DNA from: Leuctra nigra
Lineage: Eukaryota; Arthropoda; Insecta; Plecoptera; Leuctridae
Length of the DNA: 64,000 nt
Direction: 5' to 3'
Assembly (NCBI GenBank): GCA_934045905.1
Contig: OW203763.1
Coordinates: 16,994,948 to 17,058,947 of the forward strand
Shown here: piece by piece, positions 1 through 64,000 of the stretch
Layout: every line of letters begins with the position of its first letter
Position numbering within the stretch: position 1 is the first letter of the stretch
The notes under the pieces: model-generated
Told to the model about the DNA's origin: nothing
The model's input: the letters and a program-made list of their open reading frames with translations, nothing else
Databases searched by the model: none
Made by a program: the position numbers and the translations under genes

Positions 1-3000
1 CTGATCATACAAGCTAAGGACGGAGGCGTTATTCCTCGAGTCGCGTCCACAGAGTTGGTCGTCAAACTCAGACCTGCACATCTCTTCCCAACGATAGCGC
101 CACTCCGAGGTAACATGAAAGGCAGTTGAGATACGGAGTCAGTCGAAAAACTAGCTCTCTTTCTTGAAAGAAAATGTGGTGAAATTTGGTATAATAGAAA
201 CTAGAAAGCATAAAAAGCTTACTAAAATAGTCAGATTTTATCATTTATATATATTTCAATAGAATCAATTACTATAAAAATATTCAAACCTTAATCCAAC
301 TTACAAATATATACTAGGTATAAAGTTTGCTGCCATACTGGTTGGTTTTCAATTGCAATGAATATATTAAGATTACTATTAAGAACGAATAATTGTTATG
401 CAACCTCATGAACTTATTTGGTGGCTGTGTTGCATAATAATTAACAGGTACATGCATGTACCTACACATAAACAAAATAAAATATTTTGTAGCAATAACG
501 TTTTGCTACTCTGTTTTAAGTATGTCTGCACATTTTATTACATTAAAATTCTAATTCATTTCTTCTGTCGTCAGATCCGAGTTTCTCTCTACCGGAGGAT
601 GTATCTGGCGGCCAAGTAATCGCCCGACTGAGTGCAACATCTCCCAAGGTCGGACCAGCCAGCGCCATCCGGTTCGCCATCGCGGGTGGAAATGTGGGTG
701 AAGCTCTCCGCATGGATCCGACTACAGGGGAGGTTCTCGTCACTGGCGGCGGCTTCGACTTCGAAACAGCACCGCAATACGTCGTCTGGGTGGAAGCCAG
801 GGATTCCGATGATCCACAGCTGAGGAACGTGTTACGACTTGTTATCAATGTAACAGATGCGAACGACAATGCTCCTGTTCTGGAACGTGCCCTCTATAAT
901 GCAACAATTCTTGAAGAGGAATCCCCTCCACAGAAAGTGATAACGATTCGAGCAACAGATTTAGATTCTGGAATCAATGGACAAGTAATCTATCGGCTTG
1001 TTGATGATCAAGATGGTGCTTTCGAAGTGAACAAAGAGACTGGTGAAATCTTTACTACAATGCGAATGGATAGAGAGACAATATCAAGCTACGAGCTTGT
1101 AGTGGAAGCTATGGATCTTGGAGTGAAGCCCTTGACAGGAACAGCCACGGTGTTAGTCACTGTTCTCGACAAGAATGACAATCCACCAAGGTTTAGTCGC
1201 TTGTTCAGTGTCAATGTTACGGAAAATGCGGAACAAGGTGCTTTTGTCATCAGAGTAACGAGTTCAGACTTGGACATAGGCGACAACGCAAACGCAACCT
1301 ACAGCTTCACTGAGAATCCGGGCGGAAAGTTTGCTATTGATTCTGTGAGTGGAAATGTCACAGTGTCAGGGCCGCTGGATCGGGAGTCACAAGACGAGTA
1401 CATACTGAAAGTGGCAGCTGTTGACGGTGCATGGCGGGCAGAAACTCCTCTTACCATTACGATACAAGATCAGAATGACAATTCACCGGAATTTGAACAT
1501 TCTTACTACAGTTTCAATTTCCCGGAATTGCAACGTTCGGTTGTGTTTGTTGGCCAAGTGGCAGCTTCCGACCGAGACAAACAAGGTCCCAACTCTGTGA
1601 TCTCGTATGCACTGAAACATCCTTCAGGTCTCTTTACAGTCGATCCAGCCAGTGGTGAGCTGTTTTCCAAGCGCAGTCTACATTACAAGCACACAGCAGT
1701 GGACACTTCTCCAGAAAATCAGTACATCTTGACGGTGACAGCAACTGACAACGGCAAACCACCCATGTCATCCGAAAGCCTCATCACTGTGAACGTTGTG
1801 GATGCCAACAATAACGCACCACATTTCTCTCGTCGGGAATACTTCACACCGGTGCCAGAAGATGCTTCCATTGGACAACCTATTGTGCGAGTGAGCGCTA
1901 TCGATGAGGCCGACTTCGGAGTCAACGCAGAAGTGGAATATTTGAAGATGACAGGCAACGGTTCAGATATGTTTGCTATTGACAAGACAACTGGTTGGAT
2001 ATCTGTAACTCGGCCATTAATTGGACGACTATTGCAAAGATACACTCTTGTAGTCCGAGCAATCGATAAAGGCGTTCCTCCGCAATATGACCAAGTTCCA
2101 GTCACGTTGATAGTTACTGGAGAGAATCGACACAGCCCTGCTTTTACAGCACTTAGCTATCAAGTAATTGTGCCTGAGAATGAACCACAAGGATCGACAA
2201 TACTCACCGTGTCTGCTTCTGATGAAGATGAAGGACCCAATGGAATGGTTCGTTATGCAATTTCGGGAGGCAATGAAAGAGAAGAGTTTGCTGTAGATGA
2301 AATAACAGGAGCGGTCACCATAAAGCAGCATCTTGATTATGATACCATCCAAGAATATCGACTTAACATCACTGCAAATGACGTAGGCTTTGAATCACGT
2401 TATGCCACGGCCACACTGACTGTAACTTTAACAGATATCAACGACAATGCGCCAACTTTCAATCAATCAGAATATGAAGCAACCCTCTTGGAAAACTCAC
2501 CTCTCAAGTCATTCGTTCATAGAGTTGTGGCTCACGATGCAGATTCGGCGAAGAATGCAATCATTCAGTACTCCATTGTCGGCGGAACTGGACGCGACGC
2601 CTTCAGCATAGAACCCAAGTCCGGTGTGATTTACTCCAAGGCCAGTTTTGATTATGAAGAGAAGAGTCTCTACACTCTGGATATTCTAGCTGCTAATCCA
2701 GACTCGGCCATGGTGGGATCTACGAAAGTGTCTGTTCGAATCACCGGACGCAATGAGTTTTTTCCTCGTTTTGTTCAACCCGTGTTTCATTTCGACGTAT
2801 CTGAATCGGCTGAGGTAGGGACTGCAGTGGGTGCAATACAAGCAACTGACCAAGATGCAGGTCAAGATGGTGTTGTTTATTACCTATTTGTTGGCTCATC
2901 AAACGATCGAGGGTTCAGCATCGGTGCTGACTCAGGCATCATCAAGGTCTCCAGGAGACTTGATCGTGAGACTCAGAATCGTGTTGTTCTTACAGTCATG

Positions 3001-6000
3001 GCAAAGAACTTTGGTGGTATTCGTGGCAATGACACAGATGAAGCACAAGTTATTGTTTCCATAGAGGATGGCAATGATCCACCAGAATTCTTGCAGCTGC
3101 TCTACGAAGCTGAGATATCCGAAGGGGCACAAGTAGGCAGTAAAGTCGTTACTGTTAAAGCCCTTGATAAAGACGTGAGACCGCAAAACAACCAGTTCTC
3201 ATACTCTATTATTGGCGGAAATATTGGCCATGCATTCAAAGTGAATCCTCAAACAGGCGATGTGGAATCCACCCTTCATTTAGATCGAGAGACAGTTCAA
3301 GCATACACTCTCACGCTGGGAGCCATTGACATAGGAATTCCTCCACAGACCGGTACCACCATCGTCCGCATAACAGTGCAAGATGTCAACGATAATGGTC
3401 CAATGTTTGAGCCACCAAATGTCATCGGTTACGTAACGGAAAACGAACCACCAAGTACTAGTGTTATGACTTTGAGTGCAACAGATCAAGATCTCTCTCC
3501 TAATGGAGCACCTTTCACTTATTATCTGATAGGTGGGAGACACAAAGATCTTGTTACTGTTGAGAGGCACACAGGGATTGTAAAGACAACTCAATCCATT
3601 GACCGAGAAGTCATGTCTCAGCTTGATATTGTGATCGAGGTAGAGGACGGAGGTGAACCGCGAATGAAGTCCCAACATCCAGTTTCAATCGTAATATTAG
3701 ACCAGAATGATAGTCCATCAACTCCTCGTTCAGTTCATATTTTGGTCCATACATTCAATGGTGTCTATCCATTAGGAAAGATTGCCAATGTTCATCCAAA
3801 TGATCCTGATTCCACAGGAGAATACCGCTGTCAAATCCTCAGCTCCTCACCAATGAGCGGGCTGCTGACAATTCCATCTGGATGTGACTTACATGCAATG
3901 AAAATAGCTCCTGGCGTAAAACATTCTCTCAGCATTTCGGGCAATGATGGAGTCCATCCAGACGTTGTTTCTTCAGTCTCCTTAGAATTCATTCTGTTCG
4001 ACAATGCCACCGTTGAAAATAGTTTGACTCTGCGCTTTGAAAACGTGACCGCTAGCAAGTTCCTGACACACTTCTACAAAGGATTGATGGACATTCTGAA
4101 GAGTAGTTTCTCCACAAGTGATGTGGTATTTGTGTACAGCATGAACGAAGTGGATGGAGGAGTGGAATTAGCCATGGCTGTGAAGGGAATTCAAGGCTAT
4201 CATACCAAAGCTCAAATAATGGAGACATTGGCAAGGAAGCGAGTCACCATTCAGCATCAGCTGCAAATACCATCGTTAATTGTCGCAGATTCGCCATGTC
4301 ATCGATCAGTGTGTGAGAATAGTGGAGTTTGTAGTGAAGGTGTCCGTGTCTATGAAGAGACTAGAGTGATAGACAGTCAGACCCTGGTGTTCACGAGTCC
4401 CCTAGTTCAGCATGAGTTCACTTGCAAGTGTACCGAGGGTTACACAGGACAGCGTTGTGAGAGGAGACAAGATCCTTGTTCTCCCAACCCTTGTCAAGCC
4501 GGTGGAACGTGTAGAAGACAAGGATTTGATTTTGTTTGCTCCTGCAGTGCCCTGCATGAAGGCAAGTTCTGTGAACTAGAACGTGGAGATGTGTGCGACG
4601 GCAATCCTTGTATCAACGGAGGCTCGTGTCGAGAGAGTCCTGACGGTTCTAGCTTCTTCTGTCTATGTCGCCCGGAATATGGAGGAAACCGATGCGAGAC
4701 TGCTGCTGATTCGTGTCGACACAATCCCTGTCTGTTTGGAGGGCTGTGCATTGCGCTGAAGCCGGGCTATCGATGCAGTTGCCCTGATGTACGTTATGGC
4801 AGGCACTGCGAGAAGGCAACATACGGCTTCGGTGAACTCTCTTTCATGACCTTTCCATCTTTGGATGCTGGAACTAATGATATTTCAATCATCTTTGCCA
4901 CAACCAAACCAAACTCGTTACTCGTCTACAATTTTGGTGCTGAAACTGGAGGACGATCTGACTTTGTTGCTCTGGAATTAGTTGATGGTCGAGCTACATT
5001 CTCTTATGGCGGAACTCGAACTGCAATCACTTCCATCTCTTCGGCAGGGAACAACTTGGCTGATGGAGACTGGCACAAGATAACAGCGACACGAAATGGC
5101 AAAGTTGTTTCACTCTCAGTCGCTTATTGCACAGAGAATGGTGATGTTTGTCAAGAATGTAAACCCGGTGACAATGCTTGCTACGCTGATGACAACGGTC
5201 CAGCAGGAACACTCAACTTCAACAACAATCCAATGTACATCGGAGGTCTGGCGAGTGCAGATCCAATCCTTGAGAGATTGGGACAAGTCCATTCTGACGA
5301 TCTTGTAGGATGCGTTCACAGTGTCTCCATTAACGGTCGAGCTCTCAATCTCAGCAATCCTATTAAATCCAAGGAAATTGAGCCAACATGTTATCGAGCT
5401 CGAAACCCCTGCACAGAAGAAACCTGCGGTAATCATCCATGCTTAGATCGGTGGAAGACTCAATCTTGCCGGTGCGACAACTTGATTTCACCGAACTGCC
5501 GTGAAGCTTTGGAGCCTGTATCAATACGCGAGGGTGGTTATCTCGAATTTAAAGTGTCTGAGAAACACAGACGAATGCATTTGTTGGAATCTTTGTATGG
5601 AGGAAACACGCTGTGGCAGAAGACAAGAAGCAAGAGACTGGTCGGATCTGGGACGACGTCATCTTTGCCCAAGAGCTTGGGGATTGTCTTCAGAACTGTC
5701 AGACCAGATGGAGTCTTACTCTATGCAGCTACAAACAATGACTTCACATCTATTCAGGTAAACAATTGAATCGTCTTTATGTTACATTCTTAACTATGAA
5801 TCTCTAATCTATCAATAAATAGTTTAGATCATAGTATCTAGTCCGAAGATGAATTGGAGGAAGTTATAAGCACACAGATATACATTTGAGTTAATAACTA
5901 ACGAGATAGGCACTAAATATCTATTCTCATTCACATCTGCATTAAAAATACCCTTATTTATGCAATTTGTACTCTAAAAATCTCTCAAGCAAAAGCAGTA

Positions 6001-8548
6001 GGTATGTAGCCAAGCCATTATGCAGTAGTATGATGTAGGTACCCAATACAGTCCCACAAATAATGTAATGATAACAATCTTGTTTGTGATATCCAGCTGC
6101 GCGGAGGTCATCTGGTGTATATGTCTCGGCTGGGAACATCTCGCAGTCCTGTTAACATGAGCGTCACAGAAGCCGGCAGCTTAGCTGATGGTCGCTGGCA
6201 CAACCTGACACTGCGATCACACAGCCGTGGTCTACGATTACACCTCGATGGCCGGGGCGTGGGCCATGAGCTGGATCTGGCAGGCGTGCACGACTTCCTC
6301 GATCCCGATCTCACGCTGCTCTCGGTCGGTGGCATGAGACATATCGAGTCAGCAACAAGCGATGCACATGCTAGAGGTAAGCACAAGTCTCATAGCATTG
6401 GCATTTGAGAGGACTAGGTAAAATAAAGACAAATGCTGGTATGATTCCCAACCCCCTAAAAATTACTGTCTCTTTTAACCTACCTGACCAACCTCCTCTG
6501 GTCAGGTCTCCTGACCAACCTTGGAATAATTGGATGTAAAAAGTTGCATTATATCGTTATTGTTAAAGGAAAACAACTTTGAGCAAACTATTTAAAATTG
6601 AGCCAATTTCATGAGTGGCAGATATAAATTACAACTAATCCAGCTAATGTAAGAACTTGTACATTCTTGTAAAGCCGTAAATTATTGGTAACTGTTCTCA
6701 GTGATACAAAGTTTTCTGTCTTCATTTCATACTTTGAAAAAGACTATGTTTGTTCACAATGTTAAAGATTTGACATATTTCGTTTCAGGCTTCGAAGGTT
6801 GTGTGGCCAACCTAAGCATCAATGGTGAGGTGCAACCATTCAATGGCTCCGGTAGTATTCTGCCGGACGTGATTCAAGTGGGTCAAGTCTCACGCGGATG
6901 TGTGGGGCCGGTGGGCGTCGGCGCAGCCACCGCTCCCGATCCTCTCAGCATCGGCATCACACTGGTCATCGTCTTCTTCGTCATCCTCCTCGTGGCCATT
7001 CTTGTCAGCTTCGTGGTCTTCCGACTTCGCAAGCAGAAGAAGGAAAAGGGCGGTGGGCCAGGTGGTAGTCCAGGACACGGCAAGCAGAACGGTGGCGCCA
7101 CAATGGTAGCAGGAGGTGGAGACGTTGGCCGGACACATCCCGGAGAAAGCAGCTTCCTGGGAGATAATGGAGACAATCTACGAGGTGGGCATCATCTCGT
7201 TGTACCTGAACTCATCTCTAAGAAATACAAAGAGCGAGAGATTGTAGCTAACGAACCAAGGCCACAACGACCCGACATTATCGAGAGAGAAGTGGTCAAC
7301 AAGTCCTTGCCTCAACGTGATGACCATCACCCCCCTCCCCCACCCACACAGCATCATCCCCACGAGGGTGACATCGATCTGCCAGAACACTACGACTTAG
7401 AGAATGCCAGCTCAATAGCACCCTCCGACATTGACATCGTCTACCACTACAAGGGCTATCGCGAGGGCGGCGTACGCAAATACAAAGCAGCACCTCACTT
7501 GCCTCCGCCAGGTGCTTCATACCATCACAAACACCAAGCAGCACAACAAGCTCAGCATCGACATTCTCCTCATCATGCGTCTGGCTTTCCACCGCATCCT
7601 CGCGAGTCCCCCAGACCTCCTCCTCCTACAACCAGAGTAGATTCACCTGCTCAGGGGCCTCAAGGAGTTGGTAAACTGCTGCAGAGTACACCATTGGCTC
7701 GGCTGAGTCCTAGCAGTGAGCTGTCATCGCAGCAAACACCCAGAATCCTCACTCTGCAAGATATCAGTGGTAAACCACTTCAATCAGCTCTCTTAGCCAC
7801 AACATCTTCATCGGGAGGCGTTGGCAAAGACGCACTGCACAGTAACAGCGAACGAAGTCTCAACAGTCCCGTCATGAGTCAGTTAAGTGGTCGGAGTTCT
7901 GCAGCTAGCGGAAAGCCAGGAGCACCTGGGAACGGAACGGGACTCACGGCTGAAGAGATCGAAAGACTCAACTCTCGTCCAAGAACGTCCAGTCTCGTAA
8001 GCACGCTCGATGCCGTGTCCAGTTCGAGTGACGTGCCGCGTGGTCATCGTTTGACAGTTGGTGCCGTACCACCTCCGGCGCATCATCCACATCTCGACAA
8101 CCACTCGTCAACGACAACAGACGAGTCTGGCAATGACTCGTTCACTTGCTCAGAGTTCGAATACGACAACAACAACGAAAAGAGAGATACAATATTCAAA
8201 GAGAATGACAATGAGGAAAGAAGATCTGATAGTAATCCGAAACCACCATTACCGCCAGTTCCTTCGACGTATGATGGGTTCGATTCGTCATTTCGTGGTT
8301 CATTGAGTACTTTAGTAGCGTCTGATGACGATTTGTCAACGCATATGGGTGCACCTTTGTATCGACCACATAATGGCTCTACAGCCGCATTAGGTTGGGA
8401 CTATTTGCTCAACTGGGGCCCAAACTTTGAGTCGTTAGTAGGAGTGTTTAAAGACATTGCCGAGCTGCCGGACTCGGTTAACGGTAGAGTCGCTGCGTCT
8501 CTGCGGCTTACAAGCAGTGCTCCGAAACCGTCCGAAGAATACGTGTGA
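1..8548 (+). CDS. CadN: Neural cadherin (N-cadherin), 3' part; N-terminus lies off the left edge
   Basis: Classic-type insect cadherin for calcium-dependent neuronal adhesion and axon guidance. Coding exons 1-109, 575-5757, 6097-6376 and 6789-8548 join in phase with GT-AG borders to give 2443 residues; the family protein is about 3000, so several hundred N-terminal residues are missing. About ten cadherin repeats (residues ~40-1090) show LDRE and DxNDNxP-type linkers. They are followed by a non-chordate classic cadherin region, EGF-like modules from about 1277 (CENSGVC, CINGGSC), a first laminin-G domain (~1453-1642), another EGF-like segment, a second laminin-G domain, and one membrane helix (~1910-1934) followed by RLRKQKKEK. 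The cytoplasmic tail has the juxtamembrane catenin-binding stretch (DIDIVYHYKGYREGG) and the beta-catenin-binding end (SSFRGSLSTLVASDDD, GWDYLLNWGPNFESL), finishing EEYV. Domain order and the near-invariant tail make the identification firm. Only one membrane exon is visible, whereas Drosophila CadN has alternative ones. Confidence 0.95.
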
Positions 8549-9589
8549 TTGTGACTGTGAGAACAGTATCAGACTCCGTGATTTCCCTTGTATCAAGGTT
8601 TAATAGCAGTGAAATAATTTTACAATTCACAAACACTCCATCGTTCACCAACTGGTGTTTCATAAATAACAAAGATGAGAAACATTCCATCATAGGCCAT
8701 TATTAAAACGTACCTATTTTTGTAAATTTTTATTTTATTACCTACTATTATTATTATTTTCTTTTTTGAAAGTGCCGTAATATAGTAGAATTCGTGTACA
8801 TATTTTCAATCCTTGTTCTGATTTTTAATACGTAAAAAACGGATTGAATGTGAATGTCTTACCTAGATATTCCCTTCAGAACCTGAGAGTAAATGAAAGT
8901 GTAATTGTTTTGTACATGATAAGATTGAACTAAAGTCTTTAATAATTTAGCCATGGTAGTGCCAAATTTGATTATAATATATTCCTTTCATGACAAAAAT
9001 GTGGGAGAACATTAATAAGTTATTGGAATATAAGTGATGATATTGAAATAATAAATGTGAGTATTTTAATGAAATAAGTGATACCTCCTACATACATTCT
9101 AACTCCAAATAATGCACCTAAATTTATATCCACATTCCACAGTATCCTTTCATATTTTCTAAGTGAAAACCCGTAATCACAAAAATTGATATTTAGAGAA
9201 TTAACCAAATAATCGGCAAAATAAATTGCTTGTTTTAATTATGTATAGGCACCTACATGATCATTATTGCACATTAACTACTATTTCTGAAAATAGGACA
9301 ATCAGAAGAAAAATTTACAATATAAGAATGCAAATTTTATTTCAGATTGTGATGTTCAAATAGTAGGTAGTACTACATGCAATGTTGAATAACTGAATAA
9401 ATATACCATCATATTCACCTGATTATTATGGTACTTCTTGAAATTTATACGCATGTCCTCAATGTGGCAAAATGATAATAATAATAGTTTTTAACTGCAT
9501 CTAAGTTCTCAAAATGCAATTATGCAACAGGTTGGTTATTTTTACACACCACACGCAAGCTCAGAGTTGCTATTTGCTCATGGTGGCAG
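8549..9589 (+). other. CadN 3' untranslated region and short spacer to AMPK beta
   Basis: AT-rich sequence with no supported ORF follows the CadN stop. Polyadenylation signals AATAAA occur at 9220-9225 and 9396-9401, so the CadN 3' UTR probably ends near one of them. Only about 300 bases then remain before the start region of the next gene. No repeat element is obvious here. Confidence 0.5.
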
Positions 9590-9631
9590 AAAAGAGAAGC
9601 TCTTGTGTATTTTTTACAGCTGTTAGCCTGT

Positions 9632-9724
9632 TCAGTCTGTAAGATTTGTAGGTTAGTGTTCTCCTGTGGTCATTCTGGAGTTTCCTCTTGCTCATGAAAA
9701 AGCTCAGAGAGTGTTATTTAAGAG
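9632..9724 (+). promoter_or_regulatory. Probable initiator and 5' UTR of the AMPK beta gene
   Basis: A TCAGT arthropod initiator motif lies at 9632-9636, about 90 bases before the ATG at 9725. No TATA box is evident, which fits a housekeeping promoter. The TSS is inferred from the motif only. Confidence 0.35.
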
Positions 9725-12700
9725 ATGGGTAATGCTGGCAGTGGATCGAGAGAGAGACATAAGTCCGGAGAAGTAACCCCAATATCACCAAGTAAAGATG
9801 GACAGGCCTTTATCTTTGACAAAAAGCCCCTCAACCCAAAACTTGGGTTTCAGCCTGCCCATGACGAAGAACACTATTTGTCCAAACATTCTCAGGTAAC
9901 TTATATCGCAAGACACTAATTTAATCAGTTAATATTGTGATTTACATAATCAAACTAATTTCTTGGGTCTCAAAACTAGCTCGAATATAGTATTAGTCGA
10001 CACAGATCTGCTACCATATCCGAAGGCACAAAAGTAGTGAAGAAAGCTCTGCCAACTGTCTTTAAATGGGAAGGAGGAGGCAAGAGTGTCTACATTAGTG
10101 GCACGTTTTCAAACTGGAAAACATTGCCTATGGTTAAAAGGTAAGCAATATCTTGCTGTCATTGTACTCAGTCGAAACGTTATGTTATAGCAAGTTGGTC
10201 AACCCCAGGAGTGCAGTAATGAAAACCAAAGGGTCACATCACACCGTCGTTTGCAGTTTGATGCTGTGGCTCTGGCGAGTAAACTTTGTTTATCTTTAGC
10301 CTTGATACGCCAATGCTCTGGGCTCATACCTAATATCGCATTTGTTTGGTGCTCTGATGGTGCTGAGCTTAAGGTCGGTGCTAGTATGGGCATTAAACAT
10401 GTAGCACAGTTCTAACTAAGTAGTACTGTGTATCGAAATGTTGTGCTATATTAGGTAAGGGTCCTGGCATTTATTTGGTGGAGTCCGCTGATTGTTCATC
10501 AGAGCCAAGGTCACCGTGCTACAGACATCAAACTGACATCATGACATCAAACTGTAACGCATGTTAGGTACCTAATATTTTCTCATTATTTTAAATTTTA
10601 TCACTCTACAACATCAACTCTGGTGAACATCTCTCTAAAAAGGTACCTACTACCTACCTAACTACCTAATAATATATTTGTTGCTTTGTTTCCAACACAA
10701 CACAATATGAATTCATAATTATTTAAATCTTAGTAATTTAAAAAAGCACTGGTGTTTAACCCGCTACCTTGTACCCTCCCAAAATAAGTGCCTGCCATCT
10801 GTTGCCCACCCTAGTAAAAATTCCTGACGCAATCCTATAATGCAGAGTGGAGAGTAACCAGAGTCTGTTTTGTTCATATTCAATTTAAATTTTAAAATAG
10901 GTATACCTAATATTTCAGAGGTAACCTGCGAAATAAAAACGCGCACCCCGACTGGGAATCGAACCCAGATCCTTCGGGTTACCGGCCCTATGCTTTAACC
11001 ATTAAGCTATCGGGACGCATTCTTAATCAGCAGGCTGGGTTGCCATACAACTCTTGCGAGTCCGAGTATCTGACCCATACACGAAGACTGAAGCACTTCG
11101 ACTTCCTTTGACAACGTGAATACATCTTCTCTCGAATGGCTATGCTCAAACTACTGAGCTAGGAGTGGATTGTTTGATAATGATGGACATTTTTAGTGAA
11201 TCTCTCACTTAGGGATGGTGTTTCAGAGGTAACCTGCGAAATAAAAACGCGCACCCCGACTGGGAATCGAACCCAGATCCTTCGGGTTACCGGCCCTATG
11301 CTTTAACCATTAAGCTATCGGGACGCATTCTTAATCAGCAGGCTGGGTTGCCATACAACTCTTGCGAGTCCGAGTATCTGACCCATTCGTGTATGGGTCA
11401 GATACTCGGACTCGCAAGAGTTGTATGGCAACCCAGCCTGCTGATTAAGAATGCGTCCCGATAGCTTAATGGTTAAAGCATAGGGCCGGTAACCCGAAGG
11501 ATCTGGGTTCGATTCCCAGTCGGGGTGCGCGTTTTTATTTCGCAGGTTACCTCTGAAACACCATCCCTAAGTGAGAGATTCACTAAAAATGTCCATCATT
11601 ATTATACCTAATATGTTAAGCAGAGGGAGAAAATTCATAATCATTATCTGCAACACTGTAGGTGTTGGTAGGTACCATGTGTGCGACCAATTAGAATATT
11701 GATAAATTGGACCTACCTACTGAAAAAAGGTTGTGATCACTGCCAGCCAGTGGGACAACCAATTAGTCCTACCTACTAGCTCCTCATTGCCATGCTTGGG
11801 AATGGGAACTAATGCCTGGTTATGCAAAATGAATTCCCACTATGTAAAATTAATATTGTATTCACTTTGTATTGTACTATCTAAGTAGTCCAAGCAAAAC
11901 TCACAATTATTCACTGAGCCAAGTTAACTCACATGTAGACTATGGATTGTTTGGTATCTTACCCTTATTCCTTGCTTGGTTTTGAGATGCATAGTCCTTT
12001 CTTAACATTTCTATATAAAGGAACAGAGACTCCTTTTTCATTTTTCTTTGTATCACATCTATGTTAGACATGGTTTATTTTCAGTCACGGAGACTTTGTG
12101 ACCATTATCGACTTGCCGGAGGGAGAGCATCAGTATAAGTTCTTCGTGGATGGAGAATGGAAACATGACCCAGGAACGGTATGTACCTACCTATCTTATT
12201 TACTCGTAATTACAAATTATGACAAGACTTTGCCTATGAAAACATTCTAGACTACAACATTAGCGTAATTCTGAAGTATATTTTCATTCAGTAAATCAGG
12301 CTTTATAGACTCGTGGTCTCCATTCAGACATGAGGTGAGGTGCATGGTTGATCTCTCAGATGTATGCAATTAATTACCTACTAGGACTCCATCATGGTCC
12401 TCATAATATTTCTCAAGCACCTCTGTCTCACATCTTTCTGGCAGTCACGTCCCACTCCCCCTTGTAATTCATTAGCCTTGGTCTATATTACAGAACACTG
12501 CAAGAAAATTATGATTATAATTATAAATTATTTTATTAACCATCATCATCACTGATTTCATTGCATTTTACCAATTACCAACTTACGTACTATTGCTAAT
12601 AGAGAGTGATTGTTTTAGAGTGTGTTTGTCTTATTTTTTTCTTCATCCTCTGCTGCATCTCCTCTGTCTTAAGTTCCAACCTTTAAGTGTCATCCTGTTT

Positions 12701-14642
12701 TTAATCTTTCTCTTTTCCCATCTTTACCACATCCATTTGCAGAATTCCTCTGCGATCTCTATTCCAGTCTTGTAGTAGGTACTACTCTGATGTTATTCCC
12801 ATCTCTTATTGCCAAACCGAAATACTTACACAGTAGTATAGTAGGTATCGACTTATTCTTTTAAATTTAAAAATCAACATCTACTTAGTTCTTTGCTCCT
12901 AATTTCGTCCATCTTGGTGACACTTTCTTTACTCCTTATCATTGCTCCTTGCTCCTTGCTCATTGCTCATTGCTAATTGCTCATTGCTCATTGCTTATCA
13001 TTGCTCCTTATCCTTGCTCATCATTTATTCTCCAATGCCTTATCCATGTGAGCTCTCTACGTATGTAGAGAGTTTTCTTGCTTTACTCCAAGATGAATAG
13101 TTCATCATAGTTGAATAGTGTAGGTTCCTTTTTAATTAAAAATTACTCTTCTAGCGAATCATCGACAATGGTATGGGATCTAAGAATAACCTGTGCACCG
13201 TAAACAAAGCTGACTTCGAAGTATTTCAAGCTCTTGCCATGGACAGCGAGAGCATGGGGAGCAACCCACAAAGTAGGTTTGATTGATGGTTAATGTTTAT
13301 ATTAGTCAAGTCATCTGACATTAAATAACTCAATAGCAGATCAAATAGGTACACCCACTTCCAATAGTTCCTATGCCGGTTTCCCATATACCAACCAACA
13401 TGAGGATTTGGCCGGCTTCTTTTGACGCTGACCCTACCAATACACAAATATACAATGCTAATTGGTTGACACTTATGCAAGTAACTTCTAATGGTTTTTC
13501 AGGAGAGTATTCACAAGAAGTTCCTTCATCCAAGCCCTGGGAGAAAGTTTCTGGCCCTCCTGTTTTACCACCACATTTACTTCAAGTAATCCTCAATAAG
13601 GACACCCCACTGTCGGTAAGTATTACATACTATGTCGAGAACTTTGTTAATTATTTACGTATAAATAGCATGCAATCATACCTGTATGAAAATCCATTCT
13701 ATTTATTCTTCACACTGAATTCTATTACCTACTCTATGAGGTAACTTGAAAATCAAGGCGAATAGCACCAAAAGTTTTTGCTTCTGCAAGCTGCTCTGCA
13801 TTGTATGAATTGAAATATTTGTTTATCAAACTTTTACACTATAATTTTTAAGAAATAAATGAAATAAATAAATTAGGTGTAAATTGCCTGTTTAAGGAAT
13901 TGTACATAGGTAGGTACTAACAAACTAGGAAAACACTCCGAGCAACTTGTTGATAAGCGAGGTTTTGTATTGCATGCAAATTGATATGTGTTTGCAAGTT
14001 TCTGCCCTAGAGATTTTGGAAAGAGCTGAAATGAAATGCCTCCAAGGAGCAGTAGGTAATAATGTCTTGATTTTTTTTAAATAAAATTGACAAATATTTC
14101 AAAACTAGCATAAAATGTTAGTAAAATATCTATTACTTTTGAAATTCTTAACAGATTTGTCTGAAAATTGTCAAAAACACCTAAATTGTTGGTCCGAATG
14201 AATATGCAAAATTTTAAGTCGATTGGTCAAACAGTTCCATTTTTTATTTTCCTCCAATCGCAGGATCTCACTCAAAAACTATACACGAGTCCTCTCATAT
14301 GACATTAGTGTGTGTACAAAATTTCAGATTGATTGGTTGAATGCCATGCCCTGGGTATTGCCTACAAAATCGCAAACAAACAAAAAAGCCATAAGAGTAC
14401 CGTAATGACGCTCGCTTAATAAAACACAGTAAAATACACAACCTTGCACAAAACAATCACAATCACTAATACAACAATTGTAATTTTTGTTTCAGTGTGA
14501 ACCAACTCTACTGCCAGAACCAAATCACGTGATGCTAAACCATCTCTATGCTCTCTCGATCAAAGATGGTGTCATGGTTCTAAGTGCTACTCACCGATAT
14601 CGCAAGAAGTACGTCACTACGTTGCTCTACAAACCTATCTAG
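9725..14642 (+). CDS. 5'-AMP-activated protein kinase subunit beta
   Basis: Regulatory and scaffold subunit of the AMPK energy-sensing heterotrimer; it binds the alpha and gamma subunits and glycogen. Six exons (9725-9895, 9980-10140, 12085-12178, 13155-13272, 13503-13615, 14496-14642) join in phase to 267 residues, the usual length (human beta-1 is 270). The start MGNAGSGS is a canonical N-myristoylation signal on Gly2. A CBM48 glycogen-binding module spans about residues 80-165 (KWEGGGKSVYISGTFSNW); the carbohydrate-contacting Trp is residue 103 and Ser111 sits where human Ser108 is. The C-terminal alpha/gamma-binding domain runs from PPVLPPHLLQVILNKDT to THRYRKKYVTTLLYKPI at the stop. The start follows a short 5' UTR with an initiator motif. 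Introns 2 and 3 are long, and intron 2 carries a tRNA-like palindrome. Drosophila calls this gene alc; vertebrates have PRKAB1/2. Confidence 0.95.
10945..11016 (-). tRNA. tRNA-like sequence, anticodon GGT (Thr-type), copy 1
   Basis: The minus strand folds as a 72-base cloverleaf: acceptor stem with two wobble pairs, D-stem GCTT/AAGC, anticodon loop CCGGTAA, T-arm CTGGG-TTCGATT-CCCAG. A-box (TAGCTTAATGG) and B-box (GGTTCGATTCC) are good, and a T-run (GTTTTTATTT) follows within about 10 bases as a Pol III stop. Against a working tRNA are C instead of U at position 33, an A-G mismatch in the anticodon stem, and the rarity of GGT Thr tRNAs in eukaryotes. It is more likely a pseudogene or the head of a tRNA-derived repeat. 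It lies in AMPK beta intron 2. Confidence 0.5.
11253..11324 (-). tRNA. tRNA-like sequence, anticodon GGT (Thr-type), copy 2
   Basis: Appears identical to copy 1 over the 72-base cloverleaf and its immediate flanks, including the trailing T-run on the minus strand. It forms the left arm of the inverted repeat at 11177-11602. The 308-base offset from copy 1 suggests tandem duplication of a larger unit that contains the tRNA-like core. Confidence 0.5.
11455..11526 (+). tRNA. tRNA-like sequence, anticodon GGT (Thr-type), copy 3, inverted
   Basis: Same 72-base tRNA-like core as copies 1 and 2 but on the plus strand, followed by GCGCGTTTTTATTT, a likely Pol III terminator. It forms the right arm of the palindrome. 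The same reservations apply: C33, an anticodon-stem mismatch and a GGT anticodon. Confidence 0.5.
12944..13025. repeat. Degenerate tandem repeat based on CTCATTG
   Basis: Irregular short direct repeats of CTCATTG, CTCCTTG and related words lie in AMPK beta intron 3, about 130 bases before exon 4. It looks like simple-sequence decay. Confidence 0.6.
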
Positions 14643-14718
14643 CCAGCCACCATTGCCTTCAACATTAATATATCTTATTGTGTCTTATTGTGATAACTGT
14701 AAATGGTCAATCGTCATA

Positions 14719-15321
14719 TGCACAGTGGCGTAACTTCAGATTTCTTCAGCTCCCCTCCCCACCCTCTTCAAGGCAGAATATTTTTTATGGCCCTCCTACG
14801 ATCTTCATTGCTCACAAGTACACCGAAAATATCCTTACAAGCGTATTTTTGTGTTAATTTCTATTGTAAATCCAGTGGTGTGCTGTGGATTTTTGAAGTA
14901 CATAACAGTAGAAGGTAAAATAATATAACCATCTCAGGTCCAATTTGGGTCTAGGAAAGGTCCTCAAAACAACATGCTGATCTCGAAAAGTTTCTGAATT
15001 TCACAATTATATTTAGTGCATTTTGATGCGATTTAAACACACATTTTAGTTTATTTGATCATCAAAATATCATAATATTACTAATATTTTCATTTTGAAA
15101 ATGCTGTTATTTTCAATTTTTATCGATTTGGACCTACTCCCAGTTTGAGCTAGTCAAATTATGATAAGTCGCCCAATCAGTACTAATCATAATTTATTAA
15201 GAAAGATACATACAAAGAGGAAATAGGTATAAACAACATTTTCGTTTCAGCCTTTTATATATCTTTATTTTTAATCCCCCCCGCCACGGCGGGTGCTAAC
15301 ATCGAAATTACGCCTGTGCAG
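14719..15321. mobile_element. Non-autonomous DNA transposon (MITE-like), about 600 bp
   Basis: The ends are inverted: TGCACAGTGGCGTAACTTC on the left matches the reverse complement of GAAATTACGCCTGTGCA on the right with one gap and one change. CAGTGGCGTA-type termini are common in hAT elements, but a clean 8-bp target duplication is not visible, so the superfamily is uncertain. It begins under 80 bases after the AMPK beta stop and probably lies in its 3' UTR. No coding capacity is seen. Confidence 0.55.
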
Positions 15322-16155
15322 AAGCAGCTAATATTTAATCGGCTATCATTGGTTACCTAATGTACTAATACGTCATTGCAGATTATGAGGGTACATTAAA
15401 TTTTAGCTGACTTGTACGAGATTGAACCTATGTCTATGATGTACCTACTTACGTTACGTGTTATTTATTTGCTATAGCTTGTAAATGTGTGTACTACTAA
15501 ATGTTATTTAATGCTAGATCACACTGCACATTAATATTTTTGTTTAAAATTTAATTAGTTTTTTTGTGATATTAAAAGAGAGTGTGATAAAAATCAATTG
15601 AGACAATACGTATGAAGGGTCTTTTTGAAAAATTAAGCTAATCTTGTTTGTTGGTTTCTAATTTCTGCAAGTTACCGTGGTACACTGTTCTGCACCCGAT
15701 GTTCAATGCGCTAAGTTACATGATTGTAAAGCTACAAAGCGTTTGCTTAGCTACACGATATGGGAACGTCCATTGTTAGTCTAATGACGTTGGAACACAT
15801 AATTGCAAGAAATGCGCTGTTGTTTCATTTATTTGAAGGAATTACATTTAAAAATTGATACCAATGCTTACCATTTTTTATTTGGAATCTTAATAGAACC
15901 ATAACTTTACTGAAATATGACACGATTTAATTGAAAATTGGTGATAAATGATTTTTTAGTATGAGGACAAAAAAACGGCGCCATTTCAACATGAGAATTA
16001 CAAAACAAAAATTGATCCATGTATCAGCTTTTGTTCTCTCTTACTAGCTCCTAAAATGCTGCTGAATTCAATGGCACCATCAAAAATACTGTACGACATT
16101 CAGTTTAGCTTTTGTTATCAATTGATGAGAGAAAAATGCTAGTCGTGTGACCTTA

Positions 16156-16300
16156 AGCCGGTTTCACATAAAGCACGTTTCGCGTTTTGCATTTCGCGTT
16201 TTTTCTTTCCGACCAATCACAAGGACAGAAACCGCTCAAGGGAGACTTGTGATTATGGTCAATAAAAAAGACACGAAACGCGCTTTATGTGAAACCGGCT
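16156..16300. mobile_element. Short MITE, 145 bp, TTA target duplication
   Basis: Terminal inverted repeats AGCCGGTTTCACATAAAGC and its complement are flanked by TTA at 16153-16155 and 16301-16303. A 3-bp TWA duplication points to the PIF/Harbinger group. The interior is short and non-coding. Confidence 0.75.
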
Positions 16301-17648
16301 TTAGACTTGTGACTTTCAAGTGTACAACGTTAAAATAATTTTTCATTGTACCAAGACTAAATATTTTTGATGTTTTGAAGATTGTCCGAAGTAGCTAATT
16401 ACTACAACATATTTAATATAAAAAAAAATCACAATTTTTAAAAAAACTTAATTTTATTTCAATATTCAAAAATTATAAATGTTTTTTTTTCAATGTCAAG
16501 ATATGATATATTAAATATTTTGAGTACTGTCATAAGTAGCTTTAACTATTACAAAATTAAAATTAAAAGATTAAAAATAAATCAAAAATATTTTAGAAAA
16601 GTGAAAAAATTTGATGGACATTCTCTCGTGGACGTTCCCATACTAAATGCCTAATTCTACCAAATTTGCACACTAGATTCAACTCACATCGCAGAACCTC
16701 CCTGGCAAATCTGTTTGACCCGAGCCAATTAGTTCGCTGAACAACGGGTCGGCAGTTGCAAGCCTATACCTAGCTTTGAAATCTAGATTATTTTATTAAA
16801 TTGCCAATCTTACCTCTGTATATGATTCTGTAAGTGTGTGATATGTTCGTATTACCATATATTTTAGTGAAGGCCTGAAGGGTGAATTAAGAATGTGATT
16901 GAAATGGGTAATATGTGAAGAGAGGATTTTAATTGTATGAAATTTGAATTATATTATGAAAATGTTTGATTACATGGATTATATGATATTTTTATATTAA
17001 TCTTTAAAAATCTATTTGAAAGTGAAACTATATATTTAGTGTGATTCTAAGTGTTTTGGACAACATTAATCTATCAAAATGGTGTATCATGCCCAAGTTA
17101 ACCAAATATTACTGTGAACAAACCAAAGTTACCAAATTAAAATACAACTGCTCGTATTATTTATTCGTTTTAGTTACTTATAATACCAACCCCCAATAAT
17201 TATGTCCTGTACGAAATCAAGCCATTGACTGATGAAAATGTAGCAAATGTTACTCTTCTGAATATCAATTAGAGTTTTTGGCTATGAAACAGTGAGATAT
17301 CACAATTTTGATTTTATTGGCACATTTTGTTGACTTCTTGCTAAGCTCCGGTATTTCACATTTTGAAAATTCCAGATCAAATAAAAACTACACGATACTT
17401 GTATTTTTTTACTTTTTACGATACCCATACCTGTGTTGTAGTACAAGTCAATGGGATGATACTAAATTTCAAATAATGTAACCTACATTGGAATGTTTCA
17501 CATCCAGAGAACAAAATTATCAAGTTCTATTAAATAATCAAAAGATTAAGCGAAAATTCTGAAGAAAGTTATTGAACTAGAGCGTTTGACAGAAGTTTGT
17601 TGACATCACCTACGCATCATTTGTTTTACACGGCTTACTGAAGTTGAC

Positions 17649-17815
17649 TCAGTTTTCTTCAAACGTCTTGTCAGTATTCTGAAGACTGAAGTCATAAAGA
17701 AGGCAGTGATGGCTGAGACACCCGAGCGTCCGTGCAAAGACCAAACGATTGATGTATCAGTGAACATCCGTTCGAACTGAGTTATGAAATAATTATCATG
17801 GACGATTGGATATTC
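17649..17815 (+). promoter_or_regulatory. Possible promoter and 5' exon of the harmonin-like gene
   Basis: Two TCAGT initiator motifs (17649-17653, 17671-17675) precede a non-repetitive stretch with an ATG at 17798 encoding MDDWIF, followed directly by a strong donor GTAAGT at 17816. Joined to the acceptor at 26190, this reading frame would not continue into the PDZ frame, so the exon would have to be 5' UTR with a small upstream ORF, or splice to an unseen exon. Speculative. Confidence 0.25.
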
Positions 17816-18204
17816 GTAAGTACTATATCTTCTAAAAACATCAATTTTAGAGCGGCAATTTAAAAATATGGAACGAATTCGAATATACCTATTGTAAAAT
17901 TAATGCATTTTTCAAGGTTTTTGAATTTCTATTGATCTGATCATTTACAATTTCATTAAATCAATTTTAAATAGAATTTTGCTGTAAATGCATAGAAAAA
18001 GGTAAGTACCTTTCATATACGGCAGCATTTGCACTAAGCAATTTAATGTGCTATACCTAATTATAAATAAATGCTCGTCATTCATCAATAAAACCAATAT
18101 AATATTCTAGTGAAAGATCAATTGATATACTGGGTTGTACTGAGTGATAACTTCCATCCAGTGAAATCAGAATATAAGAAAGGATGACTAATATGAAAAA
18201 TATC

Positions 18205-18285
18205 CTATCGAACCGGGATGTGTCTCCCAAATTGCCGGGCGAGTGATCTACCAACGAGGTAGCTGGCCTGACAGACGGAAGATGG
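18205..18285 (-). repeat. tRNA-derived SINE head, minus strand
   Basis: On the minus strand an A-box-like GCTACCTCGTTGGTAGATC is followed by a B-box-like CCCGGTTCGATAGG, with spacing close to a tRNA. The body beyond the head was not delimited. Confidence 0.45.
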
Positions 18286-19439
18286 GACCACTTCTTAAAA
18301 TATTTGTCTGATTCACAATCAAAAAAGGAATTTAATTAATTGTGACATATTCACTGTAACTCATTTGACCCTCCGGCACCCATGATTTAGGTGTCATAGT
18401 GCCAATATCAATCAACCTACCTAATATTTATTACTCTGCGTGGGTACATATTTAATTTATTTCTTTTAGTTGTCATGCAATTAATACAAAATGCATTCGA
18501 GTTTTATTTTACATACATGGATAAAATAAAATAAATTGACGAATGAATGAGCAATAAAGATCAATAAAAGCCGCTAGATAGACCGGTTGCAAGATCTAAG
18601 ATGGACGGAAAGAGCATGTACGTTCGGTACAGCTGCTCTATGATCGAGATGAGGTGATAATCAATGGTAGGTAATGTCCTGCAGCAATGTAGCGGAGCAT
18701 GCGATTGACTGCCGAACACTTTGTGATGACATCAAGGATTTAGAATTGGTTGACCCAGAATGAAGGTAGTTAGAGAACCGATTGAAATTACAAAAAAACT
18801 AAAACAAAAAGTTTCTCAAGCCATCTGCCTGCACTGCAGATAACCCAAGGAATGTCTTTACATAATTCTTCAAGAACTTCTCAGCCAATCGCAACCCATA
18901 AACAATACGAGCGTGCAAAACTGATAGCAAAAAGAAAAGGGTACTTTGAACCACCAGCATGAGATCGACACTAAAGGCTCCATTTATTATTTGGAAAATA
19001 TTTTGATTTTACACCTTTTCCGCTGTTAAGTCAGGCAAATCCGAATTTTTGAAACTAATTTTGATATACACAATATATTATAATATATTTGATATTTGTA
19101 TATAATTTTTTGTGAAAGAAATGCAGCGTGTGCTTCTATAATTCCCCTTCTCTCGTGTGATACTGTATAGGAAGCTATATTTTGTTTTAGGTTTTATCTT
19201 CTACTATATTTTTCAAGTATGTTAATATGTTCTCTAAATGCAATTTGTTAATTAACTTTAATTATCATTCTAATTACATTGAATATTCTGATTATCTATA
19301 TAGATAAATAATGCATAAAAGTGATTTTGTGTATTATTAACGTGACACATGTTCTACGTCACCCTAAAGTACCGTACCAGGTACCATTTTACCACCTCAA
19401 CATGGATACCACACTTACTCTAACAAGCAATCATTTGTT

Positions 19440-19874
19440 TACAATATGATCGATGTATTGACGGAAGAGTGTTGTGCCTCAGGTGCACTAATCGCCCCCT
19501 TTCCCCAAGCATCACCTGTGCGGCTGTGCCTCTCTCTATCCCCCCACACCCCCCGCTCTCCTCTCTGGCGGCGAGCACTCACCGTGACGAACCTCTCTGA
19601 TGAAGGATTCAAATCATACTGGACTAGTCGAGAACAGACCTCCTACCTTTCAACTACTTTTACATCAATGTTGTTGGAAAGTCAACAGCACATGTTCATT
19701 CGGTGAAGCGTTCAAAAGTGGTGTGTTATTTTTTTGTTAACTGCTGTTTTTTCCGATTTATTAACATTTTCCTCGTGTTTTATTTTTTAAATCGAACGTT
19801 TTATTCTTCTCAATGTAATGTTTTATTAACCTATTTGAATTGTGTTTCGTTCCATTTATGTGGATATATTACCT
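19440..19874 (+). other. GC-richer island ending in a consensus splice donor
   Basis: Part of this stretch (about 19480-19600) is conspicuously GC- and C-rich for this DNA, and the stretch ends with CTG followed by GTGAGT at 19875. It could be an alternative non-coding first exon of the downstream gene. The 86-residue ORF within it (19446-19706) resembles no family I recognise, and I do not call it a gene. Confidence 0.2.
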
Positions 19875-22800
19875 GGTGAGTTAATTTCGATCTAGATCTC
19901 ATTTCAAATGTTTTGAACTCAATTTCCTCATTGATTAATGAGTTATCGTTAAATTCCATATTGAAATGGATTTGATAATTTAAATTATCATATAAATTCT
20001 CCAAACTAATTTTTACAAAATATCAATTTAGTTCATTGAACTAATGTGCCAGTTCAGTTTGAAATTTTGTAATATGTACTCTAAAACTTCCTTTTTAAAA
20101 TGATTGATTATTGTAACTTTTGATTGTCGCTAATTTAAATGCCATGATTAGTAGTCCATTGATTGACAGTATTGAGTGTAATTTAAATGACAACTAAGGG
20201 TGGGAGTGATTTGATTCATTCTATAATAAGTGACGCAATGTTTGTGCTCTGACAATCATCATGGAGTAGATACAGGTAGATACAGGTACATTCAGGTAGA
20301 TACATCCTGTTTCCTGTTGGGACATACGAGAATATTATCATCATCATGATTATTATTATTATGTTACATTCTACTCAGTGGATTCATCTCATTTTTATGT
20401 TCAACCCGTTGCTGAATTCTACGTGTTTGTACACATTTTGATTTGAATTTCCCAACCCTTTGTTTTGCTTCTAATCTCTTATCTTGTAGTTTTTTTTCCG
20501 AAAGTTACAATTTCATCCAATATAACAAAGATGTTCCAGGTGTATTATTATATTATTGCGTTCTTCGTAAATATATGTTTAGAAAAATTGTGCCTTAGTA
20601 ATAGCCATCGATACCTAGTTGTTGCAAAATTCAAGCCATAAGTTAAATTCAAAAAGGTGAATGAAAATATGTAGACGAAAGATCGAAACGAGAAATAAAT
20701 TTGGTTATCCCTATCACGAAGTAAGGGAAATATAATCTACATAAAATGTTCCATTTCTTGGAACATGAGTTATTTACAACAGCATTTACAACAGCATTTA
20801 CAAAACGTCCTCACAGAAGCATAAGAGCTCAGCTATTCAAGTTTCCAATTACTTAAAAGCTCTCTAGGTATTTAATCATCCATCACACAAAATGGAGCAA
20901 AAATGTACACGTAGATTCTATTCTATTGGTACAACCATAAGTACAACTCAGCAACATCTAATATCTTATATGTCGAATATGTCGAACAAGTCATTATCAA
21001 ATGGGAGATCTTAAAAAAATACATATTTATTCGGACTTACCTCCTGCCTAAGTCAACATTTCTTAATACAATAGGCATAAATATTGTTCAGGAAATGATG
21101 ATGTTAATGAAGAAACTTTTAAACTTATAATTAAATTTAAACATGCATACTGTTTGGAGAAACATATTTTGGCCAAACATTGAGCTAAGTATCGGAAGTA
21201 TGGTTTTGTTATGTTGCGATTGAGCTAGAGCACCTACAAGTAGGCAAGGGTTCACCCATGGCTCGTGTGGAGCTATACTAGACTAGGTGAGGGGAAGCGA
21301 AGGGGAATCTCATTACGGATGTGTTTCCTGTTATTAGACCTATTCTGCTTTATTCAAAAACCGAAGGACACCTCTTTTCCATGTTCTTTGTCATCGAAAA
21401 TTAGCTTTGACTTTTGCACCATTTTTATACCAAAAATTAGTCTAAAACACAGAGACTTTGTCGTCCTGGATTTAGAATCTAAATTAGTTTAAACATTGTA
21501 TTTATCTCGTCTTCCAAATAAATGATTCTCTGTGGAGATCCTAGTATCTCATTAAATGCTATTATAGTAACATGGTAATCGCATAATACTCGGTTTAATG
21601 AACAAATCTAGCATCCTCTCTGGTTTTCATACACGCCCATTGCAACTAAATTACAAAATATCCCATCCTAGAAAGCTTGCGAGATTTAACTTTCAACCTG
21701 CGTTGGAAACATTTAGCTCGTTTAGTAACCACTATTTCCAGGACATAGAAAACATCCGACCACTTATGTTCTTCATAGCAAAATCTGAATAAAAATGTAA
21801 AAAAACGACAATGACTTTTTACAAAATATTTGTGGTACCGGCATTTTTTATTTTCTTTATAAGTACATTTTGTAACACGTCTTCGAAAAATATATACAAA
21901 TATATGTGTGTAAGCGTTGTTGTTGTTTTCGCACAAAATATAGTTGAGAAAGTATTCCTCAATAATATTGAGGAATACCTACTTATTTGTGTTTAGCAGC
22001 AACATTTGTATAGTTAAAATCAGTTCGTATTTCCGTATAGTGTCAAAATTTGTAATATTATGGTGTGTTTGTAAAATAAAGCAGTAATTTCATGCAGATT
22101 GCTTTAGTTGATTCAACAAGTTACGAACAAGATCGATAATTTCCGTGTAGATAACATCGCGATATGGTAATGAATAATGATAATATAACAATATGTATAG
22201 TGCCTTCATTAAAGTAAACCACTGATTTGAAACCATGTAAAGAATGTAATTACTAATTAATAATGACTAATTGTAATTCACGATTGGAGATGGTTTATAG
22301 GTAAAGTAAACTGGGTCGTGCAATTTACGCTTTCATTCCATCATTTTTATTTCAAACAATAACTCGGAGCAATATAAAGAGCCATACAACTTATGAAAAG
22401 CAAGTTTCATTTGAAAATAAGTCAAACTATAAAGAAAGATAAATGTCTCTTTGGATTTTTTTTTACAATTGACACTTTCTTAAAGGGGAATGTCTATCTC
22501 ACTTCACTCATTTTCTAAGGTAAATGACACCTCATGCAATCAAGTTCCACACCGATTATTTCTTTGTTACTTGACAGTGGTAGTCGAATGGATTTCATGG
22601 TTCATTTCTTATTGCGGTTTTCATTTCTTATTCGACTTGGGTCTACGTATTCGTTCGCTCCGCTCAGCAATTATTATCACTTTTATTGCCGCTCTGGTTA
22701 CTCTAACCTTCTCGAGTCTGAATCTTTACTATCACCAGTTCATCATCACCGCTATGATCACCACACATCATCACCATCACCATTTCAGACTTCCGGGTCC

Positions 22801-23229
22801 AGATCATTTCAACGGCTGTTTTAGTTGAGAGGCGTTACCTATTATATCTTTTCATTGGTGACATTTAATTTGTCTGCAATAGAGATTAAGAATAATGGTC
22901 ACGTTTGTGATAAGTTAGAGTGGGTTTGAACACACGTTCTTCGTTTTTTTTCTGAATATAAGACAATCAAAGTGAGATCGGCGCACGTTGAGAATGAGTC
23001 AGGTGATCGAAAGTTCAACCACCTTCCTCATTTCAAATAAGTAATGCATTGAGATTTTGATTCATAAGTGTAACAACTGAACATCACTTGGCAGTCGCAA
23101 TAGGCAATAAATAGGGCTAATGGCGACGGATGAATGGGTGGAGATGTTGATGATGTATAATAGGTTAGGACGGACGGTGGTAAGGAGGAGATCGTGTCCT
23201 ATTCGTTAAGAACTTACGAAAATACCTTA

Positions 23230-23315
23230 GAGGAAGGAAGGAAGGGAACCCAGGTCCCCCGGAATGCAAGTCCAATGAGCTACTGCCTGAGCCAATTTGC
23301 ACCGTGTGAACAGAA
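23230..23315 (-). repeat. tRNA-derived SINE head, minus strand
   Basis: The minus strand reads TTGGCTCAGGCAGTAGCTCA (A-box-like) followed by ACCTGGGTTCCC (weak B-box). It resembles the SINE heads at 28098 and 49544 on the plus strand, so it is probably one dispersed family. Confidence 0.45.
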
Positions 23316-25628
23316 TTAAGTCAATAGAAAAATGCTATATGTAAATTGTTGCATATTGTCAGGAATTCATTTCCTACACGAACTGAATTCCTGATTATGT
23401 ATGAATTAAAAGCATGCAAAGATAGCAGTTTCCGACATTGTTTGTACCTATATGATTGGTTTCAACTAATACGAAATAATTGACGAGCATGGTTTAAATT
23501 TGTTAGATATAAAAATCAATGAAGCACAAACAGTCTTAATCAACTAACGCCCGTATACAAACCACGAATCTCACTAATAATGTTTCGCTTATTAAAACAA
23601 CAAACAATCATAATTACACTTTCCGATAATGTTTTAGATTTGTATTTATAACCACCGAAATAAAACGGAAGTCTTTTAGATATTGATTTCTTTTATGACT
23701 CCATGTCCAGTGATTTTATTATTGTCGGTGTTGATTTGTTCAAGCAATTTCATTCTTCGCTGACTTTCTATCTCATTTATCGCGGTTTCAAGTTAGGTTG
23801 AGTAGATTCATGAATTCCTTCCTTGTGAAAGTTTACTTCACTGTAGTTATTGGACGAAATCGAGCTTACTTATTTTAAATTTTGCTTATCTATTCTCGTA
23901 TTCTTTCCAGTTCCTTCTTATATCAGTAATCTAATATCAGTTTCCTAGACATTAAATTGTATATGCATTTTGTGAGCTTAAGATTTGTATCAAAAGGTTT
24001 TATAAGTTAAATCGCCACAAAAAAAGTTTTACGGTTTCATCGCTAAATGTTGCGGAAGACATTTTTTCATTGCACTGTCTATTACATCAAATTCAAATTC
24101 TTTGTTTCCTGGTAACATCAAAACCCTTCTTGATGGTTTTATTTCCCACGCTTAAAAGGTATATATATTTTATATATATACTAGTTTATAAGACTTTTAG
24201 AATTTAACAACCTCCATCCTGTTCACCTTTTTTTCTACAAATATGAGTGCAGGTTACGATTGTATCACGTTGCCATTTAATTAATTCAGAAAACATTTCA
24301 TTACTTTACATTTATTTTGTGTTATTTTGCGCTTGTTGTTAAAGTAATAGGTATGTTGAACACGATGCTAGACCTAGTTCAGAATTAGCTCGGACACTGG
24401 CCAATTGCAATTTCTACATTCAAAGTGGTCAGGTACCTAATTCACAGACTTATCGTGCAATTGACTAAAAATAGTATTTGAATCCATATTTTTTTTAAAT
24501 CTCAGCCATTTGGTCACATTGTTTTTTAGAATTTAATGTATAAATGTTGTCAATATGTCCTATTATTTCCTATTGTTTTCTATATTGTATTAGGCATTTC
24601 AAGAGATTAATTTGATATTTGGATCAATTATAGACTTATGATTATAGGCATATAAATAATTAAACATAAATTATCGTATATTGATTTGGAATCTTTGAAC
24701 TATGATTTTATACAATTTGATATTAGAGTAGACCAGTTCTAAATTACTTTAGCGATTGTTTCGAAAGGGATGTCTGGATGCATCTGGATGTAAACCAAAA
24801 GCATTTCTTGTAAGAATTCATGTTATTTTATTTCTTTATTAGCCAGCGACGTTTGGGGCTGCTCCAGTCACTCTTTCAGTATGACATAACATAACCATAG
24901 ACTAAACCCGGACTCATATGACTTGTAATAATACCGAGAGTGCGAAAGCTTTAAAGAATAATTTCTGGTTTCATAAACACATTTTCAAAACTTGATCATT
25001 TGAACTGAACTAATACTATTACTATATTGGCGAAGCAGCAGTGAATCATACAATACGTATACATTTCAGCACTGATCTTTATTAAGATAACGCCATAGTT
25101 CATGCAATAATTGTTTCGTTCCATTTCTTGGTGCAAATAATGTTTTAAGTGTATACAATTATCACCTGTAATCTGTTTATATTAAATGTTATAAATGTAT
25201 ACTTACAGTTAACACAAGGAATATTCTCTGTTGCGTAGGTACGCATAGAACAAAAATGGTCGATTTCGGATGGAACTTTTTAATTGGTCAAAGATGACCT
25301 AATTCGAGATACCGGGAATGTATAAGCCTAATTTAGCATGACTTGTTAAATACTTAGTGAATGCACAACATTTTGCTGCCTGCTGTGTAGATAATCATTA
25401 TGGGCTATTTAGTTTAAACACGAGGGAAAGATATGAACCCCCATCACAATTTTGTTTAAATTTAACATTTAATTAATCTCCAAAAGTGAAGGAAAAGAAA
25501 CCGAAAAAGTAAACGGGACTCCAAAAGTTGGACATAAAGATTACTTGATGATACTATGTAATGGCAGAGGTTTCTATTGCATTCTATTGACGAGGTTTAA
25601 TAATACAAAATCAAAATCATTGTGCTTT

Positions 25629-25720
25629 GACTAACTCTTAAACGTCAATTCTGTATCTTAGAGGTAGAAGGCCGGGAGTCCGTTTCAATGAATCATGTAA
25701 TGTTGGTATTTTGGTCATTC
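25629..25720 (-). repeat. Dispersed repeat fragment (family with CTTCTACCTCTAAG)
   Basis: The minus strand contains CATTGAAACGG...CTTCTACCTCTAAGATACAG, matching plus-strand copies at 52560-52610 and, more diverged, 33740-33870. No termini were identified. Confidence 0.4.
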
Positions 25721-26155
25721 TATAAAAGCATTAGAAGTGCTATACTATAAATCAAGTAATCAAATCTGCTGTGGGTGTATTCCAATGTGGATCAGTAATT
25801 TAACATTTTAAAATATGGTTCTGTTCGTCGTTCTTTTCGTTATGATATCGCGATTATTGGAACTCGGATTATTGGTGACAAGTTTTATTCATGAGAAATT
25901 AACATGGTCATTGGCAATCTCATCTGACGTTACAGCTGATCAAAATCTAACTGGGGGACAGATGAAAAGTAATCATAATCTATAGATTTAATTTCCTTCT
26001 TTATATCGTACCACTTCTCTCTTTCTTTTTAATATTTTAAAATACGATTGAACTATTGAAAAATGTCTTGTGCCCCAACAAAATGAGAAGAATGTAAGTA
26101 TGTTACCAAAGCAACCAGGGTTTTGCAACTACTAATTCCTCGATGAAAAGGTGGG

Positions 26156-27955
26156 ATGATGCAGTATGTACGTCACGTGTGTGTTCTCAGGTATGGAGTA
26201 CTATTCCGTGTCATCATCCGTGTCCGTGTCATCCGAGACGAGCAGCGAGGAGGGTGGGAGTCGCCATCATGTGCGGACATTGAGACTGACACGCCGGGGA
26301 TGTCCGCCATATGATGCAGTATGTACGTGCGTGTTCTCAGGTATGGAGTACTATTCCGTGTCATCATCCGTGTCCGTGTCATCCGAGACGAGCAGCGAGG
26401 AGGGTGGGAGTCGCCATCATGTGCGGACATTGAGACTGACACGCCGGGGATGTCCGCCATATGATGCAGTATGTACGTGCGTGTTCTCAGGTATGGAGTA
26501 CTATTCCGTGTCATCATCCGTGTCCGTGTCATCCGAGACGAGCAGCGAGGAGGGTGGGAGTCGCCATCATGTGCGGACATTGAGACTGACACGCAGGGGA
26601 TGTCCGCCATATGATGCAGTATGTACGTGCGTGTTCTCAGGTATGGAGTACTATTCCGTGTCATCATCCGTGTCCGTGTCATCCGAGACGAGCAGCGAGG
26701 AGGGTGGGAGTCGCCATCATGTGTGGACATTGAGACTGACACGCCGGGGATGTCCGCCATATGATGCAGTATGTACGTGTGTGTTCTCAGGTATGGAGTA
26801 CTATTCCGTGTCATCATCCGTGTCCGTGTCATCCGAGACGAGCAGCGAGGAGGGTGGGAGTCGCCATCATGTGCGGACATTGAGACTGACACGCAGGGGA
26901 TGTCCGCCATGTGATGCAGTATGTACGTGCGTGTTCTCAGGTATGGAGTACTATTCCGTGTCATCATCCGTGTCCGTGTCATCCGAGACGAGCAGCGAGG
27001 AGGGTGGGAGTCGCCATCATGTGCGGACATTGAGACTGACACGCCGGGGATGTCCGCCATATGATGCAGTATGTACGTGCGTGTTCTCAGGTATGGAGTA
27101 CTATTCCGTGTCATCATCCGTGTCCGTGTCATCCGAGACGAGCAGCGAGGAGGGTGGGAGTCGCCATCATGTGCGGACATTGAGACTGACACGCCGGGGA
27201 TGTCCGCCATATGATGCAGTATGTACGTGCGTGTTCTCAGGTATGGCGTACTATTCCGTGTCATCATCCGTGTCCGTGTCATCCGAGACGAGCAGCGAGG
27301 AGGGTGGGAGTCGCCATCATGTGCGGACATTGAGACTGATACGCAGGGGATGTCCGCCATATGATGCAGTATGTACGTGCGTGTTCTCAGGTATGGAGTA
27401 CTATTCCGTGTCATCATCCGTGTCCGTGTCATCCGAGACGAGCAGCGAGGAGGGTGGGAGTCGCCATCATGTGCGGACATTGAGACTGACACGCCGGGGA
27501 TGTCCGCCATGTGATGCAGTATGTACGTGCGTGTTCTCAGGTATGGAGTACTATTCCGTGTCATCATCCGTGTCCGTGTCATCCGAGACGAGCAGCGAGG
27601 AGGGTGGGAGTCGCCATCATGTGCGGACATTGAGACTGACACGCCGGGGATGTCCGCCATGTGATGCAGTATGTACGTGCGTGTTCTCAGGTATGGAGTA
27701 CTATTCCGTGTCATCATCCGTGTCCGTGTCATCCGAGACGAGCAGCGAGGAGGGTGGGAGTCGCCATCATGTGCGGACATTGAGACTGACACGCCGGGGA
27801 TGTCCGCCATGTGATGCAGTATGTACGTGCGTGTTCTCAGGTATGGAGTACTATTCCGTGTCATCATCCGTGTCCGTGTCATCCGAGACGAGCAGCGAGG
27901 AGGGTGGGAGTCGCCATCATGTGCGGACATTGAGACTGATACGCAGGGGATGTCC
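26156..27955 (+). repeat. 12-copy, 150-bp tandem array spanning a splice acceptor and exon start
   Basis: The word GGTATGG recurs at exactly 150-base steps from 26190/26191 to 27840/27841, twelve times. Each unit carries the intron end (GTGTTCTCAG) and the first part of the exon (MEYYSVSSSVSVSSETSSEE...), and units differ by only a few substitutions (for example CGCCGGGG/CGCAGGGG and CCATATG/CCATGTG). Because 150 is a multiple of three and there are no stops, the array is one open frame of 50-residue repeats running into the PDZ domain; the opposite strand is also open. The first unit has five extra bases (CACGT) before its acceptor and is probably the ancestral boundary. The last unit leaves the array at GCCCACCTTCGGG and continues as unique PDZ sequence. 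Confidence 0.95.
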
Positions 27956-30900
27956 GCCCACCTTCGGGTTCTCCTTGCGGGGCGGCAAAGAGCACGGCAC
28001 AGGCTTCTTCGTCTCTCATGTCGAGGTGGGCTCGGAAGCCTACTGCCAAGGACTTAGGGTGAGGAGACAAACTAGCTATTTTATTTAGTAAATAGTAAGT
28101 TGGCTCGGGTGGTTACGTGCTGGATGCACTCCAAAGGTTTCGGGTTCAATTCCCATGGCCTCGGTATTTCGTGGGTTCCCTTAGTCCAGGGAAAATGCTA
28201 GAAAGGTTCCCTATACTATTATGCCACCACCGTCCCCTTCCCATCGTCGATCCTTATTGTTATAAAACTATTCTTCATCATCTCTCTTTCATCATCATAA
28301 TCAGCATTAACCTAGTTGCAGAAAAGTGCGACGTTAAGAATGTACCTATACACTTAAAGTGGGCCGAAAATTCGACAAAAAGTAAAAATAATGTATATAA
28401 CTAATTGGTTCACCTAACTTGGCTCTGTACTATTTGGGACGTTTATGGTCCTCAACTGTATTCGTTGAACCGTTGAACCTAGCGGTATGCTTGTAGAATC
28501 TATGTTTCATAGTCTGGGAAAGTCAAAATATGTTCTCGAATGTTATAAATTGATTAACCAAGCCCTTTGGAACATTCCTTACAAATCTGTTTCTTAGTTT
28601 GTTTTTTCATCAATTTTGCTTGTACCATGTGTTCTTGATGGGGAAAAAATCCGGATATGGTATTTATACGAGATTTCTTTTTACCGTAATTGGATCAGTA
28701 TTTAAATGTTAAAAACCTTATGACAAAATTTCTCGATAAACGTATATAAAGACAACCTACATTGCTCCCACCAGCGTTTCTCCTTATTTTCAATCACAAG
28801 ATAGAAATCATGCACATAATGTCTGTTTTTCACACTGTTTTTCATCAGAGACTATTTTCACCCCGAGTTAGCTTTATACTCAAAATATTATCCTGACCTT
28901 GAAACATCACCTTGATTTCTTCTTGAAAGATTTTTCGTATAATTGAAAAAATAATTAATGTTTCACTTCAGTGCATAAAGAACCATTCATTCTTTAAAAC
29001 AATAGAAGCGAAATATCTCTTTCTGTGGCATAAGAACTGGTTATTTCATATAATAAGTGAAAATATCTTCAATTATAATCATACTAGTTCTAAAACAACT
29101 AAACAACAAGACTTTTTTTGTCGACTAATATTTTTTATAATAGATGGTTCCTTCCAAATGCCGATAGTCCATTACAGCCTCCTCCCACCTTCCTTCCTTA
29201 TCATCATCATCATCAGCAGCAGCAGCAGCAGCATCATCATCATCTTTATCTCATAAGCATGTGTTGACCATTTGTTTAGATTTTTTCAAGTAACACTCAA
29301 CAAATGATAAAACGGTATTTGAAAGAAATGGGTTGTTTGAAAAAATGTGAAGATGAGGTCTATGCTAGCTCGTCATCTATATATACCTCGAGCTCTGATT
29401 TCATTGATAAATAACAATGATTGATTATCAAGGAACCTGACCAGCAGCCAATCCGTTTCGTTCAAATACCGCTTTATGATTTGTTGGGTACTACCTATAA
29501 AATGTTTTAGATTTTGTTATATCTATAATAATACACATTGTCCCTAATTTTTACTTAGTGGAAGCGAGTTGCGTATTAGCAGACATTATAAAACCAATTA
29601 ATGAAATAAATCAGACTTGAAATGACCTAGCTGTCAAGTCGTCTATCAACATCAATGAAAAGTCACGTGCTCTGTTCCAGATTGGCGACCAAATCATGCG
29701 TGTCAACGGTTTTCCTGTGGACAATGCCGTGCATATAGAAGTACTGCACCTCATTCAAAGTCTAACACATGTGAACTTAAAAGTCAGAAGTAAGTAATAA
29801 TTACGTACCGTACCGGTTAATTACATTAATTGCTAATTAGCCAAAAGATTTAGACGTTAATTGTTACAATGTTTCTCATTGCTTTGTATTACAAGTAAAT
29901 TGCGTTAAAAGAATTCTTCATTTTACCTGACCTGAGAGGGTCATAAACGACAAAGTATACCCACAATTTGTTCAATTTAGTACGGAAAAAACCGTTATCC
30001 CAACAAATAATAAAGAAAATACATGTAAATTCAGTTATATACTTTCTTAATTTTCAGAAAAATGCATATTGTACGATTTACATTACTAAATTTGTCTGAT
30101 TTTGTCCACTGACATACTTATTATACAATGTTGCTATTATTACCTACATTAATAATATTCTGTTTTGTTCACAGCTGTCGGTATGATCCCTGTAAAAGAG
30201 TACGTATAACTAGCCATTCTTCAACATTTCCTGTATTTTCTACTCTACCTACTTCGAGACATGATTACCATGCACACTTCGTACAAACTTTAAGCGTATA
30301 TATCTACTATGTTATTATTTTTCGTAGTCTATAATAAAATACTTTTTAGGACGCACCATCATTGAAGTGAACGCTACAATAGCTTCTTTTATACAAGTAC
30401 TATGGATATGACATTATTTCATTGACAATACTTATTCGTGCTACTTTACATTGTTCACATCTTTCACAAAGATTTCAAATTGAGTGAATGAATACATATT
30501 TCAGACAATTGTTGACAGTTTTCTAAAAATTATAAATATGAAGTAATGCTGGGAATAAAGACTAGACAGTATTCAGACTGAATTCCTCAGTCTATTATTT
30601 TTCGTGTTTTATTTCACTTTATATCTCCAACCATAATTATAATCATTCACCGAAAGATTCTACTGACGAGAGTGGAAGTTGGAAATATAAGTCCTTGACA
30701 TGGAGAAAAACCAAATTATTAAAATATAAAAATTAAATATTTTTTTCTTTTAAATATTACATTGCATATATTTTAGACTCAAGTTCGCTTTAATAACATA
30801 CGAACAAGGGTAGGATTGTCACCGTGAGTCCAATGAACTGGTTCTGGCCACACTTGAGAGAATGATTATGTGAACGTCCTTTTGTCTTTGTCACTCGAAT

Positions 30901-33900
30901 TACGGTGTTTACAGCGTGACATTATCACGAGAGACGTTGTGGACACGAATGTGTGAAAACGATCAAGTTGGATGATTATGAATATTGTACCCTTTGTCGA
31001 CTCGTCTAGAGTGTCCAGAGTGTAGGAATTGTTTTGGGGGTGGGGAGGGCGTTCAACAGTAAGAAGTAATACTTCTTGTTTAGCAAAACATTAATTTCAA
31101 TGTGGATGTTGTATGTATTTTGTTTTGGGACATCAGATTAGGTACACTACATAAAAAAATAATATACCGATTTTCGTTGAAAAAAATGTGAGGTTTTGAG
31201 TGATAATGAGTGTGAAATATGTGTGCCCTGCAGTAAGAGAAGTGACCCCCTGACATGGTGTGTGGTGGAAGAAGAATCAGAAAGCCGACCACTCAACTAT
31301 CCTCCAAATGAACGCACCATCTTGAAGATATGCAACAACGACGACAGCATCAAAGATGTGAGACTCTTGATTGATGTGGCACCGAAAACCAAACTTGGAT
31401 GCGGGTAAGTTGACACTTCATGAAGAATGTGCACAGTTGTTTAACAGACAGTTCAAAATTGAACATTTGATAAAAACATGTTTTATTTTATTTGTGTACC
31501 TACTACAATATATTTGAGCAATCTATATATGAACAACCTATCTCAAAAAAATCTTCCACAATGATTACACAAAAATAGTAAATACATTTATACTACAAAT
31601 CAATTAGGATATTTTCTTTCTTTCTTTCTTTCTTCATAATTTATTTTCTATAGATACAATTAAGTTATAATTTGGTAAACTAAAAAAACTTAGAAAAGTT
31701 TAAAAATTTACTTAATTTCAACCCTATGTTACCTACAAGCACTTCAAAGTTGACCGTTTCTTCTTCTGAATATGTTCTTCAAGACATAGATAGGGATTAA
31801 ACACCAACTTGTTCCCAGCCCTCATATTCTACTTAATTGCAATTTGACACGATATGTGTCGTAATGAGTATACTCGACATATATCTTGATGATGATATAA
31901 TCTCTCTCTCTCATTCATGGTCATCGAACCTATCATGAAATTCATCACGGTTGTCTTGTCTATAGCCAACATGGCGCTGGAATATATTCTTCCCACAATC
32001 CTATCCTGTATTTCGATCGGCACTTCGCAATAGGGCACCTCGCAATAGGGCATCTCGCAATAGGGCATCTCGCAATTTGCACGTAGTTTGCACGTGACAT
32101 CATCGCATTGTTGCGCGAAAATCTTGGTGTAACACGTCAGAACACCTGTCAATCTGTTTTTCAGTAATTTGTTGATAGTATTTGATAGTACCGGGTGGCG
32201 CAAAAAAAAAACCTGATTGAGAGGTCACTATATCGAAACAATTATAGATAGTATTCTGAAATTTGTACACATATTAGAAAACATACCAAAATTTAATATG
32301 TGCAAGTTTCAAAAACTTTACTATTGTAGGAAAAAAGTTACAGCTGTTCAAATTTGGTTGTCAAAAAATTGATTATACAGAGCTCAAATAGCGCGCGTCG
32401 AGAAAATTTCCAATGGCCGGAACGCTGTTTCTTCAAAACTACGTACGATATCAAGCTGAAAATTTCAAATTATATTGAAAATATATTAAGGTCGTTTGTG
32501 TAAAAATTTCAGGAAATTTGAATGAATGTAACGAAAATTATGGAACCTTGAAGTTAAGCGTAAAATCAGAAAATGAAGATTATTTCTAAACTTTTATTAC
32601 ACACGTTATAAAAGTGATTCTTTTCCCACTATTCGGTTTCCAAGCTCAACTTCCAGGTTCCATAATTTTCGTTCCATTCATTCAAATTGATTGAAATTTT
32701 TACACAATCGATCTTAATCTATTTTGAATATAATTTGAAATTTTCAGCTTGATATCGTACGTAGTTTTGAAGAAACAGCGTCCCGGCCATTGGAAGTTTT
32801 CTCGACGCGCGCTACTTGAGCTCCGTTTAATCAATTTTTTGACAACCAAATTTGAACAGCTGTAACTTTTTTCCTACAATAGCAATGTTTTTGAAACTTG
32901 CACATATTAAATTTTGGTATGTTTTCTAATATGTGTACAAATTTCAGAACCCTATCTATAATAGTTTCGATATAGTGACCTCTCAATCAGGGGGATTTTT
33001 TTGCGCCACCCGGTATTTAGGCTGCAGAAGGACTACTTATAGGTATAAAACTACTCATTTACAAACTATCAGCAACGAACCAATAATAAATAATAATACC
33101 GATAATACTGTACACCAAAATGGCCTAAAAGATATTTTTACATGTTGATGTAAAACAAAAGAAGCTCGTGCAAACTATGAATAGGCACCTCACAATAGGG
33201 CACCTCGCAACAGGGCACCTCGCAATAGGGCAAAATAAAGAGAGTTAATAATTGTAAAACAACAATGCAATCATACGAGTAGATTGATTCACATAAAATA
33301 TGATAAATGGTTGAGATCTTCTAGAGAACAGTTTCAAAAGATATCAAAACGCTCTTGGCCACTTCTTGATCACACGCACACAGAGGAAGAACGTTCCATA
33401 TTTAAATGTCCTATCATTCTTCAAGCAGCCAGTTCATTTTTTAATATCACTTTTTAGACCAAGCAATTATTATTTTTTTGAGCCTTACAAAGCTGCAGAA
33501 CAGTACGACGTTGAACACCACCAATAATGGTCAAAGTGAACCAATATGTGAATCTGAGAATAAATCTGTGTCTCATAGGTTGAAGGCCCGATGTTCAATT
33601 TCTCAATTTTGTGTTGACAATTTTGGAATCATAAAATCATGCTCTACCATTTGAAATTTGACTGAAGCCAATAATTTGAGTTATATTGAGGCGTTCTTTT
33701 ACAAAATGACTGGTGTCCTATTACAAATATGATTGGATAAAGGCATAATTACGACTGATTTATGAGCTCACCTCAAGAATCATTGAAATCCTCTGAGCTG
33801 AGCCTCTGAGCCTCTGAACCTCTGAGCCTCTGATCCTCGGAAAGCCTCTGAGTTACAGAAATATATCTGTATCTCGCAATGTGTACAAGAACCAGAGGCC

Positions 33901-36900
33901 CTATGGTATATTTATATTCAAAATGTTCCTTAATCATTTAAATAAAATAGTGAAAAATATAATATTAGTTTGGATGTATAAGATAATGTCCTCTAGAGAA
34001 GGCTGAGTGATGAATACTGTAATATAAGTTTTTATTTTCCTGTTTCAGTATTTGCAAAGGTCCTGAATGGAAGCCTGGGATATTTGTGCAGTACACGAAG
34101 GAACGTGGGATTGCACGGGAAGCTGGTCTACGACCCGGAGATCAAATCCTGCAGTGTAATGGTGTTCCATTCATACAGACTTCTTTCAATGATGTAAGCA
34201 AGCTATTAACGGAATAGTTCTGAATTTGCTTGGAAAACGAGAAAGAAACTCACTATAATTGCTTTACCATAGTTCTTTTCGAGGAGCGACTAATTTTCAT
34301 TTCATAATGTTAAAACATTAAAAAGTTCGAAAACTCCTACCAATACCAATGAGAATGTAGTTCTGGAATACGCCGAATCATTTGATTGTCTTTCTTGTGG
34401 AAGTTAGCGCCACTGGTGTGCATATCGAATGTTTTCGGCGTAAAAAATTAATTCCAAAAATGTATCTTGAATGGAATATCTTTGATTCAAATATTAGCTC
34501 GAACTTCCTTCAAGTGAATTTTTTTTGACAGTTTTGAAAACGTTCCAAATAAACGTCGAACGAATAATGTCTCGCTACTAATAGCGTTTTAAATTGTGAT
34601 ACTTTGTCTCCAGGCCATCGAAGTGTTGAAATCTTCTCGTCATTTGGACTTGGTGATTCGCAAAGGTGCCGGGTTCGAGCTGTTCCCTGGGGAATCATCT
34701 GGTTACAACAGCTCAGCGAGTTCAGTGAATGGAGATTTAAGTCCCGTGTGGGGAGATCCGAAGAGGCTGTCGATAGTTCGGGAAGAAGCAACAACTGATG
34801 TCATGGAGGACAGGTTTGTTACATTCCTCTCACTCAATGAAGATGTCAAATCGAATTCACTGATTTGCAATCAATCACTTTTTTCCATTTGGTTTTAATT
34901 TACCACAGAAAAGTTTCTCGTTCGATTAGTTTAATTTCATGGTTAAAATGCACACTTCTCTTTTGTTCACACGTTTAACTTTTTACTGTGTGCAATGTTT
35001 TAACTACTTAATTTCGTCAATTTGTTTTTTTAAAACGTAACTAAACGGAGCTGCATTAAACTGAATCTCGAATCTAATGATTTTAGTGTAAAATCAACCT
35101 TTCTCTCAAGATTTTTATTGCATTCACAAAAAGCCCTGCGCCTTTACAGATGATTCGGGATTTAATTATAAAATTGGAACACAGTAAAGTTCTGAAAGTA
35201 TTTCCAAAATGAAATACTTCAGAATTGGAATTTTTCTTATGCCATCTTAATTTGAGCTCGTTTGTGACATACGATAATGTTTGAAAATAAAACATTAAGA
35301 GAAGAAGAATACTTTATTAAAAACACTGCCATAAGAAATGGTTGCCACAAGGACACAGTAGAACAAATATAAACAAGTAGATGAATTTGATATTCAATAT
35401 AACAACTAAGCATAATAATTCTACATTAATATGAAATATTTGAAGATGAAAATTATTGAAAAACAATGATATTACAATTATAAAAAATAGTGCATAACAT
35501 AATGTGAATGATATTGAAACAGATGATGATGATGATGATGATGAAAATGATACCTAACTGTCCTAATGATGTAAACTATAAAGATGATTTCGCAAAATTG
35601 CGACAGATCCCTTAATTGTTAAAATACTAATATTAGAAATGAAGGATTTTTGAAATTTAAATTTGTCACAAAAATTCTTAAAAAATGCAGGGATTGTTCC
35701 TGTAATGTGAAAAAGTGAGTGCATAATTTCATAACAATCAGTACTTTGACTTTGAATATTATGTTTCAGACCACCTCCGATGGATCCTTACGGCTACCAC
35801 AAATGCGTCAAGAACAAGAACGGCGTAGTATTGAAGAAACCTCCCCACGAAGAAAGAGAATGCCCCTCGTGTAACACTGGCTCATCTGTTGTGCACATCA
35901 GTGACGTCGACAGTATGAAGAACAATCAAGATAATGCCAACAATAACAACAACAATAACAAGCTAGCTGACATATGTATGATATCACAGCTGCAGGAAAC
36001 AACGACAGTAATCGTTGAAGTTCATAGAAGCAACATTGATGAGGAGTCGGGAGAAAAGGTAATGATAACGAGGATGAAACTTACTGGACCGCTGGAAAAG
36101 GGGGAAAAATATCAATTTCTTAGATAAATATGAATTTTTACAACTAAACAATTATTGAAATTTCACTTTTATGTACTGTAAATCTTGAAAATATTGTAGT
36201 CCTTTTTATGTAGATTCCAATCTTCTATTCTTCTCTAATGGTACTGATGGACCGTTTCTTGTACATTTTTGGAAATCATATTTTGTTATAATGTGAACTT
36301 TAATTCGGTCCGTCCGTTTCTGTACTTCATTTATAATGTTAAAAAAATACTAGATAACATAAGGTGGGACCAAATAAGTCCTGACTAACTAAAGTTAATC
36401 CGCTAACTTTTCTTGGTAATACCTTGGTAATACCACAGAAGTCACGGGATTACTAGTATGTGGTAACACCAATGCAATGACATATAAAGCTTTTTGTAGC
36501 AATTTATATGTCATTGGGTAACACGCAAAACAGTCACTTAATCCAAACCAAATATTAAGTTACCTAGTGGATAAAAGATCAAACAATAAGAGTTAAAATA
36601 AAATATACAAAAGTATCAATAAAATGTCTCAGAAGAATGAGCAAACATTCAAACTGGTATTTTTCGAAGTGGTGTCATTCAGAAAGTACTTGTATTACGG
36701 TCACGATATCTTATTCTAAGTGTGTTTGTTTACATTTTTAACTTAAAAATAAAGGAAATGTTAGTATTCAGATGGAATGATCTCCATAAAACAGCATCCA
36801 TTGCTCTTCTCGGGCACCTCGAGCAGTCCATACAAGCAGGATCTGACCGCTAAAGGTCACGTATTTGTTCATTTACACCAGGTTATGGGAGTAAGATGGA

Positions 36901-39900
36901 AAACGCGTTTCAGCTACATTATCGTGTCAGAGAAACGCTTTCATAATCATCCTCCTTAAATTATTGGAAAAACGACATATTTTCTCGTACTTATTACACG
37001 TTTTACACGTTTGAACAATGGTCAACTGGCTGAGAGCTGCCACGAGAGAAGGGCGAGAGGAAATCTACAGAAATGGGCTCATTTTCGGGGTCCACCCACA
37101 TAGCAGCAAAAATCTCAGCCTTTCACACTGGAATTTACCTTCGCTGTAGCAAGTACCATAATGCTATGCGCAGCAATCCAGATCTTCAAACATTTTAATG
37201 AATTTTTTATTAAATCGCCAGAACTAAACCGATCTACCGACTAATTTGACACTTTATCTAAGTGTATCACCAATACAATCATCTTGTTTTTGGTGACAAT
37301 AATTTTTCGATACAAAAAAATTACGTGCTTGAAGTTGACCAAAAAACAAAAATTTGGGGTTTTCATAATTTTCGCGACGTTTTTCTATTCAAATACAAAA
37401 CAAAAGTCCACCTGAAACAAGCCATACCTGATATGAACATGACAAAAAATACAAACTATATTCTCAGTATTTAGCTTGTGAAATCGTGTTAAAAGGTCAA
37501 AAAATGGCCACGGAAATTGAGTATACCTACTCTAAGATATGGAGCCCAATTTTGTATATTATATTCCCCTTCTCTCTTTATACAGATGATCTTAGTCTGA
37601 GTTTGCCTCCAATTTCACCAATAACAGATTTCTCTTGTTTTCAACCCCCTAGAACGGCGAGCACCAACCGCTGAAGAAGAGTCAGTCGTCGAGCTCGGTG
37701 AGCAGTCTCAACTCTGCACTGAGTCAGGAGTTACAACGACGAACTCTGCGAGCGGACTCAGATGCGACACGTGACCAACAGCGGAGGAGATTGCTGAAGG
37801 CGATTGATCGAGAGAAACAGGAGCAACATGCACGGCTGATGAACGAGTTCAGAACAGCCCACAGGATGATGTTCAGAGGATCGCAGGGTCCAGACGATGA
37901 ACAAGATCAGGTAATGCATGGTTCATGATGAACAAGATCAGGCAATGCAGGGTTCAGATGAACAAGATCAGGTAATGCAGGGTTCAGATGAAAAAGATCA
38001 GGAAATGCAGAGTTCAGATGAACAAGATCAGGAAATGCAGAGTTCAGATGAACAAGATCAGGAAATGCAGAGTTCATGATGAACATGATCAGGTAATGCA
38101 GAGTTCAGATGAACAAGATCAGGTAATGCAGAGTTCAGATGAACAAGATCAGGTAATGCAGGGTTCAGATGAACAAGATCAGGTAATGCAGAGTTCAGAT
38201 GAACAAGATCAGGTAATGCAGAGTTCAGATGAACAAGATCAGGTAATGCAGAGTTCAGATGAACAAGATCAGGTAATGCAGGGTTCAGATGAACAAGATC
38301 ATGGTAATGCAGGGTTCAGATGAACAAGATCAGGTAATGCAGGGTTCAGATGAACAAGATCAGGTAATGCAGGGTTCAGATGAACAAGATCAGGTAATGC
38401 AGGGTTCAGATGAACGAGATCAGGTAATGCAGAGTTCAGATGAACAAGATCAGGTAATGCAGGGTTCAGATGAACAAGATCATGGTAATGCAGGGTTCAG
38501 ATGAACAAGATCAGGTAATGCAGGGTTCAGATGAACAAGATCATGGTAATGCAGGGTTCAGATGAACAAGATCAGGTAATGCAGAGTTCAGATGAACAAG
38601 ATCAGGTAATGCAGGGTTCAGATGAACAAGATCAGGTAATGCAGGGTTCAGATGAACAAGATCAGGTAATGCAGAGTTCAGATGAACAAGATCAGGTAAT
38701 GCAGAGTTCAGATGAACAAGATCAGGTAATGCAGGGTTCAGATGAACAAGATCAGGTAATGCAGGGTTCAGATGAACAAGATCAGGTAATGCAGGGTTCA
38801 TGATGAACAAGATCAGGTAATGCAGGGTTCAGATGAACAAGAAAGCAAATTTTAACAATTCCCCACAAGACACGTTTTTCAATACCTACTCTGCTAACTT
38901 TTGAACAGTTGATTAAAGGACTATATTGCCATGGCAACAACCAAAGGCATTCCTTGAATGACCGCTTAAACAGGGCTTTGAAAATCCGGGCCTTTGAAAA
39001 ACAGTCCCTAAGTGTCTTGTAGGGATTTCTTTTTATATTTTTCATCGTCGCGTTTTATTAAAAAGAATTTAGCAAATAATAATCGATGATTTCCCCACCA
39101 ATAGTAAAACTACCTGCCTATGATATTGACTGTTTGCTTCATCAGGCAAACTCTCCGGGAGCCAGGTTTCAAACGTTCTTATTCCAAATAAATACCCTCC
39201 ATTTTTGGGAAGTGTAGCTCAGGCAAAGATGCTGGATGGAGTCCATCATCCTTCCAAGATAATCTTCGTCATTTTCAACATAATTTAGCACTGAATATCT
39301 TATCAGTTATCAACGTTTAAAAGGAAACACAACAGTTCTTATAAATAGAGCTCGTGTTAATCCGTTGTTAGTGAAATAGAAATAAGAGATTTACTCGCTC
39401 ACATGATTCATCAAGCACATATGATTATGTGAAAATATAATGTTGATTCCACACCACCATTCAATTCCATGAGACTTGGCGTTACAACTCTAATCAAAGC
39501 CAGCTAAAATAAACATTTGCACTTAGTACATGATTGTTTCAAAAGAAGTCTAATATACAGGCTCTCTCTTATCTGAAACAATTCCATTACCGATAAGGAA
39601 GGTCAATTGTGAAGTGCATAAAGTATAAACACCTGTCAAAATGGCATTGCTCCACTGTGTACCGAAGATAACCAGTATATTGAAATAGTTTGTTTGTAGC
39701 TTGGAATTTGATTTATATAACGGCTATTCATATAGAAAAGGATCATTGCAACAACATAATTCTGTGTTTTATCAACACACCTATTTACGTCACAAGCCCC
39801 ACGGCCCACATAAATGATTCACTATTTCAAAGTATGAAAACGCTTGTAAAAAAATACACTTTTATAAACGAGGCTGTGTTATGCATGCAAACAATTCTGC

Positions 39901-42900
39901 TACTTCTACTCAGGTTCGATTCTCGGCTTGACACGATAGGATCGCGGACCATGATCGCGGACCATGATCGCCTAGGCCAGGGGTCGGCAACCTGCGGCTC
40001 CTTGGTGGTTCTTGAATGGCTATAATTTAAATACAGATCTGGAATCAGAAAATTTGAAAATTCGGGAAAAAACGCCCTGCGGGGCGACAATTGGAAGGTT
40101 ATTTCATTCAATTGGTTCATTGTTGAAATTCTAAAAAAACGCCATGCGGGGCAACAATTGGAAACTTACTTGATTTAATTTGTTCATTTTAGAGTACCAG
40201 AATCACTTTTAAACTGTCGAAATTCTTAAAAAACCATCCTGCGGGGCAACAACTGGGGGGCTTCGTAAAAATATCAAAATAATCTAGTAATTCAATTAAA
40301 TTTTTTCGGTGTATTATATTTGATTGCCTCTACTGCGGCTCCCATTATTATCTAATTTATTAATTTTTGGGAAATTGGCTCCTTCACCAAAAAAGGTTGC
40401 CGACCTCTGGCCTAGGCGATGGGAAGGAGCTCCTTCCCACCTTCCATCCTGCCCCTTTCTTCATCATTATCATCGCTCATCGACACCATGATCACATACC
40501 TTCATGACATTGTGTCGTATTACCACGCAATATCAAACTGGATGTAATCTAGAACATCCTTATCTCGGATATTTATGAAATGAGTAATTCAGTCAATGTT
40601 GAAGAATTCCATGAATTGTCACCGGAAAATCAATCGATAAGTAATAAAGATAACATTCCTATTGATTGTCACAATTAAACCATCAAATCACGGCTGGTAA
40701 ATGAAACATAATTAACACTGTTTAGTGCACAACGGATTGGGCGGTTCTGGGTCATACAGTCATACCGCCATACCGTCATACACAATGGGAGACGGGAGAT
40801 TGCCCCAATACTCGTTAAAATCGCGGAAGTACGTATGTTGAAGTTAATTTAACAATATTTTTATCGTGGGTGGGAGATGTTCCGCCTCAAATCTTTATCG
40901 ATATATAATTTCAAAATAACTTTATAAAATTATATCTTTATTGTGCAACTGACGTACACATACTATTTGTTTCACTAGGAGAATTGAATCTACATAAAAT
41001 TTGGGATATTTATGCGTTTTCACAGTTTTTGAGTTGGCAAAAGTCCACTTCAAAGCAAAAAAGCTCGACCTTTCGGAACTTCAAACTGGACTTTTTTAAG
41101 AAATAAAAACATATACAACAGTATTTTTTTTTTTTAAATTTTTAAAATTCAAATTTAAATTTTTCAGTTTGTGGTCAAAGTAGTAGTGAAAGACTTCTTC
41201 AAGTAACTTTTGGCTCGGGTCTCTGTAAGTCATCAAAACTAACATTAGGTATCATATTTAATAAACGCTCAGCAAAATCGGTCAAAACCTTAAAGAGATA
41301 TTGACATTTTAATATAATTTTCAAATCATTTCGAGTTGCTGCCACGTAACAGTGCTCGCTTATCAACGCGTTACACATCAAGTTTTCATAGTTATTTCAT
41401 AATATTTGTATCCAGCATCTGGAAGAGAATTATCTCTTACTCTGTTTATGAAGAGTTAAAAACATATTCTTTTGTTTCATGACAAGTTACGTAATGTGAA
41501 GAGAGATAGTAGGAAATATGATGGGAGATACGTGTACCTAGTTAGACTAAAGATAATTAGCATGGTATTATTTTCTGGTCTATTTCGCCGAGTGTTCAGT
41601 GATACGGTTGAGAGAGAGCCGCGCGGCTGTGCCATTCCGTTCATTGGCAGTTCGACCTCGGCAAGAATAATAGCGATTTACCAGTGCAATTCAATAATAT
41701 GGAGAACGTCGTACCGAAAATGAAGCCCACTTTAGTCAAACTACAGAGTTACTATGTAAGTTTTTATATCATTTTACCAGTAAATGTGTCAAACTCAAAA
41801 TGTATTGAGATGTTACGAGTTAATTTGTTGGTTTTATGGTATTACACATAATATTTATATCGCGAAATTATTTCATTTAAACAGGTGTTGTTCGCAATTA
41901 CAACAAAAACAAATTAGTTATAACAAAAATAAACTTAACGTTATTATTACTGTGTTTCCATAAACCACGAATAAAGAAACAGATTTTTTCTTTGATTCCA
42001 GAAATCTTTCTGAACTGAAACAATTTCATGGTAATTCGATAAATTCAATCTAAAATGGGCCAAAAATGTTGACAGATAAAAACGATTGTTAAATTAACAG
42101 TGTTTTGTTAAAGGACGTCATATTGGAGTGCAATATAGGTATCACGGTCTATTGAGGGGTTTTTGTTAGTTATAACAAAAATAAACTTAACGTTATTATT
42201 ACTGTGTTTCCATATACCACGAATTAAGAAACAGATTTTTTCTTTGATTCCAGAAATCTTTCTGAACTGAAACAATTTCATGGTAATTCCATAACTTGAA
42301 TCTAAAATGGGCCAAAAATGTTGACAGATAAAAACGATTGTTATTAACAGTGTTTTGTTAAAGTACGTCATATTGGAGTGCAATATCTCACGGTCTATGA
42401 AACGGGTGGTGTGAGGTTTGGGGCGGAGGGGGGGGGGGGGGGGGCATAATGATAGATAAGGTTTTACAATCATTCATGAAATTCTAACGTTATAGCTCAA
42501 GAAGCATGTATAAAAAGTCGGATAACGTTTAAATAAAACTTATTTATCGAATAACCTCAGTGTAAGGCTAGAGTTACTTAATGCGTTCTGCCGCTGCGTC
42601 TAAACCGGTCCGGTTGAACATTATACTTGTCTAAATGAGAGTACCACACTTCAATAATGTGACATCTCTCATTTGAAATCATGTTGTTCAAAATGCATAT
42701 TGTGCAGAGGGACTAAAACCAATCCAGCCAAATGAGTAGGTACCTAATGATTACCTAATGAGCCTGTTAAATACCTGGCCAGGACTCTGGCCAAGAACTG
42801 CATTTTGCACTTGCAGCAAGGACTTGCACTTGCAATGTAAGATCTTAATCACAAAGATCTAGACGTTGATAGTTCGAAACAATTAAATACATGTTTTCGA

Positions 42901-45900
42901 TTATTTACGTAACCTTCGAGATTATGCAGTGTGTACAAGCAGGAAAGTGTCAGTATCAATAGATAGATCTATAATTATTTTGGAATCTTCGACATTATAA
43001 AATTGTGGGAATCGCTTAACAACATTAAGTATTCGCTATTCACTATTGTTCACATTTCTTACGTTAGTGAAAGCGGATCATATTTGGTTTGTTCTTTCTT
43101 TAAGAGAGATACAATAGAAATTGTATTGTATAATTAATTAAAAGCAATGCTCTATGTAGTGTAACAGTGAAGTCAGTCAACGTATGTACCTACCTATTAT
43201 TTTAAATTGTCGTAGCATAATATATTTTTTATTTTCCAATTAGTATTATAATAATCAGCAATTTATTATTGATCTATTAAAGCAGTCGTGCAAATAGTCG
43301 CATGCACAGTGTTGTGCTAACTTGTAAATTTGTATGCCATGGTCTATCTTATGAACCTCATACATGAACGGAGTAAAATATTTACATATTTCATGCTAGA
43401 GGTAAATTTTATGAGACATTTTGCAGAATGGTCAGATGTAATTGGAGGTTCATATGGAATTTGTAAAATTAACATATCAATTTTTGCGAACCGAAAGCAT
43501 AAATTAAATTTAAATTTCAGAAATGGCTGAGAAAATATTAATAAAGTTATAATGTTTATTTTCAGAATTTTATGACAATTTTTTGTGACAATTTTATGTG
43601 TGTGTTGTTTTGTTGTTTCAGCACAAAATGTAATTAAACGGCTAAAATTCATAAGAAATTTTTAAAACCCTTGATTAGGTCTAAATTTTCTGAAGCGAGA
43701 CATCTTGAGAGAAAAAAACTTTTTTATCCGTTTTTTTCCGGAAAAAACGGGCATTTTGAGAGAAATTGATTTTAGCGCATATTTCGCAATTTTTCTGTTT
43801 GCTACCTACACGACAAATTAATTTTTTGATACTGCACAAAATACATTTTTTCGCCAAAATTTTGATTGTTCCACATCCTTTTTTGTAAAATCTTAGCCGT
43901 TGAGTTGATATTTAAAAAATCTCTCGCCTTTTTCAAAGCAGTGGGACTGTCCCCCTCTGACATGATCTGTAGCCATATTCATCTTACCATTTCTAAAATT
44001 ACAATTTGATCTCATTCATTTGATATTATTTATCAGTTTTTTATTTCGAGAATCTCAATAAATGTATCATATTGAGAATGCATTTCCTTATTGACTGTAG
44101 ATTAAAATCTACATTATCCTCTTCTCTAAGTCATGCTCATGGCAAAATATAGTTTAAATCATCCAATATACAATAACATTAAAAGTTATTTAGAAACAAA
44201 AAATACAAATTTTCAATTTTCCCCCCAAAAAACTAATTTTTTCACCTCCAGGAAAAATCCAAAAAGCTCGTTTTTTTCCAAACTTATATGAACTTGAGGA
44301 ACAAATAATGTTGCAAGATTGTTGCAAGCTCTGTCCTGACCTCCACCCTCTTCCCCAGGACCGAGAACCGACGACGCACAACACCGACGTCCCCGACGCT
44401 CGCACGACGCCGTCGAAGAAGGAGCAACCTACAGTCCACGTCAAGGAACAAGCTGTTAGAACGAAGGTAGAGATCGCAGCACCGCCACCACCTCCAGTAA
44501 GTCAAGCTTTTAAGTTCGTATCATGATTTTGCTTCTCGGGATGTTTGTCAAATATATTGGGAATTCACAGTCAAAGATAAGGCATTTAAAAGTCTTGGCT
44601 GCGAGATTTAAAGTACACATTTCTAGGTTCATATTTCACACATAGAGTCTTACAAGCTAAAAAAATATATAGAAGTCTATTGACATAAACATGTTTATGG
44701 TCACTGAATAACCATAGTTTTGTAAATGTTTTAGCATTAATATTGCTGTATGTGTTGGTGATTGATATATTGCACCTGTCAAGACATTGACCGAGAAAAC
44801 ACGCTAATTATGCTAACAAATGTCCCAAAGATCAATTTAATCATTAATGTATAAAACGTTAAATGTAATTTTTTTAAATATTAAGTCACCATTTACGGGT
44901 TTATTTGTATTTTTTGACTACTGGTCAATATTTTCTGGATACAGTAAAAATTACAGTGCAAATAATTCTAATGGAATTAACTCTCAGTTAAAACCCAGGC
45001 TTGATATTAATTTACTTGTTTCCTTTTCAATTTCCAATAATAGCTAGTAATCATGTATTATCATAGAGGTATTATGTAGGTAGAGAATGGTGATAAGTAG
45101 TGATTGCTCGTAAAGTCATGTTTCACCTTCAACCCTGTCATCTTTCTTTCAGCTAAACAAGACGAGAGGAGGGGAATGCAATTATCTTTAAGTTGTAAAA
45201 ACGCTTACTTTGCTAAGAAAAGAAGAATGTTTGCGTGGATATTATTCCCGTTCACTCGTAATTACAGATAGATCTATGTAAGGAGCCTGCATGTAGACTG
45301 CATAATGTTCATAATCATAAAACTCTGTAATTGTTGAATTGAACATAACCTAGGTATTCACTATTTAGTTAAGTATGTAAGTAATATATTATTATCACCT
45401 TCGAGCGCATTGCCATCTCCAGTTGATGGTTGATATCGTAAGCTGTATCGTATTGATATATAAACGAAGCAGAGCTGTTTGTGCTTAATTTGAAATGCTT
45501 AAGAACGTGGCTTGGATTACCTTTTCAAAGTAATCAAGATTACTTGGAAGGTGACCTATGCTGTAAGGAGTAAAACGTTTTTCTTATAGTAAGATCCTAG
45601 TTATTCACAAACAATTTAGTTTAGTTATTGAAACTATTTCTTGATTCGATATTTTTCTTAGTTTTCGAAGAATAGAGCCAATAACTTATAAACTAATAAC
45701 TAGTTATTTTAATGTCGAAAATGTTAATACATATTTAAATGTAGATATTCTCAAATAAAACTTGTTTAGGCACAGGTATTTTACAATCCAGCTTAATATT
45801 TTCATTCGTGCAAGAACATCCTGTATCATTTTCGTTTTGCAGAATTGATAAGCATTAAAATCACCATATTATATTAAATTATCATACGGTATAGAAAAAC

Positions 45901-47758
45901 TAGAAAATTGTATTTAGTTTTTTTAGTATTACACAACTTCGAATAGAAGAGATCGTACAAGGTAGTTATTGAATATAAATCGTACACGATATTTCTTTTT
46001 CAGATTTTATATTTTATTTATTATCATTATCCCCCAATTTGGCAGTCGTTTGTCATCATTTGATAATTCCATATGGTTGTTTGTATCTTTACAGATGCCA
46101 ACTGAAGAGACACTCGCCAGTAGGATCGCAGCATTTTCTTTCGATAAAGGCAACCCTCCTCCGTGCCCCACTCCCGACTACGACAGTTCCAGCATCTCTT
46201 CCGGGTCTTCCCTCGTCGTCAAAACAACGCCATATATTAACAGACAAAGCAATCCAACTCAACCTCCCTTACATAATAATCACAATCAACATACAGAAAA
46301 CACACATGCCAAAGTACAGACAAGTTCTAGTCAAATTTCGAAAGCTAAGAAAATGGCATTGGACGGTGATCGGGTTGAAATGATATCGATAGAATCTTTC
46401 ACTCTGAATAATCCTTCGTCGCCGAGACCAAAACCTCCTCAAACTTATTTTGGAACTATGAACGGAGCTAAGAAACCAAAGTCAGTGGCTGTGACGATTG
46501 GTGAGTATCCTTCGTCGATGGATCGCAAGCAGCCCACTCGATTTCATTTCTTGCCGGCTTCATCAACGGAGGAGAAGAACGCAGCGACGCAAAACGGTGA
46601 AAAACAAATCGGCCATCTTCTACAATCTGAATTGGTTCAGACGCTCTCCAGGTCGAATTTGAAGAATCAGACAGAAGTGCAGGTAAATGCAAGGAAATGA
46701 AAAGTGTTGCTATGTGTATGATAAGGATTTGTCGTAATTGACGGTAACTATTCGAAGACTGAACTGGGGGGAAATAGGAATTTGTCATTGTTATCCATTT
46801 ATCTCTTCATTGTCCAAATACATACATCAATGCAATTTTTGTGCCCTGAAGTTTTGCAAGCAGCCGATTTGATCTTTTCAGCTGTTCCAGCTTCAATAAT
46901 AATATTATTCTATAGGAAACGTTTCCTTTGTTGTACATTAGAGTTAGATTAAAAATACCAATAATTTTTCTTTTTATATATTGACAGTTGTGTGTAAATA
47001 CATTTGTATTACATCTGTATTACCATATGTAACATCTGTATTACCACCACAAGACAAGGGGGATCGAATCCACAGAAAGTAGCTCAATTCCTTGGGATAT
47101 TTATACGTTTCAACACCTTTTAATTTATCAAAACTCCACTCAGAAGCAATAAAGCAAACCATGCTTGTTTACCGGACTGCAAAGTGAACTTGTGACAACT
47201 CAAAAGCTGTTAAAAAGCATTAATAATACCCTAAATAAATTGGGCCCAGCTATGTATATTCCACAGTATTTAATCAAAATCAAGTTTGATACGCCTGTCA
47301 AATGTCCAGGTTCATTCTGTAGATTCTATATGTAGAGTAGCAGAAAAGCAAATTCCAAGTGTCAACAAAATCAACTTGAATACACACATGTTTTACGGGA
47401 GATTCAATCTAAATAGTAACAAGTCGCTCCCATATTGTTACAGGCAAATAATATTCAGAGTTTATCGAAGAAAATCGTTCCGTCCAATGGAACGACGATA
47501 ATATCTGTCAATAGTGAGACAAACCCAATAGAAATCTCCCACGCGAGGTCTGTTAATAGCATCAGTGAGTCCAGCGATGGGGCGATTGGCAAACCATTGT
47601 TGGTCCGCGTTGTCAGTGGTACTGATAGCAATCTAGAGGGCTCTGGACAACTCAATGGCATATTAAAACACGTCAACAATGCCAGTTTACCGAATATTAC
47701 CAATGGAAAATGTAAGAATGGAATTCATCAGAAGAGTATATCATTTGGAGAGATGTAA
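26191..47758 (+). CDS. Harmonin-like scaffold protein with two PDZ domains and a coiled coil
   Basis: Homologue of the harmonin (USH1C) / Drosophila CG5921 family, cytoplasmic scaffolds that bind cadherin and other membrane-protein tails. Exons: first exon from any array acceptor (26191 to 27841) to 28058, then 29681-29789, 30175-30199, 31234-31404, 34049-34193, 34614-34813, 35770-36058, 37653-37910, 44359-44496, 46095-46682, 47444-47758; all borders are GT-AG and all phases agree. From the last acceptor with ATG at 27843 the product is 817 residues; with the whole array it is 1367. In the 817 form PDZ1 is ~28-108 (FGFSLRGG), followed by the family linker GMIPVK...DPLTW. PDZ2 is ~158-239 (LGCGICKGPEWKPGIFVQY), then GAGFELFPGESSGYNSS, a poly-Asn run, a basic helical segment (~395-460, RRRLLKAIDREKQEQHARL) and a Ser/Pro-rich tail ending SFGEM. 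The harmonin N-terminal domain was not found. The true start is uncertain. Confidence 0.85.
28098..28350 (+). repeat. tRNA-derived SINE
   Basis: TTGGCTCGGGTGGTTA (A-box) and GGGTTCAATTCCC (B-box) are tRNA-spaced, followed by a non-tRNA body (TTCGTGGGTTCCCTTAGTCC...) that is echoed at 49590-49680. It begins about 40 bases after the PDZ1 exon donor, inside the first intron. Confidence 0.6.
29202..29250. repeat. ATC/AGC trinucleotide microsatellite
   Basis: A compound run of ATC and AGC triplets in the intron between the first two harmonin-like coding exons. No coding role is supported. Confidence 0.85.
29383..29470 (-). repeat. Dispersed repeat, inverted copy of 52760-52845
   Basis: The reverse complement, with GGATTGGCTGCTGGTCAG and TTGTTATTTATCAA, matches 52760-52845 with few changes over about 85 bases. 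Both copies lie in introns of unrelated genes, so this is an old transposon fragment; its class is unknown. Confidence 0.6.
32021..32077. repeat. 15-bp minisatellite (CGCAATAGGGCACCT), upstream block
   Basis: About four direct copies with small variants (ACCT/ATCT) lie 114 bases before a fold-back element. A second block of the same unit is at 33184-33232, on the far side of that element. Confidence 0.75.
32191..33013. mobile_element. Fold-back DNA element, copy 1
   Basis: It starts CCGGGTGGCGCAAAAAAA and ends with the inverted complement, flanked by TA on both sides. The two halves are long imperfect inverted repeats around a small centre (~32570-32640). A second copy is at 52988-53803. There is no transposase. 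It sits in the harmonin-like intron 31405-34048. TA duplication would suit Tc1/mariner or a related group, but this is inference. Confidence 0.8.
33184..33232. repeat. 15-bp minisatellite (CGCAATAGGGCACCT), downstream block
   Basis: About three copies in the same orientation as the block at 32021-32077, 171 bases beyond the fold-back element. Confidence 0.7.
33795..33850. repeat. CTCTGAGC-type short tandem repeat
   Basis: About five imperfect direct copies of GAGCCTCTGA, within a dispersed-repeat fragment in the intron before the PDZ2 exon. Confidence 0.6.
35522..35545. repeat. GAT microsatellite
   Basis: A pure run of seven to eight GAT triplets in the intron before the exon at 35770. Confidence 0.85.
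36059..36130 (+). other. Possible read-through C-terminus of the harmonin-like gene
   Basis: If the donor at 36059 (GTAATG) is not used, the frame continues VMITRMKLTGPLEKGEKYQF and stops at 36127. This would give a short isoform with both PDZ domains but no coiled coil. It is only a possibility: no strong polyadenylation signal follows closely, the nearest clear AATAAA being near 36597. Confidence 0.25.
37892..38850 (+). repeat. 30-bp minisatellite (~32 copies) derived from an exon end and its splice donor
   Basis: The unit GATGAACAAGATCAG|GTAATGCAGGGTTCA (the bar marks the donor) begins as the last codons of the coiled-coil exon ending at 37910 and then repeats about 32 times into the intron. 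Most copies keep CAG|GTAATG, so the array presents dozens of potential 5' splice sites. Variants (AAATG, CATGGTAATG, TTCATGATG) change unit length by one base and break the frame; reading on from the exon stops at 37926-37928. The next coding exon is at 44359. Confidence 0.95.
39215..39290 (+). repeat. SINE head fragment
   Basis: TGTAGCTCAGGCAAAGATGCTGGA resembles the A-box heads of the other tRNA-derived SINEs in this window. No clear B-box follows, so it is a decayed copy. Confidence 0.3.
39978..40409. mobile_element. hAT-family MITE, 432 bp, with perfect 8-bp target duplication
   Basis: The ends CAGGGGTCGGCAACC and GGTTGCCGACCTCTG are inverted repeats typical of hAT-Charlie-type elements. 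The flanks are identical 8-bp GCCTAGGC at 39970-39977 and 40410-40417. Inside are three tandem-like copies of a ~75-100-bp segment with TGCGGGGC[A/G]ACAA. There is no transposase. Confidence 0.85.
41005..41110. repeat. Dispersed intronic repeat, copy 1
   Basis: GGATATTTATGCGTTTTCAC...AAAGTCCACTTCAAAGC is similar to sequences at 47093-47210 and 48210-48310. No termini were recognised, so it is an unclassified repeat family. Confidence 0.4.
41596..41755 (+). promoter_or_regulatory. Probable internal promoter and alternative first exon
   Basis: A TCAGT initiator (41596-41600) is followed about 28 bases downstream by GGCTG, four of five matches to the DPE consensus. A GC-richer leader then leads to an ATG at 41699. 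The reading frame MENVVPKMKPTLVKLQSYY ends at 41755, directly before a consensus donor GTAAGT, in phase 0. The next coding exon of the harmonin-like gene (44359) also begins in phase 0, so splicing would give a short isoform of about 365 residues without PDZ domains. An independent gene cannot be excluded, but no other downstream acceptor is evident. Confidence 0.5.
41915..42399. repeat. Direct tandem duplication of ~235 bp
   Basis: 41915-42152 and 42167-42399 are near-identical direct copies (starting TAGTTATAACAAAAATAAAC, ending CACGGTCTAT) with a few substitutions and small indels. It lies just downstream of the alternative first exon and is followed by a poly-G run near 42429-42445. Confidence 0.85.
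47093..47210. repeat. Dispersed intronic repeat, copy 2
   Basis: GGGATATTTATACGTTTCAAC followed by an AACTCCACTCAGAAGC-like segment; related to 41005-41110 and 48210-48310. Confidence 0.4.
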
Positions 47759-50700
47759 GAAGTTGCATCTATTTAGCATGGCTGACGGAAAATTAATTAT
47801 GCAAGCTCTTTTTGCCTGTTAGTGTCCATTTTTAACGCTCGACTGTGTTTTGTATTGCGATAGTAAGCGTGTTGAAAGTACTAAGTTCTGTTGTATGAAT
47901 TGTGCAGAGTTATGGATATTTTCCTGCTATACAAATTACTTTTCAAATCAGAGACATTCCAAGATTTTGAAGATTTTGATTTTTGAGACATGATATCTTT
48001 CTAAAACTGTATAAATACGGAAACTAATAACAATTGTTATTGTAAATAACATCCGTTGGAAAATGCAACAGTTGTGAAATATTGCGCAGTATAGTACTGC
48101 TTCATTAAAATGTTTAAAATCTCCGAATATATGAGGTCCCTTCTGCATGTTCTCTATTCCACCAGAGAAGAGAAGGGGAATACGTTCTTCAAAAAAAGAC
48201 CCATTTCTTGGAAGTATTTATACTTTTAACTGATTTTTTTCAAAAGTCCATAGAAGTGCGAAAAAGTAAACCGTGAGTTTACCGGCCTTCAAATCGGCCT
48301 TTTGATAAGAAGCTGAACGTACTGTACTACGTATTACTCAAGAAATGGATCCCATGTATGTAGATTCTATTAAATTTCTTCATGGCACCAATTTTAATTA
48401 GAAATGAAGTGCCAAAATATTAATTCAAATGAATCTATATATAAAAGTAAACATTACTCAGGACTTTCAAACTCTCTTCGCAAACGCAAAATATAGTTGC
48501 AAATATGGACTAGAGCATCTTTTTTCCTTATTGGTTCCGGTTTTTGCAGCTAACATGGTTTTGTACTCTGGGGGAAGAAGACTGATGCATTGTAAATATG
48601 GCATTTTGTGCATGTAATATGACAAGGACATGACATTCAAGGTATGGGCTTATCTGAATTGACAGCTGATTGCGTAACATTCACTTTCCCATTTCCAGAA
48701 CCACCGTGATAAGTGATGGCCAATTGTGAAAGAACTCCGAGAAGATGATTTGACAATTTCATGCGATCTGAACACATCGGGACAATCGTGTGATTGATTA
48801 GAATAGAACTGTTTGATATTTCATATTACTATATAGTTTCTTATATAATTCAAAACTGTATTAACTATTCCGAATAATTTTCAACAGAATAACAATTTTA
48901 CAGCTTTCTAGACTGGTAAGAAATTGTAAATGTGAGTAAATTATAAATTATATAAAATTATTTATGTACATTTGTATAAATAATTACTTCGTACCTATAA
49001 AAATCACCCAAGATCACCGAATAATCACCGAGTATTCCCAATATTCGAAATATTGAACTCCTGGTTGAAATTACTGCAGGGCAGTTATTTCATTTCTTTC
49101 ACTTTATTTCGAATTACATTACAATTTATCGTACACTTACATTTTGTTAATCAATGACCTTTGAGTCAAAGGATAGAAGTGCATTAGTCGAGATGCACAA
49201 GTAAAACATTGTAAACAACATGATGTAACACCATTTCTTTACAGTTACACTTAGTAGGTGAACATTGATTTCTAGCTGATGTGATTAATATTCACACAAA
49301 TAACTTAGACATACAATTCATATTATGGACGCCGCTGCCTGCCGCTGCTGTGATACATCGACTCTGTCAATTATGTAGGTACTCTTCGAAAATGTATAGG
49401 TATACCTAGTCTAGTTGGTTGGTCAATTTTGTACTTCTAAAAATAATGCCCTAAAAATTCTAGAATTATTTGGAAAATTATAAAAGATATATATTAAATA
49501 AACATTAATTCAATATTTTAATCCTAACGTTTCTAATTCAAGTTGGCTCAGGCAGAAGTGCTAGGTTCGATTCCCCTGGTCGTCCTGCTTGATTAAGGTT
49601 ATTCGTGGTTTCCAAATACTGTGAAAGTTCCATACAAATAGGCTACGACCGCCTGTTTCCCATTGTCCATCATTACATAATTTCTTTTGTTATCATCATC
49701 TCATTTCATTCATTGTTTCTAAACAGTTCAGTGTGGTTCAGTGGCAGATCAGGGGTGCGATCACATAAAATTAGAACTATCTTGTCACCGATATAAGAAA
49801 ATTATCATTGTAAGTGATCGCACCACAGATGACATCTTGGAGGTCATCGTGTCGGTCGGTAGTCGAGTTATTGGCACTCGTGACCTTCCTACCCTCCACG
49901 TGACACAACCCGCTTTCTCTTATCTATCCTCTTACGACTAATCAGTACTAGGACCTTCTACTCCTTACCTGCCAACCGACTGGCCATGTCAAACAACGTC
50001 CACTTCTTCCTCTTCTTGCACATCTTAAACACAAACTCAAAACATCAGTGCCCAAAAGTTCAAAACCCATAATTGCAATAATTACTTCCCAATAGGAAAA
50101 TAAGAAACGTTCCGAGCAGATACCAAATCAATCAACTTGTCATCGAAACTTTTGAGCCCTCATGAATGATTGAAATTAGGTTACCATAAAATGTTTGTAA
50201 TATAGAATATACTTCTTTATAACAAATTAAATTAATTCCATAAGCAGAAGATGGCTTTTGTCAAATCTTTGTTTTTGTACAAGCATGCGTTTTGCTATGG
50301 GTCATTGAACTATCTAATATCAATGCATTTTTAAAATATAGTTTATCGTAAAACCATGTAAAGCCAGAAATATCACCGGTATGAAAGATCCACATATCTA
50401 CATAAACATTAAACAAACATATCAGAAATAAAAATATCGATCCAAAATTGAGAGCACAGTACCTTGTAAATGTCCTGAAAATTACGCATGCATACACTGC
50501 AGGTATTACTGACGTACTCTCAGCACAACAAAAATTGATAGGTGAATAAATTTGAATGACTGCTCTGCTGGTCATGTCCCATACCAATCAAAGCTTGTTA
50601 TTTTCATTGAAATGAGAGGTCACCGACTACAGTGAGACAAGGAGATCGCTTGGACTGGCTTTTGATGGTGCGATCTTACATTTATCAGTCAATCAGATTT

Positions 50701-51060
50701 ATTGAACGATCAATTTTAGTAGTGCCAAGTGTACCTACTGGACGGGTTTTGTTTTATTGACAAGAATTTTCGGAAGTTAAAAGACAAATTATTTGCCGTT
50801 TGACGTATATTTTTTCGATGTTAATGACTTAATTAATGATTTTAAAATCTTACGTTGAATCAAAGTCAGATTGTTGGTGGAGAGATGACCTAACCCCCCC
50901 CCCCCCCCACTCACCTGATTGAGAAGAATTTTACCAGCACTCGTTTATGGGTGAATAACATTGACATGTTATAGTAGATCGACCAAAGATACGATCGACT
51001 GTCGAATGATTATTGCACTGATAAGAGGGATGAATCATCCCCTCCTTGTCTGGTTTGGGA
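47759..51060. other. Intergenic region between the PDZ gene and the tubulin gene
   Basis: This holds the harmonin-like 3' UTR, a dispersed repeat at 48210-48310 and a SINE at 49544-49740. A poly-C tract at about 50894-50908 lies shortly before the tubulin promoter. No coding region can be supported. Confidence 0.6.
49544..49740 (+). repeat. tRNA-derived SINE
   Basis: An A-box-like TTGGCTCAGGC and B-box GGTTCGATTCCCC are followed by a body (ATTCGTGGTTTCCAAATACT..., CCATTGTCCATCATTAC) related to the SINE at 28098-28350. Confidence 0.55.
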
Positions 51061-51065
51061 CTGGG

Positions 51066-51100
51066 TATATATACCAAGTGGGGAGTTTGTCTCATCTCTT
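51066..51100 (+). promoter_or_regulatory. TATA-box promoter of the tubulin gene
   Basis: TATATATA at 51066-51073 stands about 120 bases before the tubulin ATG. Transcription would be expected to start near 51095-51105. A TATA box fits tissue-specific rather than housekeeping expression. This is motif evidence only. Confidence 0.5.
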
Positions 51101-51193
51101 TGGCTACACATCATCGTGCAGAGCGGCTGAGAGTGCAGGTTATTGACAGAATATTTACTGCCTTCTTGCTGCTTCTTGTTATCATCGGCGAAC

Positions 51194-54100
51194 ATGAGGG
51201 AAATTGTCTCCGTGCAAGTCGGCCAGTGCGGGAACCAAATAGGATGCAAGGTAAATACACATTTATATATAATATTATTATGTGTAGGCAAATCATTTTT
51301 AGGCTTCTAATAGAGGGGGAGAGCTAATTATTTTAAATAAAAACAATTTTAGCTTTTCGGTACAGTTTTTTCTTGCATATGTTCTGTGAGCCCTAGTCTT
51401 TAGAGGAATAATGAAGTAGTTTTTCTTTAAAATTAATAACATTTTTGATCGGGATATAATAAGTCATAGGAATGAGAATTTGTTGTAATTCATACCAAAG
51501 ATTAGTGAAACCATATTACATACAACTAGCAAAAAATATTGCCCCTTACCGTATGATATAATTAGATATTCTTGATTGAAGATCACTTTTCCCCCCATAA
51601 GATAACACAGGTAGAGTTGAAATCGTCCAGTAATTTTGGTCTTAAATTGCTCCTAAAACCGCAAGAGGAATGACAAAATATTGAAAATAGTCTCAAATTA
51701 AGGATAATAATTTTTAGAATAAGACTGCCGTTTGAAAATATAGGGTATCACGGGCCAAATAAGAAAGAAAATGTGTACAATGTGTGAAATCTACCATAAA
51801 TCTGGCAACATTGCACTACAAATATGATTTTTTGGGGATAATTTAATTGGAACTTCAATTAAGAACATATAATTAGAGCATACGGTAAGATATAATGGTT
51901 TTATGCTGTTGTTTGAGGTATTATTTCATCAGAGATTTGTATGAATTACGGCGAATTCTAAGCACCATGGCTGGAGCTGGGCCCACTAAGGTCCAAAAGA
52001 TGGACGAATATAAGTCGTCTTGTTGTTTTTTTTCCAAGTTTTAAGGAAATTCGTTCACTGAACGGCAATTTGGTTTTAATGTTAGCTAGGGTTGTGTATG
52101 ATATCGATTAATTTACCTCTAAATATTAGTTAAAAAGTGCTTTGTGGATGGGCAGAAGTGATTGATGCCGCTTCTCTAACCGATCCGTAAATAGAGCTAT
52201 TGCTCCTGCGAATTAACTTGTCATAAAACAATGAAAATATCTGGTGGTGGTGACGACCTCTGTGGTGACATTTCTTCATTTAATAATGTCGTCAACATTA
52301 CAATGTAGTGCAGTCGCTGGTAACTAGTGGCAGAGATCGTTCATACAATATTCTTGTCCCTGGTATTAAAATTATTATGTCTAGAAAATTGTTATATTAT
52401 TATTATTTTCTAGATTTTGCGTTGCATAAATTTGTCATTAGGAACTATTTAATCAAGCTCGATCAATTGCCTTTGACTGAAAATGTTCTTTCACAATGAC
52501 TCGTGTCACCAATTACAATGATTGGATGAAAGCTGAATCACTGTTTTTTGAGCTCACCTCGAAAATCATTGAAATGGACTTCCGACCTTCTACCTCTAAG
52601 GTACAGTTATTATCGCTCTGTATATAAGAATTGGGATGAATGAATACTCTTTTATTTACGTACTGAAATTGAATGCAATATAAGCATTCAATTTTGCTGT
52701 ATGGTCTCCGAAAATTTATGTTAGTTTAGTTCCTCCCCCTCATAGCTGGATAAGTTTTGATAGAACAAAACGGATTGGCTGCTGGTCAGATTCCTTGACA
52801 ATCAATCCTTGTTATTTATCAAAGAAATCGGAGCTCGCCTACTAGATAATGCGTTAGCACGTACTTCATGGGATGATGCTATTAAACCTTGATCAGCCAA
52901 TCTTATTCTTCCGATTACCTTTACTTACCGTTTATTATGTTCAAGTGTACATTTATTTATCTTGTTGAATGTTGATAATACATAATACCGGGTGGCGCAA
53001 AAAAAAATCCCCCTGATTAAGAGGTCACTATATCGAAACAATTATAGATAGGATTCTGAAATTTGAACACATATTAGAAAACATACCAAAATTTAATATG
53101 TGCACAAGTTTCAAAAACATTACTATTGTAGGAAAAAAGTTACAGCTGTTCAAATTTGGTTGTCAAAAAATTGATTAAACGTAGCTTCAAATAGCGCGCG
53201 TCGAGAAAACTTCCAATGGCCGGGACGCTGTTTCTTCAAAACTACTTACGATATCTAGCTGAAAATTTCAAATTATATTGAAAATATATTAAGATCGATT
53301 GTGTAAAAATTTCAGTCAATTTGATTGAATGGAACGAAAATTGAAGTTGAGCGTAAAATCAGAAAATTAAGATTATTTCTAAACTTTTATTACACACGTT
53401 ATAAAAGTGACTTCCCACTATTCTGTTTTCACGCTCAACTTCAAGATACCATAATTTTCGTTCCATGCATTTAAATTGATTGAAAATTTTACACAATCGA
53501 TCTTAATATATTTTGAATATAATTTGAAATTTTCAGCTTGATATCGTAAGTAGTTTTGAAGAAACAGCGTCCCGGCCATTGGAAGTTTTCTCGACGCGCG
53601 CTATTTGAGTTCCGTTTAATCAATTTTTTGACAACCAAATTTGAACAGCTGTAACTTTTTTACTACAAAAGTAATGTTTTTGAAACTTGCACATATTAAA
53701 TTTTGGTATGTTTTCTAATACGTATACAAATTTCAGAATCCTATCTATAATAGTTTCGATATAGTGACCTCTCAATCAGGGGGATTTTTTTTGCGCCACC
53801 CGGTATTCTCATTCTTTTTTATCACATGGTTTTACAATAATTATTCGTCTTTAAGTTCTGGGAGACAATCTCTGACGAACATGGCATCGACTACACTGGC
53901 AGCTACGTTGGAAACAACAAGAACCAGCTGCAACACATCGACGTGTACTACTCGCAGGCTCGGGAGAAGTACATCCCGCGTGCAGTCCTCGTCGACCTGG
54001 AGCCAGGCACCATGGACGCTGCTCGAGCAGGACCCTTTGGGAGGCTCTTCCGTCCCGATAACATTGTCCACGCCCAGTCAGGCGCCGGCAACAACTGGGC

Positions 54101-55748
54101 CAAGGGTTACTACTCGGAAGGCGCCGAGCTTGTTGAGTCCATTCTGGATGTCGTCCGCAAGGAGGCAGAGGGTTGCGATCTACTCCAAGGATTCCAACTC
54201 GCACATTCTATTGGTGGAGGTACTGGCTCTGGACTGGGAACTCTTCTTCTTGGTAAATTCCGTGAAGAATACCCAGACAGAATTTTTAAGACCTATTCAA
54301 TTTTACCGTCTGCGAAAGTTTCTAATACTGTTGTCGAACCGTACAACGCGGTTCTCTCATTACACCAACTTATCGATTCCACTGAAGAAACGTTTTGTAT
54401 TGATAACGAAGCGCTCTACGACATTTGTTTCCGCACTCTGAAGCTCAAGAATCCATCCTATGGTGACCTGAACCATCTCGTGTCGATGACGATGTCTGGA
54501 GTCACCACATGTCTGCGCTTTCCCGGTCAACTGAACGCCGACTTGCGCAAGCTCGCCGTGAACTTGGTGCCGTTCCCTCGTCTCCACTTCTTCGTGCCTG
54601 GCTTCGTCCCTCTGACGGCTAGAGGCAGCATCCAGTACACATCTTTGACTGTACCTGAATTGACTTCACAGATGTTTGACGCCAAGAACATGATGGCGGC
54701 TTGCGATCCTCGTCGTGGAAGATATCTCACCGTGGCTGCGATCTTCCGTGGCCTGATGTCCATGAAGGAAGTCGACGAACAAATGATGAATATTCAGAAT
54801 AAGAATAGTTCCTACTTTGTTCCGTGGATCCCTGACAACATGAAGACTGCCGTATGCGACATCCCTCCAAGCGGTCTGAAGATGGCTGCCACGTTCATGG
54901 CGAACACCACGGCCATCCAGGAATTGTTCAAGAGAATTGGTGAACAGTTCGCAACCATGTTCAGGCGTAAAGCGTTCCTGCATTGGTATATTGGAGAGGG
55001 CATGGACGAGATGGAATTCACGGAGGCCGAGTCCGACTTGACGGATTTAGTATCCGAATATCAACAATATGAGGCGGCAGAAGTGGATTTGGATGAAGAT
55101 AATAGTGATTTTAGTAACGATGATGAAGAAGTCGAAGAAGAAAAAGTTGAAGAAGAAGAAGGAAAAGTTGAAGAAGAAGAAGAAGAAGGAAAAGTTGAAG
55201 AAGAAGAAGAAGAAGAAGAAGAAGAAGAAGAAGGAAAAGTTGAAGAAGAAGAAGAAGAAGAAGGAAAAGTTGAAGAAGAAGAAGAAGAAGGAAAAGTTGA
55301 AGAAGAAGAAGAAGAAGAAGGAAAAGTTGGAGAAGGAGAAGAAGAAGGAAAAGTTGAAGAAGGAGAAGAAGAAGGAAAAGTTGAAGAAGGAGAAGAAGAA
55401 GGAAAAGTTGAAGAAGAAGAAGAAGAAGAAGAAGAAGAAGAAGAAGAAGAAGGAAAAGTTGAAGAAGAAGAAGAAGAAGAAGGAAAAGTTGAAGAAGAAG
55501 AAGAAGGAAAAGTTGAAGAAGTCGAAGAAGATGAAGAAGAAGACGATGGAGATGAAGAAGAAGACGATGGAGATGAAGAAGAAGACGATGGAGATGAAGA
55601 AGAAGACGATGGAGATGAAGAAGAAGACGATGGAGATGAAGAAGAAGACGATGAAGATGAAGAAGACATTATGAGAATACTTTGTGCACATTGTGTAACT
55701 TGTGAATATTGTAGAAGTATGAAACATTGTTACAGATGTAAACGGTGA
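51194..55748 (+). CDS. Divergent beta-tubulin with a giant acidic, cysteine-capped C-terminal tail
   Basis: Microtubule subunit that pairs with alpha-tubulin and binds GTP. Exon 1 (51194-51250) encodes [19 protein letters not shown], with the MREI autoregulation start and first nucleotide loop. Exon 2 (53856-55748) joins in phase 0 after a 2.6-kb intron; total 649 residues. Residues 1-425 are a full beta-tubulin body: GGGTGSG nucleotide motif, [38 protein letters not shown], but with many changes from the usually near-invariant isotypes (e.g. [32 protein letters not shown]). The tail (426-649) is about 224 residues against about 20 normally: glutamate blocks separated by about twelve GKV, six DEEEDDG-like units, then 26 residues with six cysteines. 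The axonemal EGEFEEE-type motif is absent. The intact frame and consistent splicing argue for a working gene, probably a restricted isotype. Confidence 0.9.
52500..52640 (+). repeat. Dispersed repeat fragment (family with CTTCTACCTCTAAG)
   Basis: TTTTGAGCTCACCTC...AATCATTGAAAT and CTTCTACCTCTAAGGTACAG are shared with 33740-33870 (+) and 25629-25720 (-). Confidence 0.4.
52760..52845 (+). repeat. Dispersed repeat, inverted copy of 29383-29470
   Basis: GGATTGGCTGCTGGTCAG and TTGTTATTTATCAA match the reverse complement of 29383-29470. Confidence 0.6.
52988..53803. mobile_element. Fold-back DNA element, copy 2, in the tubulin intron
   Basis: Same family as 32191-33013: ends CCGGGTGGCGCAAAAAAA and complement, flanked by TA, with long imperfect inverted halves. 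Its right end is 52 bases before tubulin exon 2 and just upstream of the acceptor TTTAAG. Confidence 0.8.
55130..55675 (+). repeat. GAA-rich in-frame repeat tract coding for the tubulin tail
   Basis: The first ~390 bases are GAA triplets interrupted by GGAAAAGTT (Gly-Lys-Val) at irregular spacing. The last part is six copies of a 21-bp unit encoding DEEEDDG (the last with E for G). All interruptions keep the frame. Glutamate is almost always GAA, which points to recent growth by replication slippage rather than selection on mixed codons. Confidence 0.95.
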
Positions 55749-55815
55749 CCTCCTGAATCCGCCCGTGATGTGTCTGCAACATTACACCTTGGTTCCACAA
55801 TCTTACAACCTAGAG
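55736..55815 (+). other. Possible extra coding exon overlapping the tubulin stop
   Basis: After TTACAG at 55730-55735 there is an open frame [19 protein letters not shown]... of about 26 codons, ending at 55815 just before a consensus donor GTACGT. Its composition is more protein-like than the surroundings. It could be an alternative 3' exon of the tubulin gene or a remnant of another gene. No partner exon was found. Confidence 0.2.
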
Positions 55816-56219
55816 GTACGTAATTTGTTATTTAGAGTGCTCTGTGAAAGAAGTTGGGTGTGTTTTTTTTAAATGTAACTCGCCGTTTTCATTTAATGAT
55901 ATTTCAGATTTTTAGGTGAGTTTCAATTCAGCAACGCTTCAAGTAAATATGTCTATTTTATAATCTCCGAACTTTCATGCGTTTCTCATAGCGATAACAA
56001 TTTCAATTGTTATGGATAATTGATCACTCTTGTTGCAAGATCGGAATTATGTGCCAAAGAAAATGTACATTATTTGAAGTATTACTCATATTTTTTTAGT
56101 AGATACCTAGCAATGTTTTACTGTGCACCTTAAGCCATATCTCCAACATTTATGCTGCACTTAATTATAATTAAATTCTTCTTCCATATTAAATCGTTCA
56201 TATATAAATATTTCTGTAC

Positions 56220-57090
56220 TTTTATTGAGTTCAAACCAGATCCCTTATGAAGACTGTCCTTAGCCCCAATGTAATTGTGGCTTTTGAATTAATTTTAATT
56301 GCACTCATATTAGTTAACACGTTTAAATGGGATCGACACATTGATAAATTATGTAATAAGCTCGGATCAGGAATGTTTAGTATCCGCACATTAAAACCGT
56401 TTGTAAGTATCAAAATTTTGAAAATTGTGTATTCGGCTTTGATTGAATCGTTAATTAACTATGGAATACTGGCATGGGGATACACAACCGACTCTTAAAT
56501 ACAAAAAATAACTACATTACAAAAGTCAATTTGGAACATTATATATGAAAAAAATCCAAACTGCTGGTGGCTTCCAACGCAACAACTACACTTTTATTTG
56601 TTTATTTTAAGTAACTATTTTGATGATGCGCATAAGAATTTATCACAGCATTCCTATGAGACAAGAAATAGAGATAAATTTGTAACGTCGAATGCTGTGA
56701 TAAATTCTTATGGTCGACAGGAAAGAAAATTCTTAGTCCCTCACTTCTTTAATATTTTGCCAAATGTTTTTTATGGATTTAATAAAATTTCAGATATTAA
56801 GAGGCCACTTAAAAAATGGCTTCTTGAGGAGAGTATGTTATAGTTTTTCATGATCTGTATATATTTAAGTCTGTTGTATGAATGCCAATTATGTATGTAC
56901 TATGTATTTTTTATTGTGTATGTATAGTTATTATTTGAAGAGTTTGTGAAATTCTTTTGTGATATTTTATAATATATGATTCTGCCCCGCAGTCAAGCCA
57001 TCACTTGGCTTTGTGGGGCTTCAGCTTAATTTTGAGTGTATAAATGTATATATGTATAAAACAATAAATAAAAAAAAAAAAAAAAATTAA
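56220..57090 (+). pseudogene. 5'-truncated non-LTR retrotransposon (LINE) 3' end, inactive
   Basis: 56247-56498 encodes a reverse-transcriptase C-terminal segment: FKWDRHIDKLCNKLGSGMFS followed by LIESLINYGILAWG, the pattern downstream of the LINE polymerase core. After a stop, the tail typical of these ORFs continues (HSYETRNRDKF, NILPNVFYGF) to about 56843. A 3' UTR and an oligo-A tract at about 57070-57087 follow, marking the 3' end. The missing 5' end and broken frame make it dead. The clade (CR1/jockey-like) is not resolved. Confidence 0.8.
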
Positions 57091-57166
57091 ATTTCCGATT
57101 TAAAACAAATTGATCTGTACAATATTTCTCAAAAATTTCAATATTTTAGTTTGTAACTTTCTCTAA

Positions 57167-57721
57167 AGCTGTTTTCACACTACATCAAATCCCGGGTCAA
57201 GGGGTTTAGGACTCGGGTCTGTACCCAGGGTTTGACCTGGACAAAAAATTTAATGTGTTTACACTACGATTTTGCTACAATGTATTTACAGCTTTTGTAA
57301 TTGAACAAAACCAATCGAAAAGGCAGTGGATACCGTAAGATTTCTTTGTTTTTTTCTTTTTCAAACGTCAAATGCCTCTGTCAAAATAAAAATGTAGCAA
57401 TGATCAGCACAGTTTGTTGAAGCATTGGATAATAAAGGTAATAAGTTAATAAGTTAGTTAATTTATTAATGAAGTATCATGCAAACAAACCCATTATTTT
57501 GTGTTTCAAGTTATATGATAAGATTACAGAGCTCACATGGATGAAACGGTAACTAGTTTCGCCTCGAGTCAAACTCGCCCCGGGTTGAAATACAGGGATG
57601 GACTGGGGTTTTAGTTTCCGCAGGCTGGACCCGGGACGATCAGGTGTAAACACGCTTTTTTTCTTGACTCGGGTCGGACTGAGGTTTCAACCCGGGAAAA
57701 TAGTGTAGTGTGAAAGCAGCT
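57167..57721. mobile_element. MITE, 555 bp, TAA target duplication
   Basis: Inverted ends AGCTG[T/C]TTTCACACTACA are flanked by TAA at 57164-57166 and 57722-57724. Matching CCCGGGTC and GACTCGGGTC-like segments occur inside. The 3-bp TWA duplication suggests PIF/Harbinger. It lies just after the LINE poly-A. Confidence 0.75.
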
Positions 57722-57724
57722 TAA

Positions 57725-60138
57725 GTGAACTACTAATAGTGTCTACCCAACACAAAATTTGAAAAAAAACATATCGATACCATTTTGACAATGATTATGC
57801 TGAAACTCAAAACTTAGAGAAATGCAGACACGAATTGTGTAAGACAACTCTCTTTCCCTTAAGTGTATGGGTGAATATAAACCTAAGACATAAATATATC
57901 TAATACAACAAATATTGTTTAAACTCATTAATTAATAATTATGATGTCCGACATTAATGAATGACATTAACTTATTGGGGAAAATAAGTGATTCATTGGA
58001 TTGGAATGCTTTTTTAAATTTAATAACATATTCATTTAATTGCACATCTGACATATTTCTTTTTAGTGCATTTACTTCAGGATATAATATTTTAAATTTT
58101 AATGGTATTACACTGTTATTGCAAATTCACTGTATGTAATAATACAATAGTTTCTTTATGCCATCTAATCTACATATTCAATGGCTAGCATGAGGTATGG
58201 CATAATTATTATAATATGTATATATGTATATAAATAGGTATAAACTACCCTATATTATACTGAACATGACAATACACATTCAATTAAAAAATCTAGCACA
58301 TCCATAAAATAAATGTGATAAAAAATGTCCGGCATTTTTATTGTATTGGTCATATCATAAATATTTTATGTAATCTATTGCATAAAGGCTGTGTAACAGC
58401 ACACTTCACTTTTATTTGAAATTTTGATAGCATGGTCGACAAAACGTGAATTGAAACAAATAATTGGTTCATAATATCACTGGAAAACAAGATTTTTCAG
58501 ATGTGGTTTACCTTAGAATATCAAAAGAACAATCGATTTTTAAAGTTTTGATATAACTTGGCTATCTGCTATTAGAAAGTCAAGTGATTAAATCTTATTT
58601 TTAAAGCAGATACCTTGTCAGCTGACTATATGAAAACAAACAGAAAGTATGAGCTATTTCACTGAGCTATAATGATGTTTGAACAAATTAATTTAAAAGA
58701 TCTTGTCTGTTCAAAAAAGGTGTATAAATTTAAATTTTGAGTGTGTTAATGATCTCAGTATAGATTCCATATTTAAAACAAAGAATACAGACAAATCTGG
58801 TTTCAAAAAAATTATAAAACAATTTTCCTTTGGACAGCGAACTCGCACGGCATTTCAGACACCACTTGTAAAATAGGAAGCATCGAGTCTACACTCGGGC
58901 ACATTTCAGACATGACGCTCTGTGTAAATCCATATGTCACCTTGCAAACAACTGATAACGTCACGACACATTAAGTGAGTTCGCTGCCTAAATCCCTCCC
59001 CTGGTTACATTTATTGTACAATTATCGCCTCCCATTTCATATTACATATCATAGAATATTGTTGAATCAAATGTTTCCAGTTCCAACTTCATCCACTGTT
59101 TAGAAACCTTGAAGAGGACTTGACAGTGAAATGTCTTTCACTTTCATGAGCATCTAAACATGTACCCATAATACAATCGTTGCAATATACAATCTGATAC
59201 AATCATTATTACATGTATGTGAGCAGGAATGAGTGTCATAAACTTGTTTTACTGAGATCTAATTGGTAATGTAGGACATGCTTAACAAAATGTAATTTAT
59301 TTAAACAGGAACATAAGTTTGCAGATTTAGAGAAGGAAGTGTGGTGATAAAGCTTTCAAAAATTGTACTAGGTACCTATCCATTACAAAGTGGAAATTTG
59401 TCTTGTCAAGACAATACCACAACAACAAATTTGGATATGAACTGTAGAATCGAGTACCCTACGTAACTCCCAGTGTCTAAAATAGTGGTTTTATGCATCA
59501 TTGCAGTAGTCGAAACTTGTCTTTCGAACTTGAAATAATCAATAGAATCAAACTCCATAAACTCCATAATCATTCAAGCTTTACGACACCACTACAGCAA
59601 AACTAAAACACCTTTAAATGGACTCTTTTGCCACATAATTTCATCCAAGATGACATTCAATTTCAAGCACGAGTTTAAGTACACCCAATGTAGGTCTAGC
59701 TATTTGTATGTCACCGATAATATTCTCAACTCAGCTAATACAACCTTTCTGGTGAAAATTAAGAAATCACAGCAGAACGTTGAAGTTTGTAACTGATAAG
59801 CTATGCACAACTACAATCAACACACATAAACACAGATCGGAAAACGTAAATCCAGAATGATTTATATTTATGTTGATCAAATCCTTTTTGTGTATAAAAG
59901 GACAATAAAATCATTTAGCTAACAGGAAGACAAACGAAATTTTTTCTAGTTTTTTCAAAACGACAAAACTGATAGAAAAGCCCCAATTTTGGCAAACAAA
60001 ACTATTGAATTTCACATGTTGACTATTAACTTTAGTAGCAAAATAGACCATTTAACACGTGTTCTATGAAGTCATTGAATATTTCTCCGCCAATACCCGC
60101 ACTCTTCCTTCTATTGTCCGTACGCTACAGTCGAGCAC
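57725..60138 (-). other. Non-coding; probably 3' UTR and downstream DNA of the minus-strand gene
   Basis: No supported ORF. The part nearest 60138 would be the 3' UTR of the minus-strand exon at 60139-60293. Several minus-strand AATAAA words occur (for example near 58335), but the end of the transcript cannot be fixed. Confidence 0.4.
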
Positions 60139-60293
60139 TTATATAGATCCGCTTGAATCACCGGGGAAGACGAGGCCGTGTTCGGTGCTATAAGATGGTG
60201 ACGGTGAACAGCGAGCATCCAATGAGGCACGACTCGCCGAGCTAAAACTACTCGAGCTCAAGTCTTCGTAACTTGCTACAGATTGGCTACCGC
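60139..60293 (-). CDS. Last coding exon of an unrecognised minus-strand gene
   Basis: On the minus strand an acceptor TTTTAATTCCAG is followed by an open frame entered with two bases of a split codon: GGSQSVASYEDLSSSSFSSA, then SRASLDARCSPSPSYSTEHG and LVFPGDSSGSI, stop at 60139-60141. The local base composition is distinctly coding compared with the flanks. The product end is Ser-rich and low-complexity, with a class I PDZ-ligand-like C-terminus (SGSI). I do not recognise the family. Earlier exons should lie to the right; one candidate is at the window edge. Confidence 0.6.
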
Positions 60294-61377
60294 CTGGAAT
60301 TAAAACCATTATCATCACTTATTTTATATACGTGTATATGAAATGCATTAACAACTAGGAATTATAATAATAAAGATCAATACAACAGTCGTAAAGTGCT
60401 ATTACAGATGCAATGCTTCGATACCTAAACAAGAGAAACTTAGGAAACCCACTTATTTAATTGAAAAAAGGGTGATATTGAATCAGTTGGGTAAATTAAT
60501 TGCAAGATTGAAACTCATATAGGTACAAATAATATCCTATATCGATTGAAAAAGGATGAAGAATGCATTTATACAAGCAAATTGAGCAAATTTTCCCTTA
60601 TTGCATAGGGTCTTTCATTGTTCTTGTAAATAATCCCTTTATAGTCTGGCTCTGAAACAACTTTACTGTTTGAGATTTGAATATGGCACATCTACCTCCA
60701 TATTCGTACCATAGAGCTTGGCATACAATAACGTAGTTTGTGCCAGAGGAATGCTTCCATATTTTGACTATAAGGAGCATAGTGCACAGGGGTGATGTTC
60801 TGGTAGATGTTCTGCATAATTATCATCATACATTTTAATTACCTCTGAAACTTAAAATGTATTATAATTTCAGATATTTAATTCACAGTACTGTACTAAT
60901 CACTAAATAATTTTAAATTTAAGTGAGGAAATGGGTTTTAAGGTGTCACTAGTGCTCAGCTGTTGCAGTTGATAAAATGTTTTTTACGAATCTGATACGA
61001 TGTTCACTTAAAAGGTCTGATTTTTAAGGTGAATGTCTGCCCAATTTTTTTCATACAGAAACATTACTAAACATTATTTTTAAAAATTATAATTATAATT
61101 AGAACAATTAGAAATGTCATTTGCTATACCCTGTAAGTTTGTTGAAATATAAACGAAATATTGCTGTATTTAAAACGTTAAGGTTTGTGAAAGTCCAACT
61201 AAACTTGTGTTCTTTTAATTTATAAATATTTTTTGAGTTATACCTTTGAACACTTCTATAATATTTTATAATATGCCTGGGTGAGAAAATAAAATAGGTA
61301 GTCTTTATATTCACCAAAGATAAAAAGTATTTAACGAAAGAGCTAAGTTACAACTGTGTAATTTTGTCTTTTCCTAA

Positions 61378-62765
61378 CAGTCCAGTAATTTTGTGATTAT
61401 ACCCACCACTAACTGCAACAGAAGGTTTTAATACATGAATCATTTCAGAAAAATGCCCTCTACAACTTATCCCAAATCGCCCAAAATCCGTGCACCGGAA
61501 GTACTTTTTAATCACTTTTTAAGTTAATTTCCCATGTTAATTCCATCTTCAAAAAATAAATCATAATAACTCCTATTTTGGCGAAACTTGGCAGAATTGT
61601 TCAACCTAAATAAACACAAATAGCTCTTTGAGCGATTTTCTCTAAATCTTATCATTTGGGAAATATGGCCCATTGAAAAGTCATATTTTAGTCAGTTTTC
61701 GACGATTTAGGCCACTTTGAGTGTAATTTGACGTTTTGCCAGGTCCATATTTCCCAAACGATGAGATTTAGAGGAAAACGCTCAGAGAGCTATTTGTGTT
61801 CATTTAGGATGGTGAACAATTCTGCCAAGTTTCGTCAAAATCGGAGTTACATGCAGGGCCGGCTGAAGGTACATTCTTGATGTACGTACGCGAAAAATGA
61901 TGTCTTTTATCAAAGGCCTACGCAGGATGACATTTCTATGGAGGGGGGGGGGGGGGTGGGGGGAGAGAAACATTCTTAATAATATGAAAGATTACGGTCG
62001 AAAAAGGGGGTTCGGGGGCTCAGCCCGAGAAAATTTTGGTTCAAGGTTATTCGATTTGGTACAATTTTCAATAGCAGATTAGTTATTTTTGGGAAATATA
62101 AATTACCAATTGTTCACAAATAATTTCAATAATTTTGGTTAGTTTTCGACATGATCTGCCTCTTTCTTTTATTCTTAGATTATGCTCCGATTTCGGGGGG
62201 AGGGGGTACGCTTTCGAATTTTTTACACTTCACGGTCATTTTGAAGTAAATCTATGCGTTTCTGGTAAAATTACTGCAACATTGAAATCAATTTTTCTAG
62301 GTAATTTTTCATGCGCAAACAAAAAGTTCAGGAACATAATATCTAGGATAAGGTATTAACATAAAATGAACGAGATTTGTTTGGAGACATAACAAAACAT
62401 CAGTCTCCGTTTCCCCAAAAATATTTTTTTTTCTTTCGAGCTTGAATATTGGCCAAACAACAATATGATGATACAAAATAATAAATTTTCGAAAATTGCT
62501 GAAAGTGCCGCCTATCCGAATGTGCCGCCGTACGCGGTTGCGTACGCCTAAAGCCGGCCCTGGTTACATGAAAAAATGTTTTTTTGTAGGATGGAATTAA
62601 CATGGGAAATTAACTTAAAAAGTGATTAAAAAGTACATCCGGTGCACGGATTTTGGATATGTTGTAGAGGGTATTTTTCTGAATCGATTCATGTATTGAA
62701 ACTTTCTGTTGCAATTAGTGGTGGGTTCAGCCCTTTTTTTGCATTAAATTACTGGGCTATAAAGA
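61378..62765. mobile_element. Fold-back element interrupted by a nested MITE
   Basis: The left part 61378-61680 (TCCAGTAATTTTG..., GTGCACCGGAAGTACTTTTT...) is an imperfect inverted copy of 61740-61853 plus 62571-62765 (...AAAAAGTACATCCGGTGCAC..., AAATTACTGGGCT). The arms are about 300 bp around a ~60-bp centre. The right arm is split by the MITE 61854-62562. Exact ends and target duplication were not fixed. Confidence 0.75.
61854..62562. mobile_element. hAT-like MITE, 709 bp, nested in the fold-back element
   Basis: Ends CAGGGCCGGCTGAAGG and CCTAAAGCCGGCCCTG are inverted repeats. The flanks are a perfect 8-bp duplication GTTACATG at 61846-61853 and 62563-62570, as expected for hAT. It contains a poly-G run near 61942-61955 and no transposase. 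Confidence 0.85.
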
Positions 62766-63968
62766 TTCAAATGACAACTTCGTTTGTTTTTCTACTTTGT
62801 CTGAAATCAATTCCAAAAGAGTGTACGAAAAACAGAAATCGATTGCACTTGCGTCACGATAATTCTTCAATTTTGGGCATTTGATCAAACTATTGGTTCC
62901 TACTTCACTCGGAAACATTCACAAACATAATTCCCAAACTCAGAGGTTGAAAAAATAAAATCCAGGTATTGAAATTAATTCTGCTTTAATATTGATACAT
63001 TCTATGTGTGTAAAAATACACAGCGCACTATCTAACATCTGAATTGATTTCAATTAAAAATTGCAGCAGAAGTTTGTACACACCATGTTAATAATAGCAT
63101 TAGCATCAGTTAGTAAAATATTACTTAGTGTCAAAATATTGCATTCAATAGAGTAAAATAATACAAAAATCAATAAAGAAATAGGTAGTTAAAAGGATTA
63201 AAACTTATTGACAAGTTGACTGCGGAATACATGAACATTGCTTGAACATATCTTTATATCTACAGTATGGGCGGCATACCTTTTGCAAATTTGGAACTTA
63301 TTTTATAAAATCATTTTGATTTATGAATAACTACAATAAAAATTGAACAAACCAACTTCAATGCATTAAATAATACTATTTAGTATTTACCACTCAACTT
63401 CGAAGCAAATGTTCAAATTATTTCAAAGAGATAAAAGTGAGAACACTTTGATACCTAAGAGGAATTTGGTTTAAAAACTTTCTTAACAAATTGAAACATC
63501 TCATTTTTTAAATGTTGGTTCAGATATGAATAGAATGAGAATCATTTACCAGCATTTGTTTCCAAGTCAGATTCTTTGTTACACACAGTTTAAAACCACA
63601 TTCCAATAAACTATGCACACTTCAAAGTGTGAGTCTGTTTCTTATATTATTTATTGCTTATCAACTAGGCACCTACTTCTAGCAGAATAATTTAAGTTAC
63701 TAAAGTAAATATACTAAAAATTAAAATGAGTCAGTTTTTTTAATGGTTTAGCTTTAAACACCAGTCTATATTTTTGTAGCGTTTAACTGGCAGTGGTGGT
63801 AGGTAGGTGAGTTTTACTTCTATTAAAATTATGAAACAAATTATTATCAATATTACATAGGTACCTACATTTTTAGTTAAATTAGTGTGCATTGAAAACA
63901 TTGTGAAGTACCAGTTTAAAGGATTATTTAAAGTTACAAGTAAATATCCTAATGTGTAGCAAATATAC

Positions 63969-64000
63969 CACTGCTTTTGGCCAGACCCGGAGGATGTATG
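63969..64000 (-). CDS. Possible penultimate exon of the minus-strand gene (cut by the window edge)
   Basis: On the minus strand the frame IHPPGLAKSS plus one base is followed by a donor GTATAT. That single base completes a Gly codon with the first two bases of the exon at 60293, giving SSGGSQSVASYED in frame. Phase agreement and local GC content support it, but the visible piece is only 32 bases. Confidence 0.4.

Follow-up and report, generated by a model that had tools for sequence, protein, structure and literature searches.

A beta-tubulin gene of Leuctra nigra with an open frame for a long, repetitive, acidic C-terminal tail

The 64,000-nt stretch of Leuctra nigra DNA analysed here (the window; G000:C13:16994948-17058947 in the searched genome of 536 Mb and 144 contigs) was found to carry, on the plus strand, a two-exon gene (51194-51250 and 53856-55748) whose translation is a beta-tubulin of 649 residues. 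Exon 1 encodes 19 residues and ends in a phase-0 junction after K19, and by eye the first intron follows codon 19 at the other beta-tubulin loci of the genome too; in the sister paralogue (L010/L039, described below) exon 1 lies at L039 5256. The exon-1 donor, AAG/GTAAAT, scores 7.9 bits with a hand-typed generic matrix, and the intron predicted from the sequence (51251-53855) runs from GT to AG. It contains a near-perfect palindrome of about 0.8 kb (53000-53792) that ends 63 bases before exon 2 and consists of three pairs of inverted arms, 89-156 nt long and 92-96% complementary; by its look, this may be a mobile element. The 5' flank (50992-51193), probably promoter and 5' UTR, is common to both paralogues, the segment 50992-51300, with exon 1 inside, being 72% identical to L039 5074-5359 (blastn). 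Beyond the gene, a block of 30 nt (56045-56074) is shared at 90% with the 3' flank of the paralogue and is probably a 3' UTR element; its core, TGCCAAAGAAAATG, was confined to these two genes among the loci fetched. A further open frame in another phase (55723-55869) overlaps the tubulin stop, has an exon-like look and a donor-like site at 55816, and gave no Pfam match.

The reading frame is open from the start of exon 2 at 53856 across a repeat tract to a TGA codon (55746-55748). The tubulin body in exon 2 (F20-E425, 53856-55073) is complete, with matches of the gene to the Pfam families Tubulin (PF00091, E 1.9e-49) and Tubulin_C (PF03953, E 1.3e-40) and PDB beta-tubulin matches of exon 2 headed by 'Tubulin beta-1 chain' (E 1.4e-231). 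The translation includes an N-terminal MREI and the motif GGGTGSG, both of which we take to be marks of beta-tubulin. Among the tubulins of the genome placed in a 15-sequence tree, the ten beta loci are 65-93% identical to the window body and the four alpha-like loci 38-39%, which assigns the predicted product to the beta- rather than the alpha-tubulins. An AlphaFold model built from a four-sequence alignment had a mean pLDDT of 35.5 and was discarded.

The tail that follows the body, counted from A426, is 224 residues long and in frame, roughly ten times the usual length. Positions 55071-55748 comprise 226 codons, namely 225 residues following EYQQY and the stop. The tail contains 115 Glu, 26 Asp, 21 Gly, 17 Val and 15 Lys residues, and its net charge is -122, counting Asp, Glu, Lys and Arg. 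It starts with 17 tubulin-like residues (55074-55124), partly alignable to the ordinary tail of the paralogue. These are followed by Glu blocks punctuated by Gly-Lys-Val (55125-55529) and by an Asp/Glu/Gly array with a 21-nt unit (55530-55667), both recognised from the translation and by Tandem Repeats Finder, which gave the extent of the tract as 55125-55666. The last 26 residues form a Cys-rich cap (55668-55745), in which six cysteines occupy one three-residue phase inside a degenerate 9-nt repeat. None of 20000 dinucleotide shuffles reached six Cys codons in one phase, in a test made after the pattern had been noticed. The cap has no match in Pfam and its only PDB matches had E values of 0.55 and 3.5, and its identification with a known domain was rejected; a role in metal binding or disulfide formation would be speculation. 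Translation and Pfam thus bear out the description in the earlier note of an intact beta-tubulin body running without a stop into Glu and Gly-Lys-Val blocks and then an Asp/Glu/Gly repeat. Its extent of about 224 residues also stands, while exon 1, the tubulin-like start of the tail and the Cys-rich end had been missed.

A GAA repeat leaves a frame open almost by default, and such openness by itself is no evidence. An intact body that continues in frame into the tract, with open non-repeat sequence on both sides of it, is not due to chance. When positions 55660-56100 were searched against the same genome as DNA, with simple repeats skipped, only the self-match was obtained.

A search of the genome with exon 2 gave at least 104 matches, alpha-like ones included. 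At the eight other beta loci with readable ends, the tails after EYQQY or EYQMY have 17-42 residues (L007, 22; L008, 32; L010, 30; L013, 18; L014, 22; L018, 42; L046, 18; L048, 17). This count leaves out L017, L028 and L047 (tandem copies of a terminal segment), L032 and L049 (frame entering a probable splice donor), the broken copy L040, and the alpha-type tails of 14-15 residues. The sister paralogue L010/L039 (G000:C13:25203401-25204651) is on the same contig, and its exon-2 body is 93.6% identical to that of the window gene. Both genes share the similar 5' flank and a one-residue gap near codon 55, whereas the tail of the paralogue is of ordinary type, ends in IMV, and contains neither the repeat nor the Cys cap. 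In the 15-sequence tree the window gene, L039 (the L010 locus) and L040 group with a support of 100, L039 and L040 being the closest pair (97). L040 and L046 have one stop each in their joined matches, and the broken copy is L040, not the window gene. For the latter, the status of a processed or dead copy was ruled out by the retained intron, the frame free of stops and a dN/dS of about 0.15.

Several other tubulin loci are themselves repeated. At G000:C4:24330981-24332483 (L047, L017 and L028) a terminal coding segment of a beta gene, about query codons 365-409, gives ten tandem matches, one every ~152 bp, and at G000:C4:24339796-24340517 an internal beta segment, about query codons 237-275, gives six tandem matches at ~121-bp spacing. 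The same beta-tubulin gene occurs with equal match scores at G000:C5:22390089-22396093 and C6:39049133-39055137, probably either a recent duplication or a duplication in the assembly. Three equal-scoring matches about 22 kb apart (L004-L006; G000:C13:32889364, 32911348 and 32933329) are alpha-like, with 40% identity to the window beta-tubulin.

The 22-nt repeat unit GGAAAAGTTGAAGAAGAAGAAG was used to trace the origin of the tail. Allowing one mismatch, it matched the genome 11 times, always within this tract, and the backward control matched twice. As the unit is confined to the tract, the tail probably grew in place, and a transposed or shared repeat was rejected. Remnants of an ordinary tail appear to flank the tract, AEVD on the left and IM on the right, when compared with L010 (AEVDGDDGGFDTDCEGEVHELDDTAIMV). 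The EGEVHE of the paralogue corresponds to the repeated EGKVEE, and where the paralogue ends in AIMV and a stop, the window gene continues after the tract with DIMRILC; the broken copy L040 also has DTDCEGE. The 3' DNA of the two genes has diverged and does not align cleanly. On these few residues, we infer that a seed within the old tail was amplified and that the original stop was lost.

Codon usage in the tail is uniform. Glu is encoded by GAA in 115 of 115 cases, against 16 of 28 in the body (Fisher p 3e-10), and Lys by AAA in 15 of 15, against 3 of 18 (Fisher p 1e-6), so that the repeat is either young or still homogenising. With all 130 Glu and Lys codons in one synonymous form, the tail gives no sign of purifying selection, and this uniformity would suit either a drifting or a selected repeat.

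For the body, compared with L010 across 405 exon-2 codons, dN is 0.030 and dS 0.201 (NG86), a ratio of about 0.15, which points to clear constraint; of the changes polarised against L011, eight fall on the window side and nine on that of L010, and nine are unassignable. For insect tubulin orthologues and recent duplicates, values of 0.000-0.070 are given in a survey (PMC2880298), and being above this range the ratio suggests that constraint may be somewhat relaxed. Neutral evolution of the body, which the earlier note had held would, together with absent expression, speak against its reading, is not what was found. Both the frame and this ratio support its proposal of an isotype whose long acidic tail is hard-coded in the main chain, here on a body under constraint.

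Synonymous divergence between the paralogues is uneven. It amounts to 8 differences at 12.2 sites in exon 1 and 48 at 285.5 sites in exon 2 (Fisher p 2.6e-4), and varies from 0 to 0.34 among 45-codon blocks of exon 2 (heterogeneity p 0.009), while the nucleotide match to the paralogue falls off at 55096. Because of this unevenness and falloff, the simplest reading would be gene conversion of the exon-2 body that stopped near the tail and left the tails to diverge; as exon 1 has just 57 nt, the pattern is suggestive rather than proof. Under such conversion dS is unreliable as a clock.

Taken together, the data seem best explained by an expressed isotype with an acidic brush, its tail lengthened in place on a divergent but constrained body, a reading to which we give a probability of roughly 0.53. 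It is favoured by the two-exon gene with usable splice sites, open 649-residue frame and complete tubulin domains, as well as by the 5' flank and 3' block conserved with the paralogue, and from the gene anatomy translation of the tail is likely. An ordinary acidic tail would have grown as a short piece of its DNA was amplified in tandem, from a seed resembling the Glu-Gly-Glu-Val-His-Glu stretch of the paralogue, and a changed stop would have appended the Cys-rich cap. If translated, the tail would give each heterodimer a polyanionic extension of the main chain, probably disordered, whose net charge is about -122. Microtubules that incorporated this isotype, perhaps in some specialised tissue, would wear a dense acidic brush that could draw basic microtubule-associated proteins, motors and modifying enzymes, and space neighbours apart. 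A bolder form of the proposal is doubtful, namely that the brush is a selected, hard-coded polyelectrolyte that displaces or outcompetes enzymatic glutamylation, and whose C-x2-C cap could bind metal or link neighbouring tails by disulfides within stable arrays, the sperm axoneme for example.

The tail might instead be a tolerated passenger, a young GAA-type minisatellite expanded in a lightly used isotype, translated, unselected and variable in length among individuals; we regard this as a serious, though less likely, rival. The uniform tail codons (115/115 GAA and 15/15 AAA) speak for it, as do the paralogue tail of just 30 residues and a body dN/dS higher than in the surveyed insects. Further, a tract as old as the last exon-2 exchange should show 2.2 to 13 synonymous changes and shows 0, a comparison that depends on assumed per-lineage dS values (0.05-0.2) and site counts, with P(none) from 0.11 to <0.001. 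Against it, the body is clearly constrained still, the periodicity of the cysteines is not accounted for by composition, and a tail of 122 charges on a polymerising protein would hardly be without effect.

That the mature protein lacks the tail, with transcripts splicing it out or ending early or with proteases or carboxypeptidases trimming it, is unlikely. Enzymes that shorten the tubulin main chain are described (PMC12366701), and the 3' structure is left uncertain by strong donor-like sites beyond the stop (9.7 bits at 55816, 10.4 bits at 55916) and an acceptor-like one (55908). However, 53850-55750 contains no donor-like site above 6 bits. On the same hand-typed generic matrix, which gives the exon-1 donor 7.9 bits, the best site upstream of the tract (54463) reaches 5.2. 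At the eight other readable loci the same open frame meets its stop soon after EYQQY or EYQMY. Removal of the tract by splicing was rejected for want of a good donor. Least probable of all is an assembly error in the length of the tract or in its junction with the tubulin body. Simple repeats are error-prone and a single assembly was available, but the tract, at about 540 nt, is short by the standard of long reads and sits in a 51.7-Mb contig, the DNA beyond it was matched only here, and the junction is in frame with a paralogue-like start of the tail. The sequence feature is real and unusual.

Neither the sperm or testis use nor the swamping of the tubulin code suggested in the earlier note finds support here. 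Both the axoneme motif and Gly56 of the insect testis beta-2 isoform are absent from the window gene. The former, which we take to be of EGEF type, is missing from the tail; at the latter there is a gap (AR-EKY), common to L010 and L012, as compared with L011. Among the beta-2 copies in Table 1 of the insect survey, many are without the axoneme motif and just one is without Gly56 (PMC2880298).

The window gene resembles the insect beta-tubulin isotypes (beta-1 to beta-4; PMC2880298) in its body and variable acidic C-terminal tail, and their duplicates are under purifying selection. The survey covered 86 copies, and reproductive isoforms and tails were the most variable. For the part of the copies in its Table 1, the longest tail by our own count is 31 residues, as against 224 here, repetitive and with a Cys-rich end. 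In vitro, TTLL11 is reported to extend beta-tubulin C termini directly by as many as 27 glutamates (PMC12366701), and the window tail likewise would extend the primary chain with glutamates; unlike that enzyme-made product, it is longer and DNA-encoded, and Gly-Lys-Val and other residues break up its glutamates. Tubulin tails also gain bulk, and with glutamate charge as well, from side-chain polyglutamylation and polyglycylation, but these branch from the gamma-carboxyls of tail glutamates (PMC12366701), whereas the window tail is primary chain. Titles and abstract openings of open-access tubulin papers, among the matches listed and with the subscription literature mostly outside, contain no precedent for a DNA-encoded tubulin tail of this kind. 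If true, nature would have supplied in this gene a test of the tubulin code, its acidic main-chain tail being several times the length of the reported 27-residue enzymatic extension. Comparison with its near-identical sister gene of ordinary tail would isolate the effects of tail charge and length from the rest of tubulin.

Elsewhere in the window, 694-5769 encodes a Fat/CELSR-like cadherin with cadherin, laminin G and EGF domains, and a frame at 6701-8548 that has no Pfam match is, by eye, probably an inner part of it. About twelve tandem copies of 150 bp (98% matches) occupy 26175-27958 inside an open frame of 640 residues, which by eye runs into PDZ-like sequence, with no PDZ in Pfam. Three tRNA-Thr (GGT) genes, two on the minus strand and one on the plus strand, lie at 10943-11528, and about 31 copies of a 30-bp repeat (96% matches) at 37896-38842.
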